Shown here: one piece after another, positions 1-54,725 of the stretch
How the letters are laid out: every line of letters starts with the position of its first letter
Position numbering within the stretch: position 1 is the stretch's first letter
Assembly (NCBI GenBank): GCA_003221515.1
Contig: QHSI01000115.1
Location: forward strand, 1-54,725
DNA from: Candidatus Rokuibacteriota bacterium
GTDB taxonomy: Bacteria; Methylomirabilota; Methylomirabilia; Rokubacteriales; CSP1-6
DNA length: 54,725 nucleotides
Reading direction: 5' to 3'
The notes under the pieces: model-generated
What the model saw: the letters and a program-made list of their open reading frames with translations, nothing else
Databases searched by the model: none
What the model was told of the DNA's origin: nothing
Translations under genes and position numbers: made by a program

Positions 1-1484
1 GGGGTGTGCGCGACGAACTCGGCGGCGCAGGTGTCGACGGTCTTGAACGTGGCGCGGATCCCCTGCTCGAGGCGGCGCGCCCGCACGGCCGTCTCGGCGG
101 CGCCGGTGAGCTGGGCGATGCGCCGGTCGGCGAAGCCGAGCTGCTTGGCCCGCCGCATCACGTCGCCGTCGGTCAGCGCCGCCTCGACGATCCGCGGCTC
201 GAAGGCGACGATCTCCCGCATGTTCTCGAGGAACCACGGATCGATCCGCGTCAGCGACTGGATCTCCGCAGTCGTGAGCCCGGCCCGGTACGCGTCGCCG
301 ATCGCGAAGATCCGGTCGGGGGTGGGCACGCCGAGCAGGCCGCGCAGCTCGTCGGCGTCGAGCGGCCGGCCGAGCGTCAACCCCCACTGGTCCTGCTCGA
401 GCGAGCGGATCGACTTCTGGAGCGCCTCCTTGAAGGTGCGCCCGATCGCCATGACCTCGCCCACCGACTTCATCTGGGTGCCGAGCGTGCGGTCGGCCTC
501 GGGGAACTTCTCGAACGCCCAGCGCGGGAACTTGACCACGCAGTAGTCGATGGCCGGCTCGAACGACGCCGGCGTCTCCCGCGTGATGTCGTTCCGGATC
601 TCGTCGAGCGTGAAGCCCACCGCCAGCTTGGCGGCGATCTTCGCGATCGGGAAGCCGGTCGCCTTGGAGGCGAGCGCCGAGGACCGTGACACGCGGGGGT
701 TCATCTCGATCACGACGAGGCGGCCGTCGTCGGGGTTGACCGCGAACTGGATGTTGGACCCGCCCGTCTCGACGCCGATCTCGCGGATGATCGCGATCGA
801 GGCGTCGCGCATGAGCTGGTATTCCTTGTCGGTCAGGGTCTGGGCCGGCGCGACCGTGACCGAGTCGCCGGTGTGGACGCCCATCGGGTCGACGTTCTCG
901 ATCGAGCAGATGATCACGACGTTGTCGGCGAGGTCGCGCATCACCTCGAGCTCGAACTCTTTCCAGCCGATCACCGATTCCTCGACGAGGATCATGCCGA
1001 CGGGTGACATCCGGAGCCCCCACCGCACCGCCCGCTCGAGGTCGTCGGGCGTGTACGCGATGGAGCCGCCGGTCCCGCCGAGCGTGAACGACGGGCGGAT
1101 GATCGCCGGATAGCCGACCTGACCCGCGACCGCGCGCGCCTCGTCGAGCGTGCGGGCGTGACCGGACCGGGGCAGCGCGAGCCCGATGCCCTCCATCGCC
1201 TGCTTGAAGAGCGCGAGGGTCGGGAGCAGCGCCTGGGGCCGCTCGCGCTCGATGATCTTCGCCACGAACTCCGGCGTCAGCGGCTCCACGTACGTCCGGT
1301 CGGCCAGGTCGGGGTCGGTCATGATCGTCGCCGGATTCGAGTTCACCAGCACGACCTCGAATCCTTCCTCGCGGAGCGCGCGACAGCCCTGCGTGCCGGA
1401 GTAGTCGAACTCGCACGCCTGGCCGATGACGATCGGCCCGGAGCCGATGATCAGGATGCGTTTCAGATCGGTGCGTTTCGGCAT
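1..1484 (-). CDS. carB: Carbamoyl-phosphate synthase large subunit, C-terminus outside window
   Basis: Large ATP-grasp subunit that makes carbamoyl phosphate from bicarbonate, ATP and the ammonia delivered by CarA, feeding pyrimidine and arginine synthesis in the cytoplasm. The frame is open from the ATG at 1484 to the window edge, about 494 of the roughly 1070 residues usual for the family. The N-terminus reads [20 protein letters not shown], followed by the [10 protein letters not shown] motif and a first ATP-grasp domain with GGTGGS and [18 protein letters not shown], all typical of CarB. It is the last visible gene of pyrR-pyrB-pyrC-carA-smallORF-carB, 28 bp after the small ORF. No strong ribosome binding site is visible, so translational coupling is likely. 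The identification is secure. Confidence 0.97.
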
Positions 1485-1512
1485 TGGCGTCCGCTGGCGT
1501 GCGCCCCGGCGG

Positions 1513-1779
1513 TTACTCCTCCAGCAGCCCGTAGACGATCGACATCTCCGGCGCGGCTTCTTCTCGGCGATACAGGACATCGTCGAGACGGCCGCCGCCG
1601 ATCCACGCGACCTCGCCGTTGCCCCACAGCTGCTCGCCGAGCACGCTGATGCGCCGGTCGACGCGCTCGCGGATCGCGTGCGCCTCGAGCGAGGCCTCGC
1701 TCTGCGTCGTGAACGACGTCCACTCCGGCTTCTGGCCGCTGCTTTCCGTCCTCCGGTACGAGATCAAGTACTTGGGCAT
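1513..1779 (-). CDS. Small hypothetical protein between carA and carB
   Basis: An 88-residue soluble protein of unknown function beginning [20 protein letters not shown] and ending in an acidic [10 protein letters not shown] tail. It has no signal peptide, membrane segment or recognisable motif. An in-frame ATG at 1791 overlaps the carA stop (ATGA), but the purine-rich GGGAGG abuts that ATG directly, whereas it lies about 12 nt ahead of the ATG at 1779, so 1779 is preferred. The reading frame fills the carA-carB gap almost exactly and the peptide composition is protein-like (balanced W, Y, I, E), which supports a real gene. Its place inside the operon suggests a role linked to pyrimidine synthesis, but nothing in the sequence shows one. 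Confidence 0.7.
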
Positions 1780-1787
1780 GACGGGAG

Positions 1788-2908
<1,121 letters not shown>

Positions 2909-2912
<4 letters not shown>

Positions 2913-4186
2913 GACCTCCTCACGATCTTTCCCTCGACGAGGGTCATCCAGGGTCCGCCCCGAAGATTCCATCCGCCGAACGGTGTGTTGCGACTCCGCG
3001 ATTGAAACCGCGACGGGGTGACGGTCGTTTCCGCGTCGGGGTCGAGGATCGTGACGTCCGCGGCGGCGCCGGCGCCGAGCGTGCCCCCCGGGAGATTGAG
3101 GAGCCGCGCCGGATCGCGGCTCCACCGGGCGATCAGCGTCGCCAGGGGCAGGAGCCCCGGCCGGACCAGCCGATCGAGCAGCAGCGCCACCGCCGTCTCG
3201 AGGCCGACGATTCCGAACGCCGCCTGGTCGAACTCGCCCTCCTTCTCGGAGAGCGCGTGCGGCGCGTGGTCGGTCGCGACGCAATCGACGGTGCCGTCCG
3301 CGAGCGCCTCGATCAACGCCTCGACGTCGCGTTTCGTACGAAGGGGCGGCACCATCTTGGTGTTCGGATCCCAGCTTCGCACCGCCTCTTCGGTGAGCAC
3401 CAGATGGTGCGGTGTCACCTCGGCCGTCGCCCGGACGCCGCGCGCCTTCGCGTCGCGGATCAGGCGGACGGCGCCCGCGGTGGAGACGTGGGCGATGTGG
3501 ACGTGGGCGCCGGTCAGCTCGGCCAGCAGGAGGTCGCGAGCGACCATCACGTCCTCGGCGGCGGCGGGCTGGCCGGGCAGGCCAGTCTCCGTCGAGACGA
3601 CGCCCTCGTTCATCGAGGCGCCGCGGCTCAGCGTCGCGTCCTCGGCGTGGCTGATCAGCGGCGCCCCGAAGGGCAGCGTGTATTCCATCGCGCGGCGATA
3701 GAGGCCGGCGTTCATCACGCATTTGCCGTCGTCGGAGAACGCGACGCAGCCGGCCTCGGCGAGCTCGGCCAGCTCGGCCAGCTCCTCACCGCGGAGCCCG
3801 CGCGTGACCGCGCCGATGGGGTAGACGCGCACCGCGCCCTCGACCTTCGCCTTGGCCCGGATGTAGTCGGTGACCGCACCGTTGTCGTTGACCGGGTTCG
3901 TGTTCGCCATGCAGCACACGGCGGTGAACCCGCCGGCCGCGGCGGCCCGCGTGCCGGTGGCGACCGTCTCCTTGTACTCGTAGCCGGGCTCGCGCAGGTG
4001 GACGTGCATGTCGATGAAGCCCGGGCACACGATCTTGCCGCTCGCGTCGACGACCTCGACGTCGGCGGGCGCCGCCAAGCTCCGGCCGATGCGCGCGATC
4101 TTGCCGTCGGCGATCAAGACGTCCTGCACGGCGTCGACGGCGTTCGCCGGATCGACGACACGGCCGTTCCGGATCAGGAGGCTCAT
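2909..4186 (-). CDS. pyrC: Dihydroorotase
   Basis: Zinc amidohydrolase that cyclises carbamoyl aspartate to dihydroorotate, third step of UMP synthesis. The 425-residue protein shows the type I dihydroorotase signature: the metal-binding [10 protein letters not shown] motif near residue 60, [24 protein letters not shown], the C-terminal CVATDHAPH motif, and [13 protein letters not shown] near the end. It overlaps pyrB upstream (4183-4186) and carA downstream (2909-2912) by 4 nt each, so the three genes are translated as one unit. PyrC of this class often associates with PyrB; whether it does here cannot be seen. Confidence 0.96.
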
Positions 4187-5121
4187 CCGCCGTCTCCGCC
4201 CTTGCGGCCGGCCAGGAGGAGCAGCACGCCCATGCGCACGGCCACCCCCCGCGAGACCTGGTCGAGGATGACCGAGTACGGCCCGTCGGCGACCTCGGGC
4301 GACAGCTCGACACCGCGATTGACCGGCCCCGGGTGCATGATCAGGACGTCCGGGCGCGCGTGGCGCGCGAGCTTGTCGAGGGTCAGCCCCCAGTAGCGCG
4401 AGTACTCGCGGACCGAGGGGATCAGGCCCGCGGTCATGCGCTCCTGCTGCAGGCGGAGCATCATGATCACGTCCACGTCGCCGATCGCGTCTTCGAGGCG
4501 ATAGCTGACCTTGGCGCCGAGCTCCTGGACGAACGGCGGGATCAGCGTGGGTGGTCCCGCCACCGTGACGGTCATGCCGAGCTTGCGCATCCCGTGGATG
4601 TTGGACCGCGCGACCCGGCTGTGGGCGATGTCCCCGACGATCGCCACGTGGAGGCCCTCGAAGTGACCCTTCTTCTCGCGGATCGTCAGGAGGTCGAGCA
4701 GCGCCTGGGTCGGGTGCTCGTGGGCGCCGTCGCCCGCGTTCACGATCGAGCACGGCAGCTCGCGGGCCAGGAGCGCGGCGGCGCCGGCCGACGAGTGGCG
4801 GACGACCACGACGTCCGGGCTCATCGCGGCGATGTTTTTTGCGGTATCGACGAAACTTTCACCTTTACTCGTGCTCGAACCACTGGCCGAGAAGTTGATG
4901 ACGTCCGCCGAGAGCCATTTCCCAGCGATCTCGAACGAGGTGCGCGTCCGCGTCGACGATTCGTAGAAGAGGTTGACGACCGTCTTGCCGCGGAGCGCCG
5001 GCACCTTCTTGATGTCGCGCGTGGCGATCTCCTGGAGCGACGCGGCGGTGTCCACCAGCAGGACGATCTCGCCGGCCTCGAGCTCGCGCATCGCTAACAG
5101 GTCTTTGCGCGTCCAGCTCAT
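4183..5121 (-). CDS. pyrB: Aspartate carbamoyltransferase catalytic subunit
   Basis: Condenses carbamoyl phosphate with aspartate to give carbamoyl aspartate, the committed step of pyrimidine synthesis. At 312 residues it has the usual length. The carbamoyl-phosphate loop [13 protein letters not shown] is near residue 55, the 80s loop is GSSTSKGES, and [12 protein letters not shown] and [11 protein letters not shown] are present, so the catalytic residues look intact. No pyrI regulatory subunit is present in the window. It starts 1 bp after pyrR and overlaps pyrC by 4 nt. Confidence 0.97.
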
Positions 5122-5122
5122 G

Positions 5123-5749
<627 letters not shown>

Positions 5750-5751
5750 TC

Positions 5752-5781
5752 ACTCTACATGGCGCCCGCGCTCGGTGTCAA
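5752..5781 (-). promoter_or_regulatory. Sigma-70-type promoter of the pyr operon
   Basis: On the minus strand a perfect -35 TTGACA (5781-5776) and a -10 TAGAGT (5757-5752) are separated by 18 bp. Transcription would start near 5745, leaving a leader of about 55 nt that carries the PyrR-type hairpin. The -35 box overlaps the stop codon of the upstream amidohydrolase gene. Confidence 0.7.
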
Positions 5782-7022
5782 CGGTCCGCGCCGGCGGTCC
5801 GCCAGCGCTCGACGATCCGCCGCTCGTGCTCGACCGTGATGCGGCCGGCCTTCACCACCAGGCGCCGCGGTGGCAAGGAGGTGACGATCTCCTCGACGCG
5901 CTCGCACTCCCACACGACCAGATCCGCCCGGCCCCCCTCGACGCACCCGTAATGCTTGATGTTTAGGATGCGGGCCGGGTGCGTGGTCACCGCCGCCACC
6001 AGCTCGCGCATGAGGTCCGGCGTGCCCATGTGGCCGGCGACGGCGGTCACGAACGTGAGGTGGGCGAGATCGGCGGTGCCGATCGGGGTGAACGGATTCC
6101 GGACATTGTTCGACGCCAGCGCCACCGGAATGCCCGCCGCCAGGAGGCGCCGGATCGGCGTGAGACCGCGGCGGACGTTCCGCTCGTCCCGGCGTCCCAT
6201 CAGGTAGAGATCGGTCAGCGGCAGGCTGATGACGCCGATGCCCGCGGCGGCCAGCACGTCGATCAGCGCCTGCTGCTCGTCCGGGGGGAGCGCGGCCAGC
6301 TCCGTCAGGTGTCCGACGGCGACGCGTCCCGGCCAGCCCGTCCTGATGGTCTGGCGCGCGATCTCTCGCACGTGCAGGTGCTCGGGCTCGTCGGAGAAGT
6401 CCACGTGGAAGTCGGCGTCGACGTCGAACTCTCTCGCGAGCGCGAAGACGATCTCGATGTGCCGCCGGGCGTCGGTGTCGTTGTAGGGGCAGCCACCGAC
6501 CAGATCGGCGCCCATCTCCAGGGCCCGGTAGAGCAGCGCCGCGGTGCCCGGCGCCTGGAGAATGCCCTCCTGCGCGAAGGCGCAGAGCTGCACGTCGACG
6601 GCGGGCGCGTACTCGCGCTTGAGCGCCAGCATCGCCTCCATGCCCGCGAGGCGGACGATCGGATCGACCTCGACGTGCGCGCGCATCGCGGTGGTGCCGG
6701 CGGCGACGGCGAGATCGAGGACGCGGCGCGCCCGCGCTTCGATGTCGGCGGCCGTGAAGCCGCGCTTCGCGATCGCGGTGAGCCGGATCGCCTCGGCGGC
6801 GGTCTCGGCCGAGCCGGACACCCGGTCGCCCAGGAGCGCCTTGTCGAGGTGGATGTGCGCCTCGACGAGGCCGGGGGTGACGAGCCGGCCGCCGACGTCC
6901 ACCGTTTCGCGGGCGGGCTCACGCGCCCGGCCGATGCCGACGATGCGGCCGTCGGCGATTGCGAGATCGATGGGCGCGCCTCCCGCGGGGACGCGACAGT
7001 TGGCGAGCAGGAGATCGAGCAT
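5778..7022 (-). CDS. Cytosine-deaminase-like amidohydrolase with altered active-site Asp
   Basis: Amidohydrolase-superfamily enzyme of the CodA/AtzC group, which deaminate or hydrolyse cyclic C-N substrates. The 414-residue protein shows VEAHIHLDKALLGDR (metal ligands), ahead of HVEVDPI, DFHVDFSDEPEH, VGHLTELA and LTDLYLMGRRDERNVRRG, in the family order. At the position where relatives usually have a metal-binding Asp (S-D-N-V or H-D-D-V), this protein reads ASNNVRNPFTPIG, so the Asp is replaced by Asn. The start at 7022 (MLDLLLANCRVP) matches the family N-terminus; an earlier ATG at 7076 overlaps the preceding gene's stop and is possible, but it would add an unusual basic extension. Its place before the pyr operon is compatible with pyrimidine salvage, but the substrate is unknown. 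Confidence 0.85.
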   Translation of the reverse strand: MLDLLLANCRVPAGGAPIDLAIADGRIVGIGRAREPARETVDVGGRLVTPGLVEAHIHLDKALLGDRVSGSAETAAEAIRLTAIAKRGFTAADIEARARRVLDLAVAAGTTAMRAHVEVDPIVRLAGMEAMLALKREYAPAVDVQLCAFAQEGILQAPGTAALLYRALEMGADLVGGCPYNDTDARRHIEIVFALAREFDVDADFHVDFSDEPEHLHVREIARQTIRTGWPGRVAVGHLTELAALPPDEQQALIDVLAAAGIGVISLPLTDLYLMGRRDERNVRRGLTPIRRLLAAGIPVALASNNVRNPFTPIGTADLAHLTFVTAVAGHMGTPDLMRELVAAVTTHPARILNIKHYGCVEGGRADLVVWECERVEEIVTSLPPRRLVVKAGRITVEHERRIVERWRTAGADR

Positions 7023-7072
7023 CGAGGGACAGTATGCCGAAAGGCCCGCGGGCGCTCGAGCCCGCGCCCTCC

Positions 7073-7585
7073 TCACGCGGCTGTTCGCGGACGGCCGTCC
7101 GTATCCGGAGAAGACGCGTTCCAGCAGCGCAGGAGGTCGAGGGCGAGCAGCGCCAGCGCCGCGAGCATCGTCAGCGCCCCGAGCGCGAAGATCACCCGGC
7201 CGACGGTCTCGGCGGATTGCCGGAGCCCGAGCCGGCCCAGAATGTAGCCCCAGTCGTGAATCAGTCCCTCAGCCAGGAGCGGGAGCGCCTTCGCCCGTCC
7301 GTCGGCCGCGTAGATTGCGACGTCGGTCAGCGACTGGCCCGTCCACCAGAGCGTGACCGTCGCCGCCGCCGGCTGCCGCGTGCGCAGGAAGGCGATCGTG
7401 GCGATCAGGGGCACGAGCACCTGATTCAACGAGCCGCCGAGCACCGCGATGAACTCACCGAAGAACCCGAAGATCACGTGGCCGGCCTCGTGGAAGACGA
7501 GGTCGATCCCATGGATGAACCCCGAGATGCCGCCGCCCCGGAACGTCGACCCCTGCGCCATCGCCTGCCACGTGAGGCCCAGCAA
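7073..7585 (-). CDS. Small membrane protein with HExxH motif, M50-like
   Basis: A protein of about 170 residues, mostly hydrophobic, with the zinc-protease-type motif FHEAGHVIFGFFGEF near residue 32 inside a membrane segment, then further hydrophobic stretches (VLVPLIATIAFL, VIFALGALTMLAALALLALDLL). It resembles half of a site-2 protease: the second conserved motif (usually an Asp in LDG) is not evident. The only initiation codon near the 5' end is the TTG at 7585; the frame stays open upstream without ATG or GTG, so the true start is uncertain. It lies 41 bp after ntrX. Function as a protease is a guess from one motif. Confidence 0.6.
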   Translation of the reverse strand: MLGLTWQAMAQGSTFRGGGISGFIHGIDLVFHEAGHVIFGFFGEFIAVLGGSLNQVLVPLIATIAFLRTRQPAAATVTLWWTGQSLTDVAIYAADGRAKALPLLAEGLIHDWGYILGRLGLRQSAETVGRVIFALGALTMLAALALLALDLLRCWNASSPDTDGRPRTAA

Positions 7586-7626
7586 GACCAGGAGGCCGAG
7601 GGCGCGGGCGGCGACGGCGGGGGCGT

Positions 7627-8978
<1,352 letters not shown>

Positions 8979-8997
<19 letters not shown>

Positions 8998-9136
8998 GTC
9001 GTCCTCGGCGCCGCGCCCCAGGCGCAAAGCGCGCTCACGCGCGCACAGATGTGCTCGCCGGCCATGTCGTCCTCGGCGCCGCGCCCCAGGCGCAAAGCGC
9101 GCTCACGCGCGCACAGATGTGCTCGCCGGCCATGTC
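8979..9136. repeat. 68-bp tandem repeat covering the ntrY-ntrX junction
   Basis: Two identical 68-bp units (8981-9048 and 9049-9116) are followed by 20 bp of a third (9117-9136). Each unit carries the ntrX initiation region, so ATGGCCGGCGAGCACATC occurs three times on the minus strand. Since 68 is not a multiple of three, the upstream ATGs at 9133 and 9065 are out of frame with ntrX. The first lies 1 bp after the ntrY stop and was probably the original ntrX start. Confidence 0.97.
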
Positions 9137-11360
9137 ACGCCTCGACCGGCGCGGCGGCGCGGGACACCGGCACCTCGATGATGAAGCGGCTCCCGCGGGG
9201 CTGGTTGTCCTCGACGCGGATCGTCCCGCCGTGCTCGGTCACGATCTCGTGGACGATCGGCAACCCGAGTCCCATCCCCGTGATCTTCGTCGAGAAGTAG
9301 GGAAGGAACAGCTTCTCCCGATCCTCGGCGCTGATCCCCGGCCCGGTGTCGGCGACGACGATCCGCGCGTGGCCCGACCCGGCCACGTGCGCCGTCTCGA
9401 CGCGCACGTCGCCGGCGCCGCTCACCGCCTCGACCGCGTTGTCGACGAGGTTGAGGATCGCGCGCTTGATGTGGTCCGGGTCCACGTCGAGCGGCGGGAG
9501 GTCGTCCGGGTGATGGGTCGTGATGGCCAGGCGCGGGTGAGAGTCGCGGTACAGGCTCGCGACGCTGTCGATGAGCTGGCGCACGTCGGTGGGACGCGGC
9601 GTGAGCACCGGCATCCGCGCGAAGCGTGAGAACTCGTCCACGAGCCGCTTGAGGCCCTCGACCTCGTGGATGATCGTCTCGGTGCACTCCTGCACCAGCT
9701 GCTCCTCGCCCGGGGTGCGCGCCAGACGGCGCCGCAGCCGCTGGGCCGAGAGCTGGATCGGCGTCAGCGGATTCTTGATCTCGTGGGCGATCCGCTGCGC
9801 CACCTGGCGCCACGCCGCCACGCGCTGGGCCTTCAGGAGCTCCGTGAGATCGTCCAGCACGATCACGGTGCCCGCGTATTCACCCTCCGGCCCGCGCAGC
9901 GCCGTCGTCGAGGCCAGCAGCGAGAGGATGGCGCCGCCGCGCCGCAGCTGGAACTCGTGCTCCACGCTGTCGGAGCTGGGTCGCCGCGTCCGCTGCACCT
10001 GCATGACCACCGCGCGGAGGTCCGGGCCCGCGAAGACCTCTTCCAGGAGTCGCCCGACCGCCGTCGCCTCGTTCACGCCGAGCATGCGGGCCGCCGAGCG
10101 GTTGATGGTCGTCAGGCGGCCCAGGGGATCGAACGACACGACGCCGGTGGTGATCGCCTCCAGGACCGTCTCGATGTAGACGCGCCGGTCCTCGAGCTCC
10201 GTGTGCTTGTCCGAGAGGTCGAGGTACGCCTCTTCGAGGCGGCGCTTGGACTCGGCGAGGTCGTCGGTCATCCGGTTGAACGACTCGACGAGGATCCCGA
10301 TCTCGTCGTCGCCGCGCGCCTGCACCTTGTAGGCGAGGTTGCCGGCGGCGATCTCGCGCGTGCCCTCGGCGAGCTGGGCGATCGGACCGGTGATCCCGCG
10401 GGCCAGGTAGAGACCGAACCACGTGAACGAGAAGACGACGATCAGCGTCATGAGCAGGAACAGCAGGATGTAGATGCCCTTGATCGGCGTCTTCAGCAGC
10501 TTGAGCTGCTTGTACTCGAGGAATGCCTGCGAAATGGCGCGCACGCGCGCCTCGAGCCGCTCGGTGACGTGCGTGCCCACCACCAGCACGCCGGCGACGC
10601 GGCGCTCGCCGCCTCGCTCGCTCCACACCGGCACCACCGCCTCGACCAGGTCGCCGGACGTGAGCTCGCGCACGGTCGTGAGCTCCTGGCCAGCGGCGCC
10701 GTGCCGCAACTGGCTCTCGTTGACGTCGCGCGTCGCCAGATCGCCCAGGATCGGGTCCTTGACGTGGACCAGCTCCTGCCCCTGCGGGCTGAAGACGGTG
10801 AGCGCGCTGATCCCGAGCTGGTCCTGCTGGTCGACCAGGTACGACGCCAGCGCCTCCCGACGGGTGTCAGCCAGGAGCCCGTCGCGATCGATGACGCGGC
10901 TGATGTGCTGCGCGTGGCGCAGCGCCGTGCGCTCCAGGTTCGCGTAGTACGTTTGCGCCACCGCCAGCGCCTGGTCCAGCGGCCGCTCGACCTGCGGCTT
11001 GAACCACCCCTCGATCGAGCGGTTGATGAAGTTCGAGGCGATGATGAAGATCAGCGTCGCCGGCAGGAGCGAGAGTGTGACGAACGCCAGGACCAGCTTC
11101 AGCTTGAACTTGGCGCCGATCACGTTCTCGCGCCGCTCGAACCAGAGCTTGACGAGGTTCCGGAACAGGAGCAGCACCAGCAGGAGCAGCACGATCAGGT
11201 TCAGGTTGAGCAGGGCGAACACCGCGATGTTGGAAGCGATCGGCAGGTCCGGCGCGTACACGCCGATGTCGAGCAGGTTCGCCGCCCCCACCAGCGCGAC
11301 GAAGCCGGCGAGGATGACCAGGTTGCGCTTGCGCCGGTTCTCTTCGCTGAGCAGCGGCAC
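9135..11360 (-). CDS. ntrY: Membrane sensor histidine kinase, NtrY type
   Basis: A 741-residue kinase partner of NtrX. The N-terminus has several membrane segments (about residues 14-70 and 90-115), then an extracytoplasmic sensor region, another membrane helix near residue 295, a HAMP linker (ARGITGPIAQLAEGTREIAA), a PAS domain (VLEAITTGVVSFDPLGRLTT), the phospho-His motif RIAHEIKNPLTPI, and the ATPase motifs NLVDNAVEAV, DTGPGIS and GMGLGLPI. The start is GTG at 11360, overlapping the upstream stop by one base (TAGTG). In other bacteria NtrYX controls nitrogen and redox or envelope genes; here the neighbours give no specific hint. Confidence 0.94.
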   Translation of the reverse strand: MPLLSEENRRKRNLVILAGFVALVGAANLLDIGVYAPDLPIASNIAVFALLNLNLIVLLLLVLLLFRNLVKLWFERRENVIGAKFKLKLVLAFVTLSLLPATLIFIIASNFINRSIEGWFKPQVERPLDQALAVAQTYYANLERTALRHAQHISRVIDRDGLLADTRREALASYLVDQQDQLGISALTVFSPQGQELVHVKDPILGDLATRDVNESQLRHGAAGQELTTVRELTSGDLVEAVVPVWSERGGERRVAGVLVVGTHVTERLEARVRAISQAFLEYKQLKLLKTPIKGIYILLFLLMTLIVVFSFTWFGLYLARGITGPIAQLAEGTREIAAGNLAYKVQARGDDEIGILVESFNRMTDDLAESKRRLEEAYLDLSDKHTELEDRRVYIETVLEAITTGVVSFDPLGRLTTINRSAARMLGVNEATAVGRLLEEVFAGPDLRAVVMQVQRTRRPSSDSVEHEFQLRRGGAILSLLASTTALRGPEGEYAGTVIVLDDLTELLKAQRVAAWRQVAQRIAHEIKNPLTPIQLSAQRLRRRLARTPGEEQLVQECTETIIHEVEGLKRLVDEFSRFARMPVLTPRPTDVRQLIDSVASLYRDSHPRLAITTHHPDDLPPLDVDPDHIKRAILNLVDNAVEAVSGAGDVRVETAHVAGSGHARIVVADTGPGISAEDREKLFLPYFSTKITGMGLGLPIVHEIVTEHGGTIRVEDNQPRGSRFIIEVPVSRAAAPVEA

Positions 11361-11926
11361 TATTGCACCCGCTGGATCGTGCGGTAGTCGGACTGCCGCG
11401 TGGTCTGCTCGGCCGTGCCGGCCATCCGGGTCACGAACGTGTTCTCGCCGTTCAGCGCCGCCACGGCGTTGACGCGCACGTAGATCACCGCGGCAGGGTC
11501 AAGCGATGCCGCCGGCGTCATCTTGACGCTCCGGATCTCCGAGAGGATCCGCTGGGCGTCGCGGAGGTCGCGGGTCGCGTAGGTGCGGGGCGCCTCGCCG
11601 GACACGACGGCCACTTTGAATTCCTTGGTGACCACGTTGTAGGCGAGCGTCCGCTCGACGGTCTTGGTGACGAGCAGCCGGTCGGGAAGAAAGCGCAGGT
11701 ACTGCCACAGCTCGACGACGAGGCGGACGTGGGCCGGGATCCCGCTCTGGATACCCTCCTGGAACCCTTCCGGGAGAGCCCCGAGCAGTACCACGTGGAT
11801 GGTCACCTCATGGTCGTTGAGGAAGACGTCGAGATCGCTGATGCGCAGCTCGGCGCCCGCGGGAGCGACGGCGAGCAGGACCAGCGCCGTTGCGACGAGG
11901 TGGGAACGGAGCCTCTGCGCACCCAT
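11360..11926 (-). CDS. Exported DUF4390-type protein
   Basis: A 188-residue protein with a clear Sec signal peptide (basic MGAQRLRSH, hydrophobic LVATALVLLAVAPAGA, cleavage near residue 25) and a periplasmic domain (LELR-like start LRISDLDVFL, then HVVLLGALPEGFQEGIQSGI, LRFLPDRLLVTKTVERTLAYN). The layout and its location directly before ntrY match the uncharacterised DUF4390 family, which commonly sits with ntrYX-type kinases. It may feed an envelope signal to NtrY, but that is inference. A TATAAT box lies 14 bp before the ATG, so this gene probably leads the ntrYX operon. Confidence 0.8.
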   Translation of the reverse strand: MGAQRLRSHLVATALVLLAVAPAGAELRISDLDVFLNDHEVTIHVVLLGALPEGFQEGIQSGIPAHVRLVVELWQYLRFLPDRLLVTKTVERTLAYNVVTKEFKVAVVSGEAPRTYATRDLRDAQRILSEIRSVKMTPAASLDPAAVIYVRVNAVAALNGENTFVTRMAGTAEQTTRQSDYRTIQRVQ

Positions 11927-11940
11927 ACCACGAACGGCCC

Positions 11941-11946
11941 ATTATA
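11941..11946 (-). promoter_or_regulatory. TATAAT -10 box upstream of the DUF4390-ntrYX operon
   Basis: The minus strand has CGCTATAATGG with a perfect TATAAT 14 bp before the ATG at 11926, in the gap after lpxC. No good -35 is visible. The leader would be only about 8 nt long. Confidence 0.5.
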
Positions 11947-11982
11947 GCGTGGCGGGTGGTGGCTTGCGGAGGAACGCGCCGC

Positions 11983-12903
11983 TCAGATCACGGCGAGACC
12001 GGGCGTGCGGACGAGGCCCTCGCGCCGCGCGGCGTCTTCCGCCGCCAGCGCGCCGAGCTCGACGACTCCAGCGCTGCGCCGCTCGAGTCCGAGGGCCCGC
12101 TGGACCGCGACCACGAGCTCGAAGTTGAGCGCGTGACCGCCGTTGCGGGCGACGACGTGCGCGCGGATCCGGCGGCCCAGCAGCGCGAGGTCGCCGAGGA
12201 GGTCCAGGATCTTGTGCCGGACGAACTCGTCACGGAAGCGAAGGCCGTTCAGCGCCGCACCGTTGCCGAGCACGATCGCGTTGTCGAGCGAGCCGCCGCG
12301 GGCGAGGCCGTTCTTGCGCATGATGCCCAAGTCCTTGAGGAAGCCGTACGTGCGCGCCGGCGCGAACTCTTCCACGAACGACCGCTCGGTCGGCGTCCAC
12401 GAGAGCACCTGAGTCCCGATTGCCGGATGCTCGTTGTCGAGCGTGTAGCTGATGCGGAACGTGTCCGACGGCGTGATCTGGATCCAGCGCCCGCCGCTGC
12501 CCACGCGGAGCGGACACGGAACCGTCAACGGCTTCCGCTGCTCGGATTGCTGCACGCGGCCGGCGGACGCGAGCAGCGTCACGAACGGTTTCGCGCTCCC
12601 GTCCAGCGCCGGGATCTCGGGGCCGTCCACCTCGATGTCGAGGTTGTCGACGCCGAGTCCGATGGCCGCGGCCATGAGGTGCTCGACCGTCTGGACGCGC
12701 GTGCCGTTCACGCCCAGCGTCGTCGCGTAGTGCGAGTTGACGACGCTCTCCACGGTTGCCGGGATCCGCTCGCCGGTCGCCTTCACCCGGAACACAACGC
12801 CCGAATCCGGTGAAGCCGGTGCGAACGAAACGCGGGAGACCTTACCCGAGTGGAGCCCGACACCCTGGACGCTGACCGCCCTGCGAATGGTGTGCTGGCG
12901 CAT
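11983..12903 (-). CDS. lpxC: UDP-3-O-acyl-N-acetylglucosamine deacetylase
   Basis: Zinc deacetylase catalysing the committed step of lipid A synthesis, which marks the host as a lipopolysaccharide-bearing diderm. The 306-residue protein has the N-terminal QGVGLHSGKVS motif, the zinc-site VEHLMAA near residue 80, the DGSAKPFV segment, LARGGSLDNAIVL, and FVRHKILDLLGDLALLG with the second histidine and the Asp ligand. The final 25 residues form a short extra tail. The start is the ATG at 12903. There is no clear ribosome binding site; the gap of about 160 bp to the archease gene could hold its promoter. Confidence 0.96.
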   Translation of the reverse strand: MRQHTIRRAVSVQGVGLHSGKVSRVSFAPASPDSGVVFRVKATGERIPATVESVVNSHYATTLGVNGTRVQTVEHLMAAAIGLGVDNLDIEVDGPEIPALDGSAKPFVTLLASAGRVQQSEQRKPLTVPCPLRVGSGGRWIQITPSDTFRISYTLDNEHPAIGTQVLSWTPTERSFVEEFAPARTYGFLKDLGIMRKNGLARGGSLDNAIVLGNGAALNGLRFRDEFVRHKILDLLGDLALLGRRIRAHVVARNGGHALNFELVVAVQRALGLERRSAGVVELGALAAEDAARREGLVRTPGLAVI

Positions 12904-13064
12904 AGACCGAGGATGACGTAGAGCAACACGGGTGCCAGGATGCCGGTAATGATCCTAACCCATTGATTTTTCTGAATGGGAGTACTGCCTCCCGCGGGCT
13001 GGAGACGCGCCGAAGTTGCGCCGATGACACGGGCGCAGAGCCGCCGTGTCTCCGATGCGAGACA

Positions 13065-13487
13065 TCACGCTTTCACCCCGATCCGGAGCTCGTGCCGGCC
13101 GTCCCGCTCGGCTACGGACAGGTGGTCCATCGTCGCCGCCTTCACACTCGTTCCGAGACGGTGGCGACCGGTATCGAGCTCCTCTCCGTAGAGCACTCCG
13201 TGGACGACCGTGGCGCTACACGCGTCCACCTCGACCCGGTGCACCGCGAAGCCCTCGATCTCGTGCACGTAGAGGCACTCGGTGATCCAGTTGAACAGGA
13301 GCAGCTCCGGCGACTGGCCCTGGGCGCGGACTTCTCGGTGCTCGCGCTCCGCGACCTGCTCCGGCTTCACGACGAGCGCCAGCACGCCCTGGGCGGCCTG
13401 AGCGAGTGCCGATGCCCGCGTGGGACCCCACGCCCGCACCCCCGCGGCGGACCCGAGGGGCGCCCAGCCGGCGTCGCCGTCGGTCAC
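13065..13487 (-). CDS. Archease family protein
   Basis: A 140-residue protein matching archease, the small activator of the RNA ligase RtcB, in its ends and core: GVRAWG near the N-terminus, SPELLLFNWITECLYVHEIE in the middle, and the C-terminal GTSVKAATMDHLSV followed by an acidic/basic beta strand. Archease uses conserved Asp residues to bind calcium and helps guanylylate RtcB. No rtcB gene is in this window. It starts at GTG 13487, overlapping the rsmE stop (GTGA), so it is co-translated with rRNA and ribosomal-protein methyltransferase genes. Confidence 0.85.
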   Translation of the reverse strand: MTDGDAGWAPLGSAAGVRAWGPTRASALAQAAQGVLALVVKPEQVAEREHREVRAQGQSPELLLFNWITECLYVHEIEGFAVHRVEVDACSATVVHGVLYGEELDTGRHRLGTSVKAATMDHLSVAERDGRHELRIGVKA

Positions 13488-14260
13488 CGATCCGTCCCGA
13501 GATCACCGAAGCGCGATTGAAGCACGGCGATGACGGCGGGTCCCGCCGTCTCCGTTCTGAGGATTCGCGGCCCCATCCCGACGATCGTCCAGCGGTGCGC
13601 GCGCGCGCGTTCGACCTCCTCGGTCGACAGCCCGCCCTCCGGACCCACGAGCAGACGAATGTGCGTGCCCGAGGGCAGCGCCGCGGGCAGGCTTGCGGCG
13701 AGCGTCGCGACGGGGACGCTGCCGCTCCGCTCGTCACCGATCGCGCCCTCCCACAGGCATAGCTGGAGGTCGGCGGGATCGCCGAGCGCCAGGACGTCGG
13801 CGTAAGGGCGCGGGACCTCGACCGGCGGGACGACGGCGCGCCCGCACTGCTTGGCGGCCTCTTTCGCGACGCGCCGCCAGCGGCGCGCCCGGTCGCGCCA
13901 GCGGCTGGGCTCGAGCGTGACGATCGTCCGGGCCGTGAGCGCCGGGACGACTCGAACGACGCCGAGCTCGGTGGCGGCGCGCACGATGGCCTCCATCTTG
14001 TCGCCCTTGGGGACGGACTGCACGAGCGTGATCCGCAGCGGAGACTCGGTCTCGCGCGACCTGACGCCGAGCACCGAGCCGGTCGCCTCCTCGCCGACCG
14101 TCTCGAGGCGCACCGTGTACTCGCGGCCGGCGCCGTCCGCCGCGATCACCGTGTCGCCTGGCCGGAGCCGCAGGACGCGCGCAAGGTGGTGCGATTCGTC
14201 GCGGTCGAAGACGACGCGGCCATCCCCGAGCCGCTCAGGCGCGATCGTGAAGCGGCGCAC
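13484..14260 (-). CDS. rsmE: 16S rRNA (uracil-1498-N3)-methyltransferase
   Basis: SPOUT-family methyltransferase of 258 residues that modifies U1498 of 16S rRNA. It has the N-terminal PUA-like part (RRFTIAPERLGDGRVVF, ESHHLARVLRLRPGD), then the knotted domain with QSVPKGDKMEAIVRAATELG, KEAAKQCGRAVVP, LLVGPEGGLSTEEVERA and LGPRILRTETA-like MGPRILRTETAGPAVI. I chose the GTG at 14260 since VRRFTIAP matches the family start; it lies inside the last codons of prmA (26-bp overlap). Confidence 0.94.
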   Translation of the reverse strand: MRRFTIAPERLGDGRVVFDRDESHHLARVLRLRPGDTVIAADGAGREYTVRLETVGEEATGSVLGVRSRETESPLRITLVQSVPKGDKMEAIVRAATELGVVRVVPALTARTIVTLEPSRWRDRARRWRRVAKEAAKQCGRAVVPPVEVPRPYADVLALGDPADLQLCLWEGAIGDERSGSVPVATLAASLPAALPSGTHIRLLVGPEGGLSTEEVERARAHRWTIVGMGPRILRTETAGPAVIAVLQSRFGDLGTDR

Positions 14261-15134
14261 GGAGCTCGAGCGTGGTCCAACCCTCCACGGAACGGGAAGC
14301 GCGCGGCGCGAACCCATGGGCGCCGAGCGCCGCGGCGACCTCGGCGCCCTCGCCGTCGAGGATGCCGCCGAGGATCAGCGTGCCGGCCGGCAGCACCCAG
14401 CGCCCGTATCGCAGCGCGAGCTTCCGATGGGCGGCCGTCAGCAAGTTTGCGACGACCAGGGGCGCGGCTGCCTCGTCGAGCCGTTCGGCGTCGGCGAGGA
14501 CGCACCGCACGCGGTCGCTGACGTGGTTGCGGGCGGCGTTGGCCATCGCGGAGGCGACCGCGTCGGGGTCGTCGTCCACGGCCAGGACCCCGTCGACGCC
14601 CAGCCGCGCGGCCGCGATGGCGAGGATGCCCGAGCCGGTGCCGAGATCGATCATCCGCCTCGGGGCCTCCGCCTCCACGGCGGCCTCGAGCGCTTCGAGA
14701 CATCCGAGCGTGCTCCCGTGGTGGCCGGTCCCGAAGGCCCGTCCGGGCTCGATCGTGATCACGAGCCGACGGCCCGCGACCGGCGTGTCCCACGGCGGCG
14801 CGATGACGAGCCGTCGGCCGACCCGCTGCGGGGTGAAGTGGACGCGCCACGCCTCGTGCCAGTTCTCGTCGGCGAGCGCGACCACGCTCACCTCGCTCTC
14901 GTGCGCCGGCGCGAAGCCGAGCTGGCGCAGTCCGTCGAGATAGTCGCGAACGCTCTGTTCGAGGGCGCTCGCGCGCGCCGTCTCCGGGAAGAACGCGCGG
15001 AGGCGCGCGGCCTGACCCGGCGGCTCCTCCTCGACGACGCCGAGGGCGCCGAGCTCCCACACGAGATTCGTCAGCCCTTCCGAGAGGTCGGCGGGCACGC
15101 CTACGGTGAGCTCCCAGTAGCGGGAGGACGACAT
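14235..15134 (-). CDS. prmA: Ribosomal protein L11 methyltransferase
   Basis: S-adenosylmethionine-dependent enzyme that trimethylates ribosomal protein L11. The 299-residue protein has the N-terminal substrate-recognition domain (YWELTVGVPADL) and a Rossmann methyltransferase domain with the PrmA signature PGRAFGTGHHGSTLGCLEAL, SAM motif IDLGTGSGILAIAAARLG and the catalytic-loop VVANLLTAAH (NLL instead of the frequent NIL). It ends inside rsmE and begins 4 bp after dnaJ, giving a compact chaperone-translation operon. Confidence 0.95.
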   Translation of the reverse strand: MSSSRYWELTVGVPADLSEGLTNLVWELGALGVVEEEPPGQAARLRAFFPETARASALEQSVRDYLDGLRQLGFAPAHESEVSVVALADENWHEAWRVHFTPQRVGRRLVIAPPWDTPVAGRRLVITIEPGRAFGTGHHGSTLGCLEALEAAVEAEAPRRMIDLGTGSGILAIAAARLGVDGVLAVDDDPDAVASAMANAARNHVSDRVRCVLADAERLDEAAAPLVVANLLTAAHRKLALRYGRWVLPAGTLILGGILDGEGAEVAAALGAHGFAPRASRSVEGWTTLELRAPLHDRA

Positions 15135-15138
15135 CGGG

Positions 15139-16233
15139 TCAGCCGAGGAGCTTCTTCATCCGCTCGAAGAACGCCGATGCCAGCGGGCCCCGCTCTTCCT
15201 TCGACGCCGCCTCGAACGCCGCGAGCGTTTCGCGCTGCTTGGCGGTGAGCTTCTGGGGGACTTCCAGGACGACGCGATAGCACGCGTCGCCGTGCCCGCG
15301 ATGCCGGAGGTGCGGCATACCCTTGCCGCGCAGTCGCAGGATCTCGCCGGGCTGCGTCCCCGCCGGAATCTTCAGCCGGGTCGTGCCGCCGAGCACCGGC
15401 ACTTCGGCCTCGTGCCCGAGCGCCAGGTTGGCGAACGAGACGGGCAGGTCACAGATGAGGTCGGCACCCTCGCGCGTGAACAGCTCGTGCTCGCTGATAT
15501 GGACGAGCACGTAGAGGTCACCAGGCGGTCCCCCGTTGACGCCGCCCGAGCCCTCGCCGGTGACCCGGAGCTGCATCCGGTCCTCGATGCCCGCGGGAAT
15601 CTTGACGCTCAGCAGGTGCTCGGCCCGCCGGCGGCCCTCGCCCCGGCATTGGTGGCACGGCGCGCGGTTGAGCTGCCCGGCCCCCCGGCACTTCGGGCAG
15701 GGCTGGGCGACCGTGAGGAACCCGTGGCTGCGGCGGACCTCGCCGGCGCCGCGACACATGTCGCACGTCTCCAGGCGGCTGCCCGGTTCCACGCCGCTGC
15801 CGCGGCAAGCTTCGCACGTCTCGAGGCGCGGGATCCGGATCTTCGTCTCGAGGCCCGCCGCGGCGTCGGCGAGCGTGATCTTCAGCTCGTACTGGAGGTC
15901 TTCGCCGCGGCCGGCCCGCGAGCGGCGCCCGCGCCCGCCGGCCGAGAAGAAGTTGTCGAAGATGTCCTCGAACAGGGTGCCGAAGCCCGCGTCGCCGGAC
16001 CCGGGGCCGCCGCCCGGCGCGGCCGTCCCGAAGCGGTCGAAGTGCGCTCGCTTGTCCGGATCGGACAGGACGGCGTACGCTTCGTTGGCTTCCTTGAAGC
16101 GCTCCTCCGCGCTCTTGTCGCCGCGGTTACGGTCGGGATGGAACTGCATCGCGAGCGCACGGTAGGCCTTCTTGATCTCGGCGTCGCCGGCGGTCCGGGG
16201 GACGCCGAGAACCTCGTAGTAGTCGCGGGCCAC
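15139..16233 (-). CDS. dnaJ: Chaperone protein DnaJ (Hsp40)
   Basis: Co-chaperone that stimulates DnaK ATPase and delivers substrates. The 364-residue protein has a J domain with the HPD motif (QFHPDRNRGD) near residue 32, a short Gly/Phe linker (GFGTLFEDIFDNFF), four CxxCxGxG zinc repeats (CEACRGSG, CDMCRGAG, CPKCRGAG, CHQCRGEG), and the C-terminal substrate-binding domains. The start is GTG at 16233 (ARDYYEVLGV). It follows grpE by only 5 bp; the dnaK gene that usually stands between them is absent. Confidence 0.97.
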   Translation of the reverse strand: MARDYYEVLGVPRTAGDAEIKKAYRALAMQFHPDRNRGDKSAEERFKEANEAYAVLSDPDKRAHFDRFGTAAPGGGPGSGDAGFGTLFEDIFDNFFSAGGRGRRSRAGRGEDLQYELKITLADAAAGLETKIRIPRLETCEACRGSGVEPGSRLETCDMCRGAGEVRRSHGFLTVAQPCPKCRGAGQLNRAPCHQCRGEGRRRAEHLLSVKIPAGIEDRMQLRVTGEGSGGVNGGPPGDLYVLVHISEHELFTREGADLICDLPVSFANLALGHEAEVPVLGGTTRLKIPAGTQPGEILRLRGKGMPHLRHRGHGDACYRVVLEVPQKLTAKQRETLAAFEAASKEERGPLASAFFERMKKLLG

Positions 16234-16238
16234 CGGAC

Positions 16239-16766
16239 TCAGGCGCTCTCGTCCGGGGCCGCGGCGACGGAGACGAGCGCGGCGCGCAGGACGCGATTGT
16301 GCAGCTGGTAACCTGGCAGCGTCTCGCGGACGACGGTGCCCGGCGCGGCGTCCGCGCTCACCACGCTGGCGATCGCCTCGTGGCGCGTCGGATCGAACGG
16401 CTGACCGAGCGCGGAGTAGCGCGTGACGCCGGCGCGCTCGAGCACCTTGAGCAGCTCGCGCTGGATCAGCTCGACGCCGGCCACGACACCCGCGGCGTCG
16501 CCGCCCGAGCCCGCCGCCGCGAGGGCGCGATCCAGGTTGTCGAGCACCGGGATCAGGTCCCGCAGCAGCGACTCGTTCGCGTAGCGGACGTAGTCGTCGC
16601 GCTCCCGTTGCGCCCGTCGCCGGACGTTCTCGGTCTCGGCGAGCGCGCGCAGCAGCCGGTCCTGTTTCTCCTCGACCTCCCGCCGCAGCTCCTCGACCGA
16701 CGTGGCGCCCTCGGTCGGCTCGGCTCGGGGAGCATCCGCGGTGTCGTTGACCTTCGAGTCGTCCAT
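16239..16766 (-). CDS. grpE: Nucleotide exchange factor GrpE
   Basis: Exchange factor that releases ADP from DnaK. The 175-residue protein has an acidic disordered N-terminus, a long coiled coil (VEELRREVEEKQDRLLRALA, ENVRRRAQRERDDYVRYANE), and the C-terminal beta domain (GQPFDPTRHEAIA, GTVVRETLPGYQLHNRVLRA) typical of GrpE. An extended -10 box lies 9 bp before its ATG, so it has its own promoter downstream of hrcA. Confidence 0.96.
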   Translation of the reverse strand: MDDSKVNDTADAPRAEPTEGATSVEELRREVEEKQDRLLRALAETENVRRRAQRERDDYVRYANESLLRDLIPVLDNLDRALAAAGSGGDAAGVVAGVELIQRELLKVLERAGVTRYSALGQPFDPTRHEAIASVVSADAAPGTVVRETLPGYQLHNRVLRAALVSVAAAPDESA

Positions 16767-16775
16767 AGCATTTGA

Positions 16776-16784
16776 ATTATAGCA
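16776..16784 (-). promoter_or_regulatory. Extended -10 promoter before grpE
   Basis: The minus strand carries TGCTATAAT (an extended -10, TGN plus perfect TATAAT) ending 9 bp before the grpE ATG. There is no recognisable -35 and no CIRCE inverted repeat. Transcription starting 6-7 bp downstream would give an almost leaderless mRNA. Confidence 0.6.
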
Positions 16785-16845
16785 GCGGGATCGCCGGCTC
16801 TCGGCAGGGACGGAGCGTCGTGATTCGCGCCGGGCCGCCGCCCGG

Positions 16846-17871
16846 CTACGACGGCAGGTACAGGTCCTGGCGGACGCGCGAGAGAGCGTCGGTGACGTGC
16901 CGCGCGGTCTCGTTGACGATCGAGATCACTTCCGGATAGGGCAGCCGGCGCGGGCCGACGACGCCGAGGATGCCCACCACCTGATCGCGGTAGAGGTAGG
17001 TCGACGTGATCAGCGTGCACTCGCGCATCCCGGCCACCGGATTCTCCTCGCCGATCGTCACGCTGAGCCCCTCGGCTCCGGCGAGCTTCGTCATGAGGTC
17101 GGCCAGATGCTCCTTCTGCTCGAAGGTCCGGAGCAGCTCCCGCGTCGTGTCGATGTTCCAGAATTCCGGCTGGTCGAGCATGTTGATCGCGCCGCTCACG
17201 TAGAGGGTGCGGTCGCGGAGGAGCGCCAGGATCTGGTCGATGACGCCGCGCGCGCGGGTGTGGAGCGCGTCGAGGGGATCGGTGGGCATCGTCTCCATGT
17301 CGACGACGTCCTGGACCGTGTGGCCGCCGAAGCGCCGGTTGAGCTCGCGCCCGAGGGCGCGGACCTCGTCGGTGCCGAGCGGCGGATCGAGCGTCACCGC
17401 GCGCGCGGTGACCCAACCGGCGTCGGTCACCAGGACCGCCAGCGCGCGATCGTCCTCGAGCGGGATCAGGTCCACCCGCGCGAGGGTCGTCTGCTTCAGC
17501 GGCGGCGCCAGCAGCAGGCCGGTCAGCTTCGTCGCGCTCGACAGGTGCGACGACGTCCGCTCCATGAAGCCGTCGATCCCCGACCGGCGCGTCGGCAGCG
17601 TCTCGCCCGACGCGGTGGCCTTGGGGCTCTGCGGCGGCGGGAAGGACTCCACGTAGAAGCGGTAGGCCTTGTCCGTCGGCACGCGGCCCGCGCTCGTGTG
17701 AGGGTGACCGAGGTAGCCCATTTCCTCGAGGTCGGCCATGACGTTACGCAGCGTGGCCGCCGACAGCGTCGGGAAGTGACGCCGCGCCAGCACGCGCGAG
17801 CCGACCGGCTCGGTCGAGTCGATGTACTCACGGATGACGGCGATCAGCACGTCGCGATGGCGCGCGTCCAT
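16846..17871 (-). CDS. hrcA: Heat-inducible transcription repressor HrcA
   Basis: Repressor that in many bacteria binds CIRCE elements upstream of groE and dnaK operons. The 341-residue protein has the N-terminal winged helix (MDARHRDVLIAVIREYIDST, SAATLRNVMADLEEMGYLGH, SAGRVPTDKAYRFYV) followed by the GAF-like and dimerisation regions (GEENPVAGMRECTLITSTY, GIVGVVGPRRLPYPEVI-like end). It starts at the ATG at 17871, 10 bp after hemW, with an extended -10 box overlapping the hemW stop. No CIRCE sequence is visible next to hrcA or grpE. Confidence 0.95.
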   Translation of the reverse strand: MDARHRDVLIAVIREYIDSTEPVGSRVLARRHFPTLSAATLRNVMADLEEMGYLGHPHTSAGRVPTDKAYRFYVESFPPPQSPKATASGETLPTRRSGIDGFMERTSSHLSSATKLTGLLLAPPLKQTTLARVDLIPLEDDRALAVLVTDAGWVTARAVTLDPPLGTDEVRALGRELNRRFGGHTVQDVVDMETMPTDPLDALHTRARGVIDQILALLRDRTLYVSGAINMLDQPEFWNIDTTRELLRTFEQKEHLADLMTKLAGAEGLSVTIGEENPVAGMRECTLITSTYLYRDQVVGILGVVGPRRLPYPEVISIVNETARHVTDALSRVRQDLYLPS

Positions 17872-17879
17872 CGCAGGGA

Positions 17880-17888
17880 ATTATAGCA
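17880..17888 (-). promoter_or_regulatory. Extended -10 promoter before hrcA
   Basis: The minus strand reads TGCTATAAT, ending 8 bp before the hrcA ATG; the box overlaps the hemW stop codon. As for grpE, there is no clear -35 and the transcript would be nearly leaderless. Confidence 0.6.
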
Positions 17889-19062
17889 AGTCGACGAACA
17901 GGGCGTCGGACAGGAGGAATCCGGCTTCGGTGAGGCGAACGCGGTCGTCCGCGCCGGCCAGCAACGCTTGAGCGCGCCACGTGTCGACCCGCCGGCGCAG
18001 CCGTTCGTCGCCGTCGAGTCTGGTCTCGAGCCAGCTCGCGGGCACGCCGTCAGCGGTGCGCAGCCCGAGGATCAGCCGCTCGCCGAGCTTCTGCCGCGAC
18101 GAGAGCTGCTCGGACGAGTCGATCGGGAGGGCGCCCGCCGCGAGCGTCTCGCAATAGCGCGGCGTCGCCTTGACGTTCGCGTAGCGCGTGGAACCCACGA
18201 AGCCGCACGCGCCCGGTCCGGCCGCGAGGTATTCGGCGGCGCGCCAGTAGATCTGGTTGTGGCGCGAGCGAAAGCCCGGCCGCGCGTAGTTGGAGATCTC
18301 GTAGTGCTCCAGCCCGCGCGTCGCCGCCGCGCGCGCGAGCCGCCAGTACTGGTCGATCTGCACCTGCTCGGCCGGGATACCCTCGACGCCGGCGGCGCCC
18401 CACAGGCTGCCGGCGTCGAGGGTGAGCCCGTAGGCGGAGAGATGATCGGGCCGCCAGTCGAGCACCGCGTCGACCGCGCGCGCCCACCCATCGAGGTCGA
18501 GCCCGGGCAGGCCGTACATCACGTCGACGCTGAGGTTGGCGCACCCGGCCTCGCGGGCGGCGTCGAACGCGGCGCGCGCGCCGCGCGCGTCGTGGAGACG
18601 ACCGAGGCGCGGCAGGATCGCGTCGTCGAGCGACTGGACACCGAGGCTCAGGCGATTGACCCCGGCCCCGCGATAGCCCTCGAGCTTCTCGCGCGTCACG
18701 CTCTCGGGGTTGCACTCCACGGTGATCTCGGCGTCGGGCGCCACGTCGAACCGCGCGCGGATCCCGTCGAGCACGGCCGCCATGTCGTCGTCCGCCAGCA
18801 GCGAGGGCGTGCCGCCCCCGAAAAAGACCGTCGCGAGCCGCACGCGCGGCGCCCACGCGAGCGCGCCGAGCAGGTCGATCTCTCGATGGAGCGCGTCGAG
18901 GTAGCGGGCCATGGCGCCGTCCTCGAGCGGCGCCGTGTTGAAGCTGCAGTACCCGCACCGCTTCGCGCAGAACGGCACGTGCACATACCATCCCACCTCG
19001 GCCGCCTCCGGCACGGTCACCGCAAGAACGGAGGAAGAAGACGAAGACCGATTGTCCGTCAT
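17881..19062 (-). CDS. hemW: Radical SAM heme chaperone HemW
   Basis: Radical SAM protein related to oxygen-independent coproporphyrinogen oxidase HemN but belonging to the heme-chaperone branch. The protein of about 393 residues has the iron-sulfur motif FCAKRCGYCSF (C-x3-C-x2-C) near residue 38, the SAM-binding FFGGGTPSLL, ECNPESVTREKL, LSLGVQSLDD and the HemW C-terminal segment. The start is uncertain: ATG codons at 19062 and 19074 are both possible, neither with a good ribosome binding site, and a stretch of Ser follows the first. Its upstream region is the repeat at 19084-19227. Confidence 0.92.
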   Translation of the reverse strand: MTDNRSSSSSSVLAVTVPEAAEVGWYVHVPFCAKRCGYCSFNTAPLEDGAMARYLDALHREIDLLGALAWAPRVRLATVFFGGGTPSLLADDDMAAVLDGIRARFDVAPDAEITVECNPESVTREKLEGYRGAGVNRLSLGVQSLDDAILPRLGRLHDARGARAAFDAAREAGCANLSVDVMYGLPGLDLDGWARAVDAVLDWRPDHLSAYGLTLDAGSLWGAAGVEGIPAEQVQIDQYWRLARAAATRGLEHYEISNYARPGFRSRHNQIYWRAAEYLAAGPGACGFVGSTRYANVKATPRYCETLAAGALPIDSSEQLSSRQKLGERLILGLRTADGVPASWLETRLDGDERLRRRVDTWRAQALLAGADDRVRLTEAGFLLSDALFVDLL

Positions 19063-19083
19063 ATGAACATGCATTTTTGGATC

Positions 19084-19227
19084 TGCGGAGCCGGGTCGCA
19101 TCTCTCTCAGGCCACCCTCGGTGGAACCGGGCTCACGGACCCCGCTCCAATAAACATGCGGAGCCGGGTCGCATCTCTCTCAGGCCACCCTCGGTGAATC
19201 CGACCTCATGGACCCCCGCTACAATAA
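19084..19227 (+). repeat. Two tandem copies of a dispersed repeat of about 73 bp
   Basis: Two head-to-tail units (19084-19156 and 19157-19227) each begin TGCGGAGCCGGGTCGCATCT and share CAGGCCACCCTCGGT and CTCAYGGACCCC. A third, diverged copy lies in the opposite orientation at 34474-34541. Relative to the neighbouring genes all three lie the same way round (downstream of one gene, upstream of the next). The unit can form a hairpin from TGCGG paired with the TCGCA segment. It fills the gene-free gap between lepB and hemW. Confidence 0.92.
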
Positions 19228-19256
19228 CCGTGAGGGGAGGCGCCCAACCCAACGCT

Positions 19257-19937
19257 CTACGGTATATAGTTCGCGAGTCGCCACCAGCGCAGCCAGTGTC
19301 GATCGCCGTCCCAGGACCAGTAGATGAGGAAGGCCTTGCCCTTGATCTTGTCGCGCTTCACGAAGCCCCAGTACCGGCTGTCCTGCGAGTTGTCGCGGTT
19401 GTCGCCCATCACGAAGTACGAGTCGGCCGGCACCGTCGTGGGGTCGCACCCGTAGGCGTACCCGCAGTACGACTCGGCGCCGCGCACCGCCGAGTCGGCG
19501 AACTTCGTGTACGTCTCGCGTAGCGCGACGCCGTTGATGAGCACCTGATGGCCGCGGATCTGTACCCGCTCGCCCGGGGTGGCGACGATCCGCTTGATGA
19601 AGTCGCGCTTCTCGTCCTGTGGATACCGGAACACGATGATGTCGCCGCGCCGCGGCGCGCGGATGCCGGGCAGGCGCCATTCGGTCAGGGGCACCTCGGG
19701 ACCGTAGAGGAACTTGTTGACCAGGATGTAGTCCCCGACCAGCAGCGTGTCCATCATCGAGCCGGACGGGATCGTGAAGGCCTGGACGACGAGGGAGCGG
19801 ATCACCAGCGCCAGCAGGACCGCGATCGCGATCGCCTCGGCGTACTCGCGGACGATCGACTTGCGGCGCCGTCTCGGCTCCACCGCGTCGGACGGCACCG
19901 ACGGCGCGGCTTCGATCTCGATCTTCCGCTCGTCCAT
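19257..19937 (-). CDS. lepB: Signal peptidase I
   Basis: Membrane serine protease that removes Sec and Tat signal peptides. The 226-residue protein has a basic cytoplasmic N-terminus, one membrane segment (AIAIAVLLALVIRSLVV), the catalytic serine in FTIPSGSMMDTL near residue 60, the general-base lysine in KRDFIKRIVATPGE, and the box E sequence MGDNRDNSQDSRYWGFV. An internal Cys pair (SYCGYAYGCD) may form a disulfide. It starts 2 bp after the lepA stop, the classical lepA-lepB arrangement. Confidence 0.96.
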   Translation of the reverse strand: MDERKIEIEAAPSVPSDAVEPRRRRKSIVREYAEAIAIAVLLALVIRSLVVQAFTIPSGSMMDTLLVGDYILVNKFLYGPEVPLTEWRLPGIRAPRRGDIIVFRYPQDEKRDFIKRIVATPGERVQIRGHQVLINGVALRETYTKFADSAVRGAESYCGYAYGCDPTTVPADSYFVMGDNRDNSQDSRYWGFVKRDKIKGKAFLIYWSWDGDRHWLRWWRLANYIP

Positions 19938-19939
19938 GC

Positions 19940-21730
19940 TCAGCTCTTGAGGACGGACAGAAACGCTTCCTGAGGCACTTCCACCTTCCCGACCTGCTTC
20001 ATCCGCTTCTTCCCTTCCTTCTGTCGCTCCAGCAGCTTCCGCTTGCGGGTGATGTCGCCGCCGTAGCACTTGGCGGTCACGTTCTTGCCCATCGCCTTGA
20101 CGGTCTCGCGGGCGATGACCCGGCTGCCGATCGCCGCCTGGATGGCGACCTCGAAGAGCTGGCGGGGGATCACCTTGCGCAGCTTCTCGACCAGCGCCTT
20201 GCCCTTCTCGTAGGCCTTGTCGCGGTGCACGATGATCGAGAGGGCGTCCACCGGGTCGCCGTTCAACAAAATGTCGAGCTTGACGAGGTCCGACGGGCGG
20301 AACTCCGAGAGCTCGTAGTCGAAGGACGCGTAGCCCTTCGAGATGGACTTCAGCCGGTCGTAGAAGTCGACGACGATCTCCGCCAGCGGGAAGTCGAATT
20401 TGATGTGAACGCGCTTGCCCTGGTACTCGAGCGAGCGGTGCTCGCCGCGCTTTTCCTGGGCGAGCTTGTAGATCGCCGTCATGAACTCCGTCGGCACGAA
20501 CACCGACGACGTCACGTACGGTTCGTCCATCTGCTCGATCCGGTCGGGCGGCGGCAGCTTGGAGGGATTGTCGATGTCGATGATCTCGCCGGCGGTGGTG
20601 AGGATCTTGTACTGCACGCTCGGCGCCGTGACGATCAGCGAGAGATTGAACTCCCGCTCGAGCCGCTCCTGGACGATCTCCATGTGCAGCATGCCGAGGA
20701 ACCCGCAGCGAAAGCCGTAGCCGAGGGCCAGCGACGTCTCCGGCTCGTACGTGAAGGCTGGATCGTTGAGGCGGAGCTTTTCGAGGGCGTCACGGAGCGC
20801 CTCGTAGTCCGTGTCGTCGATCGAGTAGAGCCCGGCGAAGACCATGGGCTTGGCGTCCCGATAGCCGGGGAACGCCGCGGCGGTGGGCCGGGCGGCCTCG
20901 GTGATCGTCTCGCCGACCTTCGCGTCGGCGACCCGCTTCATCGACGCGGTGATGTAGCCGACCTGTCCGGCCGACAGCTCCTCGACCGGCCGCATGTCCG
21001 GGCTGAAGACGCCGACCTGCTGGACCTCGCACGCCCGGCCGTTGGACATGAGGAGGATGCGCATGCCCGGGCGCACGCGGCCGTCGGTCAGGCGCACGTA
21101 GACGACCACGCCCTGGTACGAGTCGTAGAACGAGTCGAAGACCAGCGCCTTGAGCGGCGCGTCCGGGTCGCCTTCCGGTGGCGGGATGCGGGCCACGATC
21201 GCCTCGAGCACCTCGGGGACGCCGGTGCCGTGCTTGGCCGAGATGGCCAGCGCGTCGCCGCCGTCGAGCTCGAGGGTCTCCGTGATCTGGGTCCGCGTTT
21301 CCTCGACGTCGGCGGCCGGCAAGTCGATCTTGTTGATGACGGGGATGATGGTGAGGTTCGCGTCGCTGGCCAGGTAGAAGTTCGCGAGCGTCTGCGCCTC
21401 GATCCCCTGCGCGGCGTCGACGATGAGGACGGCCCCCTCGCACGCGGCGAGCGCCCGCGACACTTCGTAGGAGAAGTCCACGTGCCCGGGCGTGTCGATC
21501 AAGTTGAGCGTGTACTCCTGGCCGTCGCGCGCCCGGTACAGCAGCCGCACCGTGTGCGCCTTGATGGTGATGCCGCGCTCGCGCTCGAGGTCCATCGAGT
21601 CGAGGACCTGATCGACGGCCTTCTTCGCGTCCATCGTACCGGTGAGCGCCAGGAGCCGATCCGCGAGGGTCGATTTTCCGTGATCGATGTGGGCGACGAT
21701 CGAGAAATTGCGAATGCGGCCGAGAACCAT
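19940..21730 (-). CDS. lepA: Elongation factor 4 (back-translocating GTPase)
   Basis: Ribosome-associated translational GTPase. The 596-residue protein has the G-domain motifs [14 protein letters not shown], the switch region [28 protein letters not shown] and NKIDLP, and the LepA-specific C-terminal domain ([20 protein letters not shown]). Full length. A TAGACT -10-like box sits only 6 bp before the ATG at 21730. Confidence 0.98.
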
Positions 21731-21770
21731 CGGTTCAGTCTAACACGCCGCGTCGCGGCCCCGACGACCC

Positions 21771-22853
21771 TCAGCGGGAGCGTGTCGCGCCGTCCGGGAC
21801 GACCGCGCCCGACTCCAGCACGACCTCGGGGCCGATGCGCGCGCGCGCCCCGATCTTGACGTCGGCGCCGACGACGCAGCGCTCGAGCACGGCGCCGGCG
21901 CCGACCGCGACGCGCTCCCAGAGGACGGCGCCCTCCACCCGGGCGCCGTCGCCGACCTGCGCGCCGTCGCCTAGGACGGTGCCGGGACCGACGCGACAGT
22001 CTCGACCGAGCACGGCGCCGGCGCCCACCACCGACGGAGCGACGACTTGCGCGCCGTCGGCCACGGATCCGCCCGCGCCGATCCAGCTTCCGCCGCGGCG
22101 CTCGCCGGGCGGGGACAACGGCATGTTGGCCCGGCCCTCGAGCAGATCGATGTTGCCGGCGCGATACGCCACGGGGTCGCCCAGGTCCCGCCAGTACGTC
22201 CGCGGGCACCAGCCGTAGGACGTGATGCCCTCGGCGATCAGCGCGGGAAAGAACTCGCGCTCGATCGAGCTCGGGCGGTCCGGCGGGATCCGGGCGAGCA
22301 GCGGCGCGTCGATGAGATAGATCCCGGCGTTGATGGTGTTGGTCGTGATCTCCTCCTCGGCGGTCGGCTTTTCGCGAAACCGCCGGAGGCGGCCATTGGC
22401 GTCGGTCTCGACGAGCCCGAACTGGCGCGGGTCGTCGACCGGCTGCAGGAAGATGGTCGTGCGCGAGCCGCGCGCCTCGTGCAGGCGGCGCATCGCGGTC
22501 AGGTCGGCATCGGTGAGGACGTCGCCATTGAGCACGAAGAGCGGGCCCGCGGTCAGGTCGGCGGCGCGGCGCGCTCCGCCGCCCGTTCCGAGTGGCTCGT
22601 CCTCCACGACGTACCGGAGCCGCACGCCGAGACGCTGGCCGTCGCCGAGTGCGGCGCGGACGTCATCCACGCGATACGAGCACGCCAGCACGACGTCGGA
22701 GACGCCGTGCGCGCGTAGCAGCGCGAGCTGGTACGCCAGGAGAGGGCGATTCAGGATCGGGACGACGGGTTTGGCGCGGGCGAGCGTCAGCGGCCGCAGG
22801 CGCGTGCCCTGGCCGCCCGCCAAGATCACCGCCTGGCGCGCGCCTCCCCTCAC
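21771..22853 (-). CDS. Sugar-phosphate nucleotidyltransferase with left-handed beta-helix
   Basis: A 360-residue enzyme that activates a sugar-1-phosphate with an NTP. The N-terminal domain has AVILAGGQGTRLRPLTLARA, KPVVPILNRPLLAY, EPLGTGGGARRA and LNGDVLTDADL; the C-terminal quarter is hexapeptide repeats ([20 protein letters not shown]). The closest classes are mannose-1-phosphate guanylyltransferase and glucose-1-phosphate thymidylyl- or uridylyltransferase; the substrate cannot be decided by eye. It starts at GTG 22853, overlapping the preceding stop (TAGTG), and belongs to the UDP-sugar block. Confidence 0.88.
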   Translation of the reverse strand: MRGGARQAVILAGGQGTRLRPLTLARAKPVVPILNRPLLAYQLALLRAHGVSDVVLACSYRVDDVRAALGDGQRLGVRLRYVVEDEPLGTGGGARRAADLTAGPLFVLNGDVLTDADLTAMRRLHEARGSRTTIFLQPVDDPRQFGLVETDANGRLRRFREKPTAEEEITTNTINAGIYLIDAPLLARIPPDRPSSIEREFFPALIAEGITSYGWCPRTYWRDLGDPVAYRAGNIDLLEGRANMPLSPPGERRGGSWIGAGGSVADGAQVVAPSVVGAGAVLGRDCRVGPGTVLGDGAQVGDGARVEGAVLWERVAVGAGAVLERCVVGADVKIGARARIGPEVVLESGAVVPDGATRSR

Positions 22854-23023
22854 TATCTACTCGGCGACCAGGGCTCCGCCTCGCTGATCAGCATCACCGG
22901 GATGCCATCGCGCACGGGGTACGCCTTGCGGCACGCGGGGCAGATGATCCGGGTCTCCTCGAAGAGGAGATCGCCCTTGCACGCGGGGCAGGCGAGGATC
23001 GCCTTCAGTTCGTCGTCGATCAT
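22853..23023 (-). CDS. Trm112/UPF0434-family zinc-binding protein
   Basis: A 56-residue protein with two CxxC pairs (ILACPACKGDLL and RIICPACRKAYPV) followed by RDGIPVMLISEAE, the standard YcaR/Trm112 pattern. Such proteins are small zinc scaffolds; in Gram-negative bacteria they often sit near cell-envelope sugar genes. ATGA overlap with the epimerase upstream and TAGTG overlap with the nucleotidyltransferase downstream show tight co-translation. Confidence 0.88.
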   Translation of the reverse strand: MIDDELKAILACPACKGDLLFEETRIICPACRKAYPVRDGIPVMLISEAEPWSPSR

Positions 23024-23949
23024 GAGCTCAGCTCCTTCCGGAACCACGCGACGGTTTGCCGCAGGCTTTCGCCGAACGGCGTCGCCGCGCTCCACCCGAG
23101 CCGCTTCTTGGCGCGCGTCGCGTCGAGCACGCTCCGGCGTTGCTCGCCCGGCCGCGCCGGACCGTGCTCGGCCGGGACGGTCACGCCGGTGAGCTGCGCC
23201 AGCTCTCGGTAGATGTCGTTGACCGTTTTCTCGACGCCGGTCCCGATGTTCATCACCCCGACGGCGTCGGGGGAGACCACCGCCCGCGAGACCGCATCGG
23301 CGACGTCGAGCACGTAGACGTAGTCGCGGGTCTGCTCACCGTCGCCGGTCACGATGCACGGATCTCCGGCCAGCAGACGCGACGTGAAGATCGCGACGAC
23401 CCCGGCTTCCCCCGCCGGATCCTGGCGCGGGCCGAACACGTTCGCCAGCCGCAGCGTCAGAGCGCGGCCGCCCGTCAAGCCCACCCAGCAGTCGACGTAC
23501 CGCTCGGCCGCCGTCTTCGACACGCCGTAGGGCGACGAGGGCCGCAGGGGATGGTCCTCAGGCGTCGGCAGCACGTCGGTGTCACCGTACCCCGCGCCGC
23601 CGGTCGACGTATAGATGATGCGGCGAACGCCCGTGAGCCGGCACGCCTCCAGGAGCGCGATCGTTCCGAGCACGTTGATGCTGGCGTCGAATCGTGGATC
23701 GATGACCGACCGGGAGACCGCGGCCTGGGCGGCGACGTGGACGACGACGTCGGGCCGGGTGGTCGCGATCACCTCGACGAGCCGCGCGTCGCGCAGATCG
23801 CACACGTGGAGTCGTGCGTTCGGATGAATTCGCTCGCGCCGTCCGGTGGACAGGTTGTCGATCACCTCGACGGCGTGGCCGTCCTCGAGCAGACGATCGA
23901 CGACGTGGGAGCCGACGAAGCCCGCGCCGCCGGTCACCAAGATTTTCAC
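23020..23949 (-). CDS. NAD-dependent epimerase/dehydratase, UDP-glucose 4-epimerase type
   Basis: Extended short-chain dehydrogenase of 309 residues with the NAD fold ([20 protein letters not shown]), [14 protein letters not shown], the catalytic [11 protein letters not shown] (Y-x3-K) and the C-terminal sugar-binding part ([16 protein letters not shown]). It probably interconverts UDP-hexoses or UDP-pentoses for surface polysaccharide; the exact substrate is open. Start GTG at 23949 overlaps the uxs stop (GTGA). Confidence 0.88.
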
Positions 23950-24881
23950 GAGCCAAGCGCCTCCCGGAACCAGTCGACGGTGCGGCGCAACCCGTCGTCG
24001 GTGTCCACGCGTGGCTCCCAGCCGAGCTGCGAGCGCGCCAGCGTGATGTCGGGCTGGCGCACCTTGGGATCGTCGACCGGGAGCGGGCGGAACACGATCT
24101 CGCTTCGCGAGCCGGTGAGCCGGATGATGCGCTTGGCGAGCTCCAAGAGCGTCATCTCCTGCGGGTTGCCGATGTTCACGGGATCGTTCACCGGCGCCTG
24201 CATGAGCCGCCACAGACCGTCGATGAGATCGGTGATGTACTGGAACGAGCGCGTCTGACCGCCGTCGCCGAACACCGTGAGGGGCGCGCCGCTCAGGGCC
24301 TGACCGATGAACGCGGGAATCGCGCGCCCGTCGTTGAGCCGCATGCGCGGACCGAAGGTGTTGAAGATGCGGACGATGCGCGTGTCGATGCCGTGCGTGC
24401 GGTGGTACGCCATCGTGATCGCCTCCGCGAATCGCTTGGCCTCGTCGTAGACGCCGCGCGGGCCGACCGGGTTCACGTGGCCCCAGTAGTCCTCCTTCTG
24501 GGGATGCACGAGCGGATCGCCGTACACTTCGGAGGTCGAGGCCAGCAGGAAGCGCGCGTTCTTCGCCTTGGCGACCCCGAGCGCGTTGTGGGTGCCGAGC
24601 GCGCCGACCTTCAGCGTCTGGATGGGGAGCTCGAGATAGTCGAGGGGCGACGCGGGGCTGGCGAAGTGGAGCACCCAGTCGAGCGGGCCGTCGACCCGGA
24701 TGTACTCCGTGACGTCGTGCTCGACCAGGGCGAAGCCGCGCCGCGCCGCCAGGCCGGCCAGATTGTTGCGCGACCCGGTCACGAAGTCATCCATGGCGAC
24801 GACGTCCCAGCCCTTGTCGAGGAAGTACTCGCAGAGGTGCGAGCCGATGAACCCCGCCCCGCCCGTGACCAGGATCCGCAT
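23946..24881 (-). CDS. uxs: UDP-glucuronate decarboxylase (UDP-xylose synthase)
   Basis: Extended SDR of 311 residues that decarboxylates UDP-glucuronate to UDP-xylose. Motifs: [20 protein letters not shown], the characteristic [40 protein letters not shown], and the YDEAKRFAE active site; the second half holds [19 protein letters not shown]. This set separates Uxs from related epimerases. It follows ugd, which makes its substrate, so the pair would yield UDP-xylose. The symbol uxs is used for family membership. Confidence 0.92.
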
Positions 24882-24889
24882 CGGGCAAC

Positions 24890-26200
24890 CTACGAGCGAC
24901 GCAAGGGCTTGCGGCCGATCGAGTAGTACTCGAAGCCGAGCCGCCGCATGCGCTCCGCTTCCCAGAGGTTCCGCCCGTCGAAGACGATCGGCTGGCGCAT
25001 CACGCCCCGCAGCCGCTCGAGGTTCAGGAACTTGAATTCGTTCCACTCGGTGATGAGCGCGACGCCGTCGGCGCCGGTGGCCGCCGCGTACGGCGAATCG
25101 GCGTACTCGACCAGCGTCGGCAGCACCTTGCGCGCGTTGGGGATGGCCACCGGATCGTAGACGCAGACCGTCGCGCCCAGATCGATGAGCCGCGTGATCA
25201 CGTCGATGGACTTGGCCTCGCGCATGTCGTCCGTGTTGGGCTTGAAGGCCAGTCCGAGGATCGCGATGCGGCGGGTGTGCATCGGCGCCAGCGCTCGCTC
25301 GATCACCGACAGGAAGTGGATGGTCCGCCCGGCGTTGACGTCGACGACGGCGCGCAGCAGATCGAACTTGTAGCCGAGCGTCGCCGCGGTGTGGATGAGC
25401 GAGTCGGTGTCCTTGGGAAAGCAGCTCCCGCCGTAGCCGAGGCCCGCCTGCAGGAAGGCGGGGCCGATCCGGGCGTCGAGGCCCATGCCCTTCATGACCT
25501 GGGTGACGTCGGCCCCGGCGAGCTCGCAGATGTTCGCGACCGCGTTGATGAAGGAAATCTTGGTCGCGAGGAACGCATTGGACGCGTACTTGATCATCTC
25601 CGCCGACGGCACGTCCGTGATGATCATCGGCCGCTCGAGCGGCGCATAGAGCTCCAGCAAGGTCATGGCGACCTGCTGCGTCGGGGCGCCGATGACGATG
25701 CGATCCGGGCGGAGCGTGTCTTCGATCGCCGAGCCCTCGCGGAGGAACTCCGGGTTCGACACGACGTCGAAGGGGACGGGCTGTCGCTGGTGGCGCTCGA
25801 TGACCTCGCGGACGAACTCGCCGGTGCCGACCGGGACCGTCGACTTGTTGACGACGACGATGTACCGGTCCATGGCCCGGCCGATCTCCTGAGCGACCGC
25901 TTCGACGGCGCTGAGGTCGGTTTGGCCGTTCGTCTTGGGCGGCGTGCCGACGGCGATGAAGACGATGACGGATCTGCGGACGGTGCCGGGGAGATCGGTG
26001 GTGAACGACAGGCGGCCGTCGCTGACGTTGCGGGCCACCATCTCCTCGAGGCCGGGCTCGTAGATGGGAAGGTGGCCAGCCTGGAGCATGAGGACCCGAT
26101 CAGGCACGTTGTCGACGACGACGACTTCGTTTCCGAGATCGGCGAAGACGGCGCCGGTCACCAAGCCGACGTAGCCGGCGCCAACCACGCAAATATTCAT
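24890..26200 (-). CDS. ugd: UDP-glucose 6-dehydrogenase
   Basis: Oxidises UDP-glucose to UDP-glucuronate with two NAD. The 436-residue protein has the N-terminal Rossmann motif [61 protein letters not shown], the catalytic cysteine in [14 protein letters not shown] near residue 260 and the C-terminal [16 protein letters not shown]. It opens the UDP-sugar block. GAGG precedes the ATG, and a TATGAT box lies just upstream, overlapping the ctaG stop. Confidence 0.96.
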
Positions 26201-26210
26201 GGGTCCTCAA

Positions 26211-27044
26211 TCATATCAGACGCCTACCGGTCGGCCGGTCTTCGTCGGCCGCACGTTCGTCGTCGTCGGAATCGTCGGCGACCCAACGGAAGAAGACGCT
26301 CGTGAACGCCACCAGCGGAATCACGCCGGCCGGCACCCACATGATGAGGCCCCCGAGCCGCTGATCGGCGAGCGGCGACAGGTCCCACACCCGCGGCGCG
26401 GCCGCGTAGAACGGATAGAGCACGTGCTCGGCGCCGGTGATCATCGCGGCGACCACCGTCATCGGTATCCCGAACGCGAAGAGATAGAGGATCTGCGGTC
26501 CGTAGTGCAGGCGCGCGAGCTGTCGCGACGGCGAGAGCACTGGCCACCAGCCGAGCGTGGCGGTCACGATCAGCGCGAGGTGCTCGACCACGTGCCACGC
26601 GTGTCGCTCGAGCGCCACGCCGTACGGGCCGGGCAGATGCCAGCCGACGAGCGCCACCGCGTAGAGCGCGAGCGCCGGGACGGGCCGCGTCACCGCGCCG
26701 GCCGCCCTCCGGCTCCCTGGCCATCGGAGAAGAACGCCGAGCCGCGTATCGATCATCCACGCCGGCGTCCCGCCGAGCAGGAGCGGCGGGACCACGAGCG
26801 TCAGGAGCAGGTGCTGCACCATGTGGGCGCTGAAGAGATAGAAGTCGCTCAGGTCGTGCAGGGGGCCGTTCAGCGCGCCGAGCACGACGAGCAGGCCGCC
26901 GAAGAAGAGCGTCGGCTGGCGCACGCCGCGACCGGGGCCGCGCGTCCAGGCGAGCGCGTAGGCGGCGGCCAGGAGACCCACGCCGAGCAGCACGTCGGCG
27001 TGGATGGAAAGGGATGTCCAGGACAACGGCGGCGGCGACGCCAT
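26211..27044 (-). CDS. ctaG: Cytochrome c oxidase assembly factor CtaG (caa3 type)
   Basis: A 277-residue polytopic membrane protein of the caa3_CtaG family, needed for assembly of caa3 oxidases in Bacillus. It has about seven membrane segments and the family motifs FYLFSAHMVQHLLLTLVVPP, LLLGGTPAWM, HAWHVVEHLALIVTATLGWW and MWVPAGVIPLV; the histidines in the membrane are probably copper-related. It is last in the coxB-ctaDE-ctaF-ctaG operon. The C-terminus is very acidic (ADDSDDDERAADED). Confidence 0.9.
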   Translation of the reverse strand: MASPPPLSWTSLSIHADVLLGVGLLAAAYALAWTRGPGRGVRQPTLFFGGLLVVLGALNGPLHDLSDFYLFSAHMVQHLLLTLVVPPLLLGGTPAWMIDTRLGVLLRWPGSRRAAGAVTRPVPALALYAVALVGWHLPGPYGVALERHAWHVVEHLALIVTATLGWWPVLSPSRQLARLHYGPQILYLFAFGIPMTVVAAMITGAEHVLYPFYAAAPRVWDLSPLADQRLGGLIMWVPAGVIPLVAFTSVFFRWVADDSDDDERAADEDRPTGRRLI

Positions 27045-27364
27045 CAGCGGTTGAAGACCAGGAAGGCGCCGGTCAATGTCATCAGCGCCACCGCCAGACC
27101 GGTGGCGAGGATCAGCGGCCCCACGAACACGAACGTGAGCACGCGTGAGTCGTAGCGCAGGTGCATGTAGAAGAGCACGACGAGCGCGAACTTCGCCGCC
27201 GACATCGCGAGCAGCAGCGGCACGATGATCGGCGCGAGTTGCCGCACGTAGATCACTCCGACCTCGAGGGCCGTGACGCCGGTCAGCACGAGCGCCACCA
27301 GCACGTAGGTCCCGACCGTCGCGTGCTCGCCGCCAGGCCGCTCCTCGGTCACGTCAGCCTCCAT
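27044..27364 (-). CDS. ctaF: Cytochrome c oxidase subunit IV
   Basis: A 106-residue membrane protein with three hydrophobic segments (VGTYVLVALVLTGVTALEVG, VPLLLAMSAAKFALVVLFYM, FVFVGPLILATGLAVALM) and the family feature FALVVLFYMHLRYDSRVL. It is a small non-catalytic subunit of caa3-type oxidase. It overlaps ctaG by 1 bp and follows the fused subunit I-III gene. Confidence 0.88.
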   Translation of the reverse strand: MEADVTEERPGGEHATVGTYVLVALVLTGVTALEVGVIYVRQLAPIIVPLLLAMSAAKFALVVLFYMHLRYDSRVLTFVFVGPLILATGLAVALMTLTGAFLVFNR

Positions 27365-27387
27365 CGTTCAACGCCGCCCCGCGTGGA

Positions 27388-29762
<2,375 letters not shown>

Positions 29763-29766
<4 letters not shown>

Positions 29767-30773
29767 TTGAGGCTCAAGAGATAGGCGGCCACGGCGCGCG
29801 CCTGGTCGTCGGTGAGGCCGAGCGCGGGCATCTTCGAGCCCGGCTTCAACGCGATCGGATCCTTGACCCACGCGGCGACGGTCGCGGCCGTGCTCGGGAA
29901 CATGCCGGCCGCCAGTGTCCGCCGGCTCCCGAACGTGGTGAGGTCGGGGCCGAGCGAGCCGGTCGAGACGCCGCGGATGGTGTGGCAGCCGACGCACGCG
30001 CTGCGCGCGTAGATCGCCTTGCCCTCGGCGGCCGGCCCGGTCGGCTCGGCCGGCGTCGCCTTCTGCGCGGCGATCCACCGCTCGAACGTCGCGGGGGCGT
30101 CGACGACCACGCGCAGGCCCATGTTCGCGTGGGAGAGGCCGCAGAACTCGGCGCACTGGCCGCGGTACTCGCCCGGAGTGTCCGGGGTGAAGGTGAGCCG
30201 GTTCAGGCGCCCGGGGACCACGTCGCGCTTGCCGCCGAGCTGCGGCACCCAGAAGCTGTGGATCACGTCGGGGCCGTCGAGCGTGAGGGCGACGGGCCTT
30301 CCGGCCGGCACGTGCAGCTCGTTGGCGGTGACGACGTCGAGCGAGGGATAGCGGAACTCCCACCACCACTGGTGCCCCAGCACCCTGATCTCGAGGGCCG
30401 CCGGGACGGGCGCAGCCTGCGTCCGGAAGATCACCTGGATCGTCGGCACCGCGATCGCCAGCAGGACGAGCGCGGGCGCGATCGTCCATCCGATCTCGAG
30501 CGCCGTGTGGCCGCGCGTCTGGGACGGGAGCGCGGCGTCTCGGCCACGGTAGCGGACGAGGATCCAGACCAGCACGACCGCCACGATCAGTGCGATCGCC
30601 ACCGCCACCCCGGTGATGATCCCGTAGAGGTGGAGGATCGAGCGCGCGAGATCCGAGCGCGCGATCAGCGTCGTCATGGGCCCGTCCCGCGCGCAGCCGC
30701 CGAGCCCGAGGGCGACGTCGAGCGCGCCCATCGACGCCACGAGGCGGCGGATCGGCGCGCGACAGCACGACAT
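29763..30773 (-). CDS. coxB: Cytochrome c oxidase subunit II with fused cytochrome c
   Basis: A 336-residue subunit II. A lipobox-like ALGLGGC near residue 27 suggests a lipid anchor. Two membrane helices follow (ITGVAVAIALIVAVVLVWIL, IGWTIAPALVLLAIAVPTI). The CuA domain has HSFWVPQLGGKRDVVPG and GQCAEFCGLSHANMG with all copper ligands. The C-terminal cytochrome c domain has the heme site SACVGCHTIRG and the axial Met in PGSKMPALGL. The fused heme c defines the caa3 class. It is the first gene of the oxidase operon. Confidence 0.96.
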
Positions 30774-30796
30774 CGGGCCCTCCTGCCGGCGGCCGC

Positions 30797-32047
30797 TCAG
30801 GCGTCCGCGGCGTCGGCCAGTACGAGCAGCGTGTGGAGGAGCGCGTTGGCTCCGCGCTCGATCGCCGCCGGGTCGCTCATCTCGTCGACGCGGTGGCTGC
30901 GTCCGCCCTGGGACGGAATGAAGATCATCCCGGCGTCGACGACGCGCGCGAGGTTCTGCGCGTCGTGACCGGCCGCCGAGTAGAGACGCTGATGTGCCAG
31001 GCCCAGCGTGTCGCACACCTTCTGGATCGTCGCCTGGACGCGTGGCGAGCATTGCGCGGGCGTCGTCGCCGAGACCGGCTGGATCTCCGCCTCGAGGCGG
31101 TGCGCGCGCGCCACTTCGCGGGCGAGCGCGGCGCACTCGCCGGCCAGGCGCTCGAGCACGCCGGCGTCCGGGTCGCGCATCTCGTGCATGAGCTCGGCGC
31201 GGCCGGGGACGATGTTGGAGGCGCCGGGATGGACGCGGACCACACCGAAGTTGGTGACGCTCACATCGCTGCCGCGCGTGACCACGTGCTCGCGAACGCG
31301 CAGCGCGTAGTCGGCGGCGGCCAGGAAGGCATCGCGTCGCCGCGGCATCGGCGTCGTGCCGGCGTGATCGGCCTGGCCGACGAAGATCACGCGGGAGCGC
31401 CGGACGCCCACGATCGCCTCGACGACTCCGATGGGTACGCCCGCCTCTTCCAGCCGGGGGCCCTGCTCGATGTGCAGCTCGACGTAGGACGCCACGGCGC
31501 CCGCCGGCGCTTTCGCCTCGGCCGCGCGATGGGCGTCGAAGCCGGCGCCGGCCATCGCGTCCACGAGCCGCGTGCCGTCCACCGCCGCCATCTCGTCGAT
31601 CCGCGCGGCGTCGAGCAGGCCACAGAAGGCGCGCGAGCCGAAGAGACTGCCGTAGCGGCCTTCCTCGTCGCTCCAGGCCGCCACCACCAGCGGCCGGCGA
31701 TGACGCGTCTTGGTCTCCCGAATGACTTCCAAGCACTCGAGCCCCGCGAGGACGCCGAGCGCGCCGTCGAGCACGCCGCCCTCGGGAACGGTGTCGATGT
31801 GCGAGCCGGTGACGACTGCGGGCGTTTCCGGAACCCACGCGCGGATGCCGTCGGCGCCGAAGACGTTGCCGGCGGGATCGACCCAGGTCTCGAGACCCGC
31901 CGCGCGCATCTCGCCGAGGAGCCACGCCCGCGCCTGTTCATGGGCCGGCGACCAGCAGAATCGTGTGACGCCGCCGCCGGGCAGGGCGCCGAAGCGGGCG
32001 AGCGCATCGATGCGAGAAGTGAGGCGCGGAAGCGAGATGGCGATCAC
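30797..32047 (-). CDS. M20-family hydrolase, N-carbamoyl-amino-acid / allantoate amidohydrolase type
   Basis: Binuclear zinc hydrolase of 416 residues. Motifs: GSHIDTVPEGGVLDGALGVL (metal His and Asp), WSDEEGRYGSLFGSRAF (catalytic and metal Glu), ELHIEQGPRLEEAGVPIGVV, HAGTTPMPRRRD and the late SAAGHDAQNLA. This matches the carbamoylase/allantoate amidohydrolase/ureidoglycolate branch; the substrate is undecided but is likely an N-carbamoyl or ureido compound. It starts at GTG 32047, divergent from the acyl-CoA dehydrogenase pair, with a TATACT box only 8 bp upstream. Confidence 0.88.
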   Translation of the reverse strand: MIAISLPRLTSRIDALARFGALPGGGVTRFCWSPAHEQARAWLLGEMRAAGLETWVDPAGNVFGADGIRAWVPETPAVVTGSHIDTVPEGGVLDGALGVLAGLECLEVIRETKTRHRRPLVVAAWSDEEGRYGSLFGSRAFCGLLDAARIDEMAAVDGTRLVDAMAGAGFDAHRAAEAKAPAGAVASYVELHIEQGPRLEEAGVPIGVVEAIVGVRRSRVIFVGQADHAGTTPMPRRRDAFLAAADYALRVREHVVTRGSDVSVTNFGVVRVHPGASNIVPGRAELMHEMRDPDAGVLERLAGECAALAREVARAHRLEAEIQPVSATTPAQCSPRVQATIQKVCDTLGLAHQRLYSAAGHDAQNLARVVDAGMIFIPSQGGRSHRVDEMSDPAAIERGANALLHTLLVLADAADA

Positions 32048-32055
32048 AGGGAGGA

Positions 32056-32061
32056 AGTATA
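32056..32061 (-). promoter_or_regulatory. Possible -10 box for the M20 hydrolase gene
   Basis: TATACT on the minus strand lies 8 bp before the GTG at 32047, with a weak TTACCT 16 bp further upstream. No ribosome binding site follows, so a leaderless transcript is implied. Confidence 0.4.
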
Positions 32062-32140
32062 AAGCCTTGACTTCCCGAGGTAAGGATTCGAAGATGAATC
32101 ACTGTTCAGTCGCTCCCCGCCGCCCACTTCAGGAGGGCAC

Positions 32141-33331
32141 ATGGATCTCTCACTGACGCCAGAGCAGGAGGCCTTCAGGGCGACCGTCCGCACCTGGCTC
32201 AAGACCAACATCCCTCGCGAGTGGACGCCGATGGGCAGCGCCGAGATCCCCCGGGCGGAGCAGTACGAGCTGTTGCGGCGCTGGCAGCGCACGCTCTTCG
32301 ACGCGGGCTTCATCGGCCTCACGTGGCCCAAAGAGTACGGCGGCGGCGGCCTCACCTTCCTGGAAGAGATGGTCCTGCAGCAAGAGATGGCGCTCGCGAA
32401 GGCGCCGCCGATCCTGAACGTGCTCGGCGTCGGCATGACGGGTCCCACCGTCATCAACTGGGGCACCGAAGAGCAGAAGAAGCGCTACCCGCCAAAGATC
32501 CTCTCGTGCGAGGAGATCTGGTGTCAGGGCTACTCGGAGCCGAACGCCGGCTCCGATCTCGCGTCGCTGCAGACGCGCGCGGTCAAGGACGGCGAGCACT
32601 GGGTGGTCAACGGCCAGAAGGTGTGGACCTCCTTCGCCCACGTCGCCGACTACATGATGCTGCTCGCCCGCACCGACCCGAGCGTGCCCAAGCACAAGGG
32701 CATCACCTACTTCCTGCTCGACATGAAGCTGCCGGGCGTGACGGTGAAGCCGCTCCGGCAGATCACCGGCGAAGCCGAGTTCAACGAGGTCTTCTTCGAC
32801 AACGTGCGGGTGCACGAATCGGAGGTGCTCGGCGGCGTCAACAACGGCTGGGCGGTCGGGCTCACGACGCTGATGTACGAGCGGCTCACGCTCGGGTTCG
32901 GCCTCCAGATGCGGCTGCGCATCGCGCTCGACGGCCTCATCGACCTGGCCCGCCAGATGGAGAAGAGCGGCCGCGCGCTCACGAAGGAACCGGTCATGCG
33001 GCAGAAGCTCGCGCAGATCTGGATCGAGACCGAGTGCCTCAAGTACACGGGCGCGCGGGCCATCACCAAGCTCCTCCGCGGCGAGATGCCGGGCCCGGAG
33101 GCCTCGACCGGGAAGATGGCGTGGGTCGACACGCACCAGCGCCTGCAAGAGCTCGCGATGGAGATCGAGGGACCGTACTCGCAGCTCTGGAAGGGCTCGG
33201 AGTGGGCGATCGAGGGCGGGGTGTGGCCGCAGTCCTTCCTCCGCTCGCGGGCCAACTCGATCGAGGGCGGGACGACCGAGATCCAGAAGAACATCATCGC
33301 CGAGCGGCTGCTCGGCCTACCGAAGGACTAG
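32141..33331 (+). CDS. Acyl-CoA dehydrogenase, catalytic-Glu-bearing partner
   Basis: FAD-dependent dehydrogenase of 396 residues that introduces an alpha-beta double bond into an acyl-CoA. It begins MDLSLTPEQEAFRATVRTWL, has the FAD/substrate motif CQGYSEPNAGSDLASLQTRA, a beta-barrel middle (KVWTSFAHVADYMMLLART), and a C-terminus with SIEGGTTEIQKNIIAERLLG, in which the Glu fits the usual catalytic base position. A good AGGAGG site lies 8 bp before the ATG at 32141. The second dehydrogenase follows after 6 bp, so the two are likely subunits of one enzyme. Substrate unknown. Confidence 0.93.
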   Translation: MDLSLTPEQEAFRATVRTWLKTNIPREWTPMGSAEIPRAEQYELLRRWQRTLFDAGFIGLTWPKEYGGGGLTFLEEMVLQQEMALAKAPPILNVLGVGMTGPTVINWGTEEQKKRYPPKILSCEEIWCQGYSEPNAGSDLASLQTRAVKDGEHWVVNGQKVWTSFAHVADYMMLLARTDPSVPKHKGITYFLLDMKLPGVTVKPLRQITGEAEFNEVFFDNVRVHESEVLGGVNNGWAVGLTTLMYERLTLGFGLQMRLRIALDGLIDLARQMEKSGRALTKEPVMRQKLAQIWIETECLKYTGARAITKLLRGEMPGPEASTGKMAWVDTHQRLQELAMEIEGPYSQLWKGSEWAIEGGVWPQSFLRSRANSIEGGTTEIQKNIIAERLLGLPKD

Positions 33332-33337
33332 ACCGCC

Positions 33338-34477
33338 ATGGATTTCGGCTTCAGCCAGGAGCAAGAGCTGCTCCGCTCCACCGCGCGGAAGTTCCTCGAG
33401 AACGAGTGCACCTCGGCGTTCGTCCGGGCGCGCATGGAAGAGCCCGCGGGCGTGACCGACGAGTTCTGGTCCAAGCTGGCCGAGCAGGGCTGGCTCGGCC
33501 TGGTCTACGGCGAGGAATACGGCGGCTCCGGGCTCGGGTTCGTCGACCTGACGGTGTTGATGGAGGAGATGGGCCGGGTGGTCATGCCCGGCCCGTTCTT
33601 CGCCACCACGCTGCTCGGCGGCCTGGCCATCCGCGAGGCGGGGTCGGCGGCCCAGAAGAAGGAGTGGCTCACGCGGATCGCGTCGGGGCGGGCCAAGACC
33701 ACGCTGGCCTGGACGGAGCCGAGCGCGCGCTGGGACGCCGCCGGCGTCACGTGCAAGGCCCGCGAGAGCAAGGGCGGGTTCGTGCTGAACGGCACGAAGC
33801 TCTTCGTGCTCGACGCGCACCTGGCCGACGCGCTCGTGGTGGTCGCGCGGACGAGCGAGGGCCCGACGCCGGAGGATGGCACGAGCCTCTTCCTGGTGCC
33901 GAAGGCCACGAGCGGCGTGAACGTGAAGCTCTTGCCCACGATGGATCAGACGCGCAAGCTCTGCGAGGTCACCTTCAAGGACGCGACGGTGCCGGCCGAC
34001 GCGCTGATGGGGGCCAAGGGCGCGGCGTGGCCGACGCTGACGCGCGTCGTCGAGCGCGCGACGGTGGCGCTCTGCGCCGAGATGTGCGGCGGTGCACAGC
34101 GCGTGCTCGACATGACGACGGAGTACGCGAAGATCCGGATCGCCTTCGGCAAGCCCATCGGCACCTACCAGGGCGTCAAGCACCGCGCCGCCGACATGCT
34201 CGTCGACGTCGAGAACGCGAAGTCGCTCACGTACTACGCCGCGTGGGCGGTCGACGAGAACGCGCCCGAGGCCGCGCTGGCCGCCTCGATGGCCAAGGCG
34301 TACGTCACCGACGCGTACCGGAAGGCCGCCGGCGCCGGCATCCAGCTCCACGGCGGCATCGGCTTCACGTGGGAGCACGACCTGCACCTCTACTTCAAGC
34401 GCGCCAAGTCGTCCGAGTTCACGTTCGGCGACGCCACGTATCATCGGGAGCGGGTCGCGCAGCTGATTAGTTTGTAG
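33338..34477 (+). CDS. Acyl-CoA dehydrogenase, partner lacking the C-terminal Glu motif
   Basis: A 379-residue acyl-CoA-dehydrogenase-fold protein (MDFGFSQEQELLRSTARKFL, LGLVYGEEYGGSGLGFVDLT, IRIAFGKPIGTYQGVKHRAA, LHGGIGFTWEHDLHLYFKRA). Where the first enzyme has IEGGTTEI, this one reads FTFGDATYHRERVA, so the catalytic Glu is missing. This matches heterotetrameric dehydrogenase pairs in which one subunit supplies FAD binding and the other catalysis, as known for actinobacterial sterol-degrading enzymes. The stop codon TAG lies within the dispersed repeat at 34474. Confidence 0.9.
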   Translation: MDFGFSQEQELLRSTARKFLENECTSAFVRARMEEPAGVTDEFWSKLAEQGWLGLVYGEEYGGSGLGFVDLTVLMEEMGRVVMPGPFFATTLLGGLAIREAGSAAQKKEWLTRIASGRAKTTLAWTEPSARWDAAGVTCKARESKGGFVLNGTKLFVLDAHLADALVVVARTSEGPTPEDGTSLFLVPKATSGVNVKLLPTMDQTRKLCEVTFKDATVPADALMGAKGAAWPTLTRVVERATVALCAEMCGGAQRVLDMTTEYAKIRIAFGKPIGTYQGVKHRAADMLVDVENAKSLTYYAAWAVDENAPEAALAASMAKAYVTDAYRKAAGAGIQLHGGIGFTWEHDLHLYFKRAKSSEFTFGDATYHRERVAQLISL

Positions 34478-34541
34478 CGGGGTCCGTGAGGCCGGCGTGG
34501 ACCGAGGGTGGCCTGAGATAGGTGCGAGCCGGCTCCGCACG
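34474..34541 (-). repeat. Third copy of the dispersed repeat, inverted
   Basis: The minus strand reads GTGCGGAGCCGGCTCGCACC then CTCAGGCCACCCTCGGTCC and CTCACGGACCCCGCTAC, matching the two copies at 19084-19227. The hairpin arms are GTGCG/CGCAC here and ATGCG/CGCAT in the second copy at 19157, a paired A-T to G-C change. The repeat begins inside the stop codon of the acyl-CoA dehydrogenase gene and fills most of the gap to the NUDIX gene. Confidence 0.85.
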
Positions 34542-34586
34542 CCCGTTCCTTTCCGTGGCGACGTTCTCTAAGGTGGCGGTTTCCTC

Positions 34587-35411
34587 GTGAACGCGCCCGT
34601 TCCCCCGGTCGAGCCGAAGCCGGCGGCGTCCGTTTTGCTCGTGCGCGACGCGCCGGCGGGAGCGCCGGAGCCGCTCGAGGTGTACATGATCCGGCGCAAC
34701 CGGGGCATGAAGTTCCTCGGCGGCTACTACGCCTTCCCGGGCGGCAAGGTCGACCCGGCCGATGGGGAGCCAACGGCCCTCGCGCGGTGTCGTGGCGTCG
34801 AGGCGGCCGACGCCGAAAGGATCCTGACCGAACACGAAGGCTCGCCGGCGCTGGCGTTCTGGGTGACCGCTGTCCGCGAGCTTCTGGAGGAGAGCGGCAT
34901 CATGCTCGCGTGCGACGACGCGGGGCGTGCGCTCGACTGGTCGAGTCCGCGGACCGCCGAGGCGATCGAGCGTTGCCGCAAGGCGCTCATGGCCGGTGAG
35001 GCGCCGTTCGCGGAGCTCATCGCCCGTGAGAGTTGGTACTGCGATCTACGCCCGCTTCGGTATCTCTCGCACTTCATCACGCCGAGGTCGAGCCCCATCC
35101 GCTTCACCGCGCGCTTCTTCGTCAGCCCGCTGCCGGCGGGCCAGGAGCCGCGGCTCTTCACGGAGGAGACGTCGGAAGGATTCTGGATTCATCCGGCCGA
35201 AGGCTACCGCCGCTTCCTGTCCGGGGCGATGAAGATGGCCGAGCCCGCGGAGTACGGGCTCGCCTATCTGGCGCAGTTCGCCGCGCTGGATGATTTGTGG
35301 GCCGCTCACCGCGACGGCCACCACAAGTTCCAGGGAATCGCCGATCGCATCGACGTGCTCTGGGACAGCTTCGACTGGAAGCAGAACCGGTTTCCGGGCT
35401 TAAGTAGCTAG
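34587..35411 (+). CDS. NUDIX hydrolase of the NUDT19-like type
   Basis: A 274-residue hydrolase likely to cleave a nucleoside diphosphate linked to another group; NUDT19-like enzymes act on CoA esters. The Nudix box is split: FPGGKVDPADGE gives the first part and VRELLEESGIML the second, with about 45 residues inserted between, as in the NUDT19/RP2p group. The N-terminal SVLLVRDAPAG and MIRRNRGMKFLGGYYAFPGG are also typical. GTG start at 34587 with only a weak ribosome binding site. Its position after acyl-CoA dehydrogenases fits a role in CoA ester turnover, which is inference. Confidence 0.88.
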   Translation: MNAPVPPVEPKPAASVLLVRDAPAGAPEPLEVYMIRRNRGMKFLGGYYAFPGGKVDPADGEPTALARCRGVEAADAERILTEHEGSPALAFWVTAVRELLEESGIMLACDDAGRALDWSSPRTAEAIERCRKALMAGEAPFAELIARESWYCDLRPLRYLSHFITPRSSPIRFTARFFVSPLPAGQEPRLFTEETSEGFWIHPAEGYRRFLSGAMKMAEPAEYGLAYLAQFAALDDLWAAHRDGHHKFQGIADRIDVLWDSFDWKQNRFPGLSS

Positions 35412-35534
35412 AACAAAGAGCAATCTCGCTACCGCTATCCACTTTCTATACACACTCTCGCGTCGCTGTGACCTACCATTTTAGGAAGGCTGTGGTGCCC
35501 GAGCTGGAGTCCTGGCCGGAGGGGTCCCGAGCGG

Positions 35535-35975
35535 ATGACCGAGATCACATTTTATCGGTGGGCAGCGGCCTCGCCGATTGTCTTGCCCGTTTTTGCCTAC
35601 GCCATCGCATGGCATACCAGCCCGGCGGGAGGTGTTTTCGCTGGCATCGCCCGGCTCGTACTGCTGTCCGGGCTTGCGGGCGGGCCCGCTTACGTGCCGT
35701 TCATGTGCGGGCTCCTGTGGCTGCTTCGCGGAACGACGGCCGCTTCGTACGGGTACGCATCGCTCGTAGCGCCGCTTCTTTTCGCGCCCGTCTTCATTCT
35801 CTATCTCGCCGTCCTGGAATACTTCGGGCCTGGCCCGGAGCCCTTCATAGACAACGTTCTCTTCTATCTTCGCTACCTCTTAGGCGTCGGGTACGCGTAC
35901 GTCCTATTGGTCCATCTCCTTAGATTTGGACTTTTGCACGTCGGACGGTTCAGCGATCGACAAACCGCTGTCTAG
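35535..35975 (+). CDS. Hypothetical membrane protein
   Basis: A 146-residue protein with about four hydrophobic segments (AAASPIVLPVFAYAIAW, GIARLVLLSGLAGGPAY, YASLVAPLLFAPVFILYLAV, VLFYLRYLLGVGYAYVLLV). It is not a family I recognise. Base composition is visibly less GC-rich than the flanking housekeeping genes, and it lies in the stretch bounded by a truncated integrase, which suggests acquisition by transfer. The ribosome binding site is poor (GGAGGGGTCCC well upstream of the ATG). Confidence 0.65.
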   Translation: MTEITFYRWAAASPIVLPVFAYAIAWHTSPAGGVFAGIARLVLLSGLAGGPAYVPFMCGLLWLLRGTTAASYGYASLVAPLLFAPVFILYLAVLEYFGPGPEPFIDNVLFYLRYLLGVGYAYVLLVHLLRFGLLHVGRFSDRQTAV

Positions 35976-36293
35976 CTGATGTGTGCCTTGGGCGGCCCTC
36001 GTCGCGGACCTATTTACACTCGCCGGTAAAACAGAGCATCGGATATAGGGGTATGAGCCCCTGCTCAGACGACCTGGTCCGCGATCCGGCACGCGCCGGG
36101 CTCCTCTCGCGTGAGGATCGCGCAGCACTCTGCCATCAACCCTCGGCGTGTCTAGCCCTATCCGCGCTCGATATGCGCCGCACCACCGCCACGAGTAACA
36201 CGCGCATCAGTACCCCGAAAACAGCACGTTCCCTTGTGTTCTCACGCGTTGTGGCCGTGGCGTCGTAGGCTGGAGCACCAGGAGGGTCACAGG
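35976..36293. other. Gene-free stretch in the low-GC region
   Basis: About 318 bp with no convincing gene. Reading frames are open in places on both strands, but none has a ribosome binding site, a recognisable motif or protein-like composition. No tRNA, direct repeat or attachment site is visible. It may be decayed coding sequence of the island. Confidence 0.6.
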
Positions 36294-36650
36294 ATGAAGG
36301 CGTATCGTCGGCGCGAAGGTCTCTTAAGTGTCTTGGCGCTTGTCGTCCTCTTGGCCGCTTGTGTGATCACACGAAACCCGCTGATCAACCTGCTGTTCGT
36401 GCTCACCGCGGCCTGTTCCATCTTCGCGGCCCTCGTATGGTTCTATGGACAGCGTCCGAGAGACGACGTTGAAAAAGCTGCGGATACTTACAAAGTGAAG
36501 ATCGGAATGGTCCTGTCGAACGCGGCGATGCTCGTCGCCGTAATCTTCGTCGGCTCAATACTTCTGTTTCTCGTAGCTGGAATCGCTACGGTCGGGTTCT
36601 GTGGTGTGGTGGATTGGTCCGTGTGCCGCGTGCTTTTCGACCCGGACTGA
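36294..36650 (+). CDS. Hypothetical membrane protein
   Basis: A 118-residue protein with a basic start (MKAYRRREG), an initial hydrophobic segment with a possible lipobox-like LLAAC, then LLFVLTAACSIFAALVWFY and a third segment AAMLVAVIFVGSILLFLVAG; it ends with a Cys pair region (GFCGVVDWSVCRV). GGAGG lies 8 bp before the ATG at 36294, so that start is preferred over the longer frame. I do not recognise the family. Part of the low-GC stretch. Confidence 0.65.
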   Translation: MKAYRRREGLLSVLALVVLLAACVITRNPLINLLFVLTAACSIFAALVWFYGQRPRDDVEKAADTYKVKIGMVLSNAAMLVAVIFVGSILLFLVAGIATVGFCGVVDWSVCRVLFDPD

Positions 36651-36717
36651 AACGGACACCTATCCTAGGTCAGTCGTCACGCCTCCCTGACGCTCCGCAC
36701 GAGTCGCAGGCGGGCCG

Positions 36718-37209
36718 CTAAAGGAGTCGCGCGCAGATCGGCCAGAGCGTTCGGCCTGGCATGACTCGGTGGCGGCCTTTGAAGTGCTCGCGCACCGCCT
36801 CCCCGGCGCGACGCCAAAGAAGGAACACTTCTCCCTCGGACAGTACCAACTCGTAGTGCCGCCACCCGAAGAAGCTCCTGTACTCCTTCAGCTCCCGGAA
36901 GGCTGACCACGGAATCAGGAGCGGAGACTCGCGGTAGGAGAATGGCCTCTCTATTTCCACGTAGAACCCGGACGCCGAAGGAATGACCCGAAGGATCCCT
37001 TGATGAGCGACGCCATGAAGGGTTGCCGCTTGATGCCCGAAGACGCGACCCTCCGGCCGATCATTGGTTGGAAATCGCGTCACTAACTCGGGCCAATTCG
37101 AGCTTTCAGAGAGAAAGCGGACGACGAAGCGCCAGAAGCCGATCATCACGATCAGGACAGCGATCACGGCGCCAGCCGTAACAACGAGCGGTGGCCAGCG
37201 CTCGAGCAT
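36718..37209 (-). CDS. Hypothetical membrane-anchored protein
   Basis: A 163-residue protein with one N-terminal membrane helix (LVVTAGAVIAVLIVMIGFWR) and a soluble domain rich in aromatic and basic residues (HQGILRVIPSASGFYVEIER, LLIPWSAFRELKEYRSFFGW, YELVLSEGEVFLLWRRAG). The domain resembles small PH-like beta folds, but this is only an impression; the function is unknown. It lies on the opposite strand to its neighbours in the low-GC stretch. Confidence 0.65.
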   Translation of the reverse strand: MLERWPPLVVTAGAVIAVLIVMIGFWRFVVRFLSESSNWPELVTRFPTNDRPEGRVFGHQAATLHGVAHQGILRVIPSASGFYVEIERPFSYRESPLLIPWSAFRELKEYRSFFGWRHYELVLSEGEVFLLWRRAGEAVREHFKGRHRVMPGRTLWPICARLL

Positions 37210-37316
37210 CGTTCTCGAGTATGACGTACCGGGCTCGTCGGGCGGGACTCAATTGGCTCGTCGTGGGACGCGCGAATCCGACGGTCGGCCAGCGCGATCG
37301 CTGACCGATAGAGTCG

Positions 37317-37529
37317 TTACTTCTCGCTCGTGGTCGGCAGGGCGTCGAGGCACTGCTGCGTCCGCCGCATCGCGGTCCGGAGATCGTCGTCGCTCACGAT
37401 GTTGTATCGCCGGTACATGCTCTCGGTGAGGTGCCCGGTGATCTGCGTAGCGACGTCGCGCGAGACGCCTGCGCGATCCATGTTGCGGGCTGCGCTTCGG
37501 CGCATGTCGTGAAACAATCGTCCGCGCCG
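37317..37529 (-). pseudogene. C-terminal fragment of a tyrosine recombinase (phage-type integrase)
   Basis: About 70 codons at the 3' end of an integrase survive. They keep the catalytic His-x-x-Arg in LFHDMRRSAARN, the His in ITGHLTESM and the nucleophile Tyr in MYRRYNIVSDDDLRTAM. The N-terminal domains and the first catalytic Arg are absent; homology stops near 37529, about 50 bp before the hydroxylase gene on the other strand. This is a 5'-truncated remnant of a mobile element, consistent with the low-GC genes beside it. Confidence 0.85.
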
Positions 37530-37578
37530 TGCTCGGCCGCCGCGAGCGCTGGGCCGGGACGGCGCAGGAGGCCCATTC

Positions 37579-39936
37579 GTGACACGACGGCCGCCAGAGG
37601 GGCTCATCGGCCGCTCGCTGCGCCGCCAGGAGGACCCGCGGCTGGTCCGCGGCAAGGGCCAGTACGTCGGCGACGTCGTCCTGCCCGGGCTGCTGCACCT
37701 CGCCGTCGTGCGCAGCCCGCACGCGCACGCGCGCATCGCCGGCATCGACGTCCGCGCCGCGCGGGCGGCGCCAGGCGTCGTGGCCGTGCTGACAACTGCC
37801 GACCTCGACGGTATCGGTGCGCTGCCGGTGCTGGCGCACCCGCCGGGCCAGCGCCAGAGCGATTTCCCGGTGCTCCCCGCTGACCGCGCGGTCTACGCGG
37901 GTCAGCCCGTGGCGGCCGTCGTCGCCGAGGACCGCTACGCCGCAGAGGACGCCCTCGACGCCGTCCGCGTCGACTGGGATCCGCAGCCGGCGCTCACAGA
38001 CGTTGTCCAGGCGACCGTCCCCGGCGCGTGGCGCCTCTACGAGGCGTGGCCCGATAACATCGCCGTTGGCCGCGAGATCGGTGCCGGCATTCCCGAAGGC
38101 GTCTTCGAAAGCGCCCACACCGTCGTGGAGGCGACGTTCACGACGCCGCGCCAGACGGCGGCGCCGCTGGAGGGCCGCGGGATCTGCGCGTCCTGGGACG
38201 CCGACACGGGCGCGCTCACCGTCTGGGCCTCGAGCCAGGCGCCGCACCAGTTCCGCACGGTGCTGGCGGGCGTCCTCGGGCTCGACGAGGAGCGCATCCG
38301 GGTCATCGTGCCGGATGTCGGCGGCGGGTTCGGGGTGAAGCTGCATTACTACCCCGAGGACGTGCTCGCGTGCGTCGCCGCCATGCGGCTGCGCCGACCC
38401 GTGCGCTTCATCGAGGACCGGCGCGAGCACTTCGTGGCCACGGTCCACGCGCGCGAGCAGACGGTGCGCGCCCGCGCTGCCTTCGACGCCGGCGGCACGC
38501 TGCTCGCGCTCGACGTGCACGTGCGCGGCGACGTGGGTGCGCACCTGCACACCAAAGGCGGCGGCCCGATCTTCCTCGGCGGCGTGGTGCTGCCCGGCCA
38601 GTACGCCGTGCGCCACTTCCGCGCGCGGCTCGAGGGCGTCGTCACCAACAAGGTGCCGTTCGGCGCCTACCGTGCCTTCGGCATGCAGCAGGCGGCGTTC
38701 GTGATCGAGCGGCTCATGGACGTGGCGGCCGAGCGGCTCGGGATCGATCCCGCCGAGATCCGCCGGCGCAACTATCCGCCGCCGGCCGCGTTCCCGTTCC
38801 GCAACGCAGCGGGGATGGTGTACGACAGCGGCGACTACCGGCGCACGCTCGACCGCGCGCTGGAGGTCGCGGACTACGCGGGGCTGCGCGCGATGCAGGC
38901 GCGGGAACAGGCGCGCGGCCGGCTCATCGGAGTGGGGCTCGCCGGCTACGTGGAGGTCACCGGCATGGGGCCCTCGCGCCTCATGGCAGCGATGGGCAAC
39001 CGCCAGGGCGGTTACGAGACGGCGGTCGTCCGCCTCGACCCGTCCGGCCGCGCTACGGTCTTCACGGGCATCATCGAGATCGGGCAAGGAATCCGGTCCT
39101 CGCTGGCGCAGGTGGCGGGCGAGGTCCTTACGCTCCCGCACGACCGCGTCCGCGTCGTGCTGGGCGATACGGCGGTGTGCCCCTACTCCTGCTACGGCAC
39201 GGCGGACAGCCGCGGCTCGGTCGTCGGCGGGGCGGCGGTGCTCGAAGCGTCGCGGCTCCTGCGCACGCGCATCACGCGGCTCGCCGCGCACCTGCTCGAG
39301 GCCAGCGTGGAGGACGTCGAGCTCGTGAACGGCGAGTGCCGGGTGCGCGGCGTGCCGGGGCGCGCGCTGACGCTGACCCAGCTGGCGCTCGAGGCGCAGC
39401 GCGGCCAGAACCTGCCTCGGGGCATGGACGCCGCGCTCGACGCGCGCTTCACCTACCAGCCCGAGAACTGGACGCACCCGTACGGCGTGCACGTCGCGGC
39501 CGTGGAGGTGTCGCGCGAGACGGGTGCCGTCGCCGTGCTGGGCTACTGGGTGGCCCACGACTGCGGCACCCTGCTCAACCCGATGCTCGTCGACGGCCAG
39601 CTGACGGGCGGGGTGGCGCAGGGGCTCGGCGGCGCGCTGCTCGAGCACCTCGCGTACGACGAGACCGGCCAGCCGCTCTGCCGGACGTTCATGGAGTACG
39701 CCCTGCCGACAGCGGCGGTGATGCCGCCGCTGGTGATCGAGCACCTGGAGACGCCCTCGCCCCACACCCCGGGCGGCATGAAGGGCATGGCGGAGGGCGG
39801 CACCATCGGCGCGCCGCCGACCATCGCCGGCGCTGTCGCGGACGCCCTGGCCGGCGCGGGCATCCCGCGGGACGCCGTGAGCTTCTACCCGCTCACCCCC
39901 GCGCGGCTCTTCGCCCTGCTGAACGGCCGCCGGTAG
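37579..39936 (+). CDS. Xanthine-dehydrogenase-family molybdopterin-binding subunit
   Basis: A 785-residue large subunit of a molybdenum hydroxylase. It has the N-terminal a/b hammerhead part (GRSLRRQEDPRLVRGKGQYV), VAAVVAEDRYAAEDALDAVR, the cofactor motifs VGGGFGVKLHYYPED, VPFGAYRAFGMQQAAFVIER and ARGKPL-like EIGQGIRSSLAQVAGEVL, and the catalytic Glu region GGMKGMAEGGTIGAPPTIAG. The loop AYRAFGM is not the AYxCSFR of true CO dehydrogenase, so the substrate is unlikely to be CO; an aldehyde or N-heterocycle is more likely. AGGAGG is 7 bp before the GTG at 37579. The FAD and iron-sulfur subunits are not adjacent. Confidence 0.9.
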   Translation: MTRRPPEGLIGRSLRRQEDPRLVRGKGQYVGDVVLPGLLHLAVVRSPHAHARIAGIDVRAARAAPGVVAVLTTADLDGIGALPVLAHPPGQRQSDFPVLPADRAVYAGQPVAAVVAEDRYAAEDALDAVRVDWDPQPALTDVVQATVPGAWRLYEAWPDNIAVGREIGAGIPEGVFESAHTVVEATFTTPRQTAAPLEGRGICASWDADTGALTVWASSQAPHQFRTVLAGVLGLDEERIRVIVPDVGGGFGVKLHYYPEDVLACVAAMRLRRPVRFIEDRREHFVATVHAREQTVRARAAFDAGGTLLALDVHVRGDVGAHLHTKGGGPIFLGGVVLPGQYAVRHFRARLEGVVTNKVPFGAYRAFGMQQAAFVIERLMDVAAERLGIDPAEIRRRNYPPPAAFPFRNAAGMVYDSGDYRRTLDRALEVADYAGLRAMQAREQARGRLIGVGLAGYVEVTGMGPSRLMAAMGNRQGGYETAVVRLDPSGRATVFTGIIEIGQGIRSSLAQVAGEVLTLPHDRVRVVLGDTAVCPYSCYGTADSRGSVVGGAAVLEASRLLRTRITRLAAHLLEASVEDVELVNGECRVRGVPGRALTLTQLALEAQRGQNLPRGMDAALDARFTYQPENWTHPYGVHVAAVEVSRETGAVAVLGYWVAHDCGTLLNPMLVDGQLTGGVAQGLGGALLEHLAYDETGQPLCRTFMEYALPTAAVMPPLVIEHLETPSPHTPGGMKGMAEGGTIGAPPTIAGAVADALAGAGIPRDAVSFYPLTPARLFALLNGRR

Positions 39937-40123
39937 GATTGCTCTGTTCGAAGACTTCCTCGGCCACGGAGATCGCGGGAATCGCGTTGGGCCAGTAAAA
40001 CGTTCCGAGATGCACATCGTCGATCCGCGACCGGCGTGTGCTCGTACGGTGACCCGTGATACAACCGTGGCGGATCACGACGGAACGGATGGACGTGTCG
40101 ATCCACGGCGAGGGAGACCCAGC

Positions 40124-41626
40124 GTGAAGACACTTCGGAACGCCTTGATCATCATCGTGCTCGGCCTGATCGTGCCGGCGCCCGCCCACGCGAAGGACCA
40201 GTGGGTGGTCGCGTTCGGCGACGAGCCCTTCTCGCTCAACCCGGCGAACAAGGGCGCGCAGGCCGTAGTGTCGGACTACGTGATGATCCATCTCTACGAC
40301 GCCCTCATCGACTTCACCGGGCCCGACCTGGCGCTCAAGCCGATGCTGGCCGTCCGCTGGGAGAACCCGAATCCGACGACGTGGCGCTTCACTCTGCGGC
40401 GCGGCGTGAAGTTCCACAACGGCGATCCGCTGACGGCGGAGGACGTGAAGTTCACGGTCGACACCCAGCTCGCCAACAAGGGGAGCTCGATCAACGCATA
40501 CCTGGGACCGACGGAGGGCGCGCGCGTCATCGATCCCCAGACGGTCGAGATCACGACGAAAACCCCGTTTCCTCCACTGATCTTCAACCTCACCCGCCTG
40601 CACATCCTGCCACGCGCCTATGCGAGGGTCGGCATGGACGCGTTCGCGGCGAAGCCGTTCGGCTCCGGACCCTACCGCTTCGTGGAATGGCAGCGCGGCC
40701 AGCGGATCGTGCTCGAGGCCAACCCCGATTACTGGGGCGGCCAGCCGACGCCCAAGCGGCTCGTCTTCCGCCCGATCGCCGATCCGAGCACGCGCGCCGC
40801 GGAGCTCCGCGCGGGGGGCGTCGACATCATCACCAGCCCGCCGATCGCGCAGGTGAAGGAGCTCAACACCGGCGACACGACGATCCTGACCGTGCCGGGC
40901 GCGCGCGTCATCGCCTACCCGATCAACGCGCTCCAGAAGCCGCTCAACGACGTCCGTGTCCGCCGCGCGCTGAACTATGCGGTCGACCGCGAGACGATCG
41001 TGAAGAGCCTCCTCGGGGGTCTGGGGCGCGCGACGGGTCAGCCGTTCACTCCCGGATGGCTCGGCTACGACCCCGAGATCGGTCCCTATCCGTACGATCC
41101 GGCCCAGGCCCGGCGACTGCTGGCCGACGCGGGCTATCCGAGCGGCTTCGAGGTCACCTGGAACATCTCGGTCGGCGTGTTCGTCGCCGACAAGGAGGTC
41201 GCGGAGGCGGCGGCGGCGATGCTGGGACAGGTGGGCGTGCGAGTCAGGCTGGTGCCGACCGAGCGCGCGAAGATCCAGCAGGATCTGCAGTCGTCCACCT
41301 TCGACGGGATCACGGCCGGCCAGTGGGGCACGGTCGCCGAATCGGACATCATGGTCCGCTGGTTCTTCAAGAACCCCAGGATCTTCACGCCCGAGGTGGA
41401 GGGCAAGCTCCACCAGCTCGTGGCGACGGCGGCGGGAGAGCTGGATCGGGACAGGCGCGGCAAGGTCTACCGGGAGCTCGCGAGGTTCGCCCACGACGAG
41501 GCGCTCTGGCTCTTCATCCACCATCAGGACGAGCTGATCGCCAAGCGCCGGGACGTCCCCTGGCAGGTCGTGAGCAGCCGGGGCGGGAAGGCGCATATCT
41601 ACTACTTCGTGCTGGCTCCTCGCTGA
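40124..41626 (+). CDS. ABC transporter substrate-binding protein, family 5 (peptide/nickel type)
   Basis: Periplasmic binding protein of 500 residues with a Sec signal peptide (LRNALIIIVLGLIVPAPAHA, cleavage after AHA). Family 5 features: DEPFSLNPAN, LRRGVKFHNGDPLTAEDVKF, FGSGPYRFVEWQRGQRIVL, NPDYWGG, INALQKPLNDVRVRRALNYA and the lobe near LADAGYPSGFE. Start GTG at 40124 with GGGAG upstream; the longer frame from 40010 would bury the signal peptide. The preceding 187-bp gap holds no gene I can support. It leads a binding-protein/two-permease operon; ligand unknown. Confidence 0.92.
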   Translation: MKTLRNALIIIVLGLIVPAPAHAKDQWVVAFGDEPFSLNPANKGAQAVVSDYVMIHLYDALIDFTGPDLALKPMLAVRWENPNPTTWRFTLRRGVKFHNGDPLTAEDVKFTVDTQLANKGSSINAYLGPTEGARVIDPQTVEITTKTPFPPLIFNLTRLHILPRAYARVGMDAFAAKPFGSGPYRFVEWQRGQRIVLEANPDYWGGQPTPKRLVFRPIADPSTRAAELRAGGVDIITSPPIAQVKELNTGDTTILTVPGARVIAYPINALQKPLNDVRVRRALNYAVDRETIVKSLLGGLGRATGQPFTPGWLGYDPEIGPYPYDPAQARRLLADAGYPSGFEVTWNISVGVFVADKEVAEAAAAMLGQVGVRVRLVPTERAKIQQDLQSSTFDGITAGQWGTVAESDIMVRWFFKNPRIFTPEVEGKLHQLVATAAGELDRDRRGKVYRELARFAHDEALWLFIHHQDELIAKRRDVPWQVVSSRGGKAHIYYFVLAPR

Positions 41627-41651
41627 GGCCGGCGCGCCGAGTTGCTGACCC

Positions 41652-42575
41652 GTGCGCAGGTACGTCGTCGGCCGAGTCCTCCAGGCGCTGGTTGCCCTGC
41701 TCGGGGTGACGTGCGTGGCGTTCCTGCTTGTGTCGCTCTCGGGCGACCCCGCGTTCATTCTGCTCACCCCGGAGGCCGGCGAGGAGCAGCGCGCCGCGTT
41801 CCGGAAACTCTACGGGCTCGATCAGCCACTGCCCGTCCAGTACGCGCGGTACGTGAGCCACGTCGCGCGCGGCGACTTCGGTAGCTCCTTCGCGTTCAAC
41901 CGTCCCGCGATCCAGGTGGTGCTCGAGCGCCTGCCCGCGACGCTGCTCCTGACCGCGACCGCCGTCGCCCTCGGCGTCGTCGTCGGGATGCCCGCTGGCA
42001 TCGCCGCCGCCGTCAAGGCGAGCGGACCGCTCGACCGCCTGGTCATGGCCCTGGTGCTGCTGGGGCAGTCGGTCCCCACGTTCTGGCTCGGCCTCTTGAT
42101 GATCCGGATCTTCGCCGTGAACCTCCGCTGGGTGCCCGTGTCGGGCCACGGGACCGTCCTCCATCTCGTGATGCCCGCCGTCGCGCTCGGGCTCTACCTG
42201 GCCGCCCTGCTCGCCCGCCTGACGCGCTCGGAGATGCTCGAGGCCCTCGCCCAGGACTACGTGCGAACGGCCCGCGCGAAGGGACTGTCAGAGCGCGTGG
42301 TGACCGTGGCGCACGCGCTGAAGAACGCGCTGTTGCCGATCGTGACGCTCATCGGCTTGCAGCTCGGCGCGTTGCTCGGTGGCGCCGTGGTGACCGAGAC
42401 GGTGTTCGCGTGGCCAGGTATCGGATCGCTGGTGCTCGACGCGATCTTGAGGAAGGACTATCCGGTGGTGCTGGCGGCGGTGGAGTTCGTCGCCGCCGCC
42501 TTCATCGTGATCAACATGGCGCTCGACCTGCTCTACGGCTACCTCGACCCCCGGCTGAGGACGGCGCAGACGTGA
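41652..42575 (+). CDS. ABC transporter permease, DppB type
   Basis: A 307-residue inner-membrane permease with six membrane segments, the DppB N-terminus (RRYVVGRVLQALVALLGVTC), YGLDQPLPVQYARY, GDFGSSF, and the EAA loop that contacts the ATPase (MLEALAQDYVRTARAKGLSE). It is followed by its DppC partner with a GTGA overlap. Start GTG at 41652, 25 bp after the binding-protein stop. No ATPase gene of the DppD/DppF type follows, so energising subunits must come from elsewhere in the genome. Confidence 0.93.
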   Translation: MRRYVVGRVLQALVALLGVTCVAFLLVSLSGDPAFILLTPEAGEEQRAAFRKLYGLDQPLPVQYARYVSHVARGDFGSSFAFNRPAIQVVLERLPATLLLTATAVALGVVVGMPAGIAAAVKASGPLDRLVMALVLLGQSVPTFWLGLLMIRIFAVNLRWVPVSGHGTVLHLVMPAVALGLYLAALLARLTRSEMLEALAQDYVRTARAKGLSERVVTVAHALKNALLPIVTLIGLQLGALLGGAVVTETVFAWPGIGSLVLDAILRKDYPVVLAAVEFVAAAFIVINMALDLLYGYLDPRLRTAQT

Positions 42576-43543
42576 GAGTCCCCCAGGAATGGAGTGCCGC
42601 GTCGAGCGGCGAGCGGACCGAGCGCGATCCCGAGCCGCGCCCCAGGTCCCCCGGTGCGCGTGCGAGCGTCCGGGGGCATGGGGGACCCTTCGAGGCCCCC
42701 CATGAAATCGGTCTGCGGGTGTGGCGCGCGGTGGGTCCAGGCGGCGTGGTCGTCGCCGCGGTCGTGCTCCTGGCGCTGCTGGCGCCCGTGCTGGCGCCGC
42801 ACAGCCTCGGCGCGTTCGACCTCACCCACCGTCTTTCCCCGCCGATCTGGGACGCGCGTGGCGACTGGACGCATCCGCTCGGAACGGACACACTCGGCCG
42901 CGACGTGCTGAGTCGCATCCTCCACGGCGCCCGGACCTCGCTCGGCGTCGCGGGTGCGGCTGTCCTCCTGGCCGCGGCGCTCGGCATCCTGCTCGGGCTT
43001 CTCTCCGGATACGCCGGCTCGTGGGCGGATGGCGTCATCATGCGGCTGGCCGAGATCCAGCTCTCGTTCCCTTACCTGCTCCTCGCGATCGCGGTGATGG
43101 CGCTCTTCAAGCCCTCGCTCGTGAACCTGATCGTCGTGCTCGTGCTCAGGAGCTGGGTCGTGTACGCGCGGCTGATCCGCGTGGTGACGCTGAGCGCCCG
43201 GGAGCGGGACTTCGTGGTCGCTGCGCGCGCCCTCGGCGGCCGGGCCGCGCGGATCCTCTTCCGCCACATCGCGCCGAACGTCGTCGGTCCCTCTATAGTG
43301 GTGTCGAGCTTCCAGATCGCCGAGCTGATCATCGTCGAGTCGTCGCTGTCGTTCCTGGGCCTCGGCGTGCAGCCGCCCACGCCGAGCTGGGGCGGGATGG
43401 TCAGCGAGGGCCGCGACTACGTCGGCAGCGCCTGGTGGATCTCGGCGCTCCCCGGCCTCGCCATCGTGGTCACCGTGCTGGGCGCCAACCTCTTCGGCGA
43501 CGCGCTGCGCCGCTCCCTCGACCCGCGCCTGCGCGTGAGCTAA
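42572..43543 (+). CDS. ABC transporter permease, DppC type
   Basis: A 323-residue permease with the DppC features LAPVLAPHSLGAFDLTHRL, HPLGTDTLGRDVLSRILHGA, six membrane segments and the EAA loop (ARERDFVVAARALGGRAARI). The first 50 residues are a Ser/Arg/Pro/Glu-rich cytoplasmic tail encoded by DNA with a strong inverted repeat at 42677-42704, longer and odder than usual for the family. GTG start at 42572 overlaps the dppB stop. Confidence 0.92.
   Translation: MRVPQEWSAASSGERTERDPEPRPRSPGARASVRGHGGPFEAPHEIGLRVWRAVGPGGVVVAAVVLLALLAPVLAPHSLGAFDLTHRLSPPIWDARGDWTHPLGTDTLGRDVLSRILHGARTSLGVAGAAVLLAAALGILLGLLSGYAGSWADGVIMRLAEIQLSFPYLLLAIAVMALFKPSLVNLIVVLVLRSWVVYARLIRVVTLSARERDFVVAARALGGRAARILFRHIAPNVVGPSIVVSSFQIAELIIVESSLSFLGLGVQPPTPSWGGMVSEGRDYVGSAWWISALPGLAIVVTVLGANLFGDALRRSLDPRLRVS
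42677..42704. repeat. Inverted repeat inside the dppC-like N-terminal coding region
   Basis: CATGGGGG (42677-42684) is the exact complement of CCCCCATG (42697-42704), and the 12-bp loop itself can pair CCT with AGG around TCG. It encodes part of the poorly conserved N-terminal tail. It could be an inserted palindromic element kept in frame. Confidence 0.7.
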
Positions 43544-43567
43544 GATCGGATCCCCCGGAGGACCATC

Positions 43568-44857
43568 ATGCGCCTCGAAGTCGGGACGATTCAGATCCGT
43601 GACGTCGAGATCGGGCGCGCCACCGCGCTCACCGATCACACGCTGGTGATCGATCGCGAGGAGCTTCGGACCCTCGTCCTGGAGGACTCGCACTTCGCAG
43701 ACGTGCAGGTGCACCTCGTGAAGCCGGGCGAGTCCGTGCGCGTCATCCACGTCCTCGACGTCGTGGAGCCGCGCTGGAAGGTCGCCGGCCCCGGCGGCGT
43801 CTTCCCGGGCTTCGTCTCGCCCGCGCTCACGGTCGGCGAGGGACGGACGCACCGGCTCGCCGGGGTGGCCGTCGCCGAGGTCGGCGCGCCGGTGCCGGGC
43901 GAGTCGACCGTCTTCCGCCAGCGGCTCATCGACATGGCGGGTCCAGGCGCGGAACTCTCGCCGTTCGCGCAGACCCTCAACGTGGCCCTCGAGTTCACGC
44001 CTAACATGGCGTGCTTTCCGCCCGGCTCCGAGCAGATCAAGGACTTCCTGACCGGCGGACCGGAGTCCCACGAGTACAACCGCGCGGTGCTGACCGCGGG
44101 CCTCAAGGTGGCGGCGCGTCTCGGACGCACCGCGCGGGAGGCGACGCCGGATGACGTCGAGACCTTCGAGCTGGCCCCGTGCGATCCCGCGCTGCCGCGG
44201 GTCGTCTGTCTGCTCCAGGAGGTCACCGCGACGCCGTTCCTGTACGGCGTGCACGTGTCGCTGCCACTCGGAGCGCTGCTCCACCCCAACGAGTTCTTCG
44301 ACGGCGCGGTCGTGCGCTGGAATCGCGGATACGTCGGCTCGACCTACGGGGAGCAGAACCATCCCGTCCTCGTGGAGCTCTGCCGACGCCACGGTCGCGA
44401 CTTGAACTTCGTCGGGTGCATCGTGTTCGGCGGGACGACGGTGTCGTCTGCGGAGAAGGAAGCGTCGTCGAGCGCGGTGGCCAAGATGGCGCGCGTCCTC
44501 GGCGCGGACGCAGCTCTCGTGATCGGCCTGAACGGCTCGAACCACGCCGTCGATCTCATGCTGAGCATCCAGAAGTGCGAGCGCGCCGGCATCAAGACGA
44601 CACTTGTCTACAACGACGTCGGCGAGGGCCCCGACGATCCGGGCTTCATCTTCGCGGTCCCCGAGGCCGACGCGATCGTGAGCGCTGGGAGCCGCGTGCA
44701 GAAGGTGACGCTGCCGAGGATGGCGAGGCTCATCGGCGGCGAGCACCTTGTCGATCCGTACATGGACGCGCGGGGCGAGCTGACCGTGCCGATGCGCTAT
44801 CTCTGCTGCTCTGTCGATACCACCGCGAACACGCGGCAGACCGTCCGGTTCGAGTAG
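43568..44857 (+). CDS. Glycine/sarcosine/betaine reductase component B, GrdE-like subunit
   Basis: A 429-residue protein similar over its length to proprotein GrdE of clostridial glycine reductase component B: LEVGTIQIRDVEIG, HVLDVVEPRWKVAGPGGVFP, HPNEFFDGAVV, NHPVLVELCRRHGRDLNFVG, KEASSSAVAKMARVLGADAA and KCERAGIKTTLVYNDV. In clostridial GrdE an Asn-Cys bond is cleaved and the Cys becomes a pyruvoyl group that binds the substrate amine. The aligned site here reads W-N-R-G (Asn252-Arg253), so no pyruvoyl group can form there; Cys284 in NFVGCIVF is not at that place. The alignment is from memory. It precedes the GrdB-like selenoprotein gene, separated by two 99-bp repeats. GGAGGACCATC precedes the ATG. 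Confidence 0.85.
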   Translation: MRLEVGTIQIRDVEIGRATALTDHTLVIDREELRTLVLEDSHFADVQVHLVKPGESVRVIHVLDVVEPRWKVAGPGGVFPGFVSPALTVGEGRTHRLAGVAVAEVGAPVPGESTVFRQRLIDMAGPGAELSPFAQTLNVALEFTPNMACFPPGSEQIKDFLTGGPESHEYNRAVLTAGLKVAARLGRTAREATPDDVETFELAPCDPALPRVVCLLQEVTATPFLYGVHVSLPLGALLHPNEFFDGAVVRWNRGYVGSTYGEQNHPVLVELCRRHGRDLNFVGCIVFGGTTVSSAEKEASSSAVAKMARVLGADAALVIGLNGSNHAVDLMLSIQKCERAGIKTTLVYNDVGEGPDDPGFIFAVPEADAIVSAGSRVQKVTLPRMARLIGGEHLVDPYMDARGELTVPMRYLCCSVDTTANTRQTVRFE

Positions 44858-45052
44858 GCCGTGTCGGAGTACGGAAATCGAGGAGTGCCACGGGTTTCCC
44901 GGGGCGCTCCGAGCGTTGGGGGTTTGGGGGCCATGCGGGGTCCCCATGTTCAATAGGCCGTGTCGGAGGACGGAAATCGAGGAGCGCCACGGGTTTCCCG
45001 GGGCGCTCCAAGCGTTGGGGGTTTGGGGGCCATGCGGGGCCCCCATGTTCAA
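44855..45052 (+). repeat. Two tandem copies of a 99-bp structured repeat between grdE-like and grdB-like genes
   Basis: Units 44855-44953 and 44954-45052 differ at four positions. Each begins TAGGCCGTGTCGG, and the first TAG is the stop codon of the grdE-like gene. Each can form hairpin 1 (GGAGYGCC paired with GGCGCTCC around an inner CGGG-TTT-CCCG stem; 44882-44910 and 44981-45009) and hairpin 2 (GGGGGCC paired with GGYCCCC; 44926-44945 and 45025-45044). Two of the four differences are in stems and swap a G-U wobble for a G-C pair, preserving the fold. The second unit ends directly at the ribosome binding site AGGAGG of the grdB-like gene. Confidence 0.95.
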
Positions 45053-45064
45053 TAGGAGGACGCG

Positions 45065-46366
45065 ATGGCCACGCTTCGAGTCGTGCACTACCTGAACCAG
45101 TTCTTCGCCGGCATCGGCGCCGAGGACAGGGCCGATACGCCGCCGGATCATCGGGAAGGACCGGTCGGTCCGGGACGTCTGCTCCAGCAGGCCCTCGGGG
45201 ATCGCGCAGAGATCGTCGCCACCGTGTACTGCGGCGACAACTACGCCGGCGAGAAGCCGGGCGCGGTCGACGAGATCCTCGATCTCGTCGCCGAGCATCG
45301 ACCGGAGATCGTGATCGCGGGGCCGGCGTTCTCCGCGGGGCGCTACGGCCTGGCCTGCGGCGAGGTGACGCGCCGCGCCCGCGAGCGTCTCGGCGTGATC
45401 GCGGTTACGGGCATGCACATCGATAACGCGGCGACCGAGGTCTATCGGACGAGGCTCCATATCGCGAGCACGCCGCGGACGGCGGCCGGCATGGCCGACG
45501 GGCTCGCGATCATGGCCCGGCTGGCGCTGAAGCTCGCGTCCGGGACTGCGCTTGGCACGCCGGCCGACGAAGGATACGTCCCGACCGGCCGCCGGATCTT
45601 CGAGATGGCCGAACGCCCGGCGCCGCTGCGCGCCGTCGAGATGCTGCTCCGCAAGGTCCGCGGTGAGCCGTACACGACCGAGTGGCCCGTCCCTCGCTAC
45701 CACCGCGTCCCCGCCGCGCCGCCGCTCCAGGACACGGCGCAAGCGACCATCGCGCTGGTGACGACCGGCGGTCTGGTGCCGCACGGGAACCCCGATCGCC
45801 TGGAGTCGGGCTTCGCGACGAAGTGGCTCCGGTATTCCATCGCCGGCGTGGACGCGCTTCCTCCGGAGCGGTGGCAGTCGGTCCACGGCGGCTTCAACAC
45901 CTCGCGCATCAACGAGGATCCGCACCGGGTGCTCCCGCTCGACGTGGCGCGCGAGCTGGAGCGCGAGGGCGTCATCGGACGCCTCCACCCCGAGTTCTAC
46001 TCCACGACCGGCAACACCTCCGTCATCCCCACGATGCGTCGCTTTGCCCAGGAGATGGGCCGCGAGCTCCGGGCGGCCGGGGTGGACGGCGTGATCCTCA
46101 CGTCCACCTGAGGGTCGTGCAACCGCGGCGGCGCCGCGCTCGCGAAGGAAATCGACACGCTCGGCATCCCCATCGTCCAGATCAGCGCCCTCGACGCGCT
46201 CGCGAAGTCGGTCGGCTCGAACCGCATCGTGCGGGGCAAGGCCATCACCAGCATCGTGGGCGATCCGGACCTGAGCCCGGCGGAGGAGCGGCGGTTCAGG
46301 AAGCGCCTCGTGGTGAAGGCGCTCGAGGCGCTGCGGACGCCAGTCGAGGATCAGCTCGTCGTGTGA
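45065..46366 (+). CDS. Selenoprotein: glycine/betaine/sarcosine/D-proline reductase component B, GrdB-like
   Basis: A 433-residue protein with selenocysteine encoded by the in-frame TGA at 46109-46111 (residue 349). The N-terminal part has RVVHYLNQFFAGIGAEDRAD, VYCGDNYAGE and PAFSAGRYGLACGEV, as in GrdB. The active site reads VILTST-U-GSCNRGGA, against the usual TST-U-GTCTRCGA: the first Cys is kept and the second is lost. After the TGA the frame continues 84 codons with family-like sequence (EIDTLGIPIVQISALDALAK, SVGSNRIVRGKAI, GDPDLSPAEERRFRKRLVVK) to a TGA at 46364, giving the normal GrdB length. Stopping at the first TGA would remove the active site. AGGAGG is 5 bp before the ATG. It probably forms component B with the GrdE-like protein; substrate unknown. 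Confidence 0.9.
46115..46145 (+). promoter_or_regulatory. Putative bacterial SECIS hairpin for Sec insertion
   Basis: Directly after the UGA the mRNA can fold into a lower stem UCGUG/CGCGA (46115-46119 with 46141-46145), an internal loop (CAAC opposite CU), an upper stem CGCGGC/GCCGCG (46124-46129 with 46133-46138) and a GGC apical loop at 22-24 nt counted from the U of UGA. Bacterial SECIS elements known from fdhF also have a bulged hairpin with loop guanines about 20-24 nt from the UGA. The 3-nt loop is tight and might open by one pair. Confidence 0.65.
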
Positions 46367-46519
46367 GGAGGGCGGGAAACCGAGCCGTCGACCTCATCCT
46401 CAACGCGGTCCGCGACGCAGCGAACCTGCTCACGGAGAAGCGATGAAGGACGCGCGCAACGTTCTGCGTCCTGACATCTCAGCACCGTCAGAGGTATGAT
46501 GCCGCCGCGGAGGACAACC

Positions 46520-47569
46520 ATGCGACGTCGCGCGTTCCTCAATGGATTCGCTGCCACCGTAACAGCGGCGGCCGCCGGACCGCTGATCGTCACCGACCGC
46601 ACGATCGCCCAGACCCGCACGATGTTCGTCAACACCTGGGGCGGGAGCTGGACGGCGGCGGAGGAAGCCGCATTCTTCAAGCCGTTCACCGAGGCCACGG
46701 GCATCCGGGTGCGCACGGTGGCGCCGGTGTCCTACGCGAAGCTGAAGGCCCAGGTGCAGAGCGGCAGCTACGAGTGGGACGTGACGGCCATCACGCAGGC
46801 CGACCTCCTCCGGGCCGATCGCGAGGGGCTGGTGGAGCCGATCGACTGGTCGATCGTGAAGAAGGACAAGCTCTTCCCGAACGCCGTGTACGCCAACGGC
46901 CTCGCCTACTGCGCCCTCGGGACCAACCTGGCCTACCGCAAGGACAAGTTCCCGCAAGGCGGGCCGAAGACCTGGGCTGATTTCTGGGACGTGAAGAAGT
47001 TCCCGGGCAACCGGTCGATGCTCAACAACGCCGTGCGCACGGCGCAGTTCGCACTGGTCGCCGACGGCGTGTCGCCGGACAAGGTCTTTCCGATCGACGT
47101 TGACCGCGCGTTCAAGAAGCTCGACCAGATCAAGCCGCACATCAAGGTCTGGTGGACGCAGGGCAACCAGTCGCAGCAGCTGCTCCGCGACGGCGAGGTC
47201 GACATGATGGTGATGTGGAACGCGCGCGCGAGCGAGCTCCAGCAGCAGGGGCTTCCCGTCGAGCTGGTGTGGCACGGCGCGACCATCACCACGACCATGT
47301 GGGGCATCGCCAAGGGCGCCCCGAACCGGAAGCTGGCCTGGGAGTTCCTGCAGTTCGCCGTGCAGCCGAAGCCCCAGGCCGACTTCGCGAACCGTCTCTA
47401 CTACGGCCCGACGAATCCCGAGGCGTTCAAGTTCGTGTCGCCCGAGATCGCGCGACAGCTGCCGACCTACGTCGAGAACGCGAAGGTCGCCATCAAGCCG
47501 GACACGGTGTGGGAGGCTGAGCACACCGCCAGGATCCAGGAGCGCTTCACGCAGTGGCTGGCGGCCTGA
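46520..47569 (+). CDS. ABC transporter substrate-binding protein, PotD-like
   Basis: Periplasmic binding protein of 349 residues with a twin-arginine-type signal (MRRRAFLNGFAATVTAAAAG). The mature part has FVNTWGGSWTAAEEAAFFKP, YEWDVTAITQADLLRA, GTNLAYRKDKFP, KTWADFWDVKKFPGNRSM and QGNQSQQLLRDGEVDMMVMW, typical of the spermidine/putrescine group; the true ligand may differ. GGAGG precedes the ATG at 46520, 153 bp after the selenoprotein gene. It leads an operon with two permeases, an acyl-CoA synthetase and an ATPase. Confidence 0.92.
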   Translation: MRRRAFLNGFAATVTAAAAGPLIVTDRTIAQTRTMFVNTWGGSWTAAEEAAFFKPFTEATGIRVRTVAPVSYAKLKAQVQSGSYEWDVTAITQADLLRADREGLVEPIDWSIVKKDKLFPNAVYANGLAYCALGTNLAYRKDKFPQGGPKTWADFWDVKKFPGNRSMLNNAVRTAQFALVADGVSPDKVFPIDVDRAFKKLDQIKPHIKVWWTQGNQSQQLLRDGEVDMMVMWNARASELQQQGLPVELVWHGATITTTMWGIAKGAPNRKLAWEFLQFAVQPKPQADFANRLYYGPTNPEAFKFVSPEIARQLPTYVENAKVAIKPDTVWEAEHTARIQERFTQWLAA

Positions 47570-48435
47570 GTCCGGCCGCGGCGCTCCCCACCGAGGTCCG
47601 CACCCGGGCCGCGCGCCGCCGGAGCCCGGCCGTCTGGCTGCTGCTCGGCCCACCGAGCCTCGTCCTGACGCTTCTCTTCATGCTGCCCATCGGGCTGGTC
47701 CTCGTCACGAGCATCACCGACCCGCGCATGTCCCTCGCGCACTACCAGCGCATCTTCACGGTCCCGCTCTACACGCACGTGATGCTCAACACGTTCGTGA
47801 CCTCGCTCGTCGTCACCGCGCTCTGCCTCGTGCTCGGCTATCCGGTCGCCTACGTGATGGCGCGACGGAGCGACTGGGTGTCGACGCTGCTGCTGACGAT
47901 CGTGGCCATGAGCTTCTGGACGGGCTTCCTGGTGCGCACGTACGCCTGGCTGGTGATCCTGGGCAGCAAGGGCCCCGTGACGGGCGCCTATCAGGCGCTC
48001 GGGCTCGGGCCGGCGCCGCAGCTGCTCTTCACCAGCTTCGCGTCCACGCTCGGCATGACGCACATTCTGCTGCCCTACATGATCCTCGCGCTCTTCGCGG
48101 TCATGAAGAAGATCGAGCCCGACCAGCTCAAAGCGGCGGCCAGTCTTGGTGCGCGTCCGCGGGCGGCCTTCGCCGCGGTGTTCCTGCCCCTGAGCCTGCC
48201 GGGGGTCGTGAACGGCAGCCTGCTCGTCTTCGTCAGCTGCCTGGGTTTCTTCGTGACACCCATCCTGCTCGGCACGCCGCGCGACATGATGATCTCGCAG
48301 CTCATCAACCAGCAGATCGAGGAGCTCCTCGCGTGGGGGTTCGCCTCCGCGGTCGCGGTGATCCTCCTCATCGCGACCGGCCTCATCCTCGTCGTCTACA
48401 ACCGCTTCGCGGGACTGGACCGGCTATGGGGCTGA
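47554..48435 (+). CDS. ABC transporter permease, PotB-like
   Basis: A 293-residue permease with six membrane segments (PSLVLTLLFMLPIGLVLVTS, VTSLVVTALCLVLGYPVAYV and others), the SFWTGFLVRTYAWLVILGSK stretch and the EAA loop (LKAAASLGARPRAAFAAVFL). GTG start at 47554 lies inside the end of the binding-protein gene (16-bp overlap); the stop overlaps the next permease by 10 bp. Confidence 0.92.
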   Translation: MAGGLSPAAALPTEVRTRAARRRSPAVWLLLGPPSLVLTLLFMLPIGLVLVTSITDPRMSLAHYQRIFTVPLYTHVMLNTFVTSLVVTALCLVLGYPVAYVMARRSDWVSTLLLTIVAMSFWTGFLVRTYAWLVILGSKGPVTGAYQALGLGPAPQLLFTSFASTLGMTHILLPYMILALFAVMKKIEPDQLKAAASLGARPRAAFAAVFLPLSLPGVVNGSLLVFVSCLGFFVTPILLGTPRDMMISQLINQQIEELLAWGFASAVAVILLIATGLILVVYNRFAGLDRLWG

Positions 48436-49193
48436 GCCTCGCGTGCCTGGTCGCGCTGTTCCTGCTGCTGCCGATCGTGATCGTGGTGCCGATGTCGTTC
48501 AGCACCGCGATCTCGTTCGAGTTCCCGCCGCCGGGCTACTCGCTCGGCTACTACGCGAAGTTCTTCACCAGCGAGGAGTGGCTCGAGCCGACGCTGAATA
48601 GCCTCGTCATCGCGCTCGGGGCCACCGCGCTCACCATGCTCCTCGTCGTGCCGGCGGCGTTCGGCTACGTGCGCTACCGGTTCCGCGGCAAGGCCCTGGT
48701 GAACCTCCTCATGATGGCGCCGTTGATCGTGCCGCACGTGGTGAGCGCGCTCGCATACTACGGCTTCCTCGGGCGCGCCCGGCTGACCGGCACCCACCTC
48801 GGCGTCATCGTCGCCCACGGCGTCCTCGCGGTGCCGGTGGCCTTCCTCGTCATCAGCGCAACCCTCAAGGGCTTCGACCGGAACCTCGAGCGCGCCGCCA
48901 TGAGCTCGGGCGCGGGTCCGCTCCGGACGTTCTTTCACGTGACCCTGCCGGTGCTGCGACCCGGCATGCTAGTGGGGGCGCTGTTCGCGTTCCTGTCCTC
49001 GTTCAACGAGGCGGTGGTGGTGATTTTCATCGGGGGCCGCGGGGCGGCCACCCTCCCCAAGAAGATGTACGAGAGCATTCGTCTCGAGTCCGACCCCGTG
49101 ATCGCGGTCGTCTCCACGCTCCTCGTCAGCGCGGTGGTGCTCGGCGTCCTCGTGTCGGCGTTCCTGCGCCCGAGAGGGGCGAATGCGGCTTGA
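48426..49193 (+). CDS. ABC transporter permease, PotC-like
   Basis: A 255-residue permease. The ATG at 48426 (MGLSLACLVALFLLLPIVIV) gives a normal PotC start; SFSTAISFEFPPPGYSLGYY, NSLVIALGATALTMLLVVPA and the EAA loop LERAAMSSGAGPLRTFFHVT are present. It overlaps the acyl-CoA synthetase gene by 11 bp. Confidence 0.92.
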   Translation: MGLSLACLVALFLLLPIVIVVPMSFSTAISFEFPPPGYSLGYYAKFFTSEEWLEPTLNSLVIALGATALTMLLVVPAAFGYVRYRFRGKALVNLLMMAPLIVPHVVSALAYYGFLGRARLTGTHLGVIVAHGVLAVPVAFLVISATLKGFDRNLERAAMSSGAGPLRTFFHVTLPVLRPGMLVGALFAFLSSFNEAVVVIFIGGRGAATLPKKMYESIRLESDPVIAVVSTLLVSAVVLGVLVSAFLRPRGANAA

Positions 49194-51303
49194 CGCCCTG
49201 CTCCGTCCCCGCTCGATCGCGATCCTCGGCGCCTCCGAGCGCCCGTCGATCGGCCGTGCCCTCATGGAGTCGGCGGTCACGCTCGGCTACCAGGGCCGGC
49301 TCTACCCGATCAATCCGAGGTACACGGAGATCCTCGGGCAGCGCTGTTATCCGAGCATGCGGGAGCTCCCGGAGCAGCCCGACGTGGTGGCGCTGTGCGT
49401 CTCCTACACGCGCATGGTCGAGAGCTTCCGCACCGTGGCCGACAAGGGCGCGGGCGCAGCCGTCATCTACGACGGCGGATTCGCCGAGCACGGCGACGAG
49501 GGCCGTCGGCGTCAGGCCGAGCTGGTCGGGATGTGCTGCGAGGCCGGGATCGCGCTGTGCGGCCCCAACTGCATGGGCATCCTCAATCCGCACCACCGGA
49601 GCTCCGTCTACATGCAGGAGGTGCGCGATCCCGCCGGGCTCGCCGGCAACGTGGCGCTGGTGTCGCAGAGCGGGTCCATCTGCATCGGCATGCTGGCCGA
49701 CATCCGGCGCTTCGGCTTCAGCCACGTCGTCTCCTCCGGCAACGAGGCGGTCGTCGGCACGGCGCAGTATCTGGAGGCGCTGGTCGACGATACCGACACC
49801 AGGGTGATCGCGACGTTCACCGAGTGGATCGCCGAGCCCGAGCGTTACGTGGCCGTGCTCGACCGCGCCGCGGATGCCGGCAAGCCGGTCGTGGTACTGA
49901 AGGTCGGCCGCCACGAGCGCACGCGGCGCGCCATCGGCACCCACACCGGCGGTCTCGCCGGTGAGTCCGCGGTCTTCTCGGCGATGCTCCGAGCGCACCG
50001 CGCCATCGAGGTGAGCGACCTGGACGAGCTCACGGAAGTGCTGGCGGTGTGCCAGGGCCGGCGCTGGCCCACGGGCCGGCGGCTGGCCGTCGTCACCGCC
50101 TCGGGCGGTCAGGCCGAGCTGATCCTCGACGTGGCCACCGCCGCCGGGCTCGAGCTGCCGCCGCTCTCGGCCGAAGGCCGCAAGGAGATCGAGCGCGTGA
50201 TCGGCCCCGTCACGGGCGACGGCAACCCGCTCGACGCCTGGGGGAACGGCGGCTACGACACCAACATGCCGCACGCGCTCGCGACGCTCGACGCCGCGGC
50301 CGTGGACGCGATCGCCTTCTGCAGCGACAGTCACGACGATGCGCCGATGGGTCGCGCCGACCGCGCGCTGGGCTACAGCCGGCTCCTCGCCGCCGCCGCT
50401 GCGCGGAGCGCCAAGCCGCACTATCAGATGAACATGCGCCCGGGCGTCATGCGCCGCGAGCAGGTGCGCTTCCTGGCCGAGCACGGCATCGCGACCATCG
50501 GGGGCACACGCCAGGGCCTCGCGGCGATCGATCACCTCGCGCGCTGGGCGGGGCCGCCGCCGCCGACGCGCCGGATCGACGCGCCCGGTGGCGTCGGCGT
50601 GGCGAGCCTGCTCGGAGGGCGCGCGCGGCCGACGATCCACGAGCACGACGCCAAGCGGCTCCTCGCCCAGCACGGCCTGTCGGTCGTTCGCGAGCGTCTC
50701 GTCCGGTCGGTCGGCGACGCGCGCAAGGCGGCGCACGACCTCGGATACCCTGTCGTCCTCAAGGTCGTGGCGGACGACTTGCCCCATCGCTCGGATCTGG
50801 GGCTGGTGCGCGTCGGCCTCGTGGACGCCGCGGCGCTCGAGGCCGCCTGGGCGACTCTGGAGCGCCGCCTGCGCGAGACGACACCGCGGACCTCGATCGA
50901 CGGCTTCGTTGTCCAGGCGTTGATCGCGGGGGGCGTGGAGGTGTTCGCCGGCGTGAAGCGCGATCCCGCCTTCGGACACTTCCTCGCCTTCGGCGTCGGC
51001 GGCGTTGCCGTCGAAGTGCTCCGTGACTTCGCCCTGCGCCAGCTGCCGCTCCGGGACGGCGACGCGGAGGCGATGGTCGGCGAGATCCGGGGCGCGGCGC
51101 TGCTCGGGGCCGTGCGCGGACAGCCGGCCGCGGACGTCCCGGCCCTCGTCCGCTGTCTCTACGCCCTCGGCGACTTCGCATGGGCCAACCGCGCGGACAT
51201 CGCCGAGATCGATCTCAACCCGATCAAGGTGTTGCCCGCCGGGCACGGCGCCGTCGTCGTCGACGCCTTGATCGTTCCGTCTCCCCGGGAAAGGACGGAG
51301 TGA
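49183..51303 (+). CDS. NDP-forming acyl-CoA synthetase
   Basis: A 706-residue enzyme with the fused alpha-beta layout of ADP/NDP-forming acyl-CoA synthetases. A CoA-binding Rossmann domain opens the protein (LRPRSIAILGASERPSIGRA), then the ligase domains with CGPNCMGILNP, VSQSGSICIGML and the phospho-His region THTGGLAGESAVFSAMLRA, and a C-terminal ATP-grasp domain from about residue 490 (HEHDAKRLLAQHGLSVVRER, VVADDLPHRSDLGLVRVGL, DIAEIDLNPIKV). It would activate a small carboxylate with CoA or run in reverse to conserve ATP. It sits inside the polyamine-type importer operon, overlapping potC and potA, so its substrate may be what the importer brings in. Confidence 0.9.
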   Translation: MRLDALLRPRSIAILGASERPSIGRALMESAVTLGYQGRLYPINPRYTEILGQRCYPSMRELPEQPDVVALCVSYTRMVESFRTVADKGAGAAVIYDGGFAEHGDEGRRRQAELVGMCCEAGIALCGPNCMGILNPHHRSSVYMQEVRDPAGLAGNVALVSQSGSICIGMLADIRRFGFSHVVSSGNEAVVGTAQYLEALVDDTDTRVIATFTEWIAEPERYVAVLDRAADAGKPVVVLKVGRHERTRRAIGTHTGGLAGESAVFSAMLRAHRAIEVSDLDELTEVLAVCQGRRWPTGRRLAVVTASGGQAELILDVATAAGLELPPLSAEGRKEIERVIGPVTGDGNPLDAWGNGGYDTNMPHALATLDAAAVDAIAFCSDSHDDAPMGRADRALGYSRLLAAAAARSAKPHYQMNMRPGVMRREQVRFLAEHGIATIGGTRQGLAAIDHLARWAGPPPPTRRIDAPGGVGVASLLGGRARPTIHEHDAKRLLAQHGLSVVRERLVRSVGDARKAAHDLGYPVVLKVVADDLPHRSDLGLVRVGLVDAAALEAAWATLERRLRETTPRTSIDGFVVQALIAGGVEVFAGVKRDPAFGHFLAFGVGGVAVEVLRDFALRQLPLRDGDAEAMVGEIRGAALLGAVRGQPAADVPALVRCLYALGDFAWANRADIAEIDLNPIKVLPAGHGAVVVDALIVPSPRERTE

Positions 51304-52379
51304 CGGCGTACCTCTCGCTCCGCAACATCGTCAAGTCGTACGACGGCCGCGTGAACGCGGTCGACAACGTCTCGATCGACATCGCCAAGGGCGAGTTTCT
51401 CACCTTCCTGGGGCCGAGCGGCTCGGGCAAGACCACCACCCTCATGATGATCGCTGGCTTCGAGGCACCGAGCGCCGGCGCCATCGAGCTCGAGGGCGAG
51501 GACCTCACCCGGCGCAAGCCGTACGAGCGCAACATCGGGGTCGTGTTCCAGAACTACGCGTTGTTCCCGCACATGACCGTCGAGCGCAACGTGGCGTTCC
51601 CACTGCGCATGCGGAGGTTCCCGCGAAACCGCGAGGCCGCCCGCGTGCGCGAGATCCTCGACCTGGTCGGCCTCGGCCCCTTCGCCGGCAAGCATCCGCG
51701 CGAGCTGTCGGGCGGCCAGCAGCAGCGGGTGGCGCTGGCGCGGGGGCTCGTGTTCAACCCGGACGTGCTGTTGCTGGACGAGCCGCTCGGCGCGCTCGAC
51801 AAGAGCTTGCGCGAGCAGATGCAGGTGGAGCTGAAGCGCATCCAACGCGAGGTCGGCATCACCACGGTCTACGTCACCCACGACCAGACGGAAGCCATGA
51901 CGATGTCCGACCGCATCGCGGTCTTCAGCCACGGCAAGCTGGAACAGGTGGCGCCACCGCTCGACGTCTACCACCGGCCACGCACCCGCTTCGTGGGTGA
52001 GTTCATCGGCGACAGCAATATCTTCGCCGGCACCGTCGACGAATCGCAGCCGGGGTGCGTGACGCTCGAGGCGCTCGGCCCCATGCGCGTCGACGTGGAA
52101 GCGTGGCGACGCGTCGGCAAGGGCGCCGTCGACGTGCTGGTGCGGCCGGAGCGCGTGCAGCTCGCCGCGCCGGGCGCGGAGCCGGCGCTGCTGAACCGGC
52201 TGGTGATGGAGATCGGTGTCATCGTGAACTACGGCGATAGCGTCCTCCTCATCGGCTCCGCCCGCGGTCAGCGGCTCCGGATGCGCATCGCGGGCGCGCA
52301 GCCTGACGCGATCCGCGAGGGCGCGACGGTCATCGTCGGCTGGAGGCCGGGCGACGAGCATCTGATCGCGCGGTCATGA
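51300..52379 (+). CDS. ABC transporter ATP-binding protein, PotA-like
   Basis: A 359-residue importer ATPase with Walker A GPSGSGKTTTLMMI, Q-loop VFQNYALFPHMTV, signature LSGGQQQRVALARGL, Walker B VLLLDEPLGALDKSL, the H-loop in VYVTHDQTEAMTM, and a C-terminal TOBE domain (VRPERVQLAAPGAE). GTG start at 51300 overlaps the synthetase stop (GTGA). It completes the PotD-PotB-PotC set. A short inverted repeat follows at 52385-52403 but without a T run. Confidence 0.94.
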   Translation: MTAYLSLRNIVKSYDGRVNAVDNVSIDIAKGEFLTFLGPSGSGKTTTLMMIAGFEAPSAGAIELEGEDLTRRKPYERNIGVVFQNYALFPHMTVERNVAFPLRMRRFPRNREAARVREILDLVGLGPFAGKHPRELSGGQQQRVALARGLVFNPDVLLLDEPLGALDKSLREQMQVELKRIQREVGITTVYVTHDQTEAMTMSDRIAVFSHGKLEQVAPPLDVYHRPRTRFVGEFIGDSNIFAGTVDESQPGCVTLEALGPMRVDVEAWRRVGKGAVDVLVRPERVQLAAPGAEPALLNRLVMEIGVIVNYGDSVLLIGSARGQRLRMRIAGAQPDAIREGATVIVGWRPGDEHLIARS

Positions 52380-52525
52380 CGGAACCGCCGGACGCATCGG
52401 CGGATAACTTGCCCGGCCATCTGCTGCGGTTGGGCTTATGAGCGTCGCCTCAGCGTCTCTCCACTTTCATCTGCAACAAAAAATCACCGAAGGGACAGCG
52501 GACGCTGGACGGCGGCGAGCGCCCC

Positions 52526-53284
52526 TCAGAACTCTTTGATGAACAGCACTCGCACCTGATAGTCGAACTCCCGGGCGTTCGTGACGGGCAGCTGGACACC
52601 CACGGCCAGAGTCGACCGCGGGAAGGGTTTCACGTTCAGGCCGGGGACGAGGGTGACCTGGGTCCGGTGGTCCTCGGCGACGATGGGCGTTGTCGTGCGG
52701 AACTCGACGAACGGGGTGAACCATCGGGACACCGGCCAGGCGGCGGCAAGCCCGCTGTCGAACTCCTGGGCGTGCTCGGGCTTGAACGTCCATTTGTAGG
52801 ACACCTCGCCGACGAGATCGAAGGGGCCGAGGGCGATGGCGGCGGTGGCGAACGGTTCCAGCACGAGCTCGCCCCCGAGACCCTCCCGCTCGGATCCGCT
52901 CGGGAGGGTAGTGGTGAAGCCCGCGGAGACAAGGATCCGGTCCTCCACCGAGCGGTAGACGAGGAATTTGTTCTCGATCTCGAGGTCGCCTGGTCCTCCG
53001 GTCGTCGCGTCGTCCGTCGGAAAGTTAATGACGAAGGGCACCTCGAGTTCGATCTGCCAGCGGGGAAGCACCGGCCATTCGACAGCCGTCGAAAGCTCGG
53101 TCTTGCGTCCCTCGCGGTTCTTGCTTTGTTCGAGGTTGAACTCGAGTTCTCGCTCGATGACGGGTCGCCGGGTGATGATCGGGTAGAAGAACTCGAGGTT
53201 CGCCTCTTCGTAGTCCTGCGCTACCGCCACACCGGACGCGCCCATGAGCGACAGTACGGTTAGCCCAGCCCAGATCAGCTTCAT
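52526..53284 (-). CDS. Exported beta-rich protein, probable outer-membrane channel
   Basis: A 252-residue protein with a Sec signal peptide (MKLIWAGLTVLSLMGASGVA, cleavage after AVA) and alternating beta strands (ELEFNLEQSKNREGRKTELS, WQIELEVPFVINFP, VSAGFTTTLPSG, FVEFRTTTPIVA) ending in an aromatic residue (FIKEF), as outer-membrane beta barrels do. It resembles small barrels annotated with the phenol-degradation MetA or iron-transport clusters. GAGG precedes the ATG at 53284; it lies 32 bp after the cupredoxin gene and shares its promoter. Confidence 0.75.
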   Translation of the reverse strand: MKLIWAGLTVLSLMGASGVAVAQDYEEANLEFFYPIITRRPVIERELEFNLEQSKNREGRKTELSTAVEWPVLPRWQIELEVPFVINFPTDDATTGGPGDLEIENKFLVYRSVEDRILVSAGFTTTLPSGSEREGLGGELVLEPFATAAIALGPFDLVGEVSYKWTFKPEHAQEFDSGLAAAWPVSRWFTPFVEFRTTTPIVAEDHRTQVTLVPGLNVKPFPRSTLAVGVQLPVTNAREFDYQVRVLFIKEF

Positions 53285-53316
53285 CGTGATCCTCGCCGCC
53301 GGTGGCCCCATGCGCG

Positions 53317-53658
53317 TTACTCCGCGTTGATCCTGCCCTTGGCGGTGCTTTGATTGAAATCGCCGATGAAGTTGTACGTCCCCTTCTTGAGCGCGGGCAT
53401 CCGGAGGCGGAGGGTCTTGCCCGCTGGGATCACCTTCTCGATGCGGAGATCGTGGCTCTCGAACTCCTCGGGCGTGGCGTCCTTGTTGGTGATGACGAGG
53501 ACGAAGGACGTGCCCGGCGGCACCGTGATCGCCTCCGGGGTGAAGCGGTGATTCTCGATGGTGAGCGGGATCTCGGGCGGATCCGCCGACCGGGCGGGGG
53601 TACCGCCCGCGACGACGCAGAGCACAAGGGCTCCGACGAGCACACCTCGACGCAGCAT
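53317..53658 (-). CDS. Periplasmic cupredoxin-domain protein
   Basis: A 113-residue protein with a signal peptide (MLRRGVLVGALVLCVVAGGT) and one cupredoxin-like domain (LTIENHRFTPEAITVPPGTS, VLVITNKDATPEEFESHDLR, GTYNFIGDFNQSTAKGRINA). Classical copper ligands are only partly visible: the His in SHDLR is there, but the usual Cys is replaced (GDFNQ). Such domains accompany iron or copper uptake proteins. GAGGAG precedes the ATG at 53658. A DtxR-like palindrome lies about 50 bp upstream, which suggests metal control. Confidence 0.82.
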   Translation of the reverse strand: MLRRGVLVGALVLCVVAGGTPARSADPPEIPLTIENHRFTPEAITVPPGTSFVLVITNKDATPEEFESHDLRIEKVIPAGKTLRLRMPALKKGTYNFIGDFNQSTAKGRINAE

Positions 53659-53709
53659 GGTCGCTCCTCTCTGGCGGCGTGCGCCGTGGGGTGCGCGGTA
53701 CCGCACGAC

Positions 53710-53723
53710 TTAGGTGCACCTAA
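53710..53723. promoter_or_regulatory. Perfect 14-bp palindrome, DtxR/IdeR-like operator
   Basis: TTAGGTGCACCTAA is a perfect palindrome in the AT-richer region upstream of the cupredoxin gene. Its half-sites TTAGG/CCTAA match those of DtxR-family iron or manganese regulators, though the spacing differs from the 19-bp IdeR box. A second palindrome, TAGTCAAGACTA (53734-53745), lies just upstream and overlaps a TTGACT that could be a -35. Confidence 0.5.
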
Positions 53724-53899
53724 CATATTACAGTAGTCAAGACTAACTTCGAGAGAACCCAACGGCAATGTAACCATCACATCACCCGCCCAGCGACGCG
53801 AGGCGCCTCCGCAGCAGCCCGCGAAGGGGAAGGTCTTCCCTTCAGTAGCGAGCGGATAGCGGTGGCGAACCTCGGGTTTGAGGATCCCGTCACGCAGCG

Positions 53900-54725
53900 C
53901 TACGGCTCGACGCGCTCGATCTTCACGCTCCGGCGCGTGCGCGCGGACTCGATCATCGCCAGCGTGACCTCCACGACGCGCAGCCCGTCCAGGCCGGTCG
54001 CTGCTGGCTGGCCGCCGGTGGCGACCGCGCGCTGGAAGTCCTCGATCTCTGCCACGTAGTTCGGCAGCAGCGCTTCCGGGTAGGCGGCGGTCTCGTTGAC
54101 GGTGTCGCTCGTGATCTCGAAGCGGCCCGTGCGCGCTTCCCACATGGAGTGGTGTCCGGCGATGAGCCCGGTGATCCCGTAGACGCGGAAATCGTTGCGC
54201 GAGTCTGGAAGAAGGCGGCTCGCGACCACCTGGCCGAGCGTGCCGTTCCCGAAGCGCAGCGTGAGGCAGGCGAGTTGCTCGAGCGGGCGCGCGACCGTCT
54301 GGCCGTCGGTGACGGCCGTGATCTCGTCCACCTCGGCGCCGAGCACGAAGCGCAGCAGGTCGACCGAGTGCACGCCGGTGCCCATCATCGTGGACGCGCC
54401 CCCGATCAGCTCCGGCGCGTCCCACCACTGCGTGAGCGGCGTGCGCGGCGGCGAGCCGTCGCGGCCGCGCACGCCGAACGCCCACTGCGCCTGGGCGAGC
54501 ACGATGCGTCCCAGCGTCCCGGCGGCGACGAGCTCGCGCGCGCGGATATAGGCCGGGTGGTGGCGCAAGTTGAAGGCAACGCCGAGCGTGACGCCCGCGC
54601 GGTGGCACGCCCGCAGCATTCGCACGGCGTCGGCGATCGTCGTGGCCATCGGCTTCTCGCACAGCACGTGCTTACCGGCTTCCGCCGCCTGGACGACGTG
54701 CTCGGCATGCAAGGCGTTCGGCGAG
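53900..54725 (-). CDS. Gfo/Idh/MocA-family oxidoreductase, N-terminus outside window
   Basis: NAD(P)-dependent sugar or inositol dehydrogenase-like protein. The frame is open to the window edge, so the N-terminal Rossmann motif is missing here; about 275 residues are visible. They start in SPNALHAEHVVQAAEAGKHV, with the family motif LCEKPMATT, then the C-terminal alpha-beta domain with YIRARELVAAGTLGRIVLAQ, GGASTMMGTGVHSVDLLRFV and ETAAYPEALLPNYVAEIEDF. The substrate is not inferable. Confidence 0.9.
   Translation of the reverse strand, partial: SPNALHAEHVVQAAEAGKHVLCEKPMATTIADAVRMLRACHRAGVTLGVAFNLRHHPAYIRARELVAAGTLGRIVLAQAQWAFGVRGRDGSPPRTPLTQWWDAPELIGGASTMMGTGVHSVDLLRFVLGAEVDEITAVTDGQTVARPLEQLACLTLRFGNGTLGQVVASRLLPDSRNDFRVYGITGLIAGHHSMWEARTGRFEITSDTVNETAAYPEALLPNYVAEIEDFQRAVATGGQPAATGLDGLRVVEVTLAMIESARTRRSVKIERVEP

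Follow-up and report, generated by a model that had tools for sequence, protein, structure and literature searches.

The grdB-like locus

The window, i.e. the whole 54,725-nucleotide stretch of DNA analysed here, belongs to a draft genome of Candidatus Rokuibacteriota (5.1 Mb, 191 contigs, 95.4% complete), which is probably a metagenome bin. Its nearest named relatives are the Candidatus Rokuibacteriota MAGs AR8 and AR26, members of the Methylomirabilota. The features around a grdB-like gene in this window are listed in Table 1. The gene begins with an ATG, carries an in-frame TGA in the context T-S-T-U-G-S-C-N-R-G-G, and, after a further 84 sense codons, ends at a second TGA. An initial annotation of the sequence had described this read-through frame and its family-length end, and frame, coordinates and motif all proved exact. 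Translation with table 11 truncates the open reading frame at 46111, leaving 348 residues; a standard gene caller does, as had been foreseen, cut the protein before its active site. The peptide EIDTLGIPIVQISALDALAK is an example of what is encoded downstream of the TGA. Upstream of the ATG, the sequence TAGGAGG is retained in two relatives, G054 and G063.

Table 1. Features of the grdB-like locus and the oxidase genes of the same contig
Feature	Position	Strand	Basis
caa3-type cytochrome oxidase (COX1+COX3 fusion; COX2 with cytochrome c)	27388..31925	-	same contig
ABC importer solute-binding protein, family 5 (DppA/NikA type)	40010..41626	+	Pfam SBP_bac_5 6.8e-94
ABC importer permease, DppB/GsiC type	41652..42575	+	NCBIfam Opp2B-type 9.7e-100, under model cut-off
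ABC importer permease, second subunit	42410..43543	+	Pfam BPD_transp_1 at residues 192-375
grdE/G/I-like component B partner subunit, 429 aa, Arg at pyruvoyl Cys242 position	43568..44857	+	Pfam Gly_reductase 1e-89; alignment
Two tandem copies of a dispersed palindromic GC-rich repeat between the component B genes	44855..45052	+	99 bp, 96% identical
Shine-Dalgarno-like AGGAGG, 5 nt upstream of ATG	45054..45059	+	read from sequence
grdB-like gene, component B selenoprotein subunit, 433 aa with predicted Sec349	45065..46366	+	Pfam GRDB, TIGR01918, AF2 model
UGA codon predicted to be decoded as selenocysteine (residue 349)	46109..46111	+	stop codon in 105/105 aligned homologues
bSECIS hairpin, 6-bp stem CGCGGC/GCCGCG, loop GGC at 46130-46132	46124..46138	+	18 nt after UGA
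Terminal TGA stop	46364..46366	+	family's usual length (TIGR01918 profile 1-429 of 431)

The read-through protein showed high similarity to Pfam GRDB (E 1.1e-129) and, over residues 5-432, to TIGR01918 (E 1.1e-143). Its score of 479.3 bits exceeded the cut-off of this NCBIfam profile (65.45) over the whole length. Thus, the label 'GrdB-like', which was to be checked against Pfam GRDB, is correct at the subfamily level. An AlphaFold2 model had a mean pLDDT of 93.7, with residues 350-433 at about 93-98. In this model, Sec349 lies between a strand (342-347) and a helix (350-365), and the part encoded after the TGA is integral to the fold. No relative of the protein was found in the PDB by sequence, profile or fold (Foldseek TM-scores about 0.15-0.26), so the fold search is uninformative on function.

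The gene upstream of grdB encodes a putative partner subunit, and this grdE-grdB adjacency is shared with G054 and G063. Further upstream lie the genes of an ABC importer. The coordinate 42410 given for its second permease is only the most upstream start; translation probably begins beyond 42575.

Decoding of the in-frame TGA

In the joint alignment, all 105 homologues covering the column of the TGA have a stop codon there and none has a cysteine, in agreement with the earlier assignment of T-S-T-U-G-S-C as the Sec site of GrdB. The stop codon was verified as TGA in the named and Rokubacterial sequence sets, including 83/83 covering matches from named genomes. Across 95 genomes of the phylum, the homologues spanning the Sec site read through the TGA. 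The closest full-length ortholog found, that of G063, is 89% identical and has the same TGA and no frameshift. After the TGA, 77/84 residues are identical between the two proteins with a dN/dS of 0.23 (0.14 before the TGA). The codons after the TGA are thus not there by chance.

The hairpin that follows the TGA agrees with the bSECIS model of PMC13188914. Among 22 distinct Rokubacterial sequences, 98.7% of the pair cells of the stem were standard. Pair 18-28 was U-A or C-G, while pair 19-27 was U-A, G-C or A-U. Neither the observed pairing nor the observed covariation score was reached in any of 500 shuffles, a control that does not remove relatedness. Further, the loop was GGN in 101/101 sequences. 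In the window protein (UGSCNRG), the inner cysteine of the U-x-x-C-x-x-C motif is kept and the outer one is glycine, a replacement confined to the small clade of the window protein and, at the same position, one Planctomycete. The outer codon has changed from TGC to GGC and the opposite side of the stem from GCA to GCC; this compensating change preserves the hairpin though the residue is altered. The folding energy of the single sequence gave a z-score that was not significant at this GC content. Single-sequence folding is therefore uninformative here, and the comparative test is the only informative one. An Rfam search of the region gave no match.

The machinery for selenocysteine insertion is also encoded in the genome. 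A tRNA-Sec gene (selC, 69.8 bits) forms one cluster with selB and selA on contig C184, and selD, with an in-frame TGA of its own, lies on contig C150. In profile searches of the genome all four exceeded their curated cut-offs. Such equipment is in line with published work, in which one Methylomirabilota MAG is predicted to carry 63 selenoprotein genes (PMC13188914). The two signs named beforehand as speaking against selenocysteine were looked for: the frame of G063 is intact after the TGA, and selABCD are all present. A read-through TGA in a GrdB-family gene is thus confirmed as real. Selenocysteine at residue 349 is well supported by the concurrence of SECIS, covariation, conservation, sel genes and the absence of any Cys homologue, and its prediction is as sure as computation allows.

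Other grd genes in the genome and phylum

Three full-length GrdB proteins are encoded in the genome, on the contig of the window (C101) and on contigs C107 and C94. There is one GrdA, with an in-frame TGA. One GrdC was found near GrdA on C107, in a search that covered extracted stretches of the genome. Neither GrdA nor GrdC was found near the window genes. The C107 cluster (L026 5942-15123) consists of GrdE, GrdB, GrdC and the TGA-containing GrdA, with AroM and luciferase-like monooxygenase genes adjoining; GrdD was not found in it. On C94, a third GrdB/GrdE pair (L027 2310-9708) stands beside a divergent ABC importer of the branched-chain amino acid type, as expected if each importer has its own B unit. 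A single selenoprotein A and a single GrdC apparently serve three B units, each of them linked to an importer. Leong et al. (PMC10838667) described an arrangement of this kind in Cloacibacillus, where extra B units supply one A + C system.

With GrdD of Caldanaerobacter as query, the genome yielded weak partial matches only, covering roughly 90 residues at E values of about 1e-6 to 1e-8. Such matches occur about once per genome and look like PlsX. The absence of GrdD is not final, as the draft is only 95% complete, though the relatives agree. Within the phylum, full-length GrdB is present in 15/16 genomes with GrdA (Fisher 5e-13, a value that ignores relatedness); GrdA was not seen in four relatives that have full GrdB. 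Together with the lack of GrdA and GrdC near the window genes, these four suggest that component A may at times be dispensable.

A separate branch of component B

A tree of 106 GrdB sequences, obtained by a quick search with midpoint rooting only, split into groups of 39 and 67 (SH-aLRT 99). The 67-member clade is the classical one and chiefly comprises Bacillota. The 39-member branch holds all Rokubacterial sequences, along with Betaproteobacteria, Chloroflexi, several deltaproteobacterial bins, a Planctomycete and Desulfofundulus. Within it, the window protein clusters with Chloroflexi and Burkholderiales bins.

In GrdE, the cysteine that is turned into the pyruvoyl group is residue 242, and a peptide 242-266 of C. 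difficile GrdE has been reported (PMC9908766). This cysteine is present in 56/58 classical partners and in 0/35 partners of the 39-member branch. In annotated references, glycine GrdE and sarcosine GrdG have cysteine at the position and betaine GrdI has phenylalanine; the window partner has arginine. GrdD occurs in 40/65 classical loci vs 1/36 loci of the other branch, the loci being of differing length. Similarly, the UxxCxxC motif is intact in 63/67 classical vs 14/38 other-branch proteins. Fisher values for such comparisons ignore relatedness. A GrdB branch whose partner would lack the pyruvoyl group, judged from the missing cysteine, goes beyond the initial annotation.

The window protein has much in common with classical GrdB (TIGR01917; Peptoclostridium, Caldanaerobacter, C. 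difficile), namely the family, the Sec position, TSTUG, the GGN loop of the SECIS and a GrdE-type partner, and it is 49.5% identical to GrdB of Caldanaerobacter. However, it falls under the equivalog cut-off, its second Cys is Gly and its partner is without the pyruvoyl Cys242. Its locus also differs in having no grdX/trx/grdA/C/D operon and in the adjoining ABC importer, and GrdD was not found. The betaine system (GrdH/GrdI) likewise has a partner without the pyruvoyl Cys and a component B pair beside a transporter gene. Identity to these two proteins is 41.5% and 34%, respectively. The betaine locus of Enterococcus gilvus has a BCCT carrier in place of the ABC importer, and betaine reductase keeps UxxCxxC, whereas the window protein does not.

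Proposed function and alternative readings

One explanation accommodates these observations and, in our judgement, is very probably correct: a Sec-decoded component B, made of a GrdB- and a GrdE-type subunit, acts on an imported substrate that is not bound through a pyruvoyl group, shares component A and GrdC with other B units, and releases its acyl group by a route other than acetyl phosphate. The sequence itself shows the signals for Sec decoding, a paired component B, the absence of the cysteine and a single grdA and grdC; from these we infer what reaction takes place, on which class of substrate, with A and C shared in trans, and to which acceptor the acyl group passes. The window protein would work as a component B, and it should not be classed as a glycine reductase.

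In the proposed pathway, the TGA at 46109 would be translated as selenocysteine by means of the bSECIS hairpin, SelB, tRNA-Sec, SelA and SelD. Together with the protein encoded next to it upstream, the product would form the substrate-specific component B of a glycine-reductase-like selenoenzyme, with the substrate entering by the adjoining DppABC-like transporter. Sec349 may then attack the alpha carbon of the substrate, with release of the leaving group. The resulting Se-bound carboxymethyl group would be handed to selenoprotein A, whose only gene lies elsewhere in the genome, and then to GrdC. The substrate is probably neither glycine nor sarcosine because the partner is without the Cys that becomes the pyruvoyl group, and it may be bound without this cofactor, as with betaine or fluoroacetate. 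The acyl group is probably not released as acetyl phosphate, since GrdD was not found, and may be transferred to another acceptor such as CoA. GrdD reportedly carries the thiol for the final step of acetyl phosphate formation, according to work on E. acidaminophilum.

An ordinary component B of glycine (or sarcosine) reductase, serving Stickland-type fermentation in anoxic soil microsites with acetyl phosphate as the end product, would account for the family, the Sec site and the SECIS, which are as in classical GrdB, and for grdA and grdC in the genome. We regard it as unlikely. The window protein scored 450.2 bits against a cut-off of 602.2 for glycine GrdB (TIGR01917), which five reference proteins passed with 603-779. 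Sarcosine GrdF was the second-best NCBIfam model, but the score of 478.4 bits was far from its cut-off of 800, and GrdG keeps the pyruvoyl Cys. The score for betaine GrdH was also below its cut-off (415.2 vs 775). In addition, a complete U-x-x-C-x-x-C motif is lacking in the window protein, which lies outside the classical clade, its partner has Arg in place of the Cys of a pyruvoyl-type GrdE, and GrdD was not found in the 95% complete draft. Classical glycine fermentation is probably the wrong model, given that the partners of this branch are without the pyruvoyl Cys.

A reductive dehalogenase of a halogenated acid, or another component B that cleaves a xenobiotic, is considerably less likely still. 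The fluoroacetate system FarB/FarE of Cloacibacillus porcorum MFA1 likewise shows a departure from the Cys pattern of GrdB, a partner without the pyruvoyl-forming cysteines, as in betaine GrdI, and an extra B unit feeding a common A + C system; fluoroacetate cannot form a Schiff base (PMC10838667). However, the partner subunit scored only 135.2 bits against the FarE cut-off of 675. The importer is of the DppABC type and not a FarA-type antiporter, no radical SAM gene was found adjacent to the locus, and absence of the Cys fits a betaine-type enzyme equally well.

Insertion of cysteine or tryptophan at the UGA, by near-cognate suppression or an altered code, seems highly improbable. The inserted residue cannot be told from the sequence alone, yet the code is unchanged, as the gene itself terminates at TGA and table-11 reading frames fill the window. 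Besides a SECIS, the complete Sec machinery is encoded in the genome; a Cys codon occurs at this site in none of the homologues, and in characterised GrdB the homologous residue is selenocysteine (PMC13188914). Genuine termination at the TGA, or a TGA that arose by sequencing error or pseudogene formation, with relic codons after it, as the end of the standard gene call or the probable origin of the assembly as a metagenome bin might suggest, is barely credible in view of the same TGA in separate genomes (105/105 homologues), purifying selection after it (dN/dS 0.23), covarying SECIS pairs, intact selABCD and a post-TGA part that is predicted to fold confidently with the rest.

If the preferred explanation of an imported, non-pyruvoyl-bound substrate is true, Sec-dependent cleavage of C-N (or C-X) bonds by component B extends beyond amino-acid fermenters, and respiring soil bacteria would harvest imported compounds by reductive cleavage. 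Such enzymes are easily overlooked in soil metagenomes because ordinary gene callers cut their genes at the TGA. The split in the pyruvoyl Cys would serve as a sequence marker that tells apart two chemical classes of component B enzymes and directs substrate searches. A wider generalization is possible, if somewhat doubtful: a pyruvoyl-less and mostly GrdD-less branch in soil Rokubacteria, some Betaproteobacteria, Chloroflexi and others, in which importer-linked B units share A and GrdC, may feed acyl units (e.g. acyl-CoA) to the central metabolism of respiring cells instead of serving as an acetyl-phosphate electron sink.

Oxygen and the host

The initial annotation had placed this GrdB in an apparently aerobic bacterium and contrasted it with the strict anaerobes that harbour classical GrdB. 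The caa3-type oxidase on the same contig bears on the first point, but published Rokubacteria genomes encode aerobic respiration together with fermentation and nitrogen respiration (PMC5712423). 'Aerobic' should therefore read 'able to respire oxygen', and the host probably respires oxygen as a facultative organism. The contrast with strict anaerobes is weaker than proposed, since GrdB/PrdB-type selenoproteins are known in surface seawater (PMC1088965) and in a microaerophile (PMC1794560). Selenoprotein-rich Methylomirabilota and GrdB outside strict anaerobes have thus both been reported already.

Intergenic repeat and further observations

The 99-bp repeat between the component B genes is present as one copy at the same site in the G054 ortholog and is absent from that of G063. 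It matches about 28 sites in the genome, where tandem units beside gene ends are frequent, and resembles a REP/BIME-type dispersed element of Rokubacteria. In several relatives, the same repeat stands just before grdA or grdB (L070 3677-3746, L072 10535-10609, L076 3122-3175, L061 2346-2401, L067 51-219); this is probably due to chance or sampling. The repeat is not part of Sec decoding. A role as a regulatory element of selenoprotein genes was rejected, as copies elsewhere in the genome flank unrelated genes.

Just downstream of grdB, an ADP-forming acyl-CoA ligase gene (49183-51303), considered as a possible partner of the reductase, lies within a separate PotD-type transporter cluster; the same ligase was not seen downstream of grdB on the short G063 contig (L059). 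Its product could generate ATP from acyl-CoA. A further homologue in the genome, the fourth, is shorter and PrdB-like and also has an in-frame TGA (L028 9129-9671; G000:C93:18128-18670), and short TGA-containing homologues of this type are present in most genomes of the phylum.
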